DNA of 64,000 nt from Novosphingobium sp. RL4 (lineage in GTDB: Bacteria; Pseudomonadota; Alphaproteobacteria; Sphingomonadales; Sphingomonadaceae): positions 186,001-250,000 of the forward strand of contig NZ_CP141945.1 in the NCBI RefSeq assembly GCF_035658495.1, written 5' to 3'. Within the stretch, counting starts at the first letter, position 1, and each line of letters starts with the position of its first letter. The translations under genes were made by a program, and so were the position numbers. This document shows, in pieces, positions 1-64,000 of this stretch. Below the pieces are notes generated by a model. It was not told the origin of the DNA. It saw nothing but the letters and a program-made list of their open reading frames with translations, and made no database searches.

Positions 1-400
1 GGCGAGCGCCAGCCTGCCGATCCTTGGCGGCACGAACAAGGGCAACCTTGAATATGCGAAGGCGCAGCAGGAATACTACCTTGCCGCTTACCGGGCGGCG
101 GTGCAGTCCGCATTCCGGGACGTGGCCGATGCGCTTGCCCGGCGCGGCACCATCACCAGTCAGCGCACCGCGCAGGACCGGCTGGTTACCGCAGCACAGA
201 AGAGCTACGATCTGGCGGATGCCCAATACCGGGCCGGAACGGATACCTACCTGAACGCGCTCGTCGCCCAGCGTTCTCTCTATGCCTATCGCCAGACGCG
301 GATTGCGACAATTCTGGCGGACCTCACCAACCGCGTGACCGTTTACAGCGCGATTGGTGCGGACGATACGCTGGCAGAGGAGAAGGCCTCAGGAAACTGA
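1..400 (+). CDS. RND-type efflux outer membrane channel, C-terminal part
   Basis: This is the 3' end of a gene that begins before the window; the open frame runs from base 2. The visible 132 residues look like the last alpha-helical hairpin of a TolC/OprM/NodT-type outer membrane factor: the LEYAKAQQEYYLAAYRAAVQ stretch, then FRDVADAL, then YRAGTDTYLNALVAQRSLY, which match the usual family pattern (helix, F.dV..aL, Y..G...yl.vl.aq..L). In that family the protein forms the trimeric channel that lets an inner-membrane pump and its adaptor export compounds across the outer membrane. The pump and adaptor should lie to the left and are not visible. No substrate can be given. Confidence 0.85.
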   Translation, partial: ASASLPILGGTNKGNLEYAKAQQEYYLAAYRAAVQSAFRDVADALARRGTITSQRTAQDRLVTAAQKSYDLADAQYRAGTDTYLNALVAQRSLYAYRQTRIATILADLTNRVTVYSAIGADDTLAEEKASGN

Positions 401-405
401 GGCCT
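384..405 (+). terminator. Hairpin overlapping efflux gene stop codon
   Basis: AGGCCTCAG and CTGAGGCCT form a perfect 9-bp stem closed by a GAAA tetraloop, with the stop codon of the efflux gene inside the 3' arm. The following T content is weak (ttattc), so this may stop transcription or only protect the 3' end. It also lies just beyond the end of the converging thioesterase gene and may serve both. Confidence 0.5.
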
Positions 406-414
406 GCGGCGGCC

Positions 415-834
415 TTATTCGCCGGTGTCGCGGCTTTCCGGAGCAAAGAAATGCTGGATCACTTCGCGGGCCAGCCTGGCCGGCCGCATGGTGGAAGCAT
501 CCAGGCAGCACCAGCTCGACTTGACTTCGGCCAGCACTTCCTCGCCGCGACGGATGATGGTTTCGTAGAACGCCCGCGCACCCTGCACTTTTTCGAGCAG
601 GACCGTGGCGATCACGTCATCGTCGATGAAGGTCGGCTTGCGATAGGTGATTTCGTGCTTGAGCGCGACCCAGAGATGCTGCGCGACCGCTTCGGTGGGC
701 GCAAGCGCCCGCCAATGATCGAGCACGGCATCCTGCACCCACTTCAGATAGCTGGCATTGTTGACATGCCCCATGAAGTCGATGTCGACCGGGTCGATGC
801 CAATGGGATAGCTGTGGGGAATCGCGTTGCTCAC
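415..834 (-). CDS. Acyl-CoA thioesterase, 4HBT hotdog family
   Basis: The 139-residue protein has the size of a single hotdog-fold domain. Near the N-terminus it carries the 4-hydroxybenzoyl-CoA thioesterase-type motif D-x-x-GHVNNASYLKW, with the Asp expected to take part in catalysis. These enzymes hydrolyse acyl-CoA or acyl-ACP thioesters in the cytoplasm; the acyl group cannot be predicted. The gene converges on the efflux gene and stands alone. The start gives the usual spacing from the hotdog motif (about 20 residues). Confidence 0.85.
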   Translation of the reverse strand: MSNAIPHSYPIGIDPVDIDFMGHVNNASYLKWVQDAVLDHWRALAPTEAVAQHLWVALKHEITYRKPTFIDDDVIATVLLEKVQGARAFYETIIRRGEEVLAEVKSSWCCLDASTMRPARLAREVIQHFFAPESRDTGE

Positions 835-944
835 GTCCCCGAAAGTAACAGTTCAGGCCCCCCACAGATAGCGGAAATGGGGGAAACGCCGAGATTTCCT
901 CGGAATGAGGCAGTAACCTGCGGTTTTAATGTGGAATGATCGAA

Positions 945-987
945 AGAGGAAAGGCCCGCGGATCGTTGCGATCGGTCCGCGAGCCTC
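945..987 (-). terminator. Intrinsic terminator of the chemoreceptor gene
   Basis: Read on the minus strand, the arms GGCTCGCGGACCGATC and GATCCGCGGGCC pair around GCAAC with one internal bulge and are followed by TTTCCTCTTT. It lies 12 bases after the chemoreceptor stop codon. The remaining bases between here and the thioesterase start (834) show no gene. Confidence 0.7.
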
Positions 988-998
988 GTTTCATCGTA

Positions 999-3146
999 TC
1001 AGGCCGCCGCGGTGTAGCGAGCCGGGCTCCGGCCGCCGCCCGTGTCGAAGCGGGCCGCCTGATCGTTGAGCGAAATCGCCTCGATCGTCAGGTTGCGTGC
1101 CGCGGCCGAAGTTTCCTCGACCATGGCGGCGTTCTGCTGGGTCGACTGGTCCATGGTGGAAACCGCGACCGTGATCTGGCTGATCGCCGACGATTGCGCC
1201 TGATTGTCTTCGGCCATCTGTCCGAGCAGGGTGTGAACCTCGCCCACCCCGCCCGAGATGGTCTCGAACGCGGCATCGACACGCTGCACCGCGTCAACGG
1301 CGGTCACGATGTCCGTCTGCGTCACGGTAAGCTGGTCACGCGCACGCTTGGCCTCTTCCTCGGCCCGCATGGCAAGCGCGGAAACCAGATCGGCGACGAC
1401 CGCGAAACCGCGCCCGGCATCTCCGGCGCGCCCGGCCTCGACGGCGGCGTTCATGGCGAGGACGCGGGTCTGGAACGCGATCTTGTCTACGCCTTCGATA
1501 ACCTGGTCGATGCCCTTTGCGCTCAGGCTCACGCGGTCCATCGCCTGAACGGCCTCGCCAGCCACGGTGCGGCCACCGGCAACGGTCGAGAGAGCCTCGT
1601 CGGCGCGGCGCACGGTCTGCGATGCCGCGGTTGCGGAAGCCTTCAGGCGGTGGTCGATCTGGACGAGCGCCGCCGAGGTTTCCTCAAGGCTGGCGGCGTT
1701 GGACTCGGTCCGCCGGGCAAGGTCTTCCGATGCCTGGGCGATTTCCTCCGACCCGGTGCGAATGCCAACGGCGCTGTTCGTTACGGCACCGATCATGCGG
1801 CGCAATTCGCCAAGGGCGGCGTTGAAGTTTTCCTTCAGTGCGGCATATCCCGCCGGGAACGGCGCGGAAATCTCTGCCGTGAGGTCGCCCCGCGTCAGCG
1901 CGTCGAGCCCGGCACCGACGGCGCTGGTGACGATACGCTGTTCCTCGGCCGAACGATGGTCGGCTTCCGCCCGATCTTCCGCGGCCTGACGGAACACATC
2001 CGCTGCGCGGGCCATCGTGCCGATCTCGTCCTGACGGTCCAGTTCGGGAATGGCGCAGTGATCGCCCTTGGCCAGACGATCGACAGCGCGGCTCAGTCCG
2101 GCGATCGGTTTGCCGATGATGCTGCCGGCCGCGTAGAACAGGCTGGCGAGGACCGCCGCCACGATGACGAGGCCACCGATCACGAGTTGCCATGCCATCG
2201 AGCGAGCCGGCGCAGAAATGGTCGCCTCCGGCACGTCGAGAACGAGACCCCAGGTGGTATTGAGCCCCTGAAGCGCGATCGGGCGAATGACACGGCGCGT
2301 GGGCACGCCGCCGATGTCGAGATCGTTGAGCACGCGGGTCTCGCCGCTGGCAAGAGCGGCTTTCACCTCATCGAGACCGGCACCTTCATAGGGCTTGCCG
2401 AGCTGGGCAGGATCTGGATTGGCCACCCATGTTGCCGAGGAGGACAGGAGCATCACGCGGCCCGTCCCAAACGGCTTGAGCGCTGAAAGACGCTCGGAGA
2501 GGCTGCCCAGCTCCATGTCCACGCCCACCACGCCGATAACCTTGTCCCCGGACCTGACCGGATCGGTGATCGATGTCATCAGGATGGTCTTGCCGTCCAC
2601 GTCATAGGCATAGGGATCAACGATCGCGCCCTTTCCGCTTTCGAATGCCGCCCGGAAATACGGCTTTTCGTAAGCTCCGGCCTCGTTGTTCGGCATTTGC
2701 GCCAGCACGCCGTTGCTCTTCACCCAGTATGGCGTGAAGTTGCCGTCTCCGCTGGAGCCGGGAAGCCCGCTCTTGCCGGCGTCAGGACCATCCCACTGGT
2801 TGGGCTGGATCATCGTCCAGCTTCCCAATGCCACTTTCGATTCCAGGAGGTCCGTCTTGAGCACCAGCAGGGCCGCGCCGCGATCGCGCATTCCGGCGGC
2901 ATGCATCTTGCCCAGAGCCGAAGCCATGGAACGCGCCGTCGCCTCGAAAGTGGCGATATCGGTACTGACGCGGTTGCCCTCCGCATCGGCCTGGGCAACG
3001 GCGGACTGATCCGACAGTGTCCCCACGACCGAGCCGGTTTCCACGACAACAGCGGTAAAGCCGAACAAGAGCAGCAAGGCGATCGCCAGTCCGGCCACCG
3101 TCATCAGCTTGCCCGCAATGCGCATGCGACTGAACAGGTCTTTCAT
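999..3146 (-). CDS. Methyl-accepting chemotaxis protein with Cache sensor
   Basis: A 715-residue transmembrane receptor that should pass a periplasmic signal to the CheA/CheW array. The layout is an N-terminal membrane helix (about residues 15-37), a large extracellular dCache-like sensor (about 40-325; contains GVVGVDMEL), a second membrane helix (about 325-347), HAMP (about 350-400) and a C-terminal signalling coiled coil. The hairpin tip is recognisable ([20 protein letters not shown], then GRGFAVVAD). The usual QTN of the tip is QTR here and the segment ends ALAMRA rather than LA.RS. The gene follows a TorF-like porin by 22 bases on the same strand, so the two are probably co-transcribed. 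No che genes are in the window. The ligand is unknown. Confidence 0.93.
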
Positions 3147-3168
3147 TTAAAAGCTCCAGAAGAAATCT

Positions 3169-3876
3169 TCAGAAGGCGGCGCTGACCCAGAACAGCGCGG
3201 CGCCGTCGGCCCGGGCTCCCCGGCCGAGATCGGTGTCGATGTAGGATAGTCCCAGCGTGACAGGCCCGAGGTTCGCATCCGCGCCGAGCGACCAGTCGTA
3301 ATAGCCGCCGGGCCGAGGACTGATCGCGCCCTTGCTGCGGCCCCCATGGGCACGAAGCGTGAGCGGCGTCCGCGGGATCGGCACCGCCGCTTCTCCGTAA
3401 AGATAGAGGTGATCGCCCCCGAGCGCGGCCTGGTCCCAGCTATAGCCGCTGCCCAGAGTGGCCTGCATGGGGCCGAGGTCCTGCGTGAGCTTCGCCGTGG
3501 TTTCGAAGTATTCGATCTTCCCGGAACCCTCGCCGCCGGGATAGCTGTAATAGGCCACGGCCACATCGACGCTGGTGTGGGGCGCCAGGCTTCCCGCCCA
3601 CCCGGTGTAGAGATCCACCTCGGTCGCGCCGTAGCGTTCGCCCATGTCGATGGAGGAGGCCCAGGTGCCGACGTAGATGCCGCTCTCATGAGACAGGTTG
3701 ATGGTGGCCTGTACCGCCGGGTCTTTTCCCGTCAGCGAGATGCCCCGAAAGCGATAGTCGCTGATGATGGTAGCGCCGCCGGAAACGGTGAAGGCGGGAG
3801 TATCGGATTGGGCATGTGCGGCAATCGGCAACGACAACAGGGTCAGGGCGAACCCTGACGAAATGGCAAAACGCAT
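3169..3876 (-). CDS. TorF family putative porin
   Basis: Starts at the ATG giving MRFAISSGFALTLLSLPIAA, a clear Sec signal peptide cleaved after HAQA-like sequence (AHAQ); an AGGA element lies just upstream. An ATG 12 codons earlier is possible but would bury the signal peptide. The mature part has the TorF/Gcw_chp pattern: GGATIISDYRFRGISLTGKDPAVQA-type first strand (split here for length), SGIYVGTWASSID, and a C-terminal aromatic residue (SAAF) typical of outer membrane beta-barrels. The family is thought to form outer membrane pores, but function is poorly known. Likely co-transcribed with the downstream chemoreceptor, which hints that both deal with the same external compound. Confidence 0.85.
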   Translation of the reverse strand: MRFAISSGFALTLLSLPIAAHAQSDTPAFTVSGGATIISDYRFRGISLTGKDPAVQATINLSHESGIYVGTWASSIDMGERYGATEVDLYTGWAGSLAPHTSVDVAVAYYSYPGGEGSGKIEYFETTAKLTQDLGPMQATLGSGYSWDQAALGGDHLYLYGEAAVPIPRTPLTLRAHGGRSKGAISPRPGGYYDWSLGADANLGPVTLGLSYIDTDLGRGARADGAALFWVSAAF

Positions 3877-4022
3877 GGAAGTCCTATTCCGGGACAGATG
3901 AGGCAGTGCCATTATAGAAGGGGCACGCCCCGCACCGGGCGTTCACGCCGCAGGTTTGGCCGGGAATTCCTCTAATGCATTAGGATTACGCGGAAATTAT
4001 AAACTCATGCCGAAAAAGGGGC

Positions 4023-4787
4023 TCAACGGGCCGGACCGGCCTTGAGGCTGGCGGAGTCTATATGCCAGCGCAGCTGGGCGGGGCTCGCGCCGTCCACGTC
4101 GTTGACACGCCTTATCACGTAGCTGCCGCGAAACGTCTGGTGGCGCCCATCGGCAAGGGTCGCATCCACCGTGACGGGCACCGGCTGGTAGATCGACCCA
4201 GCCCCTGCGTCCCCCGGTTCGAGCTTGCCGATGGTAACCCTGGTGGATACCGTTTGCGCAAAACCGGCCCTGAAGGTTTCGCGCGTCTGCCTTGGCGGTC
4301 CATCCTCGCCCCATTGCTGCCATGCAGTTTCGTAATCCCGCGCATCGAGCGCCGAATAGTAGCGCCTGACGACATCGGCTGCGGCTTCCATGCTCTTCGG
4401 TGCGGGGGTGCAGCCGGCCATCGGCGATCCCTTGCCATCGAACAGAGCGCAGCTCCGCGCAATCTCGTCCTCGATCATCGCGCAGCTATTGGACACGTTG
4501 CAAGGCGGATGCGTTGCGGGAGAGACGGACCGGCACACCTCGACGCGGCGGGCTGCCGCCGCAGCACCGATCTGCTGCGAACAGGACAGCAGCGCGGAGC
4601 CGGAAGCCGCTGGTGCCTGCGTCCTTGATGGTTCCGTTATCGGCGGCGCCTCGGACAGGGTTGCGGTTGGAGGCGCCGAACTTGTCGCCGCCTCCTCGCC
4701 ATCGGCGCCATCCGGCCCGCCTGGCGATCCGCACGCCGTCACTGCAAGGCCCAGCAGAATCGGGAGAACGGACGCCAGTTGCTTCAT
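4023..4787 (-). CDS. Hypothetical lipoprotein with NTF2-like C-terminal region
   Basis: A 254-residue protein with a lipoprotein signal: a hydrophobic stretch and the lipobox VTAC, with Cys19 as the lipidation site. After it comes a low-complexity Ala/Ser/Thr/Pro/Glu linker, a central region with several Cys residues (C69, plus a cluster near PPCNVSNSC) and a C-terminal part beginning VVRRYYSALDARDYETAWQQW, which resembles the start of an NTF2/SnoaL-like alpha+beta domain as in other periplasmic lipoproteins. It probably sits in the inner leaflet of the outer membrane. It is on the same strand downstream of the OprB porin (85 bases apart), but no role follows from that. Confidence 0.75.
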   Translation of the reverse strand: MKQLASVLPILLGLAVTACGSPGGPDGADGEEAATSSAPPTATLSEAPPITEPSRTQAPAASGSALLSCSQQIGAAAAARRVEVCRSVSPATHPPCNVSNSCAMIEDEIARSCALFDGKGSPMAGCTPAPKSMEAAADVVRRYYSALDARDYETAWQQWGEDGPPRQTRETFRAGFAQTVSTRVTIGKLEPGDAGAGSIYQPVPVTVDATLADGRHQTFRGSYVIRRVNDVDGASPAQLRWHIDSASLKAGPAR

Positions 4788-4872
4788 TTCCAGAGTTCCT
4801 CGTTCCGGCCTTGCCGATGCGCGACGGAAGGATCAACGCACGGGAACCCCGATCGGATGCCGGAGCGCATTC

Positions 4873-6222
4873 TCAGAACTGCATCTTGACCTGACAGCCG
4901 AGCGCGAGGGCATTGGGCGTATTGCGGAAACCGAAGGCGCCCGGCTCGATGATGTACTGGATGTCGGGACGGAGGCTCAGCCAGCGGCGCAGTTGCAGGC
5001 CGTAGCTCAGTTCGATCGCGGTCTCCCCGGCGGGCAGCGCGGCATATCCTCCCGGCAGAGGATTGGCTTCGACATGGGCCCGGCGAAGACGCGGATCCAC
5101 GACGGCATGCGTGAAGCCGAGCGCAATCGAATCCGCATCACGTCCCCGGAAAGTGCCCGTCTTGACGAGCCCCGCCGCATACCAACGGGTGATCTGGCCC
5201 GAGATCGCGGGATTGGCGGTGAACTGGCCGAAGATCGACAGTCCTCGATTGCCCTGCCCTTCGCGCAGGATCATCTGGTCAGCCAGCAGATAGACGCCGT
5301 AACGTCCACGAACCGTGCCGCCGCCGCCCTGACGGGTCACACGCGAAGTGTCGTAGTAGACGCCAAGCTTGTAATGGCCGGGCAGCGAACGGCTGCCCTT
5401 CGCCGCGCCGGGATCGTATTCGACTTCCAGCGGCAGAAGTACCCCGGTGGTTCCTCCCGCGAAGGGGTTGAAGGCGTTCTCCTCGTCGTTAAGGCGCGGA
5501 TTGACCTGGAAGGCGCCGGTCCTGACGATAATGTCCGAACGCAACTTGTAGCGCACCGCCGCGCCCCACCTGGCATTGGGGTAATTGTACCATCCGCTGT
5601 CGCCGGAAAGCGAAAGAGGGTGGGCGCAGAACGCGGCGTTCACGAAGTTGCAGCCGATCGGCATGCCGCCCAGATCGTTGCCCATCGCAAAATAGCCCAT
5701 CCGCAGGTTGAGCTTGCCCTCCAGGAGGTTCTGCTCCCAACTCGCCTCGGTGAGCCGCGCGTAGTATCCGCCTGCCGCTTCCTGAATGGGCAGCCGGTTG
5801 CCTACATAGTCCGAGGAAATGCCAACGCCGCGCCGGTCGTTGAACGTGAGGTGCAGCGTCGCACCTTCCCATCCTGCAAGCCGGTCCATGTCGAAGTCCG
5901 CGCCCATGCGGACCTGCTGGACATAGGCGGTGCCCCGCTTGAGCCCTCCGTCCACCGCTGAAAAAGTCTCTGAAACATAGTCGCCCCGGAACGTGACGCC
6001 GGCCGTCTTGAGCTGCGTGCGCAGTCCGCCCCAGTCACCCGTGAGCGTATCGCGCGCCGCCGGCTGGGGGGCGGGCGTTTCCGCTGCCGGAAGGGTGGCG
6101 ACTTGCGCGGTCTGCTGCGCTTCGCCGGTTTCCTCGGCACGGGCATCGACCGCCGCGAACGGGGCGGAAACCATAAGGCCGCAGCCGGCCAGACGCGTGA
6201 ATCTATCCAAACGATGGGCCAT
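4873..6222 (-). CDS. OprB-type carbohydrate-selective porin
   Basis: A 449-residue outer membrane porin. A Sec signal ends near residue 29, followed by a Gln/Ala/Pro-rich linker and then DTLTGDWGGLRTQLKTAGV, the hallmark opening of the OprB domain. The chain ends with aromatic Phe (VKMQF), as beta-barrels do. The start has a strong GGAGGAGG ribosome site. OprB porins let glucose and related sugars through the outer membrane. The gene lies directly downstream of the membrane glucose dehydrogenase on the same strand (97 bases, with a GC hairpin between), so the pair fits a periplasmic glucose oxidation unit. Confidence 0.9.
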   Translation of the reverse strand: MAHRLDRFTRLAGCGLMVSAPFAAVDARAEETGEAQQTAQVATLPAAETPAPQPAARDTLTGDWGGLRTQLKTAGVTFRGDYVSETFSAVDGGLKRGTAYVQQVRMGADFDMDRLAGWEGATLHLTFNDRRGVGISSDYVGNRLPIQEAAGGYYARLTEASWEQNLLEGKLNLRMGYFAMGNDLGGMPIGCNFVNAAFCAHPLSLSGDSGWYNYPNARWGAAVRYKLRSDIIVRTGAFQVNPRLNDEENAFNPFAGGTTGVLLPLEVEYDPGAAKGSRSLPGHYKLGVYYDTSRVTRQGGGGTVRGRYGVYLLADQMILREGQGNRGLSIFGQFTANPAISGQITRWYAAGLVKTGTFRGRDADSIALGFTHAVVDPRLRRAHVEANPLPGGYAALPAGETAIELSYGLQLRRWLSLRPDIQYIIEPGAFGFRNTPNALALGCQVKMQF

Positions 6223-6285
6223 GGCCCCCTCCTCCCCCGACGCCTCGGGAAGAGACGCAGGACCAATATGTCTTGAAGAATGGAT

Positions 6286-6312
6286 GGGGGCGGAAGGCTG
6301 TGTTCCGCCCCC
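6286..6312 (-). terminator. GC-rich hairpin between gcd and oprB
   Basis: GGGGGCGGAA and TTCCGCCCCC pair perfectly over 10 bp around a 7-base loop, just after the gcd stop codon in the direction of transcription. There is no T-tract, so it could be an attenuator or mRNA-stabilising hairpin that lowers porin expression relative to the dehydrogenase rather than a full stop. Confidence 0.45.
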
Positions 6313-6319
6313 GAAAGCG

Positions 6320-8746
6320 TTACGGCAGCTTATAGGCGATCACATAGTCACCGCGATCGGGCGACTGCCGCGCACCGCCGGCGGTGATGACCACGTACTG
6401 CTTGCCGGTCTTCAGCGACTTGTAGCTCATCGGGCCGCCCTGGCTACCCACCGGCAGACGGGCCTTCCAGATTTCCTTGCCGGTCGCCGAATTGAAGGCG
6501 CGCAGATAGTAGTCCTGGGTGCCTGCGATGAACACGAGACCGCCCTGCGTCGCCAGCGTGCCGCCCAGCGTGGGCAGACCGATCGGTATCGGCAGGCCCA
6601 TCTTGATGCCCATCGGGCCGGTATCGCGAACCGTGCCGACCGGAACCTGCCACTTGATCTTGCGGGTCTTCATGTCGATCGCCGTCAGCGTGCCGAAAGG
6701 CGGAGCCTGGCAGGGAACGCCCAGCGCGGAAAGGAAGCGATCCTTGACCACGGAATAGGGCGTGCCCTTCAGGGGAACGCTGCCCATGCCGGTATTGACC
6801 GCCTCACCCGCGGCGCCCGCCTTGCCCGCCTGCTCCTTCGTCTGCGGGAACATCTGCACCCAAAGGCCGAGACGCATGTCATTGGCAAAGATCGTGCCGG
6901 TGGTCGGGTCTGTCGAAAGTCCGCCCCAGTTCATCCCGCCGAGCGATCCGGGGAAGCTGAGCGACTTGTCCGTGCCCGGCGCGGTGTAGAGCCCTTCGTA
7001 ACGCATGCCCTTGAAGGCAATGCGGCACATCAGCTGGTCGAACGGCGTTGCGCCCCACATGTCGGCTTCGGTCAGCGGACCGACGCCGATCTGCGGCATG
7101 CCGACCGACTTGGGCTGCACGAGCGAATAGGGCTCGTTCGGGATATTGGCAGCCTTCACCCTGACATTCGCGACTTCCGTCAGCGGTTTGCCGGTGGTCC
7201 GGTCAAGGACATAGAGCTGGCCTGCCTTGGTGCCGAATACCAGCGCGGGCACGGTCTTGCCGTTCTTGGCAAAGTCGATGAAGCTCGGCTGCATCGGCAG
7301 GTCGAAGTCCCAGAGATCGTTGTGAACGGTCTGGAAATGCCACTTTTCCTTGCCCGTCGTCGCGTCGAGCGCGAGCATCGAAGCGCCGTACTCGTGGTCG
7401 AGCGCGCTGCGGGTGACGCCGTAGAGATCGACCGAGGCACTGCCCACCGGCATGATCACCGCGTTCGTCGCCGGGTCATAGGACATCGCCGCCCAGACGT
7501 TGGGAGTGGAGCGGGTGTAGGTCTTTCCTGCGGCAGGCATGCCGGTGATCGCGGGGTTGCCCGGATCGAATGCCCAGCGCAGCTTGCCGGTAACGACATC
7601 GAACCCGCGCATAACGCCGCCAGGCATGTCCACCTGCACGTTGTCCGCCACGCGGCCGCCGATCACGACGGTCGTCCCCGCCAGCGTGGGCGCCGAGGTG
7701 AGCTGGTACTGCGGGTCGGGCGCGTTGCCGAGGCCAGCCTTGAGGTCTACGCGGCCGCCGTTGCCGAAGTCCGGACAGAACTTCCCGGTATCCGCATCGA
7801 GAGCGACCAGTTCGGCGTTGATGGTGTTCATCAGGATGCGGCGCTGGCACAGCGCGCCCTCGGCAACGGTGACGGCCGGGACCGGAGTTGAGCCCGGCAC
7901 GTCAGGCTGCCGAAGCGGGGCCTTCGCATCGAAATAGGCCAGACCGCGGCAACGCATCCAGACAGAGGCCTTGGCGTTGATGATCGTTTTCCACTTCTCC
8001 CTGCCGGTATCGGCATCGAGCGCGATCACGTTATTATGCGGCGTGCAGACGAACACGGTATCGCCGACCTGAAGCGGCGTGTTCTGGTCTTCGGCGCCGT
8101 TGCCGTCACTCACCGCGACATCGCCGGTCCGATAGGTCCATGCGACCTTGAGATCCTTTACATTGTCGCGGTTGATCTGATCGAGCGCGACAAAACGGCT
8201 ACCACCGCTGGTGTTGCCGTATGCTTCCCAGTTCTTCTGCTCATGCGCGGCATCGACGGGAACGAGTCCGCCCATGTCCCCCGAGAATGCCACGGTCGGA
8301 TGCGCAACGAACATCGCGGCAAAGCCGGACGCGGAACACAGGGCCAGCACGCCCCCGATCGCCAGGGACGGTCCCCAGGCACGTTTGCCGGCAACGGCAC
8401 CGCGCAGCAGCGGATAGGACAGCGCGATCACGGTCGCGCCGACGCCCATTGCCAGCAGGCGCGAGATCAGCGGCCAGAACGAAAGGCCCACTTCCCACAA
8501 GGCCCAGACTATCGTGCAGAGGAAAGTGGCGCCGAAAACGAGAGCGCCCGCCGGGCGTCGGCGAGCGATGAGGAAGCCGGATACGAGCAGCGCGAGGCCC
8601 GCGATCACGAAGTAGAAACTGCCGCCGAGGCTGGCGAGCTTTGCCCCGCCTGCGGTGAAGAAGATCCCTGCTAGCAGCACCACCGCGCCGAGCAGCCAAA
8701 GCCATGCTCTTGTCAGCAGACTACCGTCGTTCTTCGTGCCTGGCAT
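6320..8746 (-). CDS. gcd: Membrane-bound PQQ-dependent glucose dehydrogenase
   Basis: Oxidises D-glucose (or related sugars or quinate/shikimate in sister enzymes) to the lactone in the periplasm and passes electrons to ubiquinone. The start at MPGTKNDGS has an AAGGAGGT ribosome site six bases upstream; a longer in-frame reading (from 8845) lacks this. The 808 residues fit the family (about 800). Five hydrophobic helices fill the first 150 residues, followed by an eight-bladed PQQ propeller. The active-site segment HNDLWDFDLPMQPSF and the PQQ-contacting GTKAGQLYVLDR segment are intact, matching the Asp and Lys of E. coli Gcd. PQQ synthesis genes are not in this window. Quinate or shikimate as substrate cannot be excluded, but the OprB porin next door favours glucose. 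Confidence 0.92.
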   Translation of the reverse strand: MPGTKNDGSLLTRAWLWLLGAVVLLAGIFFTAGGAKLASLGGSFYFVIAGLALLVSGFLIARRRPAGALVFGATFLCTIVWALWEVGLSFWPLISRLLAMGVGATVIALSYPLLRGAVAGKRAWGPSLAIGGVLALCSASGFAAMFVAHPTVAFSGDMGGLVPVDAAHEQKNWEAYGNTSGGSRFVALDQINRDNVKDLKVAWTYRTGDVAVSDGNGAEDQNTPLQVGDTVFVCTPHNNVIALDADTGREKWKTIINAKASVWMRCRGLAYFDAKAPLRQPDVPGSTPVPAVTVAEGALCQRRILMNTINAELVALDADTGKFCPDFGNGGRVDLKAGLGNAPDPQYQLTSAPTLAGTTVVIGGRVADNVQVDMPGGVMRGFDVVTGKLRWAFDPGNPAITGMPAAGKTYTRSTPNVWAAMSYDPATNAVIMPVGSASVDLYGVTRSALDHEYGASMLALDATTGKEKWHFQTVHNDLWDFDLPMQPSFIDFAKNGKTVPALVFGTKAGQLYVLDRTTGKPLTEVANVRVKAANIPNEPYSLVQPKSVGMPQIGVGPLTEADMWGATPFDQLMCRIAFKGMRYEGLYTAPGTDKSLSFPGSLGGMNWGGLSTDPTTGTIFANDMRLGLWVQMFPQTKEQAGKAGAAGEAVNTGMGSVPLKGTPYSVVKDRFLSALGVPCQAPPFGTLTAIDMKTRKIKWQVPVGTVRDTGPMGIKMGLPIPIGLPTLGGTLATQGGLVFIAGTQDYYLRAFNSATGKEIWKARLPVGSQGGPMSYKSLKTGKQYVVITAGGARQSPDRGDYVIAYKLP

Positions 8747-9237
8747 CCGGCACCTCCTTCGTTTCCTGCAATTATACTCAAAGAAGCCAACAAGGCCACG
8801 CAAATGCATGAAACCGCTCAGGGCATGAACGGCTATGCGATCCATTTGTCAGATGCCGCGCACGGAGCAGTGGAACTCGGCGCGTCTCCTGATTACGCGA
8901 CCTCTCTACCGGCGTTCGCCGACGGAAGAGATGGATCGCCCAGGACAGGGATGCCCGCGCCTATGCGCGTGCTCCGGAACGGCTGCCAATTTGAAATGTG
9001 CAGCAGGGATTACGAACCCGGAATACAGCGCAATCCTGGACCCATCATAATGGCATGGTGATATGCCCCGGCGTTATGGGCCGCGCCCTGCCCGCCTGCA
9101 GGCAACAGCCGGTCGTGCCGGCGCCCCGGTCGGCCCCGCCTTTCGGCGGCTCGCCTTGCCGCAGTGCAACAAACTCCATACGACTGGATTGCAGCTACTC
9201 CCTCCCATCACATTTCCGGGTCTGCTCGCTCTCCTTC
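8747..9237. other. Divergent intergenic region, no gene seen
   Basis: 491 bases between the divergent gcd and beta-glucosidase genes. Short open frames here have no family resemblance and no good ribosome sites. It must hold the promoters of both neighbours, but I cannot place them. I see no strong inverted repeat or terminator. Confidence 0.5.
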
Positions 9238-11508
9238 ATGAACCTAGATCGCCGTAGCATCCTGTCCGGCATCGCCGGTGGCGCATTCGCTTTCACTGTC
9301 CCTCGTGCGGCGCTCGGCGCTGACGATGTCCAGCGCGTGGACGACCTGATCGCGCGGATGACGATAGAGGAAAAGGCCGGGCAGATGACCTGCCTTGCCG
9401 ACAGTTTCCGGCCCTTCAACCCGCCCAATCCGCAAGCCGGCATCCAGGACGAGAAGCGGCTGGCGCAGGAAGTGCGCAAGGGGCGGGTCGGCTGCCTCTT
9501 CAATGGCATCGGTGTTGCCGGAGCCCGCCGGGCGCAGGAGATAGCGGTAAAGGAAAGCCGCCTCGGCATCCCCCTGCTCTTCGCCGGAGACGTGATCCAC
9601 GGCCTCAAGACGATCTTCCCGGTTCCCCTTGCCGAAGCGGCGAGCTTCGACCCATTGCTTGCGGAACGCACCGCCCGCGCCATGGCCATCGAGGCGACGG
9701 CAGCCGGGCTCCATCTGACGTTTGCGCCGATGGCGGACGTGGCCCGGGACCAGCGCTGGGGCCGCGTGGTGGAAGGTTCGGGCGAGGACGTGACGCTGAC
9801 CGCGCTGCTTTCCGCCGCGCGGGTTCGCGGTTTCCAGGGGCGGGACTTGCGACGCGACGATTCGCTGCTTTCCTGCCCAAAGCATTTCGCAGCCTACGGT
9901 GCGGTGGCCGGCGGGCTGGAGTACGGCAGCGTCGATATCAGCGACGAAACCCTGCGCGAAACCCACCTTCCGCCCTTCAATGCCGCCTTTGCTGCCGGCG
10001 CACTGACCACGATGGCAGCCTTCAGCGAGATCAACGGCGTTCCCGCCACCGCTGATCGCGCGCTGCTCACCGATCTCCTGCGCGGCGAGATGAAGTTTCG
10101 CGGCTTCGTTTTCTCCGATTACACCGCCGACGAGGAACTGATCGCTCACGGCTACGCCGAGGACGAGCGCGATGCCGCCCGCCTCGCGGTGCTTGCCGGT
10201 GTCGACATGTCCATGCAGAGCGGGCTCTATGTCCGCTATTTGCCGGAACTGGTGAAGAGCGGAGCCGTGCCGATGGGCACGGTCGACGTCGCCGTACGGC
10301 GCATCCTTTACGTCAAGGCGGCGATGGGGCTCTTCGAGAATCCATGGCGATCGCTTGACGAAAACGCGGAACGGAGCCGGATCGGTACCAGCGCTCACCG
10401 CGCGCTGGCCCGTGAATCTGCAGCCCGTTCCATTGTATTGCTCAAGAACAGCGGCATTCTTCCGATCGATGCCCGCAAGACCGGAAAGATCGCGCTGATC
10501 GGGCCGTTCGCCGAAGATAAGGACAACGTCTATGGCCCATGGGCCTTCTACGGCGATCCGGGCCAGGGCGTGGATATCGCCAGCGGCCTGCGCGCCGCGC
10601 TGCCCGATCCCTCCGACCTGATCGTCGTTCAGGGCAGCGGCATCGAAGGGCCTGTCGCGGGCGGCATTGCCAAGGCCGTGGAAGCCGCCAGGGCCTGCGA
10701 TATCGTGCTGCTGGCGATCGGCGAGTCCCAGACGATGTCCGGGGAAGCCCAGTCCCGCACCACTATCGAGATTCCTCCCGCCCAACAGGCGTTGGCCGAT
10801 GCCGTGGGAGCGACAGGGAAGCCTGTCGTGGTGCTGCTCCGGCATGGCCGGGCGCTGGCCCTTCATGACAGCGTCGCGAATGCGCAGGCGATCCTTGCCA
10901 CCTGGTTCCTCGGATCGGAAAGCGGCCATGCCATTGCCGATATCGTGTTCGGGAAGGCTGACCCTTCCGGCAAATTGCCGGTGAGTTTCCCTTGGGAATC
11001 CGGTCAGGAACCGTTCTTCTACGATCGCAAGTCGACCGGGCGCCCCGTTGTGGACAGCCGCACCGAATATCGCGCCCGCTACACGACAACCGACAACAGC
11101 GCGCGCTTCCCGTTCGGCCACGGCCTGAGCTACACGCAGTTTGCGCTCGATCAGTTCAAGCTCTCGGATGAGGTCATGCGCTGGAACGAAACCATCGAGA
11201 TCAGCGCGCGCCTCACGAACAAGGGCGATCGCCGGGGCAGCGAAGTCGTGCAACTCTATATGCGGGACCGTGTTGCAAGCCGGACCCGTCCGATCCGCGA
11301 ACTGAAGCGCATGTCCCGGGTTTCGCTCGAACCGGGGGAATCCCGGACCGTCCGCTTCACGCTGTCGCGCAAGGACCTTGAATTCGTGGGCGCCGGAAAC
11401 CGCAGGATTGCGGAACCCGGCCTGTTCGACCTGTGGATCGGCCAGTCTTCGACGGACGGCCTCCACGGGCAGGTCACGCTCTATGCCGACGTGCCTTCCA
11501 AAACATGA
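9238..11508 (+). CDS. Glycoside hydrolase family 3 beta-glucosidase, Tat-exported
   Basis: A 756-residue BglX-type enzyme that removes terminal glucose from beta-glucosides. The chosen ATG puts a twin-arginine signal (DRRSILSG plus hydrophobic stretch, cut near RAALGA) at the very N-terminus, so the enzyme should be folded before export to the periplasm; no clear ribosome site precedes it. The N-terminal GH3 barrel contains KHFAAYGAVAGG and the nucleophile motif GFVFSDYTADEE with Asp294; the second alpha/beta domain (about 400-620) and a C-terminal fibronectin-III-like domain (EVVQLYMRDRVASRTRPIREL) are present in normal order. Divergent from gcd; product glucose would be the gcd substrate. 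Confidence 0.93.
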   Translation: MNLDRRSILSGIAGGAFAFTVPRAALGADDVQRVDDLIARMTIEEKAGQMTCLADSFRPFNPPNPQAGIQDEKRLAQEVRKGRVGCLFNGIGVAGARRAQEIAVKESRLGIPLLFAGDVIHGLKTIFPVPLAEAASFDPLLAERTARAMAIEATAAGLHLTFAPMADVARDQRWGRVVEGSGEDVTLTALLSAARVRGFQGRDLRRDDSLLSCPKHFAAYGAVAGGLEYGSVDISDETLRETHLPPFNAAFAAGALTTMAAFSEINGVPATADRALLTDLLRGEMKFRGFVFSDYTADEELIAHGYAEDERDAARLAVLAGVDMSMQSGLYVRYLPELVKSGAVPMGTVDVAVRRILYVKAAMGLFENPWRSLDENAERSRIGTSAHRALARESAARSIVLLKNSGILPIDARKTGKIALIGPFAEDKDNVYGPWAFYGDPGQGVDIASGLRAALPDPSDLIVVQGSGIEGPVAGGIAKAVEAARACDIVLLAIGESQTMSGEAQSRTTIEIPPAQQALADAVGATGKPVVVLLRHGRALALHDSVANAQAILATWFLGSESGHAIADIVFGKADPSGKLPVSFPWESGQEPFFYDRKSTGRPVVDSRTEYRARYTTTDNSARFPFGHGLSYTQFALDQFKLSDEVMRWNETIEISARLTNKGDRRGSEVVQLYMRDRVASRTRPIRELKRMSRVSLEPGESRTVRFTLSRKDLEFVGAGNRRIAEPGLFDLWIGQSSTDGLHGQVTLYADVPSKT

Positions 11509-11743
11509 CCTTGCGGGCTCAGGCGCTCTCAAACATCTACAAGGCATGAGCGCCCCCGTTGCCGTCTACGACTAGCTAACGCCGGCGGGTCCCGTTCATG
11601 CCAAATTCACCATGGAATTCATCCGGATAGGGAAAACTCCACATCCCCGCTGGACGCCGCCGCGCTTGTCCCAGTAAGCATACTTGCCCGGGGGCCAGAA
11701 AGCCGGGGCTCGCAGGGCGCAGGCAGATGATCGGTTCGCAACG
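11509..11743 (+). promoter_or_regulatory. Upstream region of the TIR operon
   Basis: 235 bases between the beta-glucosidase and the TIR gene. No gene is visible. It holds a small dyad (AATTC ACCATG GAATT, near 11610) and a GC-rich dyad (CCCGG...CCGGGG) close to 11690-11710. It presumably carries the promoter of the TIR operon, but I cannot place -35/-10 elements with confidence. Confidence 0.35.
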
Positions 11744-13330
11744 ATGAAGGCGAATGAGGAAACCCCGGGACCGGGCGGTGAGCGCCGCTTCCGGGCCTTC
11801 CTCAGCTATAGTCACGCGGACGAGCATTTCGCACGCAAGCTTCATCAATGGCTGGAATCCTATCGTATTCCGCCAAGGTTGGTCGGCTCGGCAACACCGA
11901 TGGGCCATGTGCCGCCGCGCCTCTCGCCCATCTTCCGGGATCGCGCGGAACTCCCGGCGGCATCCAGCCTTGACGAGGAAGTGCGCCAGGCGCTCTCCCA
12001 GTCCGACGCGCTGCTCGTGCTGTGCTCTCCGGCAGCGAGGGCTTCGCGCTGGGTCGATGCGGAAATCGCGCTCTTTCGCAGTCTCCACCCCGATCGGCCG
12101 ATCATCGCGGCTCTGGTCCTGGGCGATCCGGCAGTCAGTTTTCCCTCCGCGCTTCTCGAACCCGATGCGGAAGGCGTGGTGCGGGAGCCGATTGCAGCCG
12201 ATTTCCGGCCCGACCACGATGGTGCCCGCCTTGCCCGCCTGAAGATCGTCGCCGGCCTGACCGGCGTGGCGCTCGACCAGATTATCCAGCGCGATGCCCA
12301 GAGACAATTGCGCCGTGTGATCGCCATCACGCTGCTTACGGTTCTGCTTACCCTATCGATGGCCCTCATGCTGATCTTCGCGTTGCGCGCGCGGATTGAA
12401 GCCGAGCATCAACGTCAGCAGGCCGAGGGATTGATAGAATTCATGTTGACCGACCTCAGGCAGAGGCTGGAAGGCGTCGGCCGGCTGGACGTGCTCCAGT
12501 CCGTTAACAAACGCGCACTAGACTATTACGCCGACCAGTCCGACCTCAAGACCCTGCCGGCCGACTCGCTCGAACGCCGCGCCCGAATTCTGCACGCCAT
12601 GGGAGAGGACGACCACAAGCGTGGTGACGTAGCCGGAGCGCTGGCGAAGTTCAGCGAAGCGCACCGTGTGACCGGCGCCCTGCTGGCGGCAAGCCCGCAG
12701 GATCCGCCACGGCTCTTCGCCCATGCCCAGAGCGAGTTCTGGTTGGGCTATGTCGATTTCATCGACTACCGGTATGAAAAGGCCCTGCCGCGTTTCATCG
12801 CCTATCGCGGACTTGCCGAGCAATTGGTCAGGCTTGTCCCGGGCGATCAGTCCTACTGGCGCGAACTGGCCTATGCCCAGGGCAACATCTGCACGATCGC
12901 GGTCACGCGGCGCGGCCCGGAAAAGCAGCTCGCGGAATGCAGCGATGCGCTGGCCACGATGGAGCGCGTGGGCAAGATGGTCCCCGGCGATCTCAGCGTC
13001 AAGGCGGACATCGCCAACCGCCATGCCTGGATGGCGGATGCCCTGCGCGTGCAGGGCAGGAACGTCGACGCGCTGCATGAACGCGCGCAGCAGGCGGCGA
13101 TCGTGCAGCGCCTGCTCAAGGACGATCCGAAGAACGTCAGCTACCTCCAGGACTGGATGCTGGCGCGATATTCGATGTCGCAATTGCTCAATTCGCTGGG
13201 CGAGCGGCACAGAGCCGAGAAAATGCGAGAGGATGCTCGTCGCGATGTCGAGCGATTGATCGAATCGGATCCCGAGAACAACGATTGGCGCTTGTGGAAG
13301 GCCAAGCTGACCAAACCCCTCGATAAATAG
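11744..13330 (+). CDS. TIR-domain protein with membrane helix and TPR-like tail
   Basis: 528 residues from the ATG that leaves the TIR domain 17 residues from the N-terminus. The TIR domain (about 16-135) shows FRAFLSYSHADEHFARKL, IFRDRAELPAASSLDEEV, ALLVLCSPAARAS and RWVDAEIALF; Glu107 is at the place of the catalytic glutamate of NAD-cleaving TIR domains (the WxxxE pattern). One membrane helix follows (about 191-214), then a charged stalk (RIEAEHQRQQAEGL), and an alpha-helical TPR-like region to the end. Bacterial TIR proteins cleave NAD or make NAD-derived signals, often in phage defence. First gene of an operon with two more genes 9 and 18 bases apart. Whether it is an NADase, a signal synthase or a scaffold cannot be told from sequence. 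Confidence 0.85.
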   Translation: MKANEETPGPGGERRFRAFLSYSHADEHFARKLHQWLESYRIPPRLVGSATPMGHVPPRLSPIFRDRAELPAASSLDEEVRQALSQSDALLVLCSPAARASRWVDAEIALFRSLHPDRPIIAALVLGDPAVSFPSALLEPDAEGVVREPIAADFRPDHDGARLARLKIVAGLTGVALDQIIQRDAQRQLRRVIAITLLTVLLTLSMALMLIFALRARIEAEHQRQQAEGLIEFMLTDLRQRLEGVGRLDVLQSVNKRALDYYADQSDLKTLPADSLERRARILHAMGEDDHKRGDVAGALAKFSEAHRVTGALLAASPQDPPRLFAHAQSEFWLGYVDFIDYRYEKALPRFIAYRGLAEQLVRLVPGDQSYWRELAYAQGNICTIAVTRRGPEKQLAECSDALATMERVGKMVPGDLSVKADIANRHAWMADALRVQGRNVDALHERAQQAAIVQRLLKDDPKNVSYLQDWMLARYSMSQLLNSLGERHRAEKMREDARRDVERLIESDPENNDWRLWKAKLTKPLDK

Positions 13331-13339
13331 GAACCCATC

Positions 13340-13816
13340 ATGTCGACCCTGAACTACATGCAATACGGTCTGGCGAACCAGCTCGACCTCGAACTGACGG
13401 GCGAAGAGCCGATCGTCTTCAACGTCATCCTCAAGGCCGAAGAAGGACGCATCGTCCTGGAATATGACCAGCCCGCCGCACCGGGCCAAGACTATATCGC
13501 GATCACCTGCGACAGCGTCGTCGACATCACGCTGGTCGGGGACCAGCTCTGGTTTTCCAAGGAATTCGACGCCATCACCACCAAGGAACCCCTCTCGTCC
13601 TTCTATGGCGGGCTTGAGTACAGCGCCTATGACGAGAAGCTCGACCGGTACAAGGCGGTCCGCTTCAACGCGCGCTTCAATCAAGGTGGAAAGTACGGCA
13701 CGCGCCACCGCTTCAACATCAACGTGGACCTGCTGCAGGACGTAAATGCCTGCGAACCGCGCTGGATCGGACTGACCATCGATCCCGACATCAAGAACCC
13801 GCCTCCGCAGGTCTGA
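13340..13816 (+). CDS. Uncharacterised protein of TIR-SLOG operon
   Basis: 158 residues, no signal peptide, no membrane segment, acidic overall. I do not recognise a family. The alternation of hydrophobic and polar residues (FNVILKAEEGRIVLEYD, YIAITCDSVVDITLVGDQLWF) suggests a mostly beta protein, and the C-terminal half has FNINVDLLQD and WIGLTIDPDIKNPPP. It begins 9 bases after the TIR gene stop with an AGGA ribosome site, and the third gene follows after 18 bases, so it is surely part of the operon. By position it could be a ligand-binding or adaptor partner of the flanking TIR and SLOG-like proteins; that is a guess. Confidence 0.75.
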   Translation: MSTLNYMQYGLANQLDLELTGEEPIVFNVILKAEEGRIVLEYDQPAAPGQDYIAITCDSVVDITLVGDQLWFSKEFDAITTKEPLSSFYGGLEYSAYDEKLDRYKAVRFNARFNQGGKYGTRHRFNINVDLLQDVNACEPRWIGLTIDPDIKNPPPQV

Positions 13817-13834
13817 ATAGCGGATGATCGATTC

Positions 13835-15310
13835 GTGATCCTTTCGGTACTGGCCCAGATCCGGCAGACGGCACGCGCGGGGGATATCCTCCGCGCGTGG
13901 CGCATGTTCGAAAGTGCGGGGCTACTGGCCTCGCAGGCGCCGGATGCTCTCAGCCTCAAGGGCCGGCTGCTCAAGGACCGCGGCCTGCGCAGCTTGGGCG
14001 ACGAGCGTAGGCAGCTTCTGGACCAGGCGCAGGCCGCCTACATGCAGGCGGCGGGCGAGCGGCGGGCCACCTATCCGCTCATCAACGCGGCGACCATCGC
14101 CTTGCTCAACGGCAAGACGCAGGAGGCATCTCTCGTCGCAACAAGAGTGCTGGAACTGCTGGAAAGCGGCGACCATGAACCGGAAACGCGCTACTGGATC
14201 GGCGCGACGGCTGCCGAGGGCCACTTGCTGCTTGGCAATACAGAGGCAAGCCGCACCGCGCTCGAACTGGCAATCGCGGCGGCGCCCGAGGCATGGGAAG
14301 ATCACGCGGTCACGCTGCGTCAGTTCCGGCAGATACTCGAAAGGATCGGGGCGCCTAGCGATCTCTTCGATCATCTCCGCCCGCCGCCGAGCCTCTATTT
14401 CAGCGGCATCATCGGCCTGCCGGGAGATGAAAACGAAATCCGCGAGAAAGTCGGCGTCCTGCTCGACGATATCCGACCGGGCGCGGTTTTCGGCGCGCTT
14501 GCGGCAGGATCAGATATTGTCATCGCCGAAATGGCACAGGCAAGGGGCGCTCGGCTCAACATCGTGCTGCCGCTCTCCCTGCCCGCTTTTCGCCATATCT
14601 CCGTCTCCCAGTACGGCGGCGATTGGGCCGAGCGGTTCGACCGGCTCATCGAGGCTGCCGACCTGGTGGAAACGCTTGACCGGACGAACTGCCTCTCTGC
14701 TCCCGCGATCCTGAACGGATCACGCGTCGCGATGGGGCTGGCGCTGCGACGATCGAGAATGCTCGCAACGCGGGCCATCGCACTCCATGTCGGCCGGGAA
14801 ACGGACAGGATCGCACAAGCCGAAGCGGAATGGCGGGCCCAGGGGCTGGAAATCCATGACCTCACCCTGGACTACTCCGTCCCGGCGAGCGGAGCCGGGT
14901 TCGGCAGAGCAGTCGATCGCACCGTCCTTGCCTCGACACGTCCGTTACCGCCTTGTTCCGACCCGTCGGTAGGGGCACCGGAACTGACGGAGGAAGGGTT
15001 CTCGATCCTTCGGTTCGGCGATCCCGTCATGGCCATGGATCACGCGGCCGCTATATTGCACATGGCTCCCGAGAGCCGGCTTGGGTTCGATTGCCGCCCC
15101 TGCGCGCCGGAATCCGGTGTGGAGGAAGATGCCGAACTTGCCATAGTGCTCGCACGGGCGGCGCCCGCGGGAAGCATTTGCGCGCCTTGGCCGCAGATCG
15201 CCGTCATAGACCTGCTCGCCCCCGATTACCGTTTCGAGGCTGCCGGAGACATCGTCACCCCATTGGGCGATTTTGCGATAGGCCTGTTCAGGCTGCTTTC
15301 GTCGGCCTGA
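13835..15310 (+). CDS. TPR protein with SLOG/Rossmann-like nucleotide-binding region
   Basis: 491 residues from a GTG start. Residues 1-180 are helical repeats of TPR type (similar to the TRAFs-binding/DUF4071 helical region). From about residue 187 the pattern changes to an alpha/beta fold: LYFSGIIGLPG, ENEIREKVGVLLDDI, VFGALAAGSDIVIAEMAQARG and LNIVLPLSLPAFRHISV. The AAG-SD-x3-AE element and the following LNIVLPL strand are what SLOG/LOG-like Rossmann domains show; these bind nucleotides, including NAD-derived signals in Thoeris ThsA. The last 150 residues have a second alpha/beta part (RAIALHVGRETDRI). Third gene of the TIR operon. Homology to SLOG is my reading of the pattern and needs a profile search. 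Confidence 0.7.
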   Translation: MILSVLAQIRQTARAGDILRAWRMFESAGLLASQAPDALSLKGRLLKDRGLRSLGDERRQLLDQAQAAYMQAAGERRATYPLINAATIALLNGKTQEASLVATRVLELLESGDHEPETRYWIGATAAEGHLLLGNTEASRTALELAIAAAPEAWEDHAVTLRQFRQILERIGAPSDLFDHLRPPPSLYFSGIIGLPGDENEIREKVGVLLDDIRPGAVFGALAAGSDIVIAEMAQARGARLNIVLPLSLPAFRHISVSQYGGDWAERFDRLIEAADLVETLDRTNCLSAPAILNGSRVAMGLALRRSRMLATRAIALHVGRETDRIAQAEAEWRAQGLEIHDLTLDYSVPASGAGFGRAVDRTVLASTRPLPPCSDPSVGAPELTEEGFSILRFGDPVMAMDHAAAILHMAPESRLGFDCRPCAPESGVEEDAELAIVLARAAPAGSICAPWPQIAVIDLLAPDYRFEAAGDIVTPLGDFAIGLFRLLSSA

Positions 15311-15324
15311 ACAGGCGGCCGCGT

Positions 15325-15978
15325 TCAGCAGACCAGTTCATGGAGCATGCGGGGGGCGTGGATCACCAGTTGGCCTTCATCACGGCTGATGATGCCCCGC
15401 CGGATCAGCGCCGCGATCGCGCGCGATGCCGTCTCGCGAGTGGTATTGGCGCTTAGTGCCAGCGTAGTCACGCGTGGCGGAGGCGCGATCCGTTCCCTGC
15501 CATCCGCAAGGGCCAGCAATTCGGCATAGACGCGCCCGGCCGCGCTGTATGTCGTGCGGGCAACCATCCGGTCCAGCGCCCGATCGAGTTGCCTTGCCAA
15601 TAATCGAGCCATTCCGGCGCCAATTTCCGCATCTGCGGCCACAAGTTCGGCGATCTTTGTGGCTTCTGCGCGCAATAGGGTCGATTCTGCGAGAGTGCCG
15701 ATTTCCGCGCGATGTACGGTCGGAGCCGGATAGGCGCCGAAAAATTCGCCCGGGCCATGCTGGGCGAGTTGCTGACGCTGCCCTTCAAGGCCAAATGTCT
15801 CGATCCGAACCGCCCCATCGATCACCAGCCAGCAGTACTGCGAAGGCTCCCCCTGATGCGCGATGATCTCCTTGGCGCCGAGCAACTGCGGAATCAGGAC
15901 GCGCGAAAGCGACTCGGCCGATGACCGGCCGCATCGAAAAATCGCCCCGATTGCCTCGATTTGCTCTTCAATATCCAA
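15325..15978 (-). CDS. Crp/Fnr family transcriptional regulator
   Basis: 217 residues with an N-terminal cyclic-nucleotide-binding-type beta roll (about 20-125; GEPSQYCWLVIDGAVRIE, GPGEFFGAYPAPTVHRAEI) and a C-terminal Crp-type winged helix (about 140-205; LALSANTTRETASRAIAALI as recognition helix region). The phosphate-cassette region has R-A (HRAEIGT) but not the full FGE...RxAT of cAMP-binding Crp, so the ligand is open. There are no N-terminal cysteines of the FNR [4Fe-4S] type; C16 is isolated. It converges on the SLOG-like gene with only 14 bases between stops. It could regulate the TIR operon or be unrelated. Confidence 0.88.
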   Translation of the reverse strand: MDIEEQIEAIGAIFRCGRSSAESLSRVLIPQLLGAKEIIAHQGEPSQYCWLVIDGAVRIETFGLEGQRQQLAQHGPGEFFGAYPAPTVHRAEIGTLAESTLLRAEATKIAELVAADAEIGAGMARLLARQLDRALDRMVARTTYSAAGRVYAELLALADGRERIAPPPRVTTLALSANTTRETASRAIAALIRRGIISRDEGQLVIHAPRMLHELVC

Positions 15979-16084
15979 CAGTTGCTGCCCCAGGCCGGAA
16001 CGGCCTCATCCGTCCCACTATCATGGACCTGACCGATTTTAACAGCACCTGAGGAACAGCAAACCAATTCTGATTCGCTGCATG

Positions 16085-16211
16085 TGCGTGATCCGTGTCA
16101 CGCGGAATATGGATTCAATCCGTTAGAAAAGCCTTGCGACCCGAAGGCGGCTCCTAACCGAGCAGCCCCATTTCCTGGCCCGAAGGCTTCACGCCTTCGG
16201 GCCATTTTTTT
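16085..16211 (+). ncRNA. Candidate small RNA ending in orphan terminator
   Basis: There is no gene upstream on this strand that would need the strong terminator at 16177-16211: the next gene to the left on the plus strand ends at 15310, and the regulator in between is on the minus strand. The 100 bases before it fold locally (GCCTT 16131-16135 with AAGGC 16144-16148; GGCT...AGCC after it). This is the usual picture of an intergenic sRNA. The 5' end is a guess and I cannot assign a known Rfam family. Confidence 0.35.
16177..16211 (+). terminator. Strong intrinsic terminator without an upstream gene
   Basis: GGCCCGAAGGC and GCCTTCGGGCC form a perfect 11-bp stem around TTCAC, followed by A and seven T. 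The 3' arm could instead pair with an earlier copy of CCCGAAGGC at 16140-16148, so an alternative fold without the terminator is possible. Confidence 0.85.
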
Positions 16212-16556
16212 GTACTTTCGGGGCAGGAGCTGAACTCTCTGCGGCATTTCCGTGACGATGCTGCCGAACTGCAAAATTCCACGCAAGGGCGATCGCGGTC
16301 AATTCGACGCCATTTAATGCACCGTTTCGAATCGAAACGCTTTCCATGAATTCATCGGGCCATTCAACAGCTGCCACCCTAAACCCGAAAAGGGAAGTTC
16401 AAGAGCGGTTCGAACAGTCCTTCTGCAATACTTCGATGCGGCATCATGTCGGGGTGGCAGCCGAAATGTTGCTCCTCGTAATAATTCATTTCCCATAGCG
16501 ACTTGCCGATCCGACCCGATTGACAGCTTGCAGCAGCGACCACACTGGCCCGTGCA
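16212..16556. other. Intergenic stretch before TonB receptor, no gene seen
   Basis: About 345 bases between the orphan terminator and the dyad ahead of the first TonB receptor. I see no convincing coding frame. It likely holds the receptor promoter; TTGACAG at 16519-16525 could be a -35 element, but a matching -10 is not clear. Confidence 0.4.
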
Positions 16557-16575
16557 AATGCGATGCATTCGCATT
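16557..16575. promoter_or_regulatory. Fur-like inverted repeat before TonB receptor
   Basis: AATGCGA TGCAT TCGCATT is a perfect 7-bp inverted repeat centred 30 bases before the proposed TTG start. A dyad with A/T-rich arms just ahead of a siderophore-type receptor gene is what a Fur operator would look like, but the match to alphaproteobacterial Fur sites is from memory and not tested. Confidence 0.45.
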
Positions 16576-16595
16576 ACTCATCAGGGGGATCAGTC

Positions 16596-18728
16596 TTGTC
16601 GAACACGTCCTATCGCCGCGCGCGCATCCTTTCCGGAGCCAGCCTGACCGCGCTCGCCTGCACCGCTCTTACCTGCCTTGCAGGTCAAGGCGCCCATGCT
16701 GCGGAAGCCGAGGAAAACACCGGCCCGGCGATCGTCGTCACGGCGGCAGGCTATGAGCAGGACATTACCGTAGCCCCGGCCAGCGTCACTGTGCTGGACC
16801 GCGAGGAACTTCAGGAAAAGCGCTTCGGAAGCCTGGCGGAGGCATTGCAGGATGTGCAGGGCGTCGATGTCGGTGGTGAGGCCGGCAAGACCGGGGGCCT
16901 CAACATCTCGATCCGCGGGATGCCCAGCGACTATACGCTGATCCTGATCGACGGCCGCCGCCAGAACGCCCCGGGCAACGTCACGCCCAACGGCTTCGGC
17001 GAATCCTCAACCAGCTTCATGCCACCCTTCTCCGCGATCGATCGGATCGAAGTGGTGCGCGGACCCATGTCCACGCTCTATGGCTCGGACGCGATGGGCG
17101 GCGTCGTCAACATCATCACCCGCAAGGTCGGGACGCGCTGGGTCGGCACGGCATCGGCCGAAACCACGGTTCAGGGCGACGATCGGTTCGGCAATATCCA
17201 GTCGATCAACGGCTTCGTGCAAGGACCCGTCGTCAAGGATCTTCTCGGCCTGACCCTGCGCGGCAGCGTGTTCCACCGCGAGGGCGCGAATATCGAGATA
17301 CCCGGAGATCCTGCGCTCACGCTTGGCCGCAACCCGGTGGAATCGGATATCTACACTTACGGCGGGCGCCTCAGCTTCACGCCCCATGTCGACCATGATC
17401 TCTGGGTGGAGATCGACCGTAACGAGCAGACCTACGACAACAGCAAGGGCCAGCTCGGCACGCTGGGATCGGGCGGCTATTCACCGAGGCAGCAGTTCAA
17501 CCGCACGAACTACGTGGTCGCTCATAGCTGGCGCACCGGCCTCGGCACACTCGACACCACTTTGACGCGCAACGATACCGAGACGATCGGCCGCCTCATT
17601 CCCAACGGCACCCCCGGTGCGACGCCCGGGAGTGCCCGCAATCTCGAAGCCCGCAACGACATCATCGATTCGCGCTTTGCCGGAAAGGCAGGCCCCGTTG
17701 CCTTCACGGTCGGCGGACAGTACTGGCGCGCGCAGATGAAGGACGGCGTCGCGCCCGCACCGTTCAAGTTCACCCAGTGGGCAGGCTTCGCCGAAGCGAC
17801 CCTTACCGTGGTCGACGGGTTCAACCTGACTGGCGGCGCCCGTTACGACGACCATTCCACCTTCGGCAGCAAGTGGTCTCCCCGCGCCTATGCGGTCTGG
17901 AACATCAACGATGGCCTGACCGTGAAGGGCGGCGTCAGCCGTGGTTTCAAGACCCCGCGCGTCGAACAGATCGCCAGCGGCATCATCGGTTTCGGCAGCC
18001 AGGGCCGCGTACCGCTGATCGGCACGCCCGACCTGATGCCCGAGACCAGCACCAGCTACGAAGCCGGTCTCTACTACGACAGCCATGGCTTCTTCAGCGG
18101 CAACGTCACCCTGTTCAACAACGATTTCGACGACAAGATCGCCTCCGGACCCGGCATTCCGAACTGCACGTTCTCGGGCTATACCACCCCTCCAGCGGGC
18201 TGCATCGACGTGGGCAACTTCCCCAATGTCGAGCTGTTCGGCCAGTCGATCAATATCGACAAGGCCCGGACCCGCGGTGTCGAAGTGGCCACCCGCTTCG
18301 CCTTCACACCGGCGATTTCGCTCTCGGTGAACTACACCTACACCGAAACCGAACAACTCAGCGGCAGCGAAAAGGGGCTCCCGCTGGTGGGCATGCCCAA
18401 GCACATGCTGAACGGGAACCTGCGCTGGAAGGTCAGCGAAGAAGCGAGCCTCTGGGCCAGGACCGAGATCCGCTCCGGCCGCTGGCGCGGCAACAATGTC
18501 CAGCAGGCAGCGGTGGGCGATTTCCGCAGCTACGAAGTGTTCCACCTTGGCGGGTCGTACCAGATCACCCCCGCCTTCCGTCTGGCGGCCACGGTCTACA
18601 ACGTGCTGGACACCGACTACGCGGTCTACGTGCCTTATGCGAGCGGCACGAGCACGGTCTACACTCCCGCCTACTCGATCAATCAGGAAGGCCGCCGGCT
18701 CTGGCTGTCGGCGACGGTGGATTTCTGA
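16596..18728 (+). CDS. TonB-dependent receptor, CirA/FepA-like
   Basis: Outer membrane receptor of about 710 residues for active uptake powered by TonB. I choose the TTG at 16596 because AGGGGG lies seven bases upstream; the in-frame ATG at 16563 lies inside the dyad at 16557-16575 and has no ribosome site. A Sec signal (ILSGASLTALACTALTCLAG, cut near AHA) is followed by a TonB-box-like IVVTAAG, the plug domain (VTVLDREELQEKR, NISIRGMPSDYTLILIDGRR, IDRIEVVRGPMSTLYGSDAMGG) and a beta-barrel ending in Phe. The plug resembles siderophore/colicin I receptor types, so an iron chelate is the likely ligand. Stands alone between a promoter region and a hairpin. Confidence 0.92.
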   Translation: MSNTSYRRARILSGASLTALACTALTCLAGQGAHAAEAEENTGPAIVVTAAGYEQDITVAPASVTVLDREELQEKRFGSLAEALQDVQGVDVGGEAGKTGGLNISIRGMPSDYTLILIDGRRQNAPGNVTPNGFGESSTSFMPPFSAIDRIEVVRGPMSTLYGSDAMGGVVNIITRKVGTRWVGTASAETTVQGDDRFGNIQSINGFVQGPVVKDLLGLTLRGSVFHREGANIEIPGDPALTLGRNPVESDIYTYGGRLSFTPHVDHDLWVEIDRNEQTYDNSKGQLGTLGSGGYSPRQQFNRTNYVVAHSWRTGLGTLDTTLTRNDTETIGRLIPNGTPGATPGSARNLEARNDIIDSRFAGKAGPVAFTVGGQYWRAQMKDGVAPAPFKFTQWAGFAEATLTVVDGFNLTGGARYDDHSTFGSKWSPRAYAVWNINDGLTVKGGVSRGFKTPRVEQIASGIIGFGSQGRVPLIGTPDLMPETSTSYEAGLYYDSHGFFSGNVTLFNNDFDDKIASGPGIPNCTFSGYTTPPAGCIDVGNFPNVELFGQSINIDKARTRGVEVATRFAFTPAISLSVNYTYTETEQLSGSEKGLPLVGMPKHMLNGNLRWKVSEEASLWARTEIRSGRWRGNNVQQAAVGDFRSYEVFHLGGSYQITPAFRLAATVYNVLDTDYAVYVPYASGTSTVYTPAYSINQEGRRLWLSATVDF

Positions 18729-18740
18729 GGCTCAACCCAG

Positions 18741-18775
18741 ACGCGCTCCCTTCCTTTCGCGGGAAGGGAGCGCGT
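18741..18775 (+). terminator. Terminator after first TonB receptor
   Basis: ACGCGCTCCCTTCC and GGAAGGGAGCGCGT form a perfect 14-bp stem with a 7-base loop, 12 bases after the stop codon. The T tail is short (ttt). The next 190 bases up to the following gene are AT-richer than the surroundings (around 18785-18900) and probably contain its promoter. Confidence 0.75.
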
Positions 18776-18968
18776 TTGCGCAATCGCCGGAAATAAGACG
18801 TGAGCTACTTATTACCTTTCGGAAACAGTTTTAATTAGTCCGACTATTTTATTGTTGTAGAATCCATTCTTCGACGATAACTCCCCGGATATCGGATAAA
18901 TAATCCGACGTTAGCGCCTTCGCTGCGCTGACGTTGCCCCGACAATGGGGAACAGGGGAGAGGGAATC

Positions 18969-21740
18969 GTGAATAAAGTCAGACTAAGTCTGTCCTGCGC
19001 ACTCGTCGCGTTCGCTACACCGGCCTGGGGGCAGGCCGTATCGAACGACAAGGACGCCAAGCCTGAAGTCCAGCCCGTTCCGGAAGACGATGCCGCGAAG
19101 GAAGCAGTGTCGCCGGAAGACATCATCGTCACCGGGTTCCGTGCCAGCCTGTTCAACGCAGCCCAGATCAAACGCGATTCCGACGCGATCGTCGATGCGG
19201 TCGTGGCCGAAGATATCGGCAAGCTGCCGGACAACAACGCGGCGGAATCGCTGGCGCGCGTTTCCGGCATCCAGGTCAGCCGTTCGGGCGACGAGGCCAA
19301 CCAGGTGCTCGTGCGCGGGCTGCCCGATCTGACGACGACCTTCAACGGTCGCGACATCTTCACCGCGGAATCGCGCGGCGTGGCGCTTTGGGACTTCCCT
19401 CCCGGCGCCCTGCGCGCGCTGGAAGTCTATAAGTCCGGCACCGCCGATCTCATCGAGCCGGGCCTGGCAGGCCTCATCAACGTGCGGACATGGCGCCCGT
19501 TCGACTTCAAGGGCTTCGAAGTGGCCGGATCGGTTCGCGGCACTTACAACGACCAGTCCAAGAAGTACGACCCCGCCAACGCCAATCTCCAGATCACCGA
19601 CCGCTGGCAGACCGGCATCGGCGAGATCGGCGCGCTCATCAACTTCGCCTATACCCAGCAGCAGTTCCGCAACGCAGCGCGCTGGAACAGCGCCGATGTG
19701 CTGGCGCCGGATGCCGGCAATACCGTGGAACCGGAATCGGTCGGCCGCGATTTCGTCTTCCCGGAAGCGGTCGGCGTCTTCTACAACAGCGGCATCCGCA
19801 AGCGCCCGTCGATCAATGCGTCGCTCCAGTGGAAGCCCGCGCCCAATCTGGAAATCTACGTGGATGGCCTGTGGCAGGCCTATCGCGGACGTGATGCGAA
19901 CGACTTCTTCGCGACCTCGCTGCGCTTTGCAGGAGCGCAGCTCAGCAATGTCGTTCTCGATCCCGACGAGCCCAACAAGGTTCTCAGCCTGACCAAGACG
20001 GGTGGCTGGCGCCCCGATATCTATCGCTCCACGGTCAATGGCGACACCAATACCTATCAGGGTGCGATCGGCGCGGTCTGGACCACCGGCAAGGCGACGA
20101 TCTCGACCGACTTCGCCTATACCGACAGCACGTTCAAGCAGACCGAATGGAGCCTGGACTCCGCCCTCACTTCCGCGCCGACGGTGGATGCCGCCTTCGA
20201 CGTGAAGGGCTCCGCGGCCTTCTCACTTCCCGGCTTCGATGCGACGGATCCCGCCAACTACCAGTTCCGCGGCTTCTTCGACCGTATCTACGTGGGCAAG
20301 GGCAACGGCATCCAGTGGCGCGGCGACGTCTCGCTGGAAACCGACATTCCCTTCCTGCCCCTGCTCCAGGTCGGCAGCCGGGTGACGACACGGGATTCGT
20401 CGGTGCGTTCGGGTTCGCGCTATGCCTACCTGATGGATCTCGGCATCGGGATGAACGAACTCGGACTGGGCGACATGTCGCTCATCGACAATACCTTCCG
20501 GGGCGGCGTGCAGGGCTTCACCCAGTGGCTGGCGCCGAGCCGCTCGGCAGTCCGCAGCAATATCGACGGCCTGCGCGCGATATCGCTTGCCGGATTGCAG
20601 CAGCTGGCGCTGATGTATCCGAACGATGCCGGCATCCGCGACAATATCCAGCGGTGGTCAAGCGTTGACGTTCCGCTCGATCCGCTGGCTTCATGGGATG
20701 CGAGCGAAAAGACCTATGCCGCCTATGCGCAGGGCAAGTATGCCTTCGACATCGGCGGGGTGGAGATCGGCGGTCTCGTCGGCGTGCGCATCGTCAATAC
20801 GGATGGCCGCTATTCGGGCACATCGCTGGTGGACGGCGTGCAGACGCCCGAGGAAACGCGCCAGAACTATGTCGACGTGCTGCCCAACTTCAGCACGCGC
20901 ATCCGCTTCACGGACAAGTTCCAGGTCCGCCTGGCCTATACCAAGACGCGTACCCGTCCGACGTTCGGCCAGTTGAATCCGGCCGTGAACATCACCCGCG
21001 CGCAGAACACCGGCGGCACGCCGGGCCGCTATGACGCTTATGGCCGCGCCGGCAACCGCGACCTCGCGCCGCTGACCTCGCGCAACTATGACGCCACGCT
21101 CGAATACTACTTCTCCCCGCGTGCGGCGGCGGGCGTCTCGCTGTTCTATCGCGATCTCGACGGCTTCATCAGCGATTATACGCGCGACGTGCAGGACCCG
21201 GTCTACGGGCTGATCCAGGTGGTTCGCCCCGAAAATGCCGGCTCAGGCCGCATCAAGGGCGTCGAAGCCGGGTTCCACAGCTTCTTCGACTTCCTGCCGG
21301 GCATGCTTTCCGGCTTCGGGGTGCAGGGCAACGTCACCTATCTTGACGGAAAGAACCAACTGCCCAACGCGCTTGGTCAGGACACCAGGATGGTGGCCAT
21401 CCCCGGCGTTTCGCACTGGAGCTACAACGCCGTGCTGTTCTATGAACGCGGCAAGCTCTCGACCCGTCTTTCGTACAATTACCGGTCGAAGTTCACCAAC
21501 TTCTACTCGCCCGACGCCAATGGCAATCTCTACGTGGGCGAAGGAACCAAGGCGATCGCCCGACTGGACTATTCCCTGTCCTACACCGTGATCCCGGCAA
21601 TCACGATCACGGCGGACGTCAGCAATATCCTGGGCAAGCCGTTCAACAACTACCGCTACTTCAACCAGACCCAGACCTACCCGCGCGACATCCGCTACGA
21701 AGGCCGCTACTTCGGCCTCGGGACGCGCTTCCGCTTCTGA
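18969..21740 (+). CDS. TonB-dependent receptor, large sphingomonad/Caulobacter type
   Basis: About 923 residues from a GTG start preceded by GGGGAGAGGG; an ATG 24 bases upstream lacks a ribosome site. Signal peptide LSCALVAFATPAWG. The plug begins DIIVTGFRASLFNAAQIK, followed by DAVVAEDIGKLPDNNAAESL, the typical opening of the TonB receptor subfamily common in Caulobacterales, Xanthomonas and sphingomonads (TIGR01782). The barrel ends GTRFRF. Members are mostly linked to uptake of carbohydrates or plant-derived compounds, not iron. Ligand here unknown. Lies after a separate TonB receptor and before a bidirectional terminator; no co-transcribed partner. Confidence 0.92.
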   Translation: MNKVRLSLSCALVAFATPAWGQAVSNDKDAKPEVQPVPEDDAAKEAVSPEDIIVTGFRASLFNAAQIKRDSDAIVDAVVAEDIGKLPDNNAAESLARVSGIQVSRSGDEANQVLVRGLPDLTTTFNGRDIFTAESRGVALWDFPPGALRALEVYKSGTADLIEPGLAGLINVRTWRPFDFKGFEVAGSVRGTYNDQSKKYDPANANLQITDRWQTGIGEIGALINFAYTQQQFRNAARWNSADVLAPDAGNTVEPESVGRDFVFPEAVGVFYNSGIRKRPSINASLQWKPAPNLEIYVDGLWQAYRGRDANDFFATSLRFAGAQLSNVVLDPDEPNKVLSLTKTGGWRPDIYRSTVNGDTNTYQGAIGAVWTTGKATISTDFAYTDSTFKQTEWSLDSALTSAPTVDAAFDVKGSAAFSLPGFDATDPANYQFRGFFDRIYVGKGNGIQWRGDVSLETDIPFLPLLQVGSRVTTRDSSVRSGSRYAYLMDLGIGMNELGLGDMSLIDNTFRGGVQGFTQWLAPSRSAVRSNIDGLRAISLAGLQQLALMYPNDAGIRDNIQRWSSVDVPLDPLASWDASEKTYAAYAQGKYAFDIGGVEIGGLVGVRIVNTDGRYSGTSLVDGVQTPEETRQNYVDVLPNFSTRIRFTDKFQVRLAYTKTRTRPTFGQLNPAVNITRAQNTGGTPGRYDAYGRAGNRDLAPLTSRNYDATLEYYFSPRAAAGVSLFYRDLDGFISDYTRDVQDPVYGLIQVVRPENAGSGRIKGVEAGFHSFFDFLPGMLSGFGVQGNVTYLDGKNQLPNALGQDTRMVAIPGVSHWSYNAVLFYERGKLSTRLSYNYRSKFTNFYSPDANGNLYVGEGTKAIARLDYSLSYTVIPAITITADVSNILGKPFNNYRYFNQTQTYPRDIRYEGRYFGLGTRFRF

Positions 21741-21742
21741 TC

Positions 21743-21781
21743 GGACAGAAGGGCGCGGTGTTTCGCCGCGCCCTTCTGTCC
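21743..21781. terminator. Bidirectional terminator
   Basis: GGACAGAAGGGCGCGG and CCGCGCCCTTCTGTCC pair over 16 bp around TGTTTCG, between the converging TonB receptor and methyltransferase genes, both of which end within 2 bases of it. No long T-run is present on either strand. Confidence 0.75.
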
Positions 21782-21782
21782 A

Positions 21783-22652
21783 TCACGAAGATGCGTTGCG
21801 TGCGGTCACGATCCATGCCGCACCGTCGATCATCACCGAGTGCTCGCCCGGACGCCGGGCGAAAGCATCGCGCACTGCTGCTGCGGCGCTTTTTCTCACG
21901 TCCGGGGCGGCGTCCGCCAGAGCGCGGGACAGCGGGCCGACCTCGAAGGCCATGTCCACCGCATCGCCGATGGCCCCTTCCCTGCTGGTCCCGAGCCCGA
22001 AGGGGATTTCGCGGTCAAACGGCGCGATCGCGATATCCGTGAACCCCGCAAGCGAGAGGATCGATCGGACTCTTTCCCCGTCACCGAACGAAAACGGCCC
22101 CGGTGCATCAGGCTCCGGCGGCGGCGAAGCTGGGACGATGCCCTTGATCGCCCCCATCGGCAAGCGCACCCAGTCATTCTCGTCGGCCCCGCGCCAGCAG
22201 ACGAAGGCTGCCCGTCCTCCCGGTTTCAACGCCAGACGCAGATTGGTGAAGGCCGCGACCGGCTCGGCGAAGAACATGACGCCGAAACGCGAATAGAGCA
22301 GGTCGAACCGCGCCGCCCCCAGATCGGCACTGCCCGCATCCTCCAGTTCGAAATCGAGCCCTGTATCTGCCGGGTAAAGCCCACGGGCGCGTTCGATCAG
22401 GGCGGCGGAAATGTCGATGCCGGTGACGTGGCCGTCAGGGCCGACACGATCGGCGAGCACGCGGCTCGTCGCGCCCGCTCCGCAGCCGATATCCAGCACC
22501 TGTTCGCCCGGCACCGGCACGGCAGCCTCGATCGCGGCGGCTCCGAAATGTTCCAGCATGGCATCGAGACGCGCCTGGTTGGAGACCCAGCGTTCGCCGC
22601 TCTTTCCGTTCCATTCGCTCACTCGGTAGACGTTGGCCTGCGGCATGTTCAC
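21783..22652 (-). CDS. Class I SAM-dependent methyltransferase
   Basis: 289 residues. The SAM-binding motif I is VLDIGCGAGATSRVLADRVG near residue 52, followed by the acidic loop VTGIDISAALIERARGLY and motif FDLLYSRFGVMFFAEPVAAF, typical of the Methyltransf_11/25 (UbiE-like) fold. The substrate cannot be told; the N-terminal NVYRVSEWNGKSGERWVSNQ pattern is common in proteins of this type. A 27-bp palindrome lies immediately ahead of the start codon. The next genes upstream (ALDH, thiolase) are on the same strand but separated by 91 bases and that palindrome, so it likely has its own promoter. Confidence 0.87.
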   Translation of the reverse strand: MNMPQANVYRVSEWNGKSGERWVSNQARLDAMLEHFGAAAIEAAVPVPGEQVLDIGCGAGATSRVLADRVGPDGHVTGIDISAALIERARGLYPADTGLDFELEDAGSADLGAARFDLLYSRFGVMFFAEPVAAFTNLRLALKPGGRAAFVCWRGADENDWVRLPMGAIKGIVPASPPPEPDAPGPFSFGDGERVRSILSLAGFTDIAIAPFDREIPFGLGTSREGAIGDAVDMAFEVGPLSRALADAAPDVRKSAAAAVRDAFARRPGEHSVMIDGAAWIVTARNASS

Positions 22653-22654
22653 TC

Positions 22655-22681
22655 GCTATTTGAGAACTGTTCGCAAATAGC
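22655..22681. promoter_or_regulatory. 27-bp palindrome ahead of methyltransferase
   Basis: GCTATTTG-A-GAAC-T-GTTC-G-CAAATAGC is symmetric around base 22668 with only one mismatched pair (A63/G73). It ends 3 bases before the start codon in the direction of transcription. Length and symmetry fit an operator for a dimeric repressor of TetR or MarR type, none of which is encoded nearby. Confidence 0.6.
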
Positions 22682-22743
22682 CTATCGAGAGTTTCCGCGA
22701 TTGGAAAGCGCCAAGCATCGAGCCGGGCCCTGGAGCCGAGCGG

Positions 22744-24144
22744 TCAGATCGGGAAATGACCCGGCTGCGTCTCGGCGGTGATCCAGCGCAGTTCGGTGAA
22801 GCTGTCGATCCCGGCCTTGCCGCCGAAGCGGCCATAACCCGAAGCGCCGACCCCGCCGAACGGCATCTGCGCCTCATCGTGAACGGTCGGTCCGTTGACA
22901 TGGCAGATGCCCGAACGAATGCGGCGCGCGATGCCGAGACCGCGCGCGGTATCGCGCGTGAACACGGCCGCCGAAAGGCCATATTCGGTATCGTTGGCAA
23001 GTTCCACGGCATGGTCTTCGTCCCGCGCCCGGATCACGCCCACCACCGGGCCGAAGCTCTCGTCACGGAACAGCTTCATCTCCGGCGTTACCCCGTCCAC
23101 GACATGCGCAGGCATGAGAACCTTGTTCGTCGTTTCGCCGCCTACCAGAAGGCGCGCCCCTCGCGCCACGGCATCCTCCACCAGGCTGCGGCAATGCGCG
23201 ACCGTCTTCTCGTCAACCACGGCACCCAGCGGCGTCGCGCCCTCGCGCGGATCGCCCACTGCCATCCCGGCGACCCTGGCCGCGAACCGTGCCACGAATT
23301 CATCGGCCACGGCATCGACCACGATGATCCGCTCGGTCGACATGCAGATCTGGCCCTGGTTCATGAAGGCCCCGAACGCGGCCGCCTTCACCGCCTCGTC
23401 GAGATCGGCGTCCTCCAGAACGAGCAGCGGCGCCTTGCCGCCCAGTTCGAGCAGGCAGGGCTTGAGATGGCCCGCAGCGCGGGTCGCGATGATCCGGCCG
23501 ACTGCGGTGGATCCGGTGAAGTTGATGCGCTTCACTTCGGGCGCATCGATCAGGGCGCCCACCACCCCTGCGGCATCTGCGGGTGCGTTGGTGACGACGT
23601 TCACCACGCCTTCCGGGAACCCCGCCTCGCCCAGCGCCTCCACGATCAGGCCATGCGTCCGGGGACAGGTCTCGCTGGCCTTGAGGATGACCGCATTACC
23701 GCAGGCGAGCGGCATGGCGATGGCCCGCACGCCGAGAATGATCGGCGCATTCCAAGGAGCGATGCCAAGGATGACGCCCACCGGTTCACGCAGGGCCATG
23801 GCAATGCAGCCCGGCTTGTCGGAAGGGATCACCTCGCCGCCGATCTGCGTGGTCATGGCGGCCGCTTCGCGCAGGATACCGGCTGCCAGCGTCAGGTTGA
23901 ACATTGCCCAACCGGCGGTTGCGCCGATCTCGCCCATCATGGCGGCGACGAAATCGGCCTTGCGCGCCTCCAGCGCATCGGCCGCCTTCATCAGGACCGC
24001 GCGACGCGCCGCAGGCCCCTGCGCTGCCCACAACGGCTGCGCTGCCGCGGCACGGGCGGCAATGGCCGGCATTTCGGCAGCGGTCATCGCTGCCGCACTG
24101 GAGGCGACCTCGCCGGTCAGGGGGTTGATGCGCTCGAACTGCAT
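22744..24144 (-). CDS. NAD(P)-dependent aldehyde dehydrogenase (vanillin/salicylaldehyde type)
   Basis: 466 residues. Oxidises an aldehyde to the acid. The fold's key residues are present: PWNAP with Asn132, LELGGK with Glu233, and the nucleophile Cys267 in NQGQICMS. The NFTGST cofactor loop is at 208-213. The C-terminal pattern [16 protein letters not shown] and the overall spacing resemble vanillin and salicylaldehyde dehydrogenases, so an aromatic aldehyde is plausible but unproven. Downstream of the thiolase on the same strand (70 bases with a small dyad between). Confidence 0.88.
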
Positions 24145-24164
24145 GGATGCTCTCCCGGAACTTA

Positions 24165-24179
24165 GCTATTTTAGATAGC
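24165..24179. promoter_or_regulatory. Small dyad ahead of aldehyde dehydrogenase
   Basis: GCTAT TTTAG ATAGC is a 5-bp inverted repeat 20 bases before the aldehyde dehydrogenase start, in an AT-rich patch. It shares GCTATTT with the methyltransferase palindrome 1.5 kb away, so the same regulator could bind both. Confidence 0.35.
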
Positions 24180-24214
24180 AATGCAGCTCCACCGGCGCAA
24201 CCATGCCGCAGCGG

Positions 24215-25426
24215 TCAAACGCGTTCGACAGCCAGCGCCAGTCCCATGCCCACGCCGATGCACAAGGTTGCCAGACCCAGCCTGCCGCCACCCGCCTCCA
24301 GTTGCCGCGCCAGCGTCAGCGCGAGACGCGCGCCCGACATGCCAAGCGGATGGCCGAGAGCGATGGCGCCGCCATCGGCGTTCACATGCGGCGCATCGTC
24401 AGGCAAGCCAAGCGCGCGCAGCACCGCGAGCGACTGGCTGGCGAAAGCCTCGTTCAGCTCTATCGCGTCGAAATCGGCGATGGAAAGGCCCAGTTGCGCC
24501 ATCAGCTTGCGGGTCGCCGGAACTGGCCCGATGCCCATCACACGCGGCTCCACCCCGGCAGAGGCCATACCCAAAATGCGCAGGCGCGGCACCAGGCCAT
24601 GGCGCTTCGCCGCAGCCTCCCCGGCAATGACCAGCGCCGCCGCGCCATCGTTGATGCCGGAAGCATTGCCTGCGGTAACCGTGCCCTCCGGGCCGAACAG
24701 CGGCTTCAGCCTGGCCAGCGCCTCAGCCGTGGTATCGGCGCGGGGATGCTCGTCAACGGCGATCTCCACGCTTTCCCCCCGCTTGCGCCCCGGCACCGTG
24801 ACCGGCACGATTTCCGCCGCAAGGCGGTTCGCGGCCTGCGCGGCAGCGGCGCGCTTCTGGCTCCGCAGCGCGAAGGCGTCCTGATCCGCGCGGGAAATCC
24901 CGAACTGCTGCGCCACGTTCTCACCGGTGCGGGGCATCGTTTCGGTCCCGTGAAGCGCATCGAGCGCGGGATTGACGAAGCGCCAGCCCATCGTCGTATC
25001 CTCGATCTTCTGGCTACGCCCGAACGCGCCTTCGGCCTTGCCCATGACGAAAGGCGCGCGGGTCATGCTCTCTACCCCTCCGGCGACAGCGAGTTCCATC
25101 TCCCCGGTCCGCACCGCGCGTGCAGCGGCCCCCACCGCCTCGAGACCGGAAGCGCAGAGCCGGTTGACGGTCACTCCGGGGACGGACACCGGCAGGCCCG
25201 CCAGCAGCAGGCTCATCCGCGCGACATTGCGATTGTCTTCGCCCGACTGGTTGGCACAGCCGTAGAACACTTCCTCGATCGCGGCCGGATCGAGCCCGGG
25301 ATTGCGCGCGAGCAAGGCTCGCAGCGGCACCGCGCCCAGGTCGTCCGCACGAACAGCCGCAAGCCCGCCGCCGTAGCGCCCGATCGGGGTGCGGACGGCA
25401 TCGCAGATGAAGGCATGGCTGGTCAT
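24215..25426 (-). CDS. pcaF: 3-oxoadipyl-CoA thiolase-like acetyl-CoA acyltransferase
   Basis: 403 residues, full length. Cleaves a 3-oxoacyl-CoA to acetyl-CoA and a shortened acyl-CoA. The nucleophile is Cys91 ([13 protein letters not shown]); His359 ([14 protein letters not shown]) and Cys389 (CIGVGMG) complete the site. The whole chain, from [15 protein letters not shown] through [20 protein letters not shown] to [20 protein letters not shown], follows PcaF/PaaJ closely, which act on 3-oxoadipyl-CoA (end of the beta-ketoadipate and phenylacetate routes). No other pca gene is in the window, so the true substrate may differ. First gene of a unit with the aldehyde dehydrogenase. Confidence 0.88.
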
Positions 25427-25650
25427 GGCGCAGGTTCCTCGGCCCCGGGTCGGGGTGATCCGGTCCCGCTCCTCCTAGCAACCCGCCCTTCGCCCCGGCC
25501 CCTTACGCGGGAGCCCCGGAAACATTATCACAACCGGGAATTACGCCGCGCCGATCCTCGCGGGGTTTGCCGGTGGCCGGCCCGCGAGGACAGTGCGGCG
25601 GCTGTCTGGCCGGGGAACGACACCCGGCGCCGGTCGCAAAGAGGATGCCC

Positions 25651-27642
25651 ATGACCCGTCGCATACATTCGAAAGCGGTAGTTGCCGCGATCTCCCTCGC
25701 CGCTTTCGCCGCCGGAACCGCTCATGCGCAGGACGCCGGCACCGCCGAATCGAAACCCGCCTCGCCCGCCACCTTGCGCTACTTCGAGGAAACCACATCC
25801 CGGTTGCCGTGGAACGACCGGGAGGATTTCGAACTTGCCAGCCGCGGGTTCATCGCGGGCATTCCCGGCAGAGTGATCGCGAAGGAAGACGGCCGCAAGA
25901 TCCGCGATCTCTCCGAACTCGACATGTTCAAGGGCCCGCGCCCGGACAGCGTCAATCCCAGCCTCTGGCGCAACGCGCAGCTCCTGTCGCAATCGGGGCT
26001 CTTCAAGGTGACGGACCGCGTCTATCAGGTGCGCGGGATCGAACTCGCCAACCTGACCGTGGTGCTGGGGAAGACCGGCTATATCGTCGTCGACACCCTC
26101 ACCACCGTGGAAAGCGCGAAGGCGGCGATGGACCTCGTGCGCGCGAAGCTCGGCGACCGGCAGGTCGTCGCGGTGATCTACACCCATAGCCATATCGACC
26201 ATTTCGGCGGCGCTGCGGGTGTCATCGGCGCCGAAGAAGCCGCGCGCCGAAAAGTGCCGATCATCGCGCCCGGCGGATTCCTCAAGGAAGCGATTTCCGA
26301 AAACGTGATCGCAGGCCCGGCCATGAGCCGCCGCGCCACATATGCCTTCGGCCACCTGCTGGGAACCGGCGCCAGAGCCGACGTGAGCGACGGCATCGGC
26401 CCGGCCTTCAACCGCCTCGGCATGGCGACCGGCACGGTCCGGATGCTCCCGCCCACGCGCGAAATCCACAAGACCGGCGAAACAGCGACGATCGATGGCG
26501 TGCAGCTCGAATTCCAGTACATGCCCAATACCGAGGCCCCGGCGGAAATGGCGATCTATTTCCCCGGCCTGCGCGTGCTGGACATGGCGGAAAACGCCAA
26601 TTCCTCGCTGCACAACATCCTGACCCTGCGAGGTGCGCAGGTCCGCGATGCAAAGGCCTGGGCGGACGACCTCACCGAATCCATCCGGCTTTACGGCGCG
26701 GGTACGGATACGCTCATCACCTCCCATTTCTGGCCGCATTGGGGCAATGCGAAGATCCTGGACTACCTCTCTGCTCACCGGGACATGTACAAGTACCTGC
26801 ACGACCAGTCGGTAAGAATGATGAACCAGGGCCTGAACGGCACGGAAATCGCGGAGAACCTCAAGCTGCCTGCACCGCTTGCCGATCGCTGGTTCAATCA
26901 GGGCTATTATGGAACCCTCAGCCACAACGCCAAGGCGGTCTACCAGCGCTACATGGGATGGTACGACGGCAACCCGGCGAACCTGAACCCGCTGCCGCCG
27001 CAAGCGGCCGCGCCGAAATATGTCGCGGCGATGGGCGGGCCGGACGCGGTGCTGGCGCAAGGACGCAAGGCCATCGAGGGGGGCGACTATCGCTGGGCAT
27101 CGGAACTGCTCTCCCGCCTTGTCTTCGCAGAGCCGGACAACCGCGCCGCCAAACTCGCCCTGGCCGACAGCCTGGAACAGCAGGGCTACGAGGCGACAAG
27201 CTCGATGTGGCGCAACGCCTTCCTCTCCGGCGCGAAAGAACTGCGCGAAGGCGTGAAACAGGCCGGGTTCGATTCCGTAGCCGGCTCGATCCCCGCACTT
27301 TCGCTGGACGAGATACTCAACCTGCTCGCCGTGAGGCTGGTCCCGGAACGCGCCCTCGCGCAGCCGATGACGCTCGATCTCGCGCTGGATGGCGGGAAGG
27401 AAGCGCAGCACATCGAAGTGCGCAGCGGCGTACTGATCCATCAGCCGGTCGGGCCGGGCGTACCTGCAGCGCCGCGGCTCGAAATGACCCACGCCCAGCT
27501 CGTCGCCGCGATCACGAACAAGCCGCCGGTCGATCCGCTGGACGAGGATCGGGCCGGGCGGCTCAAGGCCTTTCTGGGCCTGTTCGAGGCGCCCAGGGGT
27601 ACTTTCGGGCTCGTTGCACCCGCACCCCAGGTTGTAAACTAG
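25651..27642 (+). CDS. Alkyl sulfatase, metallo-beta-lactamase fold (SdsA1/BDS1-like)
   Basis: 663 residues from the ATG with AAGAGGA six bases upstream. A Sec signal (AAISLAAFAAGTAHA) sends it to the periplasm. The di-zinc motif is HSHIDH (His179, His181, Asp183, His184) in VIYTHSHIDHFGG; the central domain has NANSSLHNILTLRGAQVRD and the C-terminal third looks like the SCP2-like substrate-binding domain. Length and order match linear alkyl sulfatases that hydrolyse SDS-type sulfate esters to alcohol and sulfate. Divergent from the thiolase and upstream of a beta-oxidation-like operon that includes an alcohol dehydrogenase, which fits use of the released alcohol. Confidence 0.9.
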   Translation: MTRRIHSKAVVAAISLAAFAAGTAHAQDAGTAESKPASPATLRYFEETTSRLPWNDREDFELASRGFIAGIPGRVIAKEDGRKIRDLSELDMFKGPRPDSVNPSLWRNAQLLSQSGLFKVTDRVYQVRGIELANLTVVLGKTGYIVVDTLTTVESAKAAMDLVRAKLGDRQVVAVIYTHSHIDHFGGAAGVIGAEEAARRKVPIIAPGGFLKEAISENVIAGPAMSRRATYAFGHLLGTGARADVSDGIGPAFNRLGMATGTVRMLPPTREIHKTGETATIDGVQLEFQYMPNTEAPAEMAIYFPGLRVLDMAENANSSLHNILTLRGAQVRDAKAWADDLTESIRLYGAGTDTLITSHFWPHWGNAKILDYLSAHRDMYKYLHDQSVRMMNQGLNGTEIAENLKLPAPLADRWFNQGYYGTLSHNAKAVYQRYMGWYDGNPANLNPLPPQAAAPKYVAAMGGPDAVLAQGRKAIEGGDYRWASELLSRLVFAEPDNRAAKLALADSLEQQGYEATSSMWRNAFLSGAKELREGVKQAGFDSVAGSIPALSLDEILNLLAVRLVPERALAQPMTLDLALDGGKEAQHIEVRSGVLIHQPVGPGVPAAPRLEMTHAQLVAAITNKPPVDPLDEDRAGRLKAFLGLFEAPRGTFGLVAPAPQVVN

Positions 27643-27655
27643 CATAAGGCCCCAT

Positions 27656-27671
27656 CATATCCGTGAATATG
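27656..27671. promoter_or_regulatory. CATAT-N6-ATATG dyad ahead of crotonase operon
   Basis: CATAT CCGTGA ATATG, followed by GCC, lies 57 bases before the enoyl-CoA hydratase start. A very similar dyad is found at 44015-44029 ahead of the acyl-CoA ligase operon, which suggests one regulator for both. Confidence 0.4.
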
Positions 27672-27727
27672 GCCGCCCCCGCGCACTTGGCCTCCTGCCG
27701 AAAGGACAGGCAGCCTAAGCCGGGGGC

Positions 27728-28498
27728 ATGAGCATTACAGTCACCCGCGATGGCCCGGTCGCCATTGTCGCCTTCGATCGCCCACGCGCGAAGAATGCCT
27801 TCACCATGGCGATGCGGCGGGATTTCGTCGATGCCTTTGCCGCGCTGGACGCGGATCGTTCCGTCCGCGCCGTCGTCCTTACCGGGAGCGAAGGCAACTT
27901 CTGCTCCGGCGCGGATATCGGCGAAATGGGAGACACTGGCCCCGAGGACTTCCTGGCCCGGATGCATCTCCTTCATGCCATGGCCCGCGCGGTAGCCCGC
28001 TTCCGCGCTCCGGTGATCGCTGCGGTGGACGGCGTTTGCATTGGCGCGGCGTGGGGCTTCGCCCTCGCCGCCGATATCGTGCTCGCCGGTGAAGAAGCAC
28101 GCTTCGCCGCCACTTTCCGCCGCATCGGCTATGCTCCGGATGCGGGCCTCGCCTGGCACTTCCTGCGCACCGTCAATCCGATGCGCGCACGGGAGATCGT
28201 CTATTCCGGACGCGAGGTCCGTGCCGAAGAAGCCCTCGCGCTCGGCCTTGCCATGGAAGTCCTGCCGGGAGATGCCCTGATGGACCGCGCCATGAAACTC
28301 GCGCGCGATATCGCCGAAGGGCCCGCCACCGCGCTTCATCTCGCCAAGCGCCAGTTCGCCGCAGCTCCCGCGATGAGCTTCGAGACCTTTCTAGACTTCG
28401 AAGCCACGATGCAGCCCCTGCTCGGACAGACCGGCGACCACCGCGACGCCGTGACCGCCTTTCGCGAGAAGCGCCCGCCCCGGTTCAACGGCGGCTGA
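27728..28498 (+). CDS. Enoyl-CoA hydratase/isomerase family protein, PaaG-like
   Basis: 256 residues, single crotonase domain. The oxyanion-hole segments are present ([32 protein letters not shown]). The two glutamates of classical hydratases are missing: the first position reads WGFALAAD and the second [11 protein letters not shown]. An Asp in the PDAG position is what PaaG and related isomerases have, so it may shift a double bond rather than add water. First gene of a four-gene operon with the FadJ-like fusion, an iron alcohol dehydrogenase and a thioesterase. Confidence 0.85.
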
Positions 28499-28547
28499 GC
28501 CCTTCCTTCCTGCCCCGATCCCCGCTCTTTACCTTCTGGAGTTCCCC

Positions 28548-30578
28548 ATGATCCGCACGGCCCTTTCCGGCACCATTCTCGAGATCACCCTGGACAATCC
28601 GCCGGTCAACGCGCTCGGCGCTTCCGTGCGCGCGGGTCTTTCCGAAGCAGTAGCCCGTGCCGCCTCGGACGACGCGGTAACCGCGATAATCCTGACCGGC
28701 GCGGGCAGGCTGTTCAGCGCCGGGGCCGATATTTCCGAGTTCGGCAAACCACTTGCCGATCCCCAACTGCCCGATGTGCTGGACGCGATCGAGACCTGCC
28801 CCAAACCGGTGATCGCCGCGATCAACGGCACCGCGCTGGGCGGCGGTCTCGAACTCGCGCTCGCCTGCCATTACCGCATTGCCCTTGAAGAGGCGAAGCT
28901 GGGCCTGCCGGAAGTGACCCTGGGCATCCTGCCGGGCGCTGGCGGCACCCAGCGTCTGCCCCGTCTCGTCGGCCTGGACGAGGCTCTGCGGATGATCGTC
29001 TCCGGCTCTCCCATCGCAGCGGCCAAGGCGGCCGGGATCGGGCTCGTCGATCACATGGTTGCGGATTACGCGGAACTGCTTCCGGCCGCCCGCGAACTGG
29101 CCGCTTCCGGCTTGCCCGCGCGCCCTACCCGCTTGCGCGAAGTCTCCGGCGAAGCGGGAAGCGCGGATGCGTTCGTGGCGGCCAACCCCCGACTGTTCAA
29201 GGGCCTCCATGCCCCGGCCGCCTGTGTCGAGGCGGTGAGGGCCGCCGCCGCGCTACCATTTGCCGAAGGCATGGCGGTGGAGCGCCGCCTCTTCCTCGAT
29301 CTCGTCGCCGGTGACCAGTCCCGCGCGCTGCGCCACGCCTTTTTTGCCGAGCGCTCCGCCGGACGGATCGAGGATCTGCCCAAGGACACGCCCCTGCGCG
29401 AGATCGGCCGCGTCGGCATCATCGGCGCAGGCACGATGGGCGGCGGCATCGCCATGAACTTCCTGTCGGCGGGAATCCCCGTCACCATGGTCGAGACCAA
29501 TGGCGAAGCATTGGAGCGCGGCACCGGGGTGATCCGCCGCAATTACGAAGCGAGCGCCGCCAAGGGCCGCCTCACCCCGGAACAGGTCGAGACGGCGATG
29601 GACCGACTTTCGCCGACCCTGGATTTCGAGGCTCTGGCCCAGTGCGATCTCGTGATCGAGGCGGTCTACGAGAACATGGACGTGAAGAAAGAGGTTTTCG
29701 CACGGCTGGACAAGGTTGCCCGCCCCGGCGCGATCCTCGCATCCAACACGTCCTACCTCGACGTGGATGAAATCGCCGCAAGCACTTCCCGTCCGCAGGA
29801 CGTGGTCGGCCTGCACTTCTTTTCGCCCGCCAATGTGATGAAGCTGGTGGAAGTGGTGCGCGGCGCGAAAACGGCGCCGGATGTGATTGCCACCGCCATG
29901 GCGCTCGGCCGCAGGATCGGGAAAGTTCCGGTGGTTGCGGGGGTCTGCTACGGCTTCATCGGCAATCGCATGCTGATCCCCCGGCAGGACAATGCCCTGG
30001 CCCTGATCCTGGAAGGGGCCAGCCCCGATCAGGTGGACAAGGTCCACACCGATTTCGGCATGCCCATGGGACCGTTCCAGATGACCGACCTCGCCGGGGT
30101 GGACATCGGCTGGCACCGCGATCCCGCCCGGATCGAAAACCTCAAGGACGCCCTTTGCGCACAGGGACGCTGGGGCCAGAAAACCGGTGCGGGCTTCTAT
30201 GATTATGACGAACAGCGCAAGCGCACGAACTCTCCGGTCGTCACCGCCCTGATCGAGGAATTTCGAGAGCGCGAGGGCATCGTCCCGCGAGAGATTGCAG
30301 ACGAGGAAATCGTTGTGCGCACGCTCTACACGATGGTCAATGAGGGGGCAAAAATCCTGGAGGAGAGGATCGCCCAGCGCGCTTCCGATATCGACGTGGT
30401 CTGGCTCCATGGCTACGGCTGGCCCCGCTGGACCGGCGGCCCGATGTTCTGGGCCGGTGAGACAGGCCTTGCCAGGATCGTCGAGGCGCTTAACCGCCAC
30501 GCAGACCGTCTCCCGGCCGATTTCACTGTCTCGCCCCTGCTGCGCGACCTTGCCCGGCGCGGGGAAGGCTTCGCATGA
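28548..30578 (+). CDS. fadJ: Bifunctional enoyl-CoA hydratase / 3-hydroxyacyl-CoA dehydrogenase
   Basis: 676 residues. The N-terminal crotonase domain (about 1-190) keeps both catalytic glutamates (GGLELA and [15 protein letters not shown]). A linker leads to the NAD-binding domain (about 285-465) beginning [21 protein letters not shown], with the catalytic His in [17 protein letters not shown], and the C-terminal helical domains. It would hydrate an enoyl-CoA and oxidise the 3-hydroxy product, two steps of beta-oxidation. About 40 residues shorter than E. coli FadB/FadJ, typical of the alphaproteobacterial form. Ribosome site near GGAG; the stop overlaps the next start (ATGA). Confidence 0.92.
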
Positions 30579-31723
30579 GCGCCCCCTTCAGCTTCACTTA
30601 CGGCCCGCGCGTGACCTGCGGTGAAGGCACCGCCAGGCGGGTTGCCGACATGCTGCCCGACGGCCCGGTCCTGTTCGTCACCGATCGCCAGATCGTGTCG
30701 CTGGGACTGGCGGAACCGGCGCTGGAAGCGCTGAGAACCTCCGGTCGGCCAGTCGCGGTTTTCGACGCGGTGGAAGCAGACCCCTCCCGGGCGACACTAG
30801 AAGCTGTCGTGGCAGCGGGGCAGGACATCGCGGCAGCCGGTGTCGTCGGTTTCGGCGGTGGCAGTCCGATGGATGTCGCAAAGCTGGCAGCCTATCTGCT
30901 CGGCTCGGGCGATGACCTCGACAAGATCTGGGGCGTGGGCAATGCACGCGGCACCGGCCTGCCGCTGGTGCTGATCCCGACGACTGCCGGCACCGGTTCC
31001 GAAGCCACGCCGGTTTCGATCATAACCCTGCCCGGCGACGAGAAGCGGGGCGTATCCTCACCCGCGCTGGTGGCAGGAAATGCCGTGCTCGACCCCGCGT
31101 TGACGCTCGGTCTCCCCAGCGCAGTGACGGCCGCCACCGGCATGGATGCGATGGTCCATGCGATAGAAGCCTATACCTCGCGGCATCTCAAGAACCCGCT
31201 GTCAGACATGCTGGCCCGGGAGGCGCTGACCCTGCTCGCAGGCAATCTCCTCACCGCCTGTACCGAGCCCGCCAATATCGCCGCGCGCGAGGCCATGCTG
31301 CTCGGCGCGCATCTGGCGGGAGTGGCCTTCGCCAATGCCCCGGTGGCGGGGGTACACGCCCTTGCCTATCCTCTCGGAGGCCGGTTCCACGTTCCCCACG
31401 GCCTGTCCAACGTGCTCATGCTGCCCCATGTGCTGGCGTTCAACATGAGTGCCGCATTGCCGCTCTACGCCCAGCTCGGCCCGCTGGTCGATCCGGGGCT
31501 GGCAGGACTTGGCGGGCAAGCGCAGGCCCAGGGCCTGCTTGAAGCGCTGCGGAACATGGCCGAAACGGCAGGAATGCCATCCCGTCTGGCCGAAGTGGGC
31601 ATTTCCCGCGCCGATCTGGACAGGCTTGCCGCCGACGCCATGTTGCAGGAACGCCTGCTGCGCAACAACCCGCGCCCGATCACGCTTGACGATGCGCGTC
31701 AACTCTACGAGGCAGCACTATGA
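30575..31723 (+). CDS. Iron-containing (group III) alcohol dehydrogenase
   Basis: 382 residues, normal family length. Oxidises an alcohol to an aldehyde with NAD(P). The N-terminal dinucleotide domain has [30 protein letters not shown] follows. The metal site is complete: [14 protein letters not shown] supplies Asp and His, and [19 protein letters not shown] supplies two more His. Overlaps the FadJ-like gene by 4 bases and the thioesterase by 4 bases, so translation is probably coupled. Next to an alkyl sulfatase, a released alkyl alcohol is one possible substrate; maleylacetate reductase is a related family but the motifs fit the alcohol dehydrogenase side. Confidence 0.9.
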
Positions 31724-32151
31724 GCCGCGAACCCTTGCGCCCGCGCGAAACCTATCGCCACTTCACACCGATCACCACGCGCTGGCACGACAACGACGTC
31801 TACGGCCACGTCAACAATGTGGTCTACTATTCGTGGTTCGACACTGCCGTGAACGCATGGTTGATCGAGGCAGGCCTGCTCGATGTCGAGAACGGCAATC
31901 CGATCGGCCTCGTCGTCGAAACCGGCTGCCGCTACGCCGCTTCGGTGCAGTTCCCGCAGAAGCTGGAAGTCGGCATCCGCGTCGCCAGACTGGGTTCGAG
32001 CAGTGTCACCTACCACCTCGGCATCTTCGTGGAAGGTTCGGGAGCAGCGGCCGCCGAGGGGCATTTCACGCATGTCTACGTCGATCGCGATAGTCGTAGG
32101 CCGGCGCCCTTGCCAGAGGAGTGGCGAATGCTGCTTGAAACGATAACTTGA
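31720..32151 (+). CDS. Acyl-CoA thioesterase, 4HBT family
   Basis: 143 residues with the hotdog thioesterase signature RWHDNDVYGHVNNVVYYSWFD; the Asp in HDNDVYGHVNN is the expected catalytic residue. Last gene of the four-gene operon, overlapping the alcohol dehydrogenase by 4 bases. It could recycle CoA from a stalled intermediate of the pathway. It is not closely similar to the other thioesterase in this window (415-834), sharing mainly the GHVNN motif. Confidence 0.88.
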   Translation: MSREPLRPRETYRHFTPITTRWHDNDVYGHVNNVVYYSWFDTAVNAWLIEAGLLDVENGNPIGLVVETGCRYAASVQFPQKLEVGIRVARLGSSSVTYHLGIFVEGSGAAAAEGHFTHVYVDRDSRRPAPLPEEWRMLLETIT

Positions 32152-32164
32152 TATTGATTATCAA
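32142..32164. promoter_or_regulatory. AT-rich dyad ahead of fumC
   Basis: TTGATA TTGAT TATCAA is a perfect 6-bp inverted repeat overlapping the thioesterase stop codon; a wider reading GATAA...TTATC (32142-32162) is also symmetric. The arms recall FNR half-sites (TTGAT/ATCAA) but the spacing is 7 rather than 4, and recall Fur boxes more in overall composition. It lies about 90 bases before fumC. Confidence 0.4.
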
Positions 32165-32252
32165 AAGCAAATTGGTTGCATCCTTTGCAGTGAACTCCTA
32201 ACTCGGCTCAGGGCCACGTTCCCGGCCCGGCAACGAGGAGTAGGCTGCGGCC

Positions 32253-33632
32253 ATGGATATTCGTCGCGAATCCGACAGCATCGGTGAAATCGAAGTTCCC
32301 GCAGCCGCCTACTGGGGTGCGCAAACGCAGCGCAGCATCGAGAATTTCCCCTTCGCATCCAGCGAGCGCATGCCTCTTGCGATCGTGCGCGCCCTTGCGC
32401 GCGTCAAACTGGCAGCGGCACGGGTGAACCGCGCCCACGGCCTTGAAGGCGGGCTCGCCGATGCCATCGAGGCCGCCGCTGCGGAGGTGGTGGAGGGCAA
32501 GCTCGACGACCAGTTCCCGCTCGTGATCTGGCAAACCGGCAGCGGTACCCAGAGCAACATGAACGTCAACGAGGTCATCGCCGGGCGCGCCAACGAAATC
32601 CTCAGCGGCCAGCGCGGCGGCAAGTCCCCGGTGCATCCCAATGACCACGTCAATCGCGGACAGTCCTCCAACGACAGTTTTCCAACCGCGCTTCATGTCG
32701 CGGCAGTCGTGTCGATCGAGGACGACCTCGTGCCCGCGCTGGACCGGCTTACCGCGTCGCTCGATGCCAAGGCACAAAGCTGGCAGGACATCGTGAAGAT
32801 CGGCCGCACGCACTTGCAGGATGCCACCCCGCTCACCCTCGGGCAGGAATTTTCCGGCTATGTGCAGCAGCTTCGCGATGCCTATCAACGCATCCGCGAT
32901 GCCGAAAAGGGCGTGCTGCGACTGGCGCAGGGCGGTACGGCGGTCGGCACCGGCCTCAATGCCCCGGAGGGCTTCGGGCTGGCTGTCGCCGCCGATCTCG
33001 CGGAGCAGACCGGCAAGAACTTCGTCCAGGCGCCCAATACATTCGAGGCGCTCGCCAGCAATGACGCGCTCGTCCAGCTTTCCGGCACACTCTCCACCCT
33101 CGCCGTCGCGCTCACCAAGATCGCCAACGATGTGCGTCTGCTGGGTTCAGGCCCGCGTTCCGGCCTCGGCGAACTGGATCTCCCGGCGAACGAGCCCGGC
33201 AGTTCGATCATGCCCGGCAAGGTCAATCCGACCCAGTGCGAGATGCTGACGATGGTGGCCGCGCAAGTCATCGGCAACCATCAGGCCGTTACCGTCGGCG
33301 GGCTGCAGGGAGCATTCGAGCTTAACGTGTTCAAGCCGATGATTGGCGCGGCGGTGATCCGCTCGATCGATCTGCTCTCCACGGGCATGACCAGCTTTGC
33401 CGAACGCTGCGTGGACGGGATAGAGCCCAACCGTGCGCGTATCTCCGAACTGCTCGAACGCTCGCTGATGCTGGTGACCGCGCTTGCGCCCGAGATCGGC
33501 TACGACAATGCCGCCAAGATCGCCAAGCATGCCCATGCAAAGGGCCAGACCCTGCGCGAGGCGGCGCTGGAGCTCGAACTCGTGGACGACGCGACTTTCG
33601 ACCGGCTGGTACGGCCCGAAACAATGGTCTGA
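32253..33632 (+). CDS. fumC: Class II fumarate hydratase
   Basis: 459 residues, the usual length of the iron-independent tetrameric enzyme that interconverts fumarate and (S)-malate in the TCA cycle. The superfamily signature [13 protein letters not shown] is intact near residue 318, as are [28 protein letters not shown] and [16 protein letters not shown]. The two ends match well, so the start at this ATG is sound. It follows a catabolic operon by 100 bases with its own promoter region and ends at a terminator. Confidence 0.96.
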
Positions 33633-33663
33633 AGGAACGACCGGTTAAGGCTATCAGCCTTCA

Positions 33664-33704
33664 GGAAGCGGCGGCGCGCTCAAGGAAAGCGCCGCCACTT
33701 CCTG
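33664..33704. terminator. Bidirectional hairpin between fumC and histidine kinase
   Basis: AGGAAG/TTCCT and GGCGGCGC/GCGCCGCC form a long stem with one mismatch around a 11-base loop. It lies between the converging ends of fumC and the histidine kinase. Tails are only weakly T-rich. Confidence 0.65.
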
Positions 33705-33706
33705 TT

Positions 33707-35161
33707 TCAGTTGTTGCCCCCGACTTCAGGCTCCTGCGGCAGCATGAGCGAAAATCGGCAGCGAAGCCCCTTCGGATCGAACTCCATCGACGACTGGCCC
33801 TTGTCAGCCGCAAAGCTGCGTTCGATCAGACGGGTACCGAACCCGCGGCGGACCGGCGGCGAGACCATCGGGCCACCGCTTTCAAGCCAATCGATCACCA
33901 GCCTTCTGCCGTCTTCCTCATCCAGAATTCGCCAGTTTATCGCGATTTCCCCCGAGACCGACGACAGCGCGCCGTATTTCACGGCATTGGTCGCCAGCTC
34001 GTGCATGGCCAGTGCCATCGATACCGAGGCGTGCGGCACGAGCAGCACCGACGGGCCATCGATGCGCACCCGGTCGATGGCCGATCCTACCGCAGCCGCA
34101 ACCGTGCCGCGCACCGTCACGCTCAGTTCCGCAGGTTGCCAACTTCGTTCGGTCAACAAATCGTGCGCGACGGCGAGTGCCCGCAGCCGCCCCTCGAAAA
34201 CCAGTCTCGCGTCGGCAAAGGATTTCGGGTCGCGGAAGGACTGGGTGGCAAGGCTCTGCACGATGGCGAGCGTGTTCTTGACCCGGTGGTTGAGTTCGTC
34301 GATCAGCAATTGCTGCCGTTCGACCGCTTCGAACTGCTCGGTAACGTCCTGACCCTGGACGAAAATCTGTACGACCGAACCTCGCTCATCGAGGATCGGC
34401 TGATAGATGAAATCGAGATATCGATCCTCGAAACGTCCGGTCCGCTTGCTCTCCAGAGAGACCCGGGAACCGCGTCCGATATAGGGGATCCCGGTACGAT
34501 AGACCTCGTCGAGCAGGTCGACGAACCCCTGCTCCACAACTTCCGGCAAACCTTCCGCCACCGTCTTGCCGATGATCGGACGGCCCGCCGTCAATTGGCG
34601 ATAGGCATTGTTGGCGATAGTGAAGACGTGGTCCGGCCCATCGACGATGGCGATGAAGCCCGGTGCCTGATCGTACATCGTCTTCAGACGCTGACTTTCC
34701 GCCGCCAGGTCGCGATTACGGGCCTGCACTGCCCTGGCGCGCTCGACGACATGTTTCTCGTCCCGCAATTGCCGCAGCCCGTGAAGTTCGGTCACGTCGA
34801 CAGTGTGCTGTAGAATATGCGCCACCTGCCCGTCGCTGCCGAACAGGGGGGTGTGGGTTGCACTCCAGTAGCGACGCTCCATTCCGCCATCGGCGCGTGG
34901 TATATCGTAACGAACAAAGGCCAGTTCATCGGCACTGGCCGTTTCAAGGACCCTCTCGAAGGAAGCCTTGAGCATCTCATGACTTTCCGACCCCGGCTCG
35001 CTCGGGAAAGCCTCGAAAATGCCCAGGCCGGTCAGTTCCTCCCGGCTCCGCATGGTCGAGCGCGAATAGGCATCGTTCAGCCAGGCAATATCGAGATTGC
35101 GGTCAACGACGATGTAGGGGTTGGGAGAAAGCGCGAAGAGCGCCTCGAAATCGATGGACAA
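33707..35161 (-). CDS. PAS-domain HWE-family sensor histidine kinase
   Basis: 484 residues, no membrane segment, so probably cytoplasmic. Two PAS domains (about 5-130, starting LFALSPNPYIVVDRNLDIAW, and about 160-285) precede the kinase. The phosphorylated His lies in LIDELNHRVKNTLAIVQSLA, and the ATP domain shows ALAMHELATNAVKYGALS and the W-x-E element of the HWE family (VIDWLESGGP), ending GFGTRLIERSF. HWE kinases are common in Alphaproteobacteria and often respond to light, redox or general stress through PhyR-type pathways. No response regulator gene is adjacent. The cue could be a PAS-bound flavin but the LOV cysteine motif (NCRFLQ) is absent. Confidence 0.9.
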   Translation of the reverse strand: MSIDFEALFALSPNPYIVVDRNLDIAWLNDAYSRSTMRSREELTGLGIFEAFPSEPGSESHEMLKASFERVLETASADELAFVRYDIPRADGGMERRYWSATHTPLFGSDGQVAHILQHTVDVTELHGLRQLRDEKHVVERARAVQARNRDLAAESQRLKTMYDQAPGFIAIVDGPDHVFTIANNAYRQLTAGRPIIGKTVAEGLPEVVEQGFVDLLDEVYRTGIPYIGRGSRVSLESKRTGRFEDRYLDFIYQPILDERGSVVQIFVQGQDVTEQFEAVERQQLLIDELNHRVKNTLAIVQSLATQSFRDPKSFADARLVFEGRLRALAVAHDLLTERSWQPAELSVTVRGTVAAAVGSAIDRVRIDGPSVLLVPHASVSMALAMHELATNAVKYGALSSVSGEIAINWRILDEEDGRRLVIDWLESGGPMVSPPVRRGFGTRLIERSFAADKGQSSMEFDPKGLRCRFSLMLPQEPEVGGNN

Positions 35162-35234
35162 TCAGGGCTCCATGCCTTCACGAAGAGCCCGTGCGCCCCG
35201 CGACGACAAGCACTGCGCCGAGCCCGGTTCCAAG

Positions 35235-36590
35235 TCAATCGGCTGCGATCCGTGTACCGGCGCCGCCTTGCCGCGAGGCAAGGCACATCAACAGCGCCCC
35301 GAGCGGTCCGAAGGCCGCCGCCATCGTCGTCAGCGAGAGATTGAGGCCGTGAGCGCCGTAGACATGGTCGGTGAGCAATCCGACCATGACCGAGCCGAAT
35401 GCCCCGCCGGTGAGATTTACGAGCGCCATGTACAGCCCGGTGTAGAGCCCTCGCAAGGTGGGCGGCACCACCGCGACGATAAGCACGAAGATCGATGCCA
35501 CGGATATCGAACTCACGAACAGGTTCACATAGGACATCGCCACTGCAAGCTGCACCGTGGGCACGATCGGGCCGACCAGCGTGGTCACGGCCAGCACCGC
35601 CATCGACGAGAAGCTGAGGTAGTAGGCCGCCCTGTCGCCGAAGCGGAAGCGCAGCCACTTGTAATAGGGATGAACCGCAAGGCACCCTGCGATGCCGCCC
35701 AGCAGGAAGGCGGGACCATATGTGGTCGCCACCAGACCGGGGGTCATTTCGTAGGAACGCATGAGCATCGCCGGGTACCAGTTCAGCAACCCGTAGTTGT
35801 TCATCGACCATGACACGATGCCGAGCGCCAGCAGCACGATGAGCTTGCGGTTGGCGCGGGCAAAGGCAAGGGCTTCCCCCTTGGCGGGCGCCGCGCGCTG
35901 TCCGCCGCCACGCTCTTCCCTGACGGATGACTGGACCAGCAGCGCCACGAACAGCCCCGGCACGGCCAGTAGCAGGAACACCACGCGCCAGGGCTCCGCG
36001 CTGTCGATGAAGGGCAGGTCGTATGGCCCGCCTGCGGCAAACCGGGTGAGCAGATGCGCGCCCAGCATCATGGCCATGCCGCCGCCGACGTAGAGCCCGG
36101 TGGTGAACAGCCCGATCGGCTTCTGCACCTTGTCCTGCGGAAAACGGCTTGAAATGATGCCGATCGCCGCCGGATTGAGCCCCGCCTCACCCACGCCGAC
36201 AAACATGCGGGCAATGAACAGGGTGACGAAACCGGTGGCGAGGCCGCTCGCAGCCGTAGCGACGGACCAGACGAGGATGCAGGCGGCCAGGATCGTCACT
36301 CGCCGTCCCCGATCGAGCATGCGCCCGATGAAAACACCCCCGAAAACATAAAGCACGGCGAAGGCCATGCCGGTCACCGCGCCCAGTTCCGCATCGGATA
36401 GCGAGAGATCGGCCTTGATGTCCTCCACCAGGAAACTGAGGATCACCCGGTCGATATAGCCGAGCACCGAAACCGAGAAGAGAATGGCGACGACGTACCA
36501 GTCGTAGGCGCCGGCGGTCCTGGGGCCGGATGCCGCTGGCGGCGCCTCTTCGATCGTCATCGTCGCTGTCATTTCCTCGATCTCCCGCAT
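35235..36590 (-). CDS. MFS transporter
   Basis: 451 residues with twelve predicted membrane helices. The first loop has the motif FGGVFIGRMLDRGRR, a form of the MFS motif G-x3-D-R-x-G-R-R, and the N-terminus SVLGYIDRVILSFLVEDIKAD is typical of the sphingomonad MFS group near spinster and aromatic-acid transporters. It would move a small organic acid across the inner membrane with protons. It follows the crotonase gene by 24 bases on the same strand, so it likely imports the compound handled by this operon. Confidence 0.88.
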   Translation of the reverse strand: MREIEEMTATMTIEEAPPAASGPRTAGAYDWYVVAILFSVSVLGYIDRVILSFLVEDIKADLSLSDAELGAVTGMAFAVLYVFGGVFIGRMLDRGRRVTILAACILVWSVATAASGLATGFVTLFIARMFVGVGEAGLNPAAIGIISSRFPQDKVQKPIGLFTTGLYVGGGMAMMLGAHLLTRFAAGGPYDLPFIDSAEPWRVVFLLLAVPGLFVALLVQSSVREERGGGQRAAPAKGEALAFARANRKLIVLLALGIVSWSMNNYGLLNWYPAMLMRSYEMTPGLVATTYGPAFLLGGIAGCLAVHPYYKWLRFRFGDRAAYYLSFSSMAVLAVTTLVGPIVPTVQLAVAMSYVNLFVSSISVASIFVLIVAVVPPTLRGLYTGLYMALVNLTGGAFGSVMVGLLTDHVYGAHGLNLSLTTMAAAFGPLGALLMCLASRQGGAGTRIAAD

Positions 36591-36614
36591 CTTCTTTATC
36601 GTTTTCGGGCGACC

Positions 36615-37373
36615 TTAGCGGCCCTGGAACACCGGCTGGCGCTTTTCCCGGAAGGCGGCAATCGCCTCCTTCGAATCTTCCGACTTCGAAAGCTTGTGCG
36701 TGTTGTTCTGCTCGTAGCGATAGCCGTCGCGCAGGGTCATGTTCTCGATCGTGCGCATGGAATCCTTGGCGAGGCGGGTTGCCATCGGGCTCTTCGAAGC
36801 GATGGTCCGGGCCATGTCCATGACCCAGGGCATCAGTTCGTCCTGCGGCAGGCAGGCCTCGATCACACCGCGCCGGTAGAGTTCGCCGGCTTGCGCCCGC
36901 CAGCCGGTCAACATCATGCGGCGGGCCATCGAATGCGGCAGGATACGCGCGGCATGTTTCCCGCCGCCCATCAGGCCCACGTCGACCTCAGGCAGCCCGA
37001 ACACCGCATTCTCGGACGCCACGATGATGTCGCAGCTCGCGGCAAGCCCCAGTCCGCCGCCCAGAGCCGGGCCATTGACGGCGGCGATCACCGGCTTGTT
37101 GCATTCGATGATCGCATAGCTGGATTCCCGCACCGCGCGGTTCCGCTTCCAGGTCGAACCCGGTGCTGACAGGTCGGGGCGGTTCTTGAGATCGGCCCCG
37201 GCGGAAAAGCACTTGCCCGCGCCCGTCAACACGGCGACGCGCACGTCGTCGCGATCGCTGATCTCGTCGAAGGCATCGGCAAGACCGTGGATCATCTCCA
37301 TCGACTGGGCATTGACCGGCGCATTGTCCATGGTGACCACGGCGACATGGTCGGCAACTTCAAGTCTGATCAT
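36615..37373 (-). CDS. Enoyl-CoA hydratase/isomerase family protein
   Basis: 252 residues from the ATG with GGAAG upstream; a longer reading into 37721 would add 116 residues without family resemblance. Single crotonase domain: KCFSAGADLKNR, then AVNGPALGGGLGLAASCD and VFGLPEVDVGLMGGG. The second catalytic glutamate (LPEV) is kept but the first is Gly (GGLGLA instead of GGxELA), so it may be an isomerase or a hydrolase/decarboxylase type rather than a hydratase. The C-terminus EAIAAFREKRQPVFQGR is standard. Operon with the MFS transporter and probably the fused SDR. Confidence 0.88.
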   Translation of the reverse strand: MIRLEVADHVAVVTMDNAPVNAQSMEMIHGLADAFDEISDRDDVRVAVLTGAGKCFSAGADLKNRPDLSAPGSTWKRNRAVRESSYAIIECNKPVIAAVNGPALGGGLGLAASCDIIVASENAVFGLPEVDVGLMGGGKHAARILPHSMARRMMLTGWRAQAGELYRRGVIEACLPQDELMPWVMDMARTIASKSPMATRLAKDSMRTIENMTLRDGYRYEQNNTHKLSKSEDSKEAIAAFREKRQPVFQGR

Positions 37374-37476
37374 CTTCCAGCATCCTCTGTTCCGCCCACC
37401 ATCAGACCGCAGGACAGCACCTTCCGTCGCGCTTCCGAACCTGCGGAGCGGGTTAATTCCATATGCGATTGAAGGT

Positions 37477-39024
37477 TCACTCGACCTCGGCCGCATCACC
37501 GGCGTCGCCGAAGGCGGACCAGCCGCCATCCACCGGCACGATCGCTCCGGTGAGGTAGGACGCACGTGGTCCGGCAAGGAACGCGATAGCCTCGGCGATC
37601 TCCGCAGGATCGCCCAGCCGGCCCAGCGGAACCCGGCGGCGAACAGGGCGCAGCGACCGCTTGCCCTCTGCCTCCAGCGCGGAAACGCCGGGCGTCGCGA
37701 TATAGCCGGGGGCAACGGCATTCACCCGCACGCCGCTCGCCGCCCATTCGCAGGCCAGGGAACGCGTCATCGCTTCCACCCCGGCCTTCGCGCCGCAGTA
37801 AGCATTGCGCCGGGGCAAGCCTCCGCGCGCTGCTATCGAGGACATGTTGATGATTGCGCCGCCACCATTGCGGGCCATCACCCTCGCCGCGGCCCGCGCC
37901 AACCGGAAAGGCGCCATGAGGTTCACGGCAAGGCTGAGGTCGAACGCAGCCAGCGTCTGGTCTACCGTGGGCAGGAAATCGTCGGCGATCGCAGCGTTGT
38001 TGACCAGTACGTCGATGCGCCCGTGACTTTCGGCAATCCCGGCGATCGCGGACTCCACGGCTTCGCCGTCCGTAATGTCGAGCACATGGCCCACGCGCCC
38101 GGACGGCAGCGCGGCAAGAGCGCTCTCGTCACGGTCCAGCACGATGACCCGGGCGCCTTCGGCTTCGAAGCGATCCGCCGTCGCGGCGCCGATGCCCCTC
38201 GCGCCCCCTGTAATGACGACCACGCGCTGCGAAGGCGGGTCAGCTTGCGGTGCAGGACCGGTCGCTGCGGCATCGGAACCGCCGTAGACGCCGTAACCGC
38301 CATCGGCGACCACGCTTGCGCCGGTGACATAGCGATTTCCCGCCAGCCAGTAGACCGCCTCGCCGATCTCCTCCGGCATGGCCATGCGGCCCAGCGGCAC
38401 CCGCCGCGCCACCGCCGAGGTATCGACTTTGCCTTCCGCCACCAGAGAGGCGACGATCTCGGTCTCGACATAGCCCGGGAGCACCGCGTTGACGCGCACG
38501 CCGCCATGCGCCCACTCGCACGCCAGCGCCCGGGTGAAGCCCAGCAATGCCGACTTCGACATGGCATAGGCAGCGCGCCCGGGGATCGTCAGAAACGCGA
38601 TCAGCGAAGAGAGATTGATGATGCAACCCTCTCCCTGCCGCAACATGGCCCGGCCCGCTTCACGCGCGGCGAGATAGCTTCCGGTCAGGTTGACCCGCAG
38701 GAGGCGCTCGGCGGTTGCCATGTCGATATCAAGCGCGGACCGGCCTTCCGGATCGACGATCCCGGCATTGTTGACCAATACGTCCACCCGGCCATGCCGC
38801 GCGAGAACCGCCGAGATTCCCGCAACGATGCTGCTCTCCTCCGCCATATCCATGACCAGGGCGGAATGCGGCGCCCCCAGTGCCCGCGCCGCCTTAGATA
38901 CGGCGCCTTCGTCCCGGTCCGCCAGCACCACGATATCCCCGCGCGAGGCGAAAAGGCGGGCCGTGGCAAGGCCGATCCCGGCTCCTGCGCCCGTGATGAC
39001 GATGATCCTCGATGGCAATGGCAT
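37477..39024 (-). CDS. Fused tandem short-chain dehydrogenase (two SDR domains)
   Basis: 515 residues made of two complete classical SDR domains in one chain. Domain 1 (about 1-245) has TGAGAGIGLATARLF, the NNAG element, the YAMSK active site (Tyr-x3-Lys) and the GYVETEIV exit loop. A short linker (SDAAATGPAPQADPPSQR) leads to domain 2 (about 268-515) with TGGARGIGAATADRF, NNAA, and YCGAK. Both look catalytically competent and both end with the usual DGGYGVYGG or DGGWSAFGD. No stop or frameshift separates them. Each half could oxidise a hydroxyl to a ketone, either on successive intermediates or as an internal pseudo-dimer. Divergent from a single SDR at 39232. Confidence 0.9.
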   Translation of the reverse strand: MPLPSRIIVITGAGAGIGLATARLFASRGDIVVLADRDEGAVSKAARALGAPHSALVMDMAEESSIVAGISAVLARHGRVDVLVNNAGIVDPEGRSALDIDMATAERLLRVNLTGSYLAAREAGRAMLRQGEGCIINLSSLIAFLTIPGRAAYAMSKSALLGFTRALACEWAHGGVRVNAVLPGYVETEIVASLVAEGKVDTSAVARRVPLGRMAMPEEIGEAVYWLAGNRYVTGASVVADGGYGVYGGSDAAATGPAPQADPPSQRVVVITGGARGIGAATADRFEAEGARVIVLDRDESALAALPSGRVGHVLDITDGEAVESAIAGIAESHGRIDVLVNNAAIADDFLPTVDQTLAAFDLSLAVNLMAPFRLARAAARVMARNGGGAIINMSSIAARGGLPRRNAYCGAKAGVEAMTRSLACEWAASGVRVNAVAPGYIATPGVSALEAEGKRSLRPVRRRVPLGRLGDPAEIAEAIAFLAGPRASYLTGAIVPVDGGWSAFGDAGDAAEVE

Positions 39025-39231
39025 CTGCGCGTTCTCCCATGGCTTCCGGTCTCGGGCCGGCTTCGTGGTACGGTCGTGAAATAAGGGCCAAGCATTTGCC
39101 GGAGACGCCCTCAATCGCGGGTGCCGTCCGCTGCCGCCTATCACCTATGCGATAAGCCGCCCTGCCCTGCGCCCCGCTTTGGCCGCGCCCACGCCGGCCA
39201 TTAAGCGCCGGGGGAAAGGACGGAGAAGATC
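39025..39231. promoter_or_regulatory. Divergent promoter region between two SDR genes
   Basis: 207 bases separating the divergent fused SDR and single SDR genes. A partial dyad (TATC ACCTATGC GATA, 39140-39155) is visible. Promoters for both directions should lie here; I cannot fix their elements. Confidence 0.4.
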
Positions 39232-39987
39232 ATGTCGGAAAGACTTTCAGGACGGGTAGCTCTCGTAACCGGCGCCTCGCGCGGTTTGGGACGGGCTATC
39301 GCCGAACTCTACGCTGCGCAGGGAGCTGCGGTTGCCGTGCTCGATCTCAAGGAGCACTGGGCGCAGACGGTGGTGGACGGGATTGTCGCACGCGGCGGAC
39401 GCGGCATCGCGGTCGGCTGTGACGTATCGGATCGAGAGGCGGTACAAGCCGCCGTCAGCCGCACCGTGAACGAGCTGGGCGGACTCGACGTGGTGGTGAG
39501 CAGCGCGATGTGGAACCGCTATGAACCGATAGCCGATATCGCTCCCGAGACACTGGCCCGCATGTCCGGCGTCGGGTTCGACGGGATCGTCTGGATGATC
39601 CAGGCTGCCGCGCCGCACATGAGCGCGAAGGGAGCCTCCATCATCAACATTGCCTCGGTCTCGGCGCTCAAGGGCATGAAGAACGCGTTGCTCTACTGCG
39701 GCATCAAGGCGGGCGTCGGCGGATTGACGCGTGCCGCTGCGGTCGAGCTGGGTGCCCAAGGCATCCGGGTGAACGCCATCGCGCCGGCCACCGTGGCGAC
39801 CGAAGGGGTCAAGTCGATGCTGGATGCAGAGGCGCTGGCCGAACGCGCCGCGCGCATTCCGCTCGGACGACTGGGCGAAGTGGAGGATATCGCCAATACC
39901 GCACTGTGGCTGGCATCCGAGGAATCCGCCTTCGTCAACGGACAGATGATTACCGTGGACGGTGGCCTGGCCAACGGTATTCTCTGA
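39232..39987 (+). CDS. SDR family oxidoreductase
   Basis: 251 residues, one classical SDR domain: TGASRGLGRAIAELYAAQG for NAD(P) binding, YCGIK as the Tyr-x3-Lys active site, and DGGLANGIL at the C-terminus. The usual NNAG element is changed to VSSAMWNRY, an unusual substitution at a structural turn. The ribosome site is GGAGAAG. It would oxidise or reduce a hydroxyl/keto group of a pathway intermediate. Ends at a hairpin shared with the converging acyl-CoA dehydrogenase. Confidence 0.9.
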   Translation: MSERLSGRVALVTGASRGLGRAIAELYAAQGAAVAVLDLKEHWAQTVVDGIVARGGRGIAVGCDVSDREAVQAAVSRTVNELGGLDVVVSSAMWNRYEPIADIAPETLARMSGVGFDGIVWMIQAAAPHMSAKGASIINIASVSALKGMKNALLYCGIKAGVGGLTRAAAVELGAQGIRVNAIAPATVATEGVKSMLDAEALAERAARIPLGRLGEVEDIANTALWLASEESAFVNGQMITVDGGLANGIL

Positions 39988-39994
39988 CGCGAAT

Positions 39995-40014
39995 GGGGCG
40001 GCTTGGGCCGCCCC
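39995..40014. terminator. Bidirectional GC hairpin
   Basis: GGGGCGGC and GCCGCCCC pair perfectly around TTGG between the converging SDR and acyl-CoA dehydrogenase genes. It has no T-tract. Confidence 0.6.
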
Positions 40015-40020
40015 GCACCA

Positions 40021-41766
40021 TCAGAGCCAGTCGGCCTCCACCGCAAACAGGTCCGACGAAGCCGTGCAAGGCGTGAGCCATGCGGCGATGCGCGGTATCT
40101 CGCAATCGAAGAAATACCGGCAGGCCGCCAGTGTGCCGCACTGCAGACGCGGCGAGGCCGCGCGCGCGGCTATCGCAAGATCCAGCCATACCCATCCGAC
40201 AACGCCGTGCCCGAATGCATGGAGAAACGGCGTCGCCCGAGCCAGGGCCTGCTCCTGCGGCATCGTGCGCAGCACATCGAGCGCCGCCTCGATCGCATGC
40301 CATGCCGCCGACAGCGCATCGCCCATCGCCGCCAGTTCGGGCAGCCACCGAGCATTTCTGGCGGTTGCGGCGATGCGGGCCGTCAGCACCGCCGCGCCTT
40401 CTCCGCCGCGCAGCAGTTTTCGGCCAAGCAGGTCAAGCGCCTGGATGCCGGTCGTTCCTTCGTGGATCGGGTTCAGGCGATTGTCGCGATAGAGTTGCTC
40501 GACATCGAAATCCCGCGTGTAGCCGTAGCCACCATGGACCTGCATGGCGAGGGCATTGGCCTCCAGCCCGAACTCCGACGAAAAGGTCTTCACGACGGGT
40601 GTCAGCAGGGCGAGCAGGGCCGCACTTTCGGGATCGTGTTCCTCGTCCACCAGGCGGGCGGCAAACAGGCAGAGGGCCAGCGCGCCTTCGGCATAGCTCT
40701 TCTGGGCCAGCAACATCCGTCGCACGTCGGCATGCGCGATGATGGGAACCGCGCCTGTTGACCCGCTGCCCCGCATTCGTCCCTGCAGACGCTCCTGCGC
40801 ATAGCCCAGCGCATGGCCGAAGCCCCGGCACGCGATGGCCGCCGCCCCCAGTCCGACAGATATGCGCGCCTCGTTCATCATCATGAACATCTGGCGCAGG
40901 CCCTGCCCCTCCTCGCCGACCAGCCAGCCGGCCGCACCTTCCTGTTCGCCGAATGCCAGCAGGCAATTCGGGATCGCCCGATAGCCCATCTTGTGATTGA
41001 GCCCCGCCACCGCAATCTCATTACGCGAACCATCGGGAAGCACGCGCGGGACGATGAACAGCGACAGGCCGCCCGTTCCATCCGGCAAGGAGCCGTCCTC
41101 CCGCGCGACCTTCGCAAGCACGAGATGGACGATGTTGTCCGCGGCATCGTGCTCACCGCCGGAAATCCACATCTTCGAGCCCGTCAGGCGGTAGCGGCGG
41201 CCGAGGCCGTCTTCGCCGTGGAATTCGGCGCGGGTCCGCACCGCGCCGAGATCGGACCCCGCCTGCGGTTCTGACAGGCACATCGTGCCGAACCATCGGC
41301 CCTCGATCTGCGGCCGGGCAAAGGCTTCGACCTGGGCGGGGCTGCCGAACGATGCGATCAGCCGCGCGTTGGCCACAGTCAGCATTGCATAGGACGATGT
41401 GGCGATGTTGGCGGCGGCGAACCAGGCAAAGGATGCGCTCGCGGCCAAGAACGGCAGGCCGAGACCTCCAAGGTGCTCCGGGAAACCGGCGGAGAAGAAG
41501 CCGAGCCGGGCATATTCCCCCAAGGCTGCGGCAACCTGCGGGTGAATCTGCACGCCGTCCGGTCCGAACCGGGGTTCTTCGGCGTCTCCTTCCTTGAAGT
41601 GCGGCAGGAACATGTCCCGCGCGACCTCTTCCGAAAGGTCGATCACCGCATCCACCGTTTCACGACCATGTGCCGCGAAGCGCGGCTGCGCCAGCACTTC
41701 GCCGATATCCAGCCAATCATGCAGCAGGAAATCGAGGAACTCGCGGTCGAGCAGACGACTGCTCAT
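40021..41766 (-). CDS. Acyl-CoA dehydrogenase, long C-terminal extension type
   Basis: 581 residues. Introduces the alpha-beta double bond in an acyl-CoA with FAD and ETF as acceptor. CLSEPQAGSDLGAVRT and the substrate-pocket region LTGSKMWISGGEHD are the flavin-contact motifs; the catalytic Glu is in IHEGTTGIQALDLLGRK. The length (about 580-600) and the C-terminal four-helix domain place it in the group of larger FadE-like enzymes common in Proteobacteria. Its start overlaps the stop of the upstream acyl-CoA ligase by 4 bases (ATGA), so the two products likely act on the same substrate. Confidence 0.92.
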   Translation of the reverse strand: MSSRLLDREFLDFLLHDWLDIGEVLAQPRFAAHGRETVDAVIDLSEEVARDMFLPHFKEGDAEEPRFGPDGVQIHPQVAAALGEYARLGFFSAGFPEHLGGLGLPFLAASASFAWFAAANIATSSYAMLTVANARLIASFGSPAQVEAFARPQIEGRWFGTMCLSEPQAGSDLGAVRTRAEFHGEDGLGRRYRLTGSKMWISGGEHDAADNIVHLVLAKVAREDGSLPDGTGGLSLFIVPRVLPDGSRNEIAVAGLNHKMGYRAIPNCLLAFGEQEGAAGWLVGEEGQGLRQMFMMMNEARISVGLGAAAIACRGFGHALGYAQERLQGRMRGSGSTGAVPIIAHADVRRMLLAQKSYAEGALALCLFAARLVDEEHDPESAALLALLTPVVKTFSSEFGLEANALAMQVHGGYGYTRDFDVEQLYRDNRLNPIHEGTTGIQALDLLGRKLLRGGEGAAVLTARIAATARNARWLPELAAMGDALSAAWHAIEAALDVLRTMPQEQALARATPFLHAFGHGVVGWVWLDLAIAARAASPRLQCGTLAACRYFFDCEIPRIAAWLTPCTASSDLFAVEADWL

Positions 41767-43919
41767 CGCGAGAGCAGCACCAACGCATCAAGCGGAACCA
41801 CGCCTTCACCCACTGGCATGACCCTGATAGGATTGATATCGACCCCGGCAAGCCGGTCCTGGTTGGCAGCGGCAAACCGCGAAAGCGCCGCCAGCGTTTC
41901 CGCCAGAGCGTCGATATCGGACGGCGGCGCGCCGCGAACCCCTTGCAACACCTTGCCGGCATTGGTTTCGGCAATCATCCGCCTCGCCTCATCCGCGGAA
42001 AACGGCACGGCACGGAACGAAACATCCTTGAGCACTTCGACGAGGATACCGCCCAGACCGAACATGACGACCGGACCGAGCGTCGGGTCCAGGCTGACAC
42101 CGGCAATCACTTCCACGCCGCCCGCAATCATCGGCGCCACCAGAACGCCCTCTATCCGCGCTCCCGGCACGGCTGCCCTTGCCCTTTCGATCAACAGGCC
42201 GGTAGCCTCACGAACGGCGGCTTCGTCCTTCACGTTCACCGCCACACCGCCGACTTCGGTCTTGTGCGCGATATCGGGCGAACAGATCTTGAGCACGACG
42301 GGAAAACCGATCGCCCGCGCCGCGATCACGGCGTCGTCCGCATCGCCGGCCAGCCGTTCATCGGGGAATGTCATCCCGGCTGCCGCCAGCACCCGCTTGG
42401 CGCCATGTTCGGAGAGCGCGCCGCTGGCTTCTACTGGCGAGGGCAGTGGGGGAACAGGCTCTGCATGGCTGGCCGCCCGGGCAAAACTCCGCCGGAAGTG
42501 CACAAGCGCTCCCAGCGCGCGGGTTAGCGCCGCGCTGTCCTCGAACACGAGGAAACCACGCTCCTCATAACGGCGTACGACATCCTGCGGGGCCGACATG
42601 GTGACGGCCTTGATGATCCCGTCATGCCCCGTTGCCGCTGCATCCAGCGCTTCGGCCAGGCGCACCGAATAGGACGGCAGAGCCGGCGCGGTGCCGAGAA
42701 CGGCCACGAAGATATCGTATCCGCCCTGCTCCATCACCGTGCGGATGTAACGGGTCATCAACGGCAAGTCGGTCATCGCCTGCGCCGTCGCGTCGATGGG
42801 ATTTACCGGCGAGGCATAGGGCAGCAAGGCCTTCAGCTCCGCCTGTGCGGCCTCGGGCATGGGGGTCACGGCAAGGCCCGCCTCATCCGCGTCGTCCGCC
42901 ATCTGGATACCCAGCCCGCCCGACATCGAAAAGATGCCCAGCTTGTCGCCTTCCGGCACCCCGGCCCGGGCAAGGGCATAGGCAACGTCGATCTGCTCTG
43001 CAGTGCTGCGGGCACGGTGGGCGCCGAACTGGCGGCAGATTGCATCGAAGACCGCGTCCGACCCCGCCAGAGCAGCGGTATGGCTGCCCACGGCATGAGC
43101 GCCGACTTCCGAACGACCGACCTTGAGCAGCACCACGCCGATACCGCGCCGACGCGCCACATCCAGCGCCTCGAAGAACAGGGCGCGGTTCCGCACGCCC
43201 TCGGCATAGGCCATGACCACTTTCACGCCCTCGCGGTCCACCACCCAGCGCAGGGCTTCCGCCATGTCCACGTCGCACTCGTTCCCGGTGGTGATCCAGT
43301 GCCTGATGCCCAGCCCGCGAGACCGCGCAAGCTGCGCGATATGCGAACCATAGGCGCCGCTCTGCGAAACGATGGCAACCGGGCCCGGCTCCAGGAAACC
43401 GTCATCGAGCATGACGGAAAAGGTGCCGTAATAACCGATCGAGGAATCGGCCGCGCCAAGACAGTTCGGACCCAGCAGCCGCAGCCCCCCCGCCCGCGCT
43501 ATGTCCACTATCCGCGCCTGCTCGGCCCGCCCTTCTTCGCCCATTTCGGCAAATCCCGCCGCGAAGACGATCGCCGCCTTCACGCCTGCCGCCACGCAAT
43601 CTTCCACCGCCTGCCGCGTGGCAGCGGCCGGAACGGCCAGCAGGGCAAGGTCCGGCGCTTCCGGCAAGGCCGAAAGCGAAGCGTAGGCCGGCTCGCCCTG
43701 CACCGTTTCGCGCTTGGGATTGACGGGATAGACCGGGCCGGAGAACCCGCTCGCGCGGAGGTACTTGAGCGGCCGCCCGCCGATACGCGCGGCATCGTCG
43801 GACGCGCCGACCAGTGCGATCGAACGCGGCGCGAAAAGCGCGTCGAGCCCGCCGCGCGATGCGCCGATGGCTGCCGGTTGTTCAGGCTGGGACAGGGTGG
43901 CTTGGCCGCTGGTCGTCAC
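41763..43919 (-). CDS. ADP-forming acyl-CoA synthetase (fused alpha and beta)
   Basis: 718 residues from a GTG preceded by GGAAGAGGTG; the frame opens 20 codons earlier but without a ribosome site. Makes acyl-CoA from an acid, CoA and ATP, yielding ADP and phosphate. The N-terminal CoA-binding Rossmann domain starts near LFAPRSIALVGASDDAARIG; the succinyl-CoA-ligase-like domains carry SQSGAYGSHIAQLARSRG and the phospho-His segment GSHTAALAGSDAVFDAICRQ; the C-terminal ATP-grasp domain shows LKICSPDIAHKTEVGGVAVN. Domain order alpha then beta is as in acetate/acyl-CoA ligases of this type. Overlaps the acyl-CoA dehydrogenase. Confidence 0.92.
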   Translation of the reverse strand: MTTSGQATLSQPEQPAAIGASRGGLDALFAPRSIALVGASDDAARIGGRPLKYLRASGFSGPVYPVNPKRETVQGEPAYASLSALPEAPDLALLAVPAAATRQAVEDCVAAGVKAAIVFAAGFAEMGEEGRAEQARIVDIARAGGLRLLGPNCLGAADSSIGYYGTFSVMLDDGFLEPGPVAIVSQSGAYGSHIAQLARSRGLGIRHWITTGNECDVDMAEALRWVVDREGVKVVMAYAEGVRNRALFFEALDVARRRGIGVVLLKVGRSEVGAHAVGSHTAALAGSDAVFDAICRQFGAHRARSTAEQIDVAYALARAGVPEGDKLGIFSMSGGLGIQMADDADEAGLAVTPMPEAAQAELKALLPYASPVNPIDATAQAMTDLPLMTRYIRTVMEQGGYDIFVAVLGTAPALPSYSVRLAEALDAAATGHDGIIKAVTMSAPQDVVRRYEERGFLVFEDSAALTRALGALVHFRRSFARAASHAEPVPPLPSPVEASGALSEHGAKRVLAAAGMTFPDERLAGDADDAVIAARAIGFPVVLKICSPDIAHKTEVGGVAVNVKDEAAVREATGLLIERARAAVPGARIEGVLVAPMIAGGVEVIAGVSLDPTLGPVVMFGLGGILVEVLKDVSFRAVPFSADEARRMIAETNAGKVLQGVRGAPPSDIDALAETLAALSRFAAANQDRLAGVDINPIRVMPVGEGVVPLDALVLLSR

Positions 43920-44294
43920 GATCACCTCTTCCGATGGTTCAGGCTTTTTCACGCAAGAGCCGTGGCACGGGGCCGGCACGCCCGATACCGATCGGCCGGC
44001 GGGGACGCATGTTTCATATCCGTGATATGGCTGGGCGATCCGTGCAGACGCGGGACGATATGCATCGCCCCACTTCCCCTGTTTCCCATTTGTGATAGCG
44101 ACCGCGCGGCGCCGCTGAAATCGATATCAGCCTTGTGATAATCCCCCTCGAAACCCGGCTCCGAATTGAACAGGACGCCATCAGCAAGGATGCCTTGGGC
44201 GTCTGAAACGGAGGCGGCACCCGCAACAACGGGCCGCACGAGACAAAAAAGAACATGAAGGCGCGACGCGCCGGGATTTTGGGAGGATCGCTGA
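43920..44294. other. Divergent intergenic region, acyl-CoA ligase / TonB receptor
   Basis: 375 bases without a gene. It holds the CATATC-CGT-GATATG dyad (44015-44029) and two copies of TTGTGATA (44092-44099 and 44132-44139), 40 bases apart, which could be operator half-sites. Promoters for both directions should lie here. Confidence 0.5.
44015..44029. promoter_or_regulatory. CATATC-CGT-GATATG dyad ahead of acyl-CoA ligase
   Basis: A perfect 6-bp inverted repeat 96 bases before the acyl-CoA ligase start. The sequence CATATCCGTGA is shared with the dyad at 27656-27671 ahead of the crotonase operon. Confidence 0.45.
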
Positions 44295-46472
44295 GTGAAC
44301 ATCTCCAGGACCATCAAGGCTGGGCTCTTGGCAACGAGCGCCGGGCTCGTGCTGTGCCACGCCTCTGCCGCGCTGGCGCAAGACGCCGCGCCGCAGGCGG
44401 ACACGGCGCAGGAATCGAACAACGGCGGCCTTGATACCATCGTCGTTACCGCCACCAAGCGGGGCCAGGCATCCAACGTGCAGGACGTCCCCTTCGCGGT
44501 CACCGCATTTGGCGCGGCGCAGCTTGAGGAACAGCACTTCCAGACGTTCCAGAGCCTCAGCTACTCGATGCCGAACGTCCAGCTCAGCCAGATCGGCACC
44601 ACCCCCGGCTACGCCAACTTCTCGATCCGCGGCCTGGGCATCAACAGCTCGATCCCCTCGATCGACCCCACTGTCGGCGTGTTCATCGACGGAGTCTACC
44701 TCGGCGTGAGCGCGGGCGTCGTCTTCGGCAACTTCGATATCGAAGGGCTTGAAGTGCTGCGCGGCCCGCAGGGACTGCTGTTCGGTCGCAACGTCACCGG
44801 CGGCGCCGTGGTCGTGCGCACCACCGTTCCCAAGGATCACTTCGCCGCCGACTTCAAGGCCTCGGTTTCGTCAGGCCCGGAATACAAGGTCAGCGGGACG
44901 ATCACCGGCCCGATCGTGCAGGACAAAATCTCGGCCAAGCTCGCCGTCTACTATGACAAGGACGAGGGCTACTTCCACAACGATTTCAACGGCAACGACC
45001 ACCTCGGCAAGAACCGCACCCTCATCGTGCGTCCGGCCTTGCGCTTTACGCCGATTGACGGGTTTGAAAGCATCTTCCGTTACGAATACGGCAAATATGA
45101 CGGCGATGGCGCCGTGGCGACCAACCATGGGCTCTACCCGGTCAAGAGCTTCCGCGTGAACCTCGACGAAGAAGGCTTCGCGCACAACTACTGGCACATG
45201 GCCTCGAACGAAACGAACATCGATACCGATTTCGGCAACGGCAAGATCACCAACATCATGGCCTACCGCGAGTACAACTCGAACGTGGCCAACGATATCG
45301 ACGCTTCACCGGTGCACAGTTTCCATTCGGGTAACACCACGCACCAGAAACAGATGAGCGACGAGCTTCGCTATGCCGGAACCTTCGGCAGAGTGGACGT
45401 AACGACCGGACTTTATTTCTTCACCCAGCGCATCGCCTACATCGAACAGCGCACGCTTTCGGGCGGCACGCGCACCCTTTCGGGCGGCGGCATCCAGAAC
45501 CAGGATACCTACGGCGCATTCGGCGCGGTGGACTGGCACTTCACCGACAGCCTGACGCTGAACCTCGGCGCCCGCTATTCCAGCGAGACCAAGTCCGTGA
45601 AGGTCGCCAACCTCACCGCCACGGGCTGCGATTACGAAGCGCAGACCTGCGACTTCACCTTCCACGGAAAGAACACCTGGAAGGGCCTGACGCCGCGTGT
45701 GGGCCTGCAATGGCAGCCTGATCCCGAAACCCAGGTCTATGCCTTCTGGGCCAAGGGTTTCCGCAGCGGCGGCTACAACTTCCGCAACGTCAACCCGGCC
45801 GTCGATCCGGGACCGTTCGATGACGAAGTGCAGAACTCCTACGAAATCGGCATGAAGAAGGATATCGGCGGCATCCTGCGCGTGAACGTTGCCGGTTTCT
45901 GGAACAAGATCGACGGCGTCCAGCGCGAAATCCAGACCCCGGTTCTGGGCAGCGGCACGGCGCAGATCATCACCAACTCGGCCAATGCCCGCATCCGCGG
46001 CGTGGAAGGCGAAGTGACGCTGCGCCCGGGCGCCGGTTTCACCCTGAGCGGCCAGTTCGGCTATACCGAAGGCAAATACACCAAGATCATCTACGACCTG
46101 AACAACGACGGCGTCATCAACGACGTCGACTACGGGCTGAAGCTGCCGCGTCTCGCACCGTGGACTTATGGCGGCACGCTGGCATGGAGCCATGATTTCG
46201 ACCAGTTCGGCGTCGATGCCCGCGTCAGCGCCAACCACCGCGATGCCGACTGGTACAACGACGCCAACACCGGCCTGCTGCGCGGCGCCACCATGGTCGA
46301 TGCCAACCTGACCTTGCGCCATGGCGGTTACAGCATCTCCGCCTATGCCACCAATCTGCTGAACGAGGCGACTTACGGCACCGAGGCCCCGTTGCCGTTC
46401 TTCGCCGGATCGACCTTCGCCCCGCTCAACAAGGGCCGCGTCTACGGCATCGAACTGGCCGCGAAGTTCTAG
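44295..46472 (+). CDS. TonB-dependent receptor
   Basis: 725 residues from a GTG with GGGAGGAT ten bases upstream. Signal peptide (LLATSAGLVLCHASAALA), then the TonB-box-like DTIVVTATKRGQASNVQDVP, plug domain (AVTAFGAAQLEEQHFQT, NFSIRGLGINSSIPSIDP, GLEVLRGPQGLLFGRNVTGG) and a barrel ending in ELAAKF. This plug type is very frequent in sphingomonads and is usually tied to uptake of plant or aromatic compounds rather than siderophores. It is divergent from the acyl-CoA ligase operon and may import that operon's substrate. Confidence 0.93.
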   Translation: MNISRTIKAGLLATSAGLVLCHASAALAQDAAPQADTAQESNNGGLDTIVVTATKRGQASNVQDVPFAVTAFGAAQLEEQHFQTFQSLSYSMPNVQLSQIGTTPGYANFSIRGLGINSSIPSIDPTVGVFIDGVYLGVSAGVVFGNFDIEGLEVLRGPQGLLFGRNVTGGAVVVRTTVPKDHFAADFKASVSSGPEYKVSGTITGPIVQDKISAKLAVYYDKDEGYFHNDFNGNDHLGKNRTLIVRPALRFTPIDGFESIFRYEYGKYDGDGAVATNHGLYPVKSFRVNLDEEGFAHNYWHMASNETNIDTDFGNGKITNIMAYREYNSNVANDIDASPVHSFHSGNTTHQKQMSDELRYAGTFGRVDVTTGLYFFTQRIAYIEQRTLSGGTRTLSGGGIQNQDTYGAFGAVDWHFTDSLTLNLGARYSSETKSVKVANLTATGCDYEAQTCDFTFHGKNTWKGLTPRVGLQWQPDPETQVYAFWAKGFRSGGYNFRNVNPAVDPGPFDDEVQNSYEIGMKKDIGGILRVNVAGFWNKIDGVQREIQTPVLGSGTAQIITNSANARIRGVEGEVTLRPGAGFTLSGQFGYTEGKYTKIIYDLNNDGVINDVDYGLKLPRLAPWTYGGTLAWSHDFDQFGVDARVSANHRDADWYNDANTGLLRGATMVDANLTLRHGGYSISAYATNLLNEATYGTEAPLPFFAGSTFAPLNKGRVYGIELAAKF

Positions 46473-46551
46473 GCAATCCGGAACTTCCCAATCCACTTGG
46501 AGACTGTCCGGGAGAGCATCTCTCCGCACATCCCTGACAGTGCCTGAGGGG

Positions 46552-46596
46552 CCGGCGGGCACCAACCCACCTTTTATGCCCGCCGGTCCTCTTTTT
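46552..46596 (+). terminator. Intrinsic terminator after third TonB receptor
   Basis: CCGGCGGGCA and TGCCCGCCGG pair perfectly over 10 bp around a 15-base loop and are followed by TCCTCTTTTT. It lies 80 bases after the receptor stop codon and isolates the dmeRF unit. Confidence 0.8.
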
Positions 46597-46662
46597 GCTG
46601 CCCCCCTGACCCGCAAGCGACACTGGCGCGAGTGCGCAGCACTTCTTGCGCCAGACTTCAAT

Positions 46663-46686
46663 ATACCATAGGGGGGTATCCTATGG
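46663..46686 (+). promoter_or_regulatory. DmeR/RcnR-type operator with G-tract over the start codon
   Basis: Two overlapping inverted repeats are visible: ATACC-ATAGGGG-GGTAT (46663-46679) and CCATAGG-GGGGTAT-CCTATGG (46666-46686). A run of six G in the middle of AT-rich arms is the established operator form for the RcnR/CsoR family, and close to published alphaproteobacterial DmeR sites. The right arm includes the ATG of dmeR, so binding would block its own promoter and translation start; autoregulation is expected. Confidence 0.75.
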
Positions 46687-46958
46687 CTCACTTGACCGAA
46701 AACAACGACGCGCTCGTCATGCGCGTCCGCCGCCTCATCGGGCAGCTCCAGGCCGTCGAGCGTGCGCTCGTCGGCGGGGAAGACTGCGCGAAGACGCTTC
46801 ACCTGGCCGCAGCAGTACGCGGCGCGATCAATGGTCTCATCGACGAACTGATCGCCGATCATGTGAAGGCGCACGTCGCAGCCCCGGACCTGACGCAGGA
46901 CGAACGAGAAGAAGGCGCGGAAGCCCTGATCGCGGCGATCCGCCGCTATGCCAAGTAG
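46683..46958 (+). CDS. dmeR: Metal-sensing repressor, CsoR/RcnR/FrmR family
   Basis: 91 residues, the family's all-helical size. The helix 1 pattern RVRRLIGQLQAVERAL, the conserved Cys in GGEDCAKTLHLAAAVRGAING and the His in ELIADHVKAHV are the positions used for metal or thiol sensing. The start is set by the GGGGGG ribosome site/operator. Next to a CDF exporter with a His-rich loop, this is the DmeR arrangement: derepression by Co(II) or Ni(II). A formaldehyde-sensing FrmR role is less likely because no frmAB genes are near. Stop is 13 bases from the dmeF start. Confidence 0.87.
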   Translation: MAHLTENNDALVMRVRRLIGQLQAVERALVGGEDCAKTLHLAAAVRGAINGLIDELIADHVKAHVAAPDLTQDEREEGAEALIAAIRRYAK

Positions 46959-46971
46959 AAGGCGCTGCGCC

Positions 46972-47916
46972 ATGGCCACTCACTTCGACCTCGATCGCTT
47001 CGCACACGACCACGACTTCCTCGGCGCCTCTCATGACGAGAACGCGCGGCGAACTCTGTGGGTCGTCCTGCTCACTGCCCTGATGATGGTGGGCGAAATC
47101 GTCGCTGGGTACCTGACCGGCTCCATGGCCCTGCTGGCGGACGGTTTCCACATGGCCACTCATGCCGGCGCGCTGAGTGTCGCCGCGATTGCCTACCGCT
47201 ATGCCCGGCGGAATACCCGCAATCCGGCTTTCAGCTTCGGCACCGGCAAGGTCGGCGATCTTGCCGGGTTCGCCTCGGCGCTCGTACTCGCGCTCATCGC
47301 ACTTGGTATAGGCGTGGAATCGTTCCTGCGCCTGTTCCGCCCGATCACGGTGGCATTCGGCGAGGCAACCGTGATCGCGGTGATCGGCCTGGCCGTGAAC
47401 ATCGTCAGCGCCCTGCTGCTATCCGGCCATCATCATCACGATCACCATGGACACCACGAGCATGGCCACCACGACCATAGTGGTCATGGGCACCATGGGC
47501 ATGGCGACAACAACCTGCGTTCGGCCTATGTCCACGTTCTTGCCGATGCGCTCACTTCGGTTCTGGCGATCGCGGCGCTGCTGGCCGGACGCTACCTCGG
47601 CTGGATCTGGCTCGACCCGGTCATGGGCATCGTCGGCGGCGTAGTCATCGCGCGCTGGGCCTGGACGCTCATGAAGGAGACCGCCTTCGTCCTGCTGGAC
47701 CGCACCGACACGCACGTCGCCGAAGAAGTTCGCGAGGTCGTGGAAGGGCCGGGAGATGCCCGCATCACCGACCTCCACGTCTGGCGGATCGGTCCGGAGG
47801 CCCACGCGGCAATCATCGGCGTCACCGCCCACGACACCGCCGTGGACACCGCCGAATTGCGCCGACGGCTCACCCCGGTCCACGAACTTCGCCACGTCAC
47901 CATAGAGCGGCATTGA
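46972..47916 (+). CDS. dmeF: CDF family Co/Ni efflux transporter
   Basis: 314 residues from the ATG 13 bases after dmeR. The N-terminus DHDFLGASHDENARRTLWVV is typical of DmeF. Six membrane helices; metal-site motifs ADGFHMATHAGALS (helix 2) and HVLADALTSVLAIA (helix 5), i.e. HxxxD and HxxxD-type pairs. Between helices 4 and 5 is a cytoplasmic His-rich loop with about 17 His in 35 residues (HHHHDHHGHHEHGHHDHS). It exports divalent cobalt and nickel in exchange for protons. Transcribed with dmeR under the operator at 46663. Confidence 0.92.
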   Translation: MATHFDLDRFAHDHDFLGASHDENARRTLWVVLLTALMMVGEIVAGYLTGSMALLADGFHMATHAGALSVAAIAYRYARRNTRNPAFSFGTGKVGDLAGFASALVLALIALGIGVESFLRLFRPITVAFGEATVIAVIGLAVNIVSALLLSGHHHHDHHGHHEHGHHDHSGHGHHGHGDNNLRSAYVHVLADALTSVLAIAALLAGRYLGWIWLDPVMGIVGGVVIARWAWTLMKETAFVLLDRTDTHVAEEVREVVEGPGDARITDLHVWRIGPEAHAAIIGVTAHDTAVDTAELRRRLTPVHELRHVTIERH

Positions 47917-47929
47917 CTGCCGCCGGGGA

Positions 47930-48715
47930 TCACGGGCGCAGCACCCATCCTCCGTCGACATGGATGGTCTGCCCCGTGATCCACTGGCCCGCCTGCGAAC
48001 AGAGCAGCAGCGCGGTGCCGACCAGTTCGTCCGGCTCTCCGCGCGGACGCAGCGCGCAGGTCATCTTGAGGAACTGGATGAAAGGGGAATCGTCCGGCAC
48101 CAGCATCTTTCCGGCATCGGACATGACATTGCCCGGCGCGATGGCGTTGCAGGTCACGTTATCCTTCCCAAACTGCTTGGCAAGCGTGGTGGTGAGCCCG
48201 ACCAGCGCCAGTTTCGAGATACCGTAAAGCCCGGTTGCCGGGAATGCCCCGCCCGACGTCTGGTTGACGATACGCCCACCCCCGCGCGCGCGCATGGAAG
48301 GCAGGACAGCCCTTGCACAGAGCAGTGCGCCGTTGAGGTTCACGGCAAAGGCCCGGTTCCAGGCATCGAGGCTGATCGTCTCGCAATTGTCGTAGCTGAC
48401 ATCGACCATGAGAGCGGCGTTGTTGATGAGGATATCGATCCCGCCAAAGGCTTCGCTCGCTGCAGCGGCCATGGCCAGGGTCGATTCCTCGCTGGCAACA
48501 TCCACCTGCACGGCCAGCGCCCTGCCGCCCGCCGCGGCGATCTCGTCCGCAACAGCCTGAGCCCCTTGTTGATTGAGATCGGCAACCACCACGGCCGCGC
48601 CTGCATCGGCAAGTCCAAGTGCATAGGCCCTGCCGATCGAATTGCCGCGCCCGCCCGCTCCGGTGACGACAGCGACTTTTCCGTCAAGACGGAACTGGTC
48701 GAGAGTGAAGCTCAT
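47930..48715 (-). CDS. SDR family oxidoreductase
   Basis: 261 residues, classical SDR: VTGAGGRGNSIGRAYALGLA (a slightly enlarged glycine loop), NNAA, YGISK as the Tyr-x3-Lys, and DGGWVLRP at the end. Fifth and last gene of the tight operon 52592-47930; its start overlaps the stop of the 3-hydroxyisobutyrate dehydrogenase-like gene by 4 bases. The enlarged loop (GGRGNSIG) resembles the extended-glycine type seen in some (S)-specific hydroxyacyl dehydrogenases. Substrate unknown. Confidence 0.9.
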   Translation of the reverse strand: MSFTLDQFRLDGKVAVVTGAGGRGNSIGRAYALGLADAGAAVVVADLNQQGAQAVADEIAAAGGRALAVQVDVASEESTLAMAAAASEAFGGIDILINNAALMVDVSYDNCETISLDAWNRAFAVNLNGALLCARAVLPSMRARGGGRIVNQTSGGAFPATGLYGISKLALVGLTTTLAKQFGKDNVTCNAIAPGNVMSDAGKMLVPDDSPFIQFLKMTCALRPRGEPDELVGTALLLCSQAGQWITGQTIHVDGGWVLRP

Positions 48716-49542
48716 GGATGGGTCTCCGTAAGGTCAGCGCCGATCGCGGCGGAAAGGAAAGGTTCGGCAGCAATGCGAAGCGCCTCGGCGCCCCCGGCCT
48801 CGGGAAGCGTGGCCTTGAGCAATTTCACGTCCTTCACCAGCAAGGGCGCGCCGTGGGAGAAGGCCTGCGGCGACGGCAGCCTGGCATAGACCTCGAAACC
48901 GAAACTGCGGCCGCTGCTGGCCTTGACCAATTCGCGTAATGCCGCGCCTTCGAGCCCCAGTTCCGCGCCTGCCTGCATCGCGGCATGGGCAAGCCCCATG
49001 TTCGCGGCCATCAGCGCGTTGTTGACGATCTTGGCCCGCTGGCCCGCACCTGCTGCGCCAAGGAGGACGATCATCCCGCCGAACGTCTCGAACACGGGGC
49101 GCGCCGCCGCGAAGTCGTCAGCCTGACCGCCGCACATCACCGTCAGCGTGCCGGCGGATGCCCCCGCGCCGCCGCCGCTGACAGGAGCGTCCAGGAAGGC
49201 TATACCCTTCGCCGCGCACCGCGCCGCAAGCCGCTGGCAGTTTTCGGGCAGGATCGTGGAATGGACCACGATGCGGCTACCCGGCCGCATCGCCGCCAGC
49301 AGTTCCTCGACGATGGCGGCCACACCGTCATCGTCGACCACGCAGATGCCGACGTGGTCGCAAGCCGCGCCAAGCTCCGCGATGGTCGCCGCCCCCCGGG
49401 CTCCCGCGTCCACGAATGGCTGAAGCGCCTCGGGACGCCGCGCCCAGACGGTGAGCGGATAGCCCGCCGCCGCGATGCGCTCGGCCATGGGGCCGCCCTG
49501 GCTGCCGAGCCCGATGAAGCCGATGGTTTCCTTCGCGCTCAT
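48712..49542 (-). CDS. 3-hydroxyisobutyrate dehydrogenase-like oxidoreductase
   Basis: 276 residues from the ATG that overlaps the preceding SDR stop (ATGA). The beta-hydroxyacid dehydrogenase fold is clear: IGFIGLGSQGGPMAERI (NAD loop; the usual GxMGxxM Met is Gln), DAPVSGGGAGASAGTLTVM, and the catalytic Lys in GAGQRAKIVNNALM. Oxidises or reduces a beta-hydroxy acid with NAD(P). Fourth gene of the five-gene operon. True 3-hydroxyisobutyrate specificity is not implied. Confidence 0.88.
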   Translation of the reverse strand: MSAKETIGFIGLGSQGGPMAERIAAAGYPLTVWARRPEALQPFVDAGARGAATIAELGAACDHVGICVVDDDGVAAIVEELLAAMRPGSRIVVHSTILPENCQRLAARCAAKGIAFLDAPVSGGGAGASAGTLTVMCGGQADDFAAARPVFETFGGMIVLLGAAGAGQRAKIVNNALMAANMGLAHAAMQAGAELGLEGAALRELVKASSGRSFGFEVYARLPSPQAFSHGAPLLVKDVKLLKATLPEAGGAEALRIAAEPFLSAAIGADLTETHP

Positions 49543-50300
49543 CCCGCGGTGATCCCGGCGTCGATCGAGATGCAATTGCCATGATAGCCGCGCCCGGCAG
49601 GCGAGGCGAGCAACGCCACCATGTCGGCCACATCGTCCACCTCCACCGTCCCGCGCATTCCGGAAAATCGCTTGAGCAGTTCGATGTCGCAGCCTTCGGG
49701 CGGCTTGTAGTTGACGACGATGTTCGTGATCATCCCGCCCGGCGCCACCGCGTTGATGCGGATGGGCTTGCGCATATACTCCATCGCCATGGCCTTGGTC
49801 ATGTTCACGAGACCTGCCTTGGTGGCGCAATAGGCCGCGGCATAAGCCTCACCGATGAATGATGCGCAGGACGCCACGTTGACGATCGCGCCCTTCGCTT
49901 CCAGCAGATGCGGGATCGCCGCCTGCGAAAGCATGAAGGGTGCCGTCAGGTTGACCGCCATGGTGCGGTGCCAGAGTTCCTCGGCCATCTCGTGCGAATG
50001 GGCGAGATAGATGAGCCCCGCCACGTTGCAGAGGGCATCGAGCCGACCGAAGCGTGCCGTTGCCGCCGCAACGGATCCCTTGCAGGCGGCGGGGTCCGAA
50101 AGGTCGGCGGCATGGACCAGCACTTGCGCGCCGATATCGGCCAGGGCGCCTTCGGTCTCTGCCAGCCCTTCCGCATTCACGTCCACGATGCAGAGCGCGG
50201 CACCCGCCTGCGCCAGCTTCAGCGCCACCGCACGGCCGAGACCCGATGCGGCGCCGGTAACGAGGGCCACTTTGCCCGTCATGTCGATTGCAATGGTCAT
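49539..50300 (-). CDS. SDR family oxidoreductase
   Basis: 253 residues from the ATG after AAGGAAACC; earlier in-frame positions lack resemblance. Classical SDR motifs: VTGAASGLGRAVALKLAQAG, NVAG in place of NNAG, YCATK as Tyr-x3-Lys. Third gene of the five-gene operon, 16 bases after the tandem CMD gene and overlapping the next gene by 4 bases. Likely a dehydrogenase for a hydroxyl group on the pathway's substrate. Confidence 0.9.
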   Translation of the reverse strand: MTIAIDMTGKVALVTGAASGLGRAVALKLAQAGAALCIVDVNAEGLAETEGALADIGAQVLVHAADLSDPAACKGSVAAATARFGRLDALCNVAGLIYLAHSHEMAEELWHRTMAVNLTAPFMLSQAAIPHLLEAKGAIVNVASCASFIGEAYAAAYCATKAGLVNMTKAMAMEYMRKPIRINAVAPGGMITNIVVNYKPPEGCDIELLKRFSGMRGTVEVDDVADMVALLASPAGRGYHGNCISIDAGITAG

Positions 50301-50316
50301 GTCGGTTTCCTTCGCC

Positions 50317-51108
50317 TCACCCGTTCCAGGGCAGGCCCTTCTCGAACTTGGCGGCCATCTCGAAGACCACGCCCTGAACCACCGAGGCTTTCGGCCATCC
50401 CGCGTGGACCGCATATTGCAGCACGAATTCATGAAGTTCGGCCGGCGTGCAGTTCCCACTCGCCATGGCGGCATGGAAATGGCTGCCGATCGGCACGACC
50501 GCGGCGGAATCCGCAACGCCGACGAGCGTGAGGAAACGGCGCGAACGCTGGTCCAGCCCGGGGCGGCACCACATCTCGCCGAACACGAAGTTGAGGATGC
50601 CGTGTTGCAGGTACGGCATTCCGTTGCCCACGCGCGGGCCGTCGAACGTCATGACTTCGCGGAAGGCGGCAAAGCCCTGTTCCATGCGTGTCTGCGGATC
50701 CCACGGTTCGCCGCGGATCGGTGCCCAGGGCGCCGGGTCGAGGCCCAGTTCCGCCTCCACGCGCGTGATCGCGGCATCGAGATCGCCGCCCTTGTCCCAC
50801 CCGGCATAGACCGCCACGTGCAGCGCCGCTTCCCGCAATTCGGCCAAGGTCAGGTCGCCAGTCGTCAAAGCGCCCCTTACATAGCCGTCAAGCGCATCGC
50901 GCGGGCCATTGCTTCCGGCCGACGAAGCCATCGAGATCAGGAAGCGCGCGCGCCGATCCAGCCCCGGACGCGACCAGATTTCCGCATATATGAAGTCGCG
51001 CCAGCTTTCCTGCAGCAGGCTTGCAGGCTGGGCTGCCGCCCTGCCGGTCACTTCCGACTGGACCGCGATGCCGCGCGAGGTCCGCTCACCCGGATCGAGC
51101 AGGCTCAC
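50317..51108 (-). CDS. Tandem carboxymuconolactone decarboxylase family protein
   Basis: 263 residues from a GTG placed at the ALDH stop (GTGA overlap) and preceded by GGAGGTGAA. Two CMD repeats are visible: repeat 1 around TLAELREAALHVAVYAGWDKG and repeat 2 around TPAELHEFVLQYAVHAGWPKA. Neither has the CxxC of AhpD-type peroxidases, so it belongs with decarboxylase-like CMD proteins. The matching single-domain relative at 63214-63954 (PGELVEVLQLATMQG) lies at the other end of the island. What it decarboxylates, if anything, is unknown. Second gene of the operon. Confidence 0.87.
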   Translation of the reverse strand: MSLLDPGERTSRGIAVQSEVTGRAAAQPASLLQESWRDFIYAEIWSRPGLDRRARFLISMASSAGSNGPRDALDGYVRGALTTGDLTLAELREAALHVAVYAGWDKGGDLDAAITRVEAELGLDPAPWAPIRGEPWDPQTRMEQGFAAFREVMTFDGPRVGNGMPYLQHGILNFVFGEMWCRPGLDQRSRRFLTLVGVADSAAVVPIGSHFHAAMASGNCTPAELHEFVLQYAVHAGWPKASVVQGVVFEMAAKFEKGLPWNG

Positions 51109-52592
51109 GAGTTCACCTCCGGGGCAGCCATGCTCATCCAGACGTTTTTCGGCTGGAGGAATTCGTGAAGGCCCTCCACCCCGCCGAGCCGCCCATGACC
51201 GCTCTTCTTGAAGCCGCCGAAGGGACAATTTGGCTGCATCGCCTCCCCGGAGCCGTTGACATGGATCATGCCGGACTGAAGTTCCCGCGTGACGTGGTGT
51301 GCGCGGCGCAGGTTCTGCGTATGGACATAGGCGCCGAGGCCATATTCGGTGCCGTTGGCCAGGGCGATGGCTTCTTCCTCGGTATCGAACGGCGTGGCCA
51401 CCAGCACGGGGCCGAACACCTCGTTCTGCGCGATTTCACAATCGTTGGCGACGTCGGCGATGACCGTTACCGGCAGGAAAAACCCATCCGCGAATTCGCC
51501 GCCAAGCCGCTCGCCCCCGGCCACCACTCGGCCGCCATCAGCAACGCCGCGATCGATCATGCCCTTGATCCGTTCCAGGGCGCCCCCGCTGATGACCGGG
51601 CCGAGCACAGTGGCCGCATCGAAAGGATCACCGCTCTTCACATGACCGGCCATGGCAGCCAAGATCTGCAGATACTGGTCGTAGACCCCGCGCTGGACGA
51701 GCAGGCGCGTTCCGTTCACGCAGCCCTGACCGTTGGAGGAAACGGCGCCGGTCAGGCCCTTCTTGGCCGCCAGCATCAGGTCGGCATCGTCGAAAACGAT
51801 CACCGCGGACTTGCCGCCAAGCTCCAGCCCCACGGGCTTGAGCGATTGCGCTGCCGTGGTCAGCACCTTTTTGGCGGTGGCGCCGGAACCGATGAATTCG
51901 ATCTTGTCGATACCCGGATGCGCGACCATCGCTTCCCCGACATCCGCCGCACCGGTCACGAGGTTGACGACGCCTTCGGGAAGACCGGCCTCGTGGAGGA
52001 TCTCGACCAGTTTCATCACGCTGTAGGGAGCAAGGTCGGGCGCCTTCAGAACGATGCAGTTGCCCGCCGCCAATGCGGGCGCCATCACCATCGTTGCGGC
52101 GAACAGCGGGCCGTTCCAGGGGACGATGATGCCGACCACGCCATAAGGCTCATAAGCGACGTGATCGTGCGCGGGCGCGCCCCACATCGGGATCGTTCGC
52201 CCGTGGATCTTGTCGCACCAGCCACCGAAGTAACGGAACTTCTGTGCAGCGTCGTAGCCCATGTAAGGCGCCGTCATCGCGACCGAACCGTTTTCGGATA
52301 TAAGGCTCGGCGCAAAATCGGCGGACCGGGCCTCGAACAGCGCGGCGATGCGGAACATGAGATCGCGGCGCTTGTCCCCTGGCATCGCCCGCCAAGCGGG
52401 AAAGGCCTTGCGGGCAGCCACGACCGCGCGGTCCACGTCATCGGCGTTGGCCATGCGGATTTCCCGCGTGACCTTGCCGGTGGCCGGATAGACATGCGCC
52501 AGCATTTCGCCGCCGCCTTGCTCTTCATGCCGCCCACCGATGATCAGCGGATGACGCGGCAGTGCGTCAATGGATGGATTCCTGAAAGCCAT
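51105..52592 (-). CDS. Aldehyde dehydrogenase family protein
   Basis: 495 residues. Cofactor and active-site motifs are intact: VPWNGPLFAATMV (Asn), FIGSGATAKKVL, GLELGGKSAVIVFDDADL (Glu), and the nucleophile Cys in SNGQGCVNGTRLLV. Full-length class-I-like enzyme that oxidises an aldehyde with NAD(P). First gene of the five-gene operon, divergent from the GntR regulator with an inverted repeat between them, which makes it the likely target of that regulator. Confidence 0.92.
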   Translation of the reverse strand: MAFRNPSIDALPRHPLIIGGRHEEQGGGEMLAHVYPATGKVTREIRMANADDVDRAVVAARKAFPAWRAMPGDKRRDLMFRIAALFEARSADFAPSLISENGSVAMTAPYMGYDAAQKFRYFGGWCDKIHGRTIPMWGAPAHDHVAYEPYGVVGIIVPWNGPLFAATMVMAPALAAGNCIVLKAPDLAPYSVMKLVEILHEAGLPEGVVNLVTGAADVGEAMVAHPGIDKIEFIGSGATAKKVLTTAAQSLKPVGLELGGKSAVIVFDDADLMLAAKKGLTGAVSSNGQGCVNGTRLLVQRGVYDQYLQILAAMAGHVKSGDPFDAATVLGPVISGGALERIKGMIDRGVADGGRVVAGGERLGGEFADGFFLPVTVIADVANDCEIAQNEVFGPVLVATPFDTEEEAIALANGTEYGLGAYVHTQNLRRAHHVTRELQSGMIHVNGSGEAMQPNCPFGGFKKSGHGRLGGVEGLHEFLQPKNVWMSMAAPEVNS

Positions 52593-52630
52593 GGCATTCG
52601 CTCCCTGGCCGGCAGGTGCTCCGGCCCTGT

Positions 52631-52687
52631 GTTATACCGCATTCGGTCTTGTTGCCGAATATAACGGGCATGTTTTGATTCTATCAA
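52631..52687. promoter_or_regulatory. Inverted repeats in GntR/ALDH divergent promoter
   Basis: ATTCGG TCTTGTTG CCGAAT (52641-52660) with outer arms GTTAT and ATAAC (52631-52635 and 52661-52665; the left arm is offset by 5 bases) forms an imperfect repeat, and TTGAT TCT ATCAA (52675-52687) is a second, perfect one. They lie between the start codons of the aldehyde dehydrogenase and the GntR regulator and are good candidates for that regulator's operators. Confidence 0.5.
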
Positions 52688-52745
52688 GCCGATCCGCCGC
52701 AAGATCGCCCTTGCGAAATCATAATAATATGCTCATTTTTACAGG

Positions 52746-53471
52746 ATGACATCGACAGAGGCTGAACGGGCAACCGGCCGCAAGAGCGGCGAAAAGCGCC
52801 AGGTGGTGCGAAATACGGCAGAATGCCTGCGCAACCGGATATTTTCCCTTCCGCCCGGAGAGCAGATCGGCTCGCTCCCGGAGCTTGCCCGGGAGTTCGG
52901 CGTGGGCATCGTCACCGTTCAGCAGGCGGCGCGAATTCTCGAGCACGAGGGCCTGCTCGAAGTGAAACGCGGACCCGGCGGGGGCTACTACGGCAGGAGG
53001 CCGGGCCGGGCCGACCTTGAAAGAGTGCTCAGCGCCTATGTGAGAAGCGAAAAATCCTCCTGGCGGGAAGTGCTCGACATAACCTCGCTCCTGTTCAACC
53101 GCCTCTGCGCGGCATCGGCGCGCTGCAGCGATCAGCCGCTTCGAGACGAACTGCGCAAGGTCAGGCAACATATCGCGCAATGCGCCGATGACGCCCAGCT
53201 CGGGCCGCTTGAATCCGGGTTGCAGGAAACCCTGTTTCGCATGGTCGATCAGCCCTTGTTCGAACTGCTTACCCGCGTGGCGCTTGAAACCTCCCGCAAC
53301 ACCCACCCCGATGGACCGATGCAGGGGATGTTCGGGCTGGACCAGTGGAAGGCGGGACGGTTGAAGATCATCGATGCCATCCTGGAGCAGGACCCGGCGC
53401 TTGCGCGGTTCGAGGCGGATCGACAGAACCGGCAGACCCTTGTCGCGCTCTACGGGCTCGACGACATCTGA
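52746..53471 (+). CDS. GntR family transcriptional regulator
   Basis: 241 residues. The N-terminal winged helix of GntR type is clear: AECLRNRIFSLPPGEQIGSL, LAREFGVGIVTVQQAARILE and HEGLLEVKRGPGGGYYG (the wing). The C-terminal helical region (about 85-235) has the size and character of an FCD/FadR-type effector domain, although I cannot point to its metal ligands with certainty. These regulators usually bind an organic acid or CoA thioester and repress a neighbouring catabolic operon. It heads an operon with an aldehyde dehydrogenase and faces another, so both are likely targets. Confidence 0.9.
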   Translation: MTSTEAERATGRKSGEKRQVVRNTAECLRNRIFSLPPGEQIGSLPELAREFGVGIVTVQQAARILEHEGLLEVKRGPGGGYYGRRPGRADLERVLSAYVRSEKSSWREVLDITSLLFNRLCAASARCSDQPLRDELRKVRQHIAQCADDAQLGPLESGLQETLFRMVDQPLFELLTRVALETSRNTHPDGPMQGMFGLDQWKAGRLKIIDAILEQDPALARFEADRQNRQTLVALYGLDDI

Positions 53472-53522
53472 TCTGGTGAGACCATCCGCCCACTTTGCCG
53501 CGCGGCCTCCGGCGGCTAGGGC

Positions 53523-54950
53523 ATGGCGATGCAATACCGACTACTTCTCGACGGCCGCCTGAAACAGGGCGCTGCCGCAATGGACGTGCTCAATCCCGCA
53601 ACCGGCGAGGTGATCGCGGCAAGCGGATGCGCCGATGCGGCGCAGGCGGAGGAAGCCGTCGCCGCCGCGCTGCGCGCCTTTCCCGGCTGGCGCGCACGTT
53701 CGCAGGACGAGCGCGCCGCCTGCCTCGAAGCGATGGCACAGGCCCTTGCAGCCCGGAGCGAGGAATTCGCGCGCCTGCTGACGCAGGAACAGGGCAAGAC
53801 GCTGGCCGAGGCACGCGGCGAAGTCGAAGGGTCCATCGCCGCGCTGCACTACCATGCCGGGCTGCGACTGGAGCCCGTGGTCCTCAAGGAGAACCCTTCC
53901 GAGAGAGTGGTCGAGCAGCGCTATCCGCTCGGCGTCGTCATTGCGATCGTGCCGTGGAACTATCCGCTGCTGCTCCTCATGCTCAAGCTCGCTCCGGCGC
54001 TGCTCGCGGGCAATTGCGTTATCGCCAAACCCGCACCCACAACGCCGATTACGACGCTGCGCTTCGGCGAACTCGTCGCCGACCTGCTTCCGCCGGGCAC
54101 GTTCCAGACGCTGGGCGACCGCGGCGACCTTGGACCGGTGCTGACGGCACATCCCGATGTGGCTCATGTCAGCTTCACCGGTTCCACCGCAACCGGGCGC
54201 AAGGTACTTGCCAGCGCCGCGGGCACGCTCAAACGCTTCACGCTCGAACTGGGCGGCAACGACGCGGCGATCGTGCTGGACGATGCGGATATAGCCTCGG
54301 TTGCGCCACAGCTTTTTGCCGGTGCCACGGCCAATGCCGGTCAGATCTGTCTCGGCATCAAACGCATTTACGTCCACCGCGACAAGGCCGATGCGCTTTG
54401 CGAGGCGCTGGTCGAGCTGGCGCGTGCCGCCGTCATCGGCAATGGTCTGTCGGAAGACACCACACTGGGCCCGGTTCAGAACGCGGCCCAGCATGCCCGC
54501 CTGGGCGGCCTGCTGGAGGAAAGCCGAAGGCTCGGCCAGGTCCTCTGCGGCGGTGTGCTTCCGGACGGCCCGGGCTGGTTCGTTCCTCCCACCGTGGTGC
54601 GAGGGCTGCCGGACAATGCAAGGCTCGTGCGCGAGGAACAATTCGGTCCGCTGATCCCGGTCATGGCCTATGACAGCCTTGACGAGGCCGTCGCGCGCGC
54701 CAACGCCAGCGAATACGGGCTCGGCGCCTCAGTCTGGAGCGGCGACGTGACGCGCGGGATGGCCGTGGCGGAGCGGATCGACAGCGGCCTCGTCTGGGTG
54801 AACCGGGTGTTCGACCTGCCCTTCGAAGTCCCCCTTGGCGGCGCGCGGCAATCGGGCATGGGCCGCCATCAGGGACTTGCGGGTGTGGAGGAATTCACGC
54901 AGGCCCGCATCGTCAACGGCGCACTCCAGGTCATCGCTGAGAGGTCGTAA
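53523..54950 (+). CDS. Aldehyde dehydrogenase family protein
   Basis: 475 residues. Key motifs: VPWNYPLLLLMLKLAPAL (Asn), FTGSTATGRKVL, TLELGGNDAAIVLDDADI (Glu; Asn-Asp replaces the usual Lys after GG), and the nucleophile Cys in NAGQICLGIKR. The end VPLGGARQSGMGRHQG is standard. It is a different lineage from the aldehyde dehydrogenase at 51105, so the two probably act on different intermediates. It is followed by GGCT-like and bestrophin genes with overlapping ends. Confidence 0.92.
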   Translation: MAMQYRLLLDGRLKQGAAAMDVLNPATGEVIAASGCADAAQAEEAVAAALRAFPGWRARSQDERAACLEAMAQALAARSEEFARLLTQEQGKTLAEARGEVEGSIAALHYHAGLRLEPVVLKENPSERVVEQRYPLGVVIAIVPWNYPLLLLMLKLAPALLAGNCVIAKPAPTTPITTLRFGELVADLLPPGTFQTLGDRGDLGPVLTAHPDVAHVSFTGSTATGRKVLASAAGTLKRFTLELGGNDAAIVLDDADIASVAPQLFAGATANAGQICLGIKRIYVHRDKADALCEALVELARAAVIGNGLSEDTTLGPVQNAAQHARLGGLLEESRRLGQVLCGGVLPDGPGWFVPPTVVRGLPDNARLVREEQFGPLIPVMAYDSLDEAVARANASEYGLGASVWSGDVTRGMAVAERIDSGLVWVNRVFDLPFEVPLGGARQSGMGRHQGLAGVEEFTQARIVNGALQVIAERS

Positions 54951-55291
54951 TGTCGGATATCCTCCTTTTCTCCTACGGAACTCTCCGCCAGCACGAGGTC
55001 CAACTGGCGCTGTTCGGCAGGCTGGTGGAAGGCGAACCGGATGCGATACCGGGCTGGCGCCAGCGGATGATCGAGATCACCGACCCCGAAGTCATCGCCA
55101 AGAGCGGCACCCGCTGGCATCCCATGGTCGAACGGAGCACCGATCCCCAGGATGCCGTCGAAGGCACCCTGTTCCGCCTGTCCGAGGCCGATATCGCCGC
55201 CGCCGATGCCTATGAGGTCGATTACATCCGCAAGGAAGTGCGCCTGAAGTCAGGTACGCTCGCCTATATCTACGGGGACCCGGCGGAATGA
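54950..55291 (+). CDS. Gamma-glutamylcyclotransferase family (AIG2/GGCT-like) protein
   Basis: 113 residues of the small GGCT fold. The substrate loop LLFSYGTLRQHEVQ (the YGTL element) near the N-terminus and the catalytic-type acidic stretch VEGTLFRLSEADIAAADAYE match the family; the Glu in DAYEVDYIRKEV is the likely catalytic residue. Family members cleave gamma-glutamyl amides with release of 5-oxoproline, but many bacterial ones have no known substrate. Start codon overlaps the ALDH stop by one base (TAATG); its end overlaps bestrophin by 4 bases. Confidence 0.87.
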   Translation: MSDILLFSYGTLRQHEVQLALFGRLVEGEPDAIPGWRQRMIEITDPEVIAKSGTRWHPMVERSTDPQDAVEGTLFRLSEADIAAADAYEVDYIRKEVRLKSGTLAYIYGDPAE

Positions 55292-56184
55292 TTGTCCGCC
55301 CCAAGCCGGGACTTCGCGAGGTTGCCTTTGCGGTGCACGGCTCCATCCTGCCCCGCATTCTCGGCCGTTTGTTCTCGATCGCGGCGATCGGCGTGGTCGC
55401 AGTGCTGGCCGCAAGGTCGCATCCCGGCCTGTTCGCCCAGATCAGCGCGATCCCCTTCACCCTGATCGGGATCGCGCTTTCCATCTTCATGAGCTTTCGC
55501 AACAACGCCTGCTATGATCGCTGGTGGGAAGGAAGAAAGCTCTGGGGCTCGCTGGTCATCGCCTGCCGGTCCTTCGCCCGCCGCATCGCCACGCTGGACG
55601 AGGCAGACCGGCAGTTCCTGCTGAAGGGCTGCATCGGTTTCGCCGCCGGTCTCGCCGCCCGCCTGCGCGGCGGCGAGGAAGTGGCTGCGATAGCCGGCCC
55701 TTGCGGCCGGGGCACATGGAACGATGCCGTCAACCCGACGGACGCATTGCTGGTCCAGATGGGCCGCCGCTGCCTCGACCTCATGCAGCAGGAGCGGATC
55801 GGAGCGATCCACCATTCGCTGATCGAGGAACAGCTTCATCTCATGGCGCAGGTCCAGGCAGGCTGCGAGCGTATCGCGCAGACGCCGGTGCCCTTCAGCT
55901 ATTCGCTGCTGCTGCACCGCACCGCCTATATCTTCTGCCTGGCCCTGCCTTTCGCTCTGGCCGGATCGCTGGGCTGGTGGACGCTGCTGCCGGTGCTGCT
56001 GGTCAGCTACACATTCTTCGGGCTCGACGCATTGGGGGACGAACTGGAAGATCCCTTCGGCCTCGAGCCCAACGATCTCCCGCTCGATGCGATGGCCCGC
56101 ACGATCGAGCGCGAGATGTTAAGTGCGCTGGGCGAAACCGACCTGCCCGCACCGATCGCGGCGCGGGAGCACCGCCTCAGTTGA
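55288..56184 (+). CDS. Bestrophin-like ion channel family protein
   Basis: 298 residues. The first half begins IVRPKPGLREVAFAVHGSIL and has hydrophobic segments around 25-45, 55-70 and (second half) 215-255. The motif FMSFRNNACYDRWWEGRKLWG is the bestrophin/UPF0187 signature, the SFRNN..YDRWWEgR neck. Bacterial members are pentameric ion channels in the inner membrane, sodium- or anion-conducting depending on the protein. It is the last gene of the GntR-ALDH-GGCT operon, an odd partner for a catabolic regulator. Confidence 0.9.
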   Translation: MIVRPKPGLREVAFAVHGSILPRILGRLFSIAAIGVVAVLAARSHPGLFAQISAIPFTLIGIALSIFMSFRNNACYDRWWEGRKLWGSLVIACRSFARRIATLDEADRQFLLKGCIGFAAGLAARLRGGEEVAAIAGPCGRGTWNDAVNPTDALLVQMGRRCLDLMQQERIGAIHHSLIEEQLHLMAQVQAGCERIAQTPVPFSYSLLLHRTAYIFCLALPFALAGSLGWWTLLPVLLVSYTFFGLDALGDELEDPFGLEPNDLPLDAMARTIEREMLSALGETDLPAPIAAREHRLS

Positions 56185-56188
56185 TCGG

Positions 56189-57265
56189 TCAGCAGGTGAA
56201 GAAGCGGTTGAGCCCCAGCGCCTTGAGACCGCGCCGATACGTCATCGAACTCATGTCGGCGGGAATATGCGCCTCCTCAGCCGGATCGAGGGGCAGCCAT
56301 TCGGGCATCTGCGCCTCGACGATGGCCTTGTCCTCCTCGAAGATGCGCAAGTTGAAATCATAGACGTCCTGCACCGGCAGGTCGGTGTCGAAATTCCGGC
56401 CGATCGGCGCGAAGAGGCGCGTCACCCTGGCGGAAACCGGCGAAGCCGCATTCATGATGACAAGCCGGTCCTTGCCGGGGAAATGGATTTCCAGCGTTGC
56501 CGTGAACGGCAGATGGCAGCGGAAATGACGCAGCCAGTTGAAGCCCGGCACGCCGCGCTGCGACACGCCGATCGGATAGTTCCCCACGCTGCTCCAGTAT
56601 TCCGCCTCGAACCCGTAATCCGTGCGCCGGGGCGTATAAGTGGGCACTTCGGCATTGTCGGGATCGGCGAAGGTCGCATGGTGGACGAAAGCGAAGTGAG
56701 CGACATCGAGGAAGCCTTCGAGCTGACGGCCAGCAAAGCCGTTGATGTCGATCCATGGACAGACGATCTGCTGGAATTCCGGCTCGTCCCAATGGGGCAT
56801 GTCGGCAATGGCGCCGGGCGGAGGCGCGGTGTCTTCGGTATCGAGGCAGGTCCAGACGAGGCCATAGCGCTCCACACTGGGATAGGCCTTGAGGCTCAGC
56901 CGGGCCGGGATATCCCGCGAGGGATGTGCCGGCACATGGACGCATTTGCCGCCCTTCCCGAATGTCAGCCCGTGATAGGCGCAGACGACGCCGCCCTCCC
57001 CTGCGGTGCCCATGCTCAACGGCACGCCGCGATGAGGGCAGACATCAGGCGCGACGACGACCTCGCCATCGACACGATAGAGCACGAGAGGCTGGTCCAG
57101 CAGTTTGGCCCCGAGCGGCTTCTCGTCCACTTCACGGGACAGCGCGACCGGATGCCAGTGGCGGGCGAGGATGGCCCAGTCCTCCGGCTCGAAAGTGCAA
57201 CCGCGCGGTGGCACCGCCCCGGTTGTCGGTCGTTCTAAAGTGGCGGTGCTGGCGGCGGTGGTCAT
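56189..57265 (-). CDS. Rieske [2Fe-2S] ring-hydroxylating oxygenase, alpha subunit
   Basis: 358 residues. The Rieske cluster motif is complete: CPHRG followed 16 residues later by CAYHG, near residues 75-100. The mononuclear iron site is visible in EGFLDVAHFAFVHHATF (Asp, then two His four apart). The length fits single-component-type terminal oxygenases that hydroxylate or demethylate aromatic, heterocyclic or sterol-like compounds with a separate reductase; neither reductase nor ferredoxin gene is near. It is divergent from the M24 gene with a 7-bp inverted repeat between them, and may have its own operon. Confidence 0.9.
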   Translation of the reverse strand: MTTAASTATLERPTTGAVPPRGCTFEPEDWAILARHWHPVALSREVDEKPLGAKLLDQPLVLYRVDGEVVVAPDVCPHRGVPLSMGTAGEGGVVCAYHGLTFGKGGKCVHVPAHPSRDIPARLSLKAYPSVERYGLVWTCLDTEDTAPPPGAIADMPHWDEPEFQQIVCPWIDINGFAGRQLEGFLDVAHFAFVHHATFADPDNAEVPTYTPRRTDYGFEAEYWSSVGNYPIGVSQRGVPGFNWLRHFRCHLPFTATLEIHFPGKDRLVIMNAASPVSARVTRLFAPIGRNFDTDLPVQDVYDFNLRIFEEDKAIVEAQMPEWLPLDPAEEAHIPADMSSMTYRRGLKALGLNRFFTC

Positions 57266-57326
57266 GGGCAGGTATCCGGTTGCGAAAAGGCGGCTCCACC
57301 CATCCCGCGATCAGCCCTCTCTATCA

Positions 57327-57351
57327 AACGCAATGATTCACACGTTGCGTT
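57327..57351. promoter_or_regulatory. Inverted repeat between Rieske and M24 genes
   Basis: AACGCAA-N11-TTGCGTT, a perfect 7-bp repeat, lies in the 181-base divergent promoter region between the Rieske oxygenase and the M24 gene. It is a plausible operator for a regulator encoded elsewhere. Confidence 0.45.
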
Positions 57352-57446
57352 GCAAAAATAAGGTACCCCGTGATGCGAGCCGCTCTTGACGGCTAACCTG
57401 CAAGCCCGCCAAACGAGCGCCCCCGATCCCTTCCTGGAGCCCGTGC

Positions 57447-58112
57447 ATGTCCGCCACCCCTGCGAGCCGCGAAGCGGTGGGACCGCGCTACGACCTTGAT
57501 ACCATTCGCCGTGCCCAGGCCCGGTCCTGGCTTGCGCTGGAGAGGATTGCCGCCATCGTCCGGCCCGGAATGCGTGAAAGCGAGGTCCACGAGGCAGGCC
57601 GTGCCGTACTGGCGGAACTGGGCATGGAAATGTCCTGGCACCCCCTGCTGATCCGCTTCGGCGCCAATACACTCAAGATCTTCAGCGACCGTTCGCAGGG
57701 CGACGCCGTGCTGGCCGGAGACGATATTTTCTTCATCGACATGGGCCCCGTGTTCGACAGCCACGAAGGCGATGTGGGCGCGACTTTCACGGTGGGCGAC
57801 GATCCGGAGATGAAAGCCTGCGCCGCCGCCTCGAAACAGTTGTTCGAGCGCGTCCGCACCATCTGGAACGCGGGCGCGGTGACCGGCAGCGCACTTTACG
57901 ACCGCGCCGCGCAGGAAGCGCTGGCGATGGGATGGGAACTCAATCTCGACATTCGCGGACACCGCGTGAGCGACTATCCGCATTCGGTGCACAAGGGCGG
58001 GAACCTCGGAGATTTCGAAGCAGTGCCCGGCAAGGGACTGTGGATCCTGGAAATTCAGATCCGCCATCCAACCCGGCCGTTCGGCGCTTTCTACGAAGAC
58101 CTGCTGGTCTGA
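57447..58112 (+). CDS. M24 family metallopeptidase-like protein
   Basis: 221 residues, pita-bread fold only. All five metal-site residues of aminopeptidase P/methionyl aminopeptidase can be placed: Asp in FFIDMGPVF, Asp in HEGDVGATF, His in GHRVSDYPHSVHK, Glu in LEIQIRHP and Glu in FYEDLLV. The N-terminal creatinase-like domain of Xaa-Pro dipeptidases is absent, so it may be a small hydrolase with a non-peptide substrate in this catabolic island. Lies alone, ending at a terminator. Confidence 0.85.
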   Translation: MSATPASREAVGPRYDLDTIRRAQARSWLALERIAAIVRPGMRESEVHEAGRAVLAELGMEMSWHPLLIRFGANTLKIFSDRSQGDAVLAGDDIFFIDMGPVFDSHEGDVGATFTVGDDPEMKACAAASKQLFERVRTIWNAGAVTGSALYDRAAQEALAMGWELNLDIRGHRVSDYPHSVHKGGNLGDFEAVPGKGLWILEIQIRHPTRPFGAFYEDLLV

Positions 58113-58130
58113 CACGCCTTCGAAACGGCA

Positions 58131-58167
58131 AAGGCCCCGGAAGCAGGACGCTTCCAGGGCCTTTTTT
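58131..58167 (+). terminator. Intrinsic terminator after M24 gene
   Basis: AAGGCCC-C-GGAAGC and GCTTCC-A-GGGCCTT pair with one mismatch around AGGAC and end in a run of six T. It also lies just beyond the stop of the converging monooxygenase gene. Confidence 0.85.
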
Positions 58168-58182
58168 CGTAAAGCGGTGCGA

Positions 58183-59853
58183 TCAGGCGGTCGTTTCGGG
58201 AACGCCCGCACGCTCGAAGGCGATGCCGGGATAGTCCTGAGACGCGGCCTCTTCGCAGGCTTCGCGATAGGCCTTGAAACCACCGGTATACATGGTGAGC
58301 CCGCGCGATTTTCCCGCGATATTGGTGCCGGTGTACCAGGTCTTCGCCTTGGACACGAGCGTGCCTTCGGCAAGTCCCGCCACGAGGTCCATCCAGCCCT
58401 GCTCCGCCTCTCCCGTGGGTTCCATCGCGGTCAGGCCATGGGAGCGCATGTGGCTGATGGCGTCGGCGATCCAGTTCACGTTCTGCTCGTTGATCGTGAA
58501 GATGTTGGCAAGCGCCGAAGGTCCGTTGGGGCCGCAGATCATGAAGAGGTTCGGGAAGTCCTTCATCATCAGGCCTAGGTGCGAATGCGCGCCCCCCGAC
58601 CAGCGTTGATTGACCGTTTCTCCGCCGCGTCCCACCACGTCGAAAGCCATGAGCGCGCCGGTCAGCCCGTCGTAGCCGGTGGCGAGTATCAGCATATCCA
58701 GCTCGATCTCGCGGTCGCCCACCTTGATGCCGTTATCGGTGAGGGTGTGGATCGGCTCCCTGAAACAGTCCACCAGCCTGACGTGCGGCAAATTGAAGGC
58801 TTCGTAGTAGTGGGTGTCGAGGCAGGCCCGGCGTGCGAAGATCGGATAGCCGCGCGGCTTGAGCATTTCGGCGGTTTCGGGATCATTCACGACCTCGCCG
58901 ATCTTGCCGCGGACGAATTCGGCCACTTCCTCGTTCGCTTCCTCGTTCTGGAGAAGGTCCGAAAACGTGCCGAGGAAGGTGTGTCCGCCGTTCTTCCAGG
59001 CATCCTCCATCAAGGAAATGCGCTGCTCGGGCGGCACGCTGAAATAGGGCCGCGTGGACGAGGGACGCACCCCGCCAAGCGGACTGTTGCGCGCCGACGC
59101 GCGCATGGCGGGCAGGTGGCGCTTGATCTGTGCCTGGTACTCCGGCGTGTAGGCGTGATTACGCATCGGCATCGTGAAGCTCGGCGTGCGCTGGAACACC
59201 GTGAGTTCCTTCGCCTCCTGCGCCACCACCGGCACGATCTGGATACCGGTGGAGCCGACGCCGACCACGCCCACCCGCTTGCCCTCGTAGCTCACCGGCT
59301 CCTTCGGCCAGCGTCCCGAGTAATACAGTTCGCCCTTGAAGCTGCCGTTCGCCACGAATTCGGGCACCTTGGGCACCGAAAGCGGTCCCGTGGCCATGAC
59401 CGCGTAACTCGCCTCGAAGACCTTGCCGGTGTCGGTATGGAACTGCCAGACCTGACGGGCCTCGTCATAGGCCGCCCGCTCTACCCGCGTCCCGAACAGG
59501 TAATCCTTGCGCAGTTCGTGACGGTCGGCCACGAAATTGATGTATTCCAGGATTTCGGGCTGCGCTGCGAACTGTTCCGACCACGACCACTCCGCGTCCA
59601 CTTCCGGCGAGAAAGTGTAGCAGTAATCCACGGTCATCAGGTCGCACCGGGCGCCCGGATAGCGGTTCCAGTACCAGACCCCGCCGACATTGTCGCCCGC
59701 CTCGATGCCGAGCACCGAGAGGCCCATTTCGCGCAGCTTGTAGACCATGTAGAGGCCGCCGATGCCGGCGCCGACGACAACCGCGTCATAGGCGGCATCC
59801 ACCCGACCAGCGCTGTTTGCTTCAACCATTTTGCCCATCATCTCCCGGAGCAT
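58183..59853 (-). CDS. Baeyer-Villiger-like flavin monooxygenase with altered fingerprint
   Basis: 556 residues. Two Rossmann motifs (VVVGAGIGGLYM near 25 for FAD, VGVVGVGSTGIQIV near 194 for NADPH) and the GGVWYWNRYPGARCD element (57-71) match type I Baeyer-Villiger monooxygenases, which insert oxygen next to a ketone. The central fingerprint FxGxxxHxxxWP reads FKGELYYSGRWP (172-183), with Tyr178 in place of His. Several start codons (59853, 59838, 59829) are possible; GGGAG lies between them. Upstream on the same strand are acyl-CoA dehydrogenases, so a cyclic ketone intermediate is plausible. Confidence 0.9.
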   Translation of the reverse strand: MLREMMGKMVEANSAGRVDAAYDAVVVGAGIGGLYMVYKLREMGLSVLGIEAGDNVGGVWYWNRYPGARCDLMTVDYCYTFSPEVDAEWSWSEQFAAQPEILEYINFVADRHELRKDYLFGTRVERAAYDEARQVWQFHTDTGKVFEASYAVMATGPLSVPKVPEFVANGSFKGELYYSGRWPKEPVSYEGKRVGVVGVGSTGIQIVPVVAQEAKELTVFQRTPSFTMPMRNHAYTPEYQAQIKRHLPAMRASARNSPLGGVRPSSTRPYFSVPPEQRISLMEDAWKNGGHTFLGTFSDLLQNEEANEEVAEFVRGKIGEVVNDPETAEMLKPRGYPIFARRACLDTHYYEAFNLPHVRLVDCFREPIHTLTDNGIKVGDREIELDMLILATGYDGLTGALMAFDVVGRGGETVNQRWSGGAHSHLGLMMKDFPNLFMICGPNGPSALANIFTINEQNVNWIADAISHMRSHGLTAMEPTGEAEQGWMDLVAGLAEGTLVSKAKTWYTGTNIAGKSRGLTMYTGGFKAYREACEEAASQDYPGIAFERAGVPETTA

Positions 59854-59964
59854 TGACCCGCCGATTATGCGGGAGGGATGGTCGGTAATCCGACCGTTTG
59901 GAGCGATGCGGAGCCAAGATCACATCCGTGAACGCGGCCCCGCGAGATGCACGTCTCCCGCGCG

Positions 59965-61080
59965 TCAGGCGGCGCTTGCGAAGCGCGAAAGGTGATGCTC
60001 GGCAGAGCCGTAGGCGCAATCGAGCATCATCAGCCGCTTGAGGTGGTGGCTGATGACGAGTTCGTCCGAGAACCCGACGCCGCCGTGAAGCTGGACCGCC
60101 TGCCGCCCGACGTAGAGCCCGCATTGCCCCACGCGCACCTTGGCGGCGCTGACCGCGCGGCGGCGCTCGGCCACCGGCCGGTCGAGGCTGAGCGTTGCCC
60201 GGTAGGACATCGAACGCGCCTCTTCGAGGGCGATGGCCATGTCGACCGCCCGGTGCTGAAGCGCCTGGAACGTGCCGATGGCGACGCCGAACTGCTTGCG
60301 GGTGCGCAGGTATTCCAGCGTGGCCAGATGCGCCGCCTCCATCGAGCCGACCGCTTCCGCCAGGTTTGCACAGATCGCCCTGTCCACCGCCGCCTCGATG
60401 ACCGGCAAGGCCGATCCGGCGCGGCCAACGGGGATCGCACCGGTCACATTCTCGAAGCGCAGGCGCGCGTGGCGATGCTGGTCGATGGCCCGGAACCGCT
60501 CCACGGCAAGGCCGGGCGCGGCGGCGGGAACAAGAAACAGGCCGATGCCTTCCGCATCCCGCACATCTCCCCCCGTTCGCGCGGAAACGACGAACCAGTC
60601 GGCGCCTGCCCCATCCTCGACGTGAAGCTTCTCGCCGCTGAGCGTCCAGCCTTGTGGACCTTGCGTGGCGGAAAGACCGACATGGGACAGATCGTACCCA
60701 CCGCCCGCTTCGAGCAGCCCGGCCGCGGCGCGGGCACTGCCCTGCGCGATCGCCGCCAGTACGTCGGCAGCCGCCGGGTCGCCGCCGATCAGGGCGGGAA
60801 CCAGCACACTGCTCGCGACATAGGGGGCCGGCACGAGATGGCGGCCAAGGCCCTCCATCAGCGCCATGACGTCAACCGCCGATCCGCCAAGGCCGCCATC
60901 GGCCTCCGCGATGGGCAGCATCAGCCAGCCCAGCTCGGCCATCCGCGCCCATGTTTTCGCGGAGATTTCCTCGAAAGCGTCGATATGGCGAAGCCGCTCG
61001 GCCGCCGGCCAGAGGTCGCCGCCGAGACGGTCGGCGCTGTCCAGCAGCATGCGCTGCTCGTCGGAATATTCGAAGTTCAT
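59965..61080 (-). CDS. Acyl-CoA dehydrogenase family protein
   Basis: 371 residues from MNFEYSDEQRMLLDSADRL, a typical N-terminus. The middle domain and C-terminal helical region (LATLEYLRTRKQFGVAIGTF; GQAVQLHGGVGFSDELV-like segment) are present. The family's flavin motifs are weaker than in its neighbour, and the usual catalytic Glu position near the C-terminus is not obvious. Seven bases after a second acyl-CoA dehydrogenase gene. Such adjacent, unlike pairs often form alpha2-beta2 enzymes, as in steroid side-chain degradation. Confidence 0.9.
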   Translation of the reverse strand: MNFEYSDEQRMLLDSADRLGGDLWPAAERLRHIDAFEEISAKTWARMAELGWLMLPIAEADGGLGGSAVDVMALMEGLGRHLVPAPYVASSVLVPALIGGDPAAADVLAAIAQGSARAAAGLLEAGGGYDLSHVGLSATQGPQGWTLSGEKLHVEDGAGADWFVVSARTGGDVRDAEGIGLFLVPAAAPGLAVERFRAIDQHRHARLRFENVTGAIPVGRAGSALPVIEAAVDRAICANLAEAVGSMEAAHLATLEYLRTRKQFGVAIGTFQALQHRAVDMAIALEEARSMSYRATLSLDRPVAERRRAVSAAKVRVGQCGLYVGRQAVQLHGGVGFSDELVISHHLKRLMMLDCAYGSAEHHLSRFASAA

Positions 61081-61087
61081 GGCAGCC

Positions 61088-62263
61088 TCACAGACCCAGC
61101 GCGCGGCGGGCGATGATGTTGTGCTGGATCTCGCTCGATCCGCCGTAGATCGAGGTGACGCGGGAATAGAGCGCGCCCTGCATCGCATAAGGCATGTCGG
61201 GGAGCGCATCCCCGTCCAGCGCCCGGAAATGCGCGGCCTCGGGCCCAAGCGCTTCCATCCACAGCGCCATGCCGCGCTGGTAGAGATCGGACCAGCGCAG
61301 CTTCACCATCGAGCCGCGCGGGCCGGAATCCTGCCCTACCGCCAGATCGGCGAGCAGCCGAAGCACCATGGTCTCGAGCGCCATCGCCTCGATCTCGATC
61401 TGGGCGAGCTGCGCGGCGAAGGCCGGGGTCTCGACCAGCGGAATGCCGCCCACGCACCGGGCCGAGGCAGCCTCCCGCACACCGTCCAGCACTTGCGGCA
61501 AATGGAGCGCGGTGGCCGAGCAGACCATCCGCTCCCGGTCGAGCAGGACCTTACCGTATTCCCAGCCGCGACCTTCCTCACCCACGAGATTGCCGACCGG
61601 CACCCGCACTTCGTCAAGGAAGACCTCGTTGGTGGTATACTTCTCGTCCATGGTCTCGATCTTGCGGATCGAGATGCCGGGGGTCTTCATATCCACCAGC
61701 AACAGCGAAATGCCCTGCTGGCGCCTGGCCTCCTGTGAGGTGCGCGCCAGCACGAACATGTGGCTGGCGACCTGGGCAAAGCTGGTCCACATCTTCTGCC
61801 CGTTGAGGATGTAATGATCCCCGTCGCGCACCGCCGTCGTGCGCAGGGAGGCGAGGTCGGAACCGGCGCCGGGCTCGGAATAGCCCTGACACCACCAGTC
61901 GTCGGCGTGGATGATACCCGGCAGGTAGCGGTCCTTCAGCGCCTGCGAGCCATATGTGAAGATGATCGGGCCGATCAGTTCGAGGCCCTGATGGAACTGG
62001 ATCGGCGCACCGGCACGGGCGGATTCGCTTTCGAAGATGTAGATCTGCGCAGGGCTCCACCCGGTGCCGCCATATTCCACGGGCCAGGTCGGCGCGCCCC
62101 ATCCCCTTGCGGCGAGCGCCTTCTGGTAAGCGATCAGTTCGGCGGGTTCGAGGCGCAGCCCCGATCTTACGCGGGTGAGCCAGGTATCCGGCACATGTTC
62201 GGCGAAGAAGGCGCGTACCTCATCGCGAAAGGCCAGTTCGTCTGTTGTGAAATCGAGGTCCAT
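61088..62263 (-). CDS. Acyl-CoA dehydrogenase family protein
   Basis: 391 residues beginning MDLDFTTDELAFRDEVRAFF, the standard start. It has the flavin-contact motif QGYSEPGAGSDLASLRTTAV, the substrate loop LNGQKMWTSFAQVASHMFVL and the C-terminal YGGSSEIQHNIIARRALGL with Glu, a form seen in FadE-type enzymes that act on bulky acyl-CoAs. Third gene of the minus-strand operon CMD-SMP30-ACAD-ACAD; the second ACAD follows after 7 bases. The substrate is not defined, but bulky cyclic acyl chains fit better than plain fatty acids. Confidence 0.92.
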   Translation of the reverse strand: MDLDFTTDELAFRDEVRAFFAEHVPDTWLTRVRSGLRLEPAELIAYQKALAARGWGAPTWPVEYGGTGWSPAQIYIFESESARAGAPIQFHQGLELIGPIIFTYGSQALKDRYLPGIIHADDWWCQGYSEPGAGSDLASLRTTAVRDGDHYILNGQKMWTSFAQVASHMFVLARTSQEARRQQGISLLLVDMKTPGISIRKIETMDEKYTTNEVFLDEVRVPVGNLVGEEGRGWEYGKVLLDRERMVCSATALHLPQVLDGVREAASARCVGGIPLVETPAFAAQLAQIEIEAMALETMVLRLLADLAVGQDSGPRGSMVKLRWSDLYQRGMALWMEALGPEAAHFRALDGDALPDMPYAMQGALYSRVTSIYGGSSEIQHNIIARRALGL

Positions 62264-62323
62264 GCCCGTTTGACTGCACGGGGACGGGTGCCCGCTTCCA
62301 GTGTCAGCCGGGCTCTGCGGGCA

Positions 62324-63208
62324 CTAATTCCAAGTGTGATTATCTGGAACGAAGCGCGCCTCGCCGATCCCACGTGCACCGAGCCCGGAAATCGCCAGCA
62401 TCCGCCCCGCATCCGGGTGATCGGATTTCAGTTTATGCCCGGAATCGGAAATCGTCGTGACATAGAGCGTGGCCATATCCGGGCCGCCGAACGCCGGGCA
62501 CGAGGGATAGGGCACCGGCAGGTCGACAAGGCGCAGCAGTTCTCCCTCAGCAGACAGGCAGGCGATCTGCGCGGAGATCACCAGCGCAACCCAGATGTGC
62601 CCCTCGCTGTCCACCGTGGCGCCGTCCGGCGCGGTGCCGGCAGCAGCAAAATCGAACAGCGACTTCATCGGCCCGAGCGCCCCGGTTTCCGGATCGTAGG
62701 GATAGCGGCGCAGCACGCCCTCCAGCGAATCCGAGACATAGAGCCAGCGCCCGCACGGCGAAAAGCACAGCGAGTTGGTCAGCCGGAAGCCATCCAGCAG
62801 CTTCTCGGCATCGCCGCCCCGGCCAAGCCGCCATAGCGTGCCCAGCGCGCTTTCCTGCCCGCCATGCTGCATGGTGCCTGACAGGAAGCGCCCCTGCCGG
62901 TCCATCTTGCCGTCATTGAAGCGGATCGCCCCCTCGCCGATCGCGGGGCGGACGAGATCGCGCACCCGGCCGTCGAGGTCGATCAGCGAGAAGCCGTCGG
63001 CAAAGGCGGCTACGAGGCCATCTTCGGCCAACCCGATGGAGCCGACCTGCCGGTCGAAAGTCCAGTCGCGCACGAGCGTTCCCGATGTATCCACGGCCAT
63101 GACCCGGCCCTTGCGGATATCGATCCACCAGAGCCATTGGCGTTGCCCGTCCCACACCGGGCTCTCCCCGAGATCGCTGGCGATCGGGGTGAAAAAAGCA
63201 ATGTCCAT
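62324..63208 (-). CDS. SMP-30/gluconolactonase-like hydrolase
   Basis: 294 residues of the six-bladed SMP-30 propeller. Metal-site motifs are visible: LGESPVWD with Glu near residue 15, IRFNDGKMDRQGRFLSG (Asn-Asp) near 96, and SLCFSPCGRWLYVSDS with Asp. These enzymes open lactone rings with a divalent metal. A lactonase in the same operon as acyl-CoA dehydrogenases and beside a Baeyer-Villiger-like enzyme makes chemical sense, because such monooxygenases produce lactones from cyclic ketones. Five bases after the CMD gene. Confidence 0.9.
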   Translation of the reverse strand: MDIAFFTPIASDLGESPVWDGQRQWLWWIDIRKGRVMAVDTSGTLVRDWTFDRQVGSIGLAEDGLVAAFADGFSLIDLDGRVRDLVRPAIGEGAIRFNDGKMDRQGRFLSGTMQHGGQESALGTLWRLGRGGDAEKLLDGFRLTNSLCFSPCGRWLYVSDSLEGVLRRYPYDPETGALGPMKSLFDFAAAGTAPDGATVDSEGHIWVALVISAQIACLSAEGELLRLVDLPVPYPSCPAFGGPDMATLYVTTISDSGHKLKSDHPDAGRMLAISGLGARGIGEARFVPDNHTWN

Positions 63209-63213
63209 CGGCT

Positions 63214-63954
63214 CTACTCCTGCGAAGCGCGCATCACGGCGGGAATGCCTTCGGAACAGGCATGGAGACCAAGATGCGCGACAAGCTGGAAAACCTGAGC
63301 GATTTCGTCAACGCCCGCCCCCAGTTCCAGCGCCCGGCGCGTCTCGGTCCGCACCGCCTCCCGGCTGAGGTGCGTGGGAGAGGCGGCCAGCGCCAGACGG
63401 ATCAGGGCCCGCTCCCTGGCGGTCAGGCGCGAGGTGCCGTCAGCCGTTTCAAGCAGATCGACCAGCACCCGCGCCCATTCCGGGGAGACGGCCGCCATCG
63501 CCGCCAGCCAGCCAGGCCGGTCGCCGTGCAGCGCTTCGTAGCGGTCCAGCACCCCGCCGTCCGCCTGCTCTACCGGTATCGCGCGGCCCATTGCCGCCAG
63601 TTCCTCTTCCAGAACAGACATGCCCAGCACCACGCTGTCGAGCCCCTGCATCGTCGCCAGTTGCAGGACCTCGACGAGCTCACCCGGCGTGCAGCCCACC
63701 TGCAAGGCCAGACGGACATGAATTTCCAGCCCCGCCAGAAAAAGATGCGTGGTGGAGCCATCGACAGCGACGTAGATCAGTTCGCGCATCCGCGCCGAAA
63801 GCGGCCCGACGCGCGCCGGGGTCGAGGAATAGGCGAGGTAGGCCTCAAGCCATTCGGGGCTGTGTTCCAGAAGGCCGTCGTTGAATTCGACCCAGTAGCC
63901 GCGCGCCTCGATATAGGCGCGCCTGAAGGCCTGTTTTTCTGTTTCGGACCGCAA
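63214..63954 (-). CDS. Carboxymuconolactone decarboxylase family protein
   Basis: 246 residues with two CMD-like regions: one around MRELIYVAVDGSTTH and PGELVEVLQLATMQG, and a second around RERALIRLALAASPTHLS and GAGVDEIAQVFQLVAHLG. No CxxC pair is present. First gene in transcription order of the operon CMD-SMP30-ACAD-ACAD. The bases after 63954 show no further gene before the window ends, and the promoter of this operon must lie there or beyond. Confidence 0.85.
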   Translation of the reverse strand: MRSETEKQAFRRAYIEARGYWVEFNDGLLEHSPEWLEAYLAYSSTPARVGPLSARMRELIYVAVDGSTTHLFLAGLEIHVRLALQVGCTPGELVEVLQLATMQGLDSVVLGMSVLEEELAAMGRAIPVEQADGGVLDRYEALHGDRPGWLAAMAAVSPEWARVLVDLLETADGTSRLTARERALIRLALAASPTHLSREAVRTETRRALELGAGVDEIAQVFQLVAHLGLHACSEGIPAVMRASQE

Positions 63955-64000
63955 GGCTCTCTCCCTTTTGCGCAGCCCGCAGAACGTCTGGGGGCAGGCA

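Follow-up and report, generated by a model that had tools for sequence, protein, structure and literature searches.

A TIR/TPR-S signalling module of sphingomonad bacteria that probably has its own Crp-family regulator and may have moved from cAMP to another signal

TIR proteins connect bacterial immunity with nucleotide signals. In Thoeris, the TIR protein ThsB is combined with ThsA, a SLOG sensor-effector. TIR/TPR-S systems were reportedly predicted earlier by Burroughs and Aravind in 2020, and TIR, TPR-S and pNTSase1 are said to appear there as components of predicted conflict systems. Here, we analyzed a locus of Novosphingobium sp. RL4 in a window of 64,000 nucleotides (the whole stretch of DNA under analysis). 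We found that its TIR operon belongs to a larger sphingomonad signalling module, in which Pfam TIR, TPR-S (PF20308, titled "Tetratricopeptide Repeats-Sensor") and pNTSase1 (PF20301) all lie within one operon, a combination that recurs in other loci. Our main reading, to which we give a probability of about 0.58, is a four-gene TIR/TPR-S nucleotide-signalling module that has a dedicated Crp-family regulator and was rewired from cAMP to another signal. The four genes are as follows.

11744..13330, + strand: gene 1 (Pfam, open reading frame), a TIR-membrane helix-TPR protein of 528 aa, with TIR at aa ~19-126, catalytic Glu107, a membrane helix from aa ~193 and a TPR-like C-terminal half
13340..13816, + strand: gene 2 (Pfam), pNTSase1 family (PF20301), 158 aa
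13835..15310, + strand: gene 3, 491 aa, GTG start, with TPR-S at aa 13-88 (TPR match to ~159), a Rossmann-like domain at aa ~185-330 and a degenerate class III cyclase at aa ~361-491
15325..15978, - strand: gene 4 (Pfam), a Crp-like regulator, convergent to gene 3

The first-pass annotation had described genes 1-3 as an operon spanning 11744..15310 in a nucleotide-signalling context. The layout agreed with this, with intergenic gaps of 9 and 18 bases and all three genes on the + strand, and the recurrence of the gene 1-2-3 order at other Sphingomonadaceae loci indicates that the operon is not due to chance. The signalling context was borne out by TPR-S, pNTSase1 and a cyclase remnant in the operon. 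The operon is real, but the unit does not end at 15310; it continues to the convergent Crp-like gene and its control sites.

Gene 1 matched the Pfam models TIR_2 (E 6.5e-12) and ThsB_TIR (E 3.1e-10), scoring 40.8 bits against the ThsB-like TIR model PF08937 (cut-off 21.2); PADLOC gave weak TIR matches, ThsB models included, for gene 1 and no match for genes 2 and 3. The WxxxE glutamate, reported as kept, is residue 107 (103-WVDAE-107), and Glu and Trp were present in 50 of the 51 sequences, the remaining one being truncated. The membrane anchor also reported corresponds to a hydrophobic segment at residues 193-211, with a counterpart in 50 of 51 sequences. The TIR domain may act as an NADase. 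As had been noted, no nuclease, Sir2 or pore was visible (Pfam matched none of these in genes 1-4).

For gene 3, a TPR protein with a Rossmann/SLOG-like part had been proposed; the TPR and a conserved Rossmann-like domain stood, but SLOG was not demonstrated. Pfam SLOG/LOG/STALD models matched neither gene 3 nor any of 35 copies of its Rossmann-like domain, which also had no convincing match among PDB sequences. An hhalign comparison of this domain with 19 DprA and 21 LOG sequences returned nothing, and its positive control, LOG against DprA, was likewise missed; YpsA, the third intended comparison, was present in 0 of 150 genomes. Single-sequence structure prediction was too poor for use (mean pLDDT 41.6). 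The C-terminus, on the other hand, aligned in hhalign with cyclase domains that are intact (probability 94.6, E 6.5e-8), whereas four unrelated negative controls gave E values of at least 0.17, and on this profile comparison we regard it as homologous to class III nucleotide cyclases. In the window copy, the columns of the two metal Asp and the transition-state Arg hold T, G and V, and about 50 residues are also gone, leaving a shrunken domain. Across 74 gene-3 proteins (the window and its near copy L002 included), the cyclase signature D..WGD..RE was complete in 29 and broken in 45. In the gene-3 tree, from which L002, L089 and L074 were omitted, dead-cyclase proteins formed one clade (43 of 71 rows, support 100/100), and its sister was the protein pair L100 and L123, whose signatures are intact. 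A single cyclase loss would suffice for this tree, a reading that hangs on the outgroup root. Locus L123 carries a TIR-TPR gene, an intact cyclase (PF00211, 5.2e-11), a Crp gene, an exact operator before the operon and a marginal pNTSase1 (25.1 bits, cut-off 25). At locus L100, the cyclase keeps the signature yet falls short of PF00211 at E 0.01; the middle ORF of this locus matches no Pfam family, and a distant Crp-like gene lies upstream.

Gene 4 combines a cNMP-binding fold (cNMP_binding, 3.9e-12) with a Crp HTH (HTH_Crp_2, 1.3e-9) and has lost the phosphate-binding cassette GE...R[ST]: the window protein reads FGAYPAPTVHRAEI, whereas relatives adjoining intact cyclases read FGEMAVLSAQSRT and FGELAALDSAPRS. 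Beside intact cyclases, Glu and Arg-Ser/Thr were kept in 2 of 2 loci, which form one clade, so that the pocket comparison counts as one evolutionary event. With the remaining cyclases grouped by length, the Glu was found in 6/11 proteins beside partly eroded and 0/28 beside short cyclases, and Arg-Ser/Thr in 0/11 and 1/28, respectively; the full pocket was kept in 0 of 39 Crp-like proteins adjoining dead cyclases. In 36 of the 45 loci with a dead cyclase, the Crp-like gene lay next to gene 3 in convergent orientation. Among 20 chosen genomes, six with the module and no neighbouring Crp-like gene held an unlinked relative (E 8.1e-41 to 2.9e-23), and in ten genomes without a dead-type gene 3 the best match was no better than 1.6e-9. 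We conclude that the Crp-like gene belongs to the module as its fourth member.

Gene 2 had been called unrecognised, which proved wrong: it is a pNTSase1 (PF20301, E 2.9e-68), a small, fast-evolving protein with a C-terminal IDPD..NP motif. Pfam titles this family "Predicted novel nucleotide synthetase", its matches lie, L123 excepted, only in dead-cyclase loci, and the pocket of the Crp-like partner was changed wherever it was compared; gene 2 could accordingly have taken over from the cyclase, making a new nucleotide, sensed in turn by the altered Crp-like protein. We consider this quite unlikely: only D148 and P149 were invariant in an alignment of 18 sequences, which hardly suits a catalytic site, the PDB contained no convincing match, and the transitional locus L123 carries gene 2 together with an intact cyclase. 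Single-sequence structure prediction of gene 2 was too poor for use (mean pLDDT 32.7).

Four candidate control features lie within gene 1 and beyond gene 4.

12315..12332, + strand: intragenic Crp-type operator GTGTGATCGCCATCACGC at gene 1 codons 191-197 (core 12317-12330)
12353..12355, + strand: codon 204 (CTA), the TA of a predicted -10 element, with a predicted transcription start at about 12365
16086..16103, no strand assigned: operator GCGTGATCCGTGTCACGC (exact site), between gene 4 and the candidate small RNA
16136..16211, + strand: candidate small RNA with 5' end GCGACCCGAAGG, proposed from operator spacing and a terminator

The operator before the crp-like gene has the Crp-type form GCGTGA-N6-TCACGC, and the candidate small RNA adjoins it. 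The predicted RNA start is 48 nt after the first base of the operator core, and the intrinsic terminator (16176-16204, then T7) has a 12-pair stem, although terminator-like sites as a class showed no excess over shuffles. An exact operator preceded module genes in 18 of 47 loci compared with 0 of 27 other loci; the remaining 29 of the 47 had none in that place. Exact FNR/FixK-type and E. coli-type Crp consensus forms were not found upstream of TIR genes; two looser patterns of these types occurred in 6/44 and 2/44.

The intragenic core was present in 38 of 38 genes with a permitting peptide (the window and L002 both counted), compared with 6.5 expected from codon usage, and none of 20,000 simulations reached this number. 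Because the core overlaps V-x-x-[VI]-T codons, its conservation could partly be at the protein level, an objection that the position of codon 204 escapes: it was NTA, with A as its third base, in 36 of 37 genes (L002 dropped) compared with 4.6 expected, and showed the strongest synonymous constraint among the 510 gene 1 codons scanned. The 37 genes had a median amino-acid identity of 42% and fell into 30 clusters at 70%. The NTA codon starts 36 nt downstream of the core start, near class II spacing; the distance from operator to TA is one base more than the textbook class II distance of the small-RNA promoter. We read the core and the NTA codon as a predicted conserved promoter inside the TIR gene. 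Mere coding coincidence, considered as an origin of the intragenic palindromes, was dropped after the codon-usage test and the NTA result. The core was absent in 12 of 50 TIR genes, including those of the four dead-cyclase loci L055, L082, L093 and L094 and that of L060, a locus without gene 3; in L055 the intragenic core is missing although both the small RNA and the core on the crp side are present.

Crp-type palindromes are common in bacteria, and among 20 genomes that lack the dead-type module, 11 contain one exact site somewhere, as would suit a roadblock or repressor site of the global Crp rather than a promoter of the dedicated regulator. This is unlikely in our view, since the 36-nt NTA position suits a -10 box, none of five inspected genes without the core had an NTA at that position, and L100, one mismatch off the core, retains it; moreover, the crp-like gene tracks the module, and the 5.45 Mb genome has just two exact sites, one adjoining that gene. 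Selection on translation, with a slow codon ahead of the membrane helix, would explain why the site sits at the helix boundary and why the codons involved (CTA/ATA/GTA) are rare in TIR genes. We hold this highly improbable, because the top four constrained codons of the 510 (GTG,.TC, AC[GA] and NTA) together make up an operator and, at close to class II spacing, a -10 box, and nearly the same geometry is found at the candidate small RNA, outside any called gene. The Crp-like protein would bind these sites and would presumably activate rather than repress, in response to a putative ligand.

Computation supports the gene content, the dead cyclase, the decay of the pocket, the constraint on operator and -10 element, and the co-occurrence; for the biological role of the module we infer the following. 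In the ancestral circuit, a triggered membrane TIR enzyme would have made an NAD-derived signal; in gene 3, the TPR-S/Rossmann-like part would have sensed it and switched on the fused class III cyclase, and cAMP (or cGMP) would have loaded the dedicated Crp to activate class II promoters. The lineage of the window appears to have lost both the cyclase and the cyclic-nucleotide pocket while retaining the genes and control sites, and gene 3 must therefore now reach the regulator without cAMP, perhaps through another nucleotide (from TIR or gene 2) or through direct contact. The most conserved candidate target of the regulator is the predicted promoter within the TIR gene, which lies past the stretch that encodes the TIR domain; it would increase expression of the TPR half and of genes 2 and 3 with no additional TIR enzyme being made. 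The full proposal remains tentative, at slightly less than even odds: a TIR-triggered cAMP circuit lost cAMP synthesis and sensing once and runs on another signal, and its regulator, acting through the intragenic promoter, splits the operon, so that a possible brake or sensor arm (the TPR half with genes 2 and 3) is induced without the TIR enzyme, and a small RNA along with it.

A candidate immune system had also been proposed. Its signalling context was supported but immunity was unproven, with no more than weak TIR matches in PADLOC, no plasmid or phage copies found and positions mostly fixed within genera. No gene-3 relatives were found on 72,556 plasmids, where gene 1 had nine partial matches, none covering 80%; no gene-1 relatives were found in 50,697 phage records and no gene-3 relatives in viral contigs, the latter a weak scan because it used one pattern only. 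A mobile-element or prophage origin is unsupported by these three scans. In the neighbourhood survey, the module was fixed inside several genera among ordinary genes, in part the fixed non-defence position that the first-pass annotation had named as speaking against immunity. One locus adjoins cas1-cas2.

Anti-phage (abortive), Thoeris-like immunity, with a TIR-made messenger, gene 3 as its sensor and cell damage through NAD loss, is possible but somewhat doubtful. It would fit the reported place of these families in predicted conflict systems, the patchy spread (gene-3 relatives in 76/298 and pNTSase1 in 18/298 family genomes), the very fast divergence of gene 2, and neighbours that mostly differ from genus to genus. 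It is at odds with the empty scans of plasmids and viral contigs for gene 3 and of phage records for gene 1, and with flank-gene sharing mostly within genera (44 of 53 clusters). In addition, each of the 25 families listed (of 57) was matched by one protein, RtcR, HerA, Cas1, Cas2 and mad3 among them (91 flank proteins from a subset of loci, a count with no baseline), and no dedicated effector was recognised apart from TIR.

If the module is as we read it, the natural series of loci, from intact cyclase with cAMP-type Crp to dead cyclase with altered Crp, would allow a direct look at how a signalling pathway swaps its messenger. The intragenic promoter, if true, would let a cell tune the TIR enzyme apart from its partners, and the candidate dedicated regulator offers a handle on the trigger and role of pNTSase1/TPR-S systems.

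Compared with the TIR/TPR-S/pNTSase1 systems reportedly predicted by Burroughs and Aravind (2020), the same three Pfam families occur here, and beside them we found a Crp-like partner, a dead cyclase, an operator, an intragenic promoter (predicted) and a candidate small RNA. The locus resembles Thoeris in that the gene 1 TIR matches the ThsB_TIR model and that a second protein likely senses an NAD-derived signal, but Pfam recognised no ThsA, SLOG, Sir2, nuclease or pore, and in their place stands a transcription factor. Among class III adenylate/guanylate cyclases, the type with N-terminal TPR-S is represented by gene 3 relatives that carry PF00211 with the signature intact, whereas the window copy lacks the metal Asp pair, the Arg and about 50 residues. 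With Crp/Fnr proteins and class II promoters, the module shares the cNMP fold, the Crp HTH, the GTGA-N6-TCAC palindrome and a -10 at the class II distance or one base beyond; it differs in the lost cyclic-nucleotide pocket residues and in having its most conserved site within coding sequence.

The three-gene operon proposed by the first-pass annotation was borne out, with open reading frames separated by gaps of 9 and 18 nt. The features discussed here are as follows.

11744–13330, + strand: gene 1, protein with a TIR domain, a membrane helix and TPRs
13340–13816, + strand: gene 2, pNTSase1
13835–15310, + strand: gene 3, protein with TPR-S, a Rossmann-like part and an apparently degenerate class III cyclase
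15325–15978, opposite strand to gene 3 and directly downstream of it: gene 4, Crp-like regulator (cNMP_binding, 3.9e-12; HTH_Crp_2, 1.3e-9)
16136–16211: candidate small RNA, GCGACCCGA plus an intrinsic terminator (also at the related loci L050, L055, L067–L069 and L180–L204)

The genome comprises 5.45 Mb in two contigs, of which C2 (1.82 Mb) contains the window at C2:186001–250000. Gene 2 of a near relative, Novosphingobium sp. ST904, is 99% identical to that of the window; in the same strain, both gene 3 and the crp-like gene seem to be broken up when set against the near-identical window copy, which may be an effect of draft assembly. At another locus of the window's genus (L084), the TIR gene is called only as a 74-aa piece, and gene 3 and crp are still there.

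Gene 1 matched TIR_2 and ThsB_TIR at residues 19–126, with weak TPR matches close to its C-terminal end (Pfam). The WxxxE glutamate noticed earlier held up, as both Trp and Glu were present in 50 of 51 gene 1 sequences (the remaining one is truncated), and so did the membrane anchor, a hydrophobic segment following the TIR domain in 50 of 51. Gene 2, previously called unrecognised, matched pNTSase1 (PF20301) over its full length (E 2.9e-68). Pfam's guess for this family is a nucleotide synthetase, a guess with no visible catalytic site to back it, because D148 and P149 were the sole invariant residues in an alignment of 18 sequences (each a pNTSase1 match at E 0.1). Only the C-terminal IDPD..NP motif was nearly constant in this alignment, the rest evolving very fast; the motif may be a docking tail. 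In 39 of the 41 loci examined, an ORF separated gene 3 from the TIR gene: 21 of the 39 matched a pNTSase1 profile built in this analysis, and homology to gene 2 is uncertain for the remaining 18.

The N-terminal part of gene 3 matched TPR-S and MAP3K_TRAF_bd (Pfam), and relatives occurred in 76 of 298 Sphingomonadaceae genomes. An adenylate/guanylate cyclase domain followed the TPR and Rossmann-like parts in three of four relatives tested, and in a representative alignment with 25 members, 12 reached PF00211 at E 0.01 while the window's protein fell short of it. The cyclase profile of gene 3 matched solved class III cyclases. Among 74 aligned proteins, the D...WGD...RE signature was complete in 29 (intact) and broken in 45 (dead). 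When the 28 short C-termini were compared with the 29 intact cyclase domains, the profiles matched with a probability of 94.6 (E 6.5e-8), with the control profiles (TPR-S, Rossmann-like, Crp and gene 2) giving E 0.17 or worse. On this sequence comparison, the C-terminus of gene 3 in the window is best read as the remnant of a class III cyclase domain.

In a gene 3 tree built from 71 rows with the cyclase columns removed (L002, the ST904 locus, and two others, L089 and L074, excluded), all 43 dead-cyclase proteins formed one clade (support 100/100). Its sister was a signature-intact pair of loci, L100 and L123 (96/89), which joined the dead clade with support of 100/100. With the remaining 26 intact proteins taken as the root, the topology indicates a single loss of the cyclase. 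Of the two sister loci, L123 is the stronger, because its gene 3 reached PF00211 (5.2e-11) and its middle gene was a marginal pNTSase1; at L100, gene 3 did not match PF00211 at E 0.01, and the middle ORF had no Pfam match.

Of 45 dead-cyclase loci, 36 had the Crp-like gene adjacent to gene 3 and convergent with it, and a further one had it on the gene 3 strand; of 29 intact-cyclase loci, 1 showed the convergent arrangement, namely L123. At L100, a Crp-like gene lies upstream and more distant. In a search of 20 chosen genomes, an unlinked relative (E 8.1e-41 to 2.9e-23) was found in six module genomes lacking an adjacent copy, and the best match in ten genomes without dead-type gene 3 was no better than 1.6e-9. 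The cyclic-nucleotide phosphate-binding cassette (Glu and Arg-Ser/Thr) was intact in the Crp of L100 and L123. With an unrelated match (L109) excluded, 6 of the 11 Crp proteins accompanying partly eroded cyclases (over 510 aa) had kept Glu and none had kept Arg-Ser/Thr; of the 28 accompanying short cyclases, none had kept Glu and 1 had kept Arg-Ser/Thr. The messenger's synthesis and its sensing have thus decayed together, which counts as one evolutionary event because L100 and L123 form one clade. A Cys at position 12 of the window's Crp-like protein (F-x-C motif) was shared by 39 of the 40 aligned module proteins with a residue there.

Other arrangements were observed in passing. Six loci (L080, L081, L082, L092, L093 and L094) form a group with partly eroded cyclases, whose operator cores lie about 580–960 nt 5' of the gene 3 domain start. 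A small secreted-looking gene, presumably UrcA-like, precedes gene 3 in L080, L081 and L082; the TIR-TPR gene lies beyond crp (L082, L093 and L094) or is not adjacent. In L111, L120 and L122, an intact TPR-S cyclase is followed by a TIR-like gene and by genes resembling, by eye, a Ser/Thr kinase and a PP2C phosphatase, an arrangement conserved in one genus.

The top palindrome 5' of the TIR genes was CGTGA-N6-TCACG (6 of 44, against 0.05 expected from shuffled controls). Of 47 dead or transitional loci, 18 carried the exact operator, GCGTGA-N6-TCACGC, 5' of TIR, gene 3 or crp, as did 0 of the 27 remaining loci, whose cyclase is intact. The window's genome holds two exact sites, one at 16086–16103 before the crp-like gene. 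Among 65 chosen genomes, the 45 whose gene 3 is dead-type or transitional had 62 sites in total and the remaining 20 had 11; the motif is therefore uncommon in all of them and clusters at the module.

The core, GTGA-N6-TCAC, was also found within 38 of 50 TIR genes (window 12317–12330), in the codons directly before the membrane helix. It was present in 37 of 41 genes from dead-cyclase loci, in 1 of 8 from intact-cyclase loci (L123) and in 0 of 1 without gene 3. All 38 genes with a permissive peptide carried it, against 6.5 expected from each gene's codon usage, a count reached in 0 of 20,000 codon-usage simulations. In a synonymous-site scan of 510 codons in 37 genes (median identity 42%, 30 clusters at 70%; L002 excluded as a near copy), codon 204 ranked first, its third base being A in 36 of the 37 genes (4.6 expected) regardless of whether the amino acid was Leu, Val or Ile, and ranks 2–4 all fell within the operator. 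L100 has one mismatch in the core and retains CTA, and five operator-less genes inspected (L055, L082, L085, L108 and L109) had no NTA at that codon. In class II Crp promoters, where the site is centred at −41.5, the T of the −10 box falls 29.5 nt from the operator centre, a distance also read in the small-RNA promoters; for the T of the intragenic NTA codon the distance is 30.5 nt, one base more. Transcription from the predicted promoter would cover gene 2, gene 3 and the TPR half of gene 1 and would leave out the part encoding TIR. In 35 of 37 genes, an ATG was present 126 nt past the core's first base, about 80 nt past the predicted start; our guess is that it could start a TPR-only protein, and alternatively it may be a Met conserved for the protein's sake.

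In six loci (window, L050, L055, L067, L068 and L069), the crp-side operator core was followed by GCGACCCGA, starting 48 or 49 nt past the core's first base, and then by an intrinsic terminator. Because this element points away from crp in three loci and towards it in three, the operator there seems to serve the candidate RNA. The terminator stems showed two-sided changes in 5 of 10 pairs, and a roughly calibrated covariance model had matches at E 0.001 in 81 of the 169 genomes of the family. Of 30 matching loci fetched, 26 were readable; with the four module copies counted, GCGACCCGA was present in 23 and the operator core in 7. Rfam gave no match at the gathering threshold in the window or in eleven candidate loci. 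This candidate small-RNA family seems to be widespread in Sphingomonadaceae, mostly without a Crp operator.

pNTSase1 was found in 18 of 298 Sphingomonadaceae genomes. A class-level sample of 385 genomes contained 2 with it (both Sphingomonadaceae, one being the window's own), and a phylum-level sample of 398 contained 4, each belonging to the window's order. No gene 3 relatives were found on 72,556 plasmids and no gene 1 relatives in 50,697 phage records. A flank gene was common to another locus at 22 of 44 dead loci, and 9 of 53 shared-flank clusters from all loci crossed genera; the window had no such gene. In a survey of 91 flank proteins (one locus per genus plus a few additions), 57 families were matched; among the 25 listed, models of RtcR, HerA, Cas1, Cas2 and mad3 had one protein each, numbers that stand without a baseline. 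At the one locus traced (L091), the operon's neighbours include cas1 and cas2, both with matches to models of type II CRISPR. The evidence fits a lineage-specific signalling module, mostly inherited within genera, that may or may not act in immunity.

Gene content, the dead cyclase, the altered pocket, sequence constraint and co-occurrence are the supported parts of the mechanism we propose; we infer NADase activity, the new signal's identity, the regulator–site pairing, activation instead of repression and a brake role for the genes further downstream. In this mechanism, a signalling circuit triggered by TIR and formerly routed through cAMP would now operate without it. The Crp-like regulator would act at the class II-like promoter inside the TIR gene and, for the lineage of the window, also at the small RNA.
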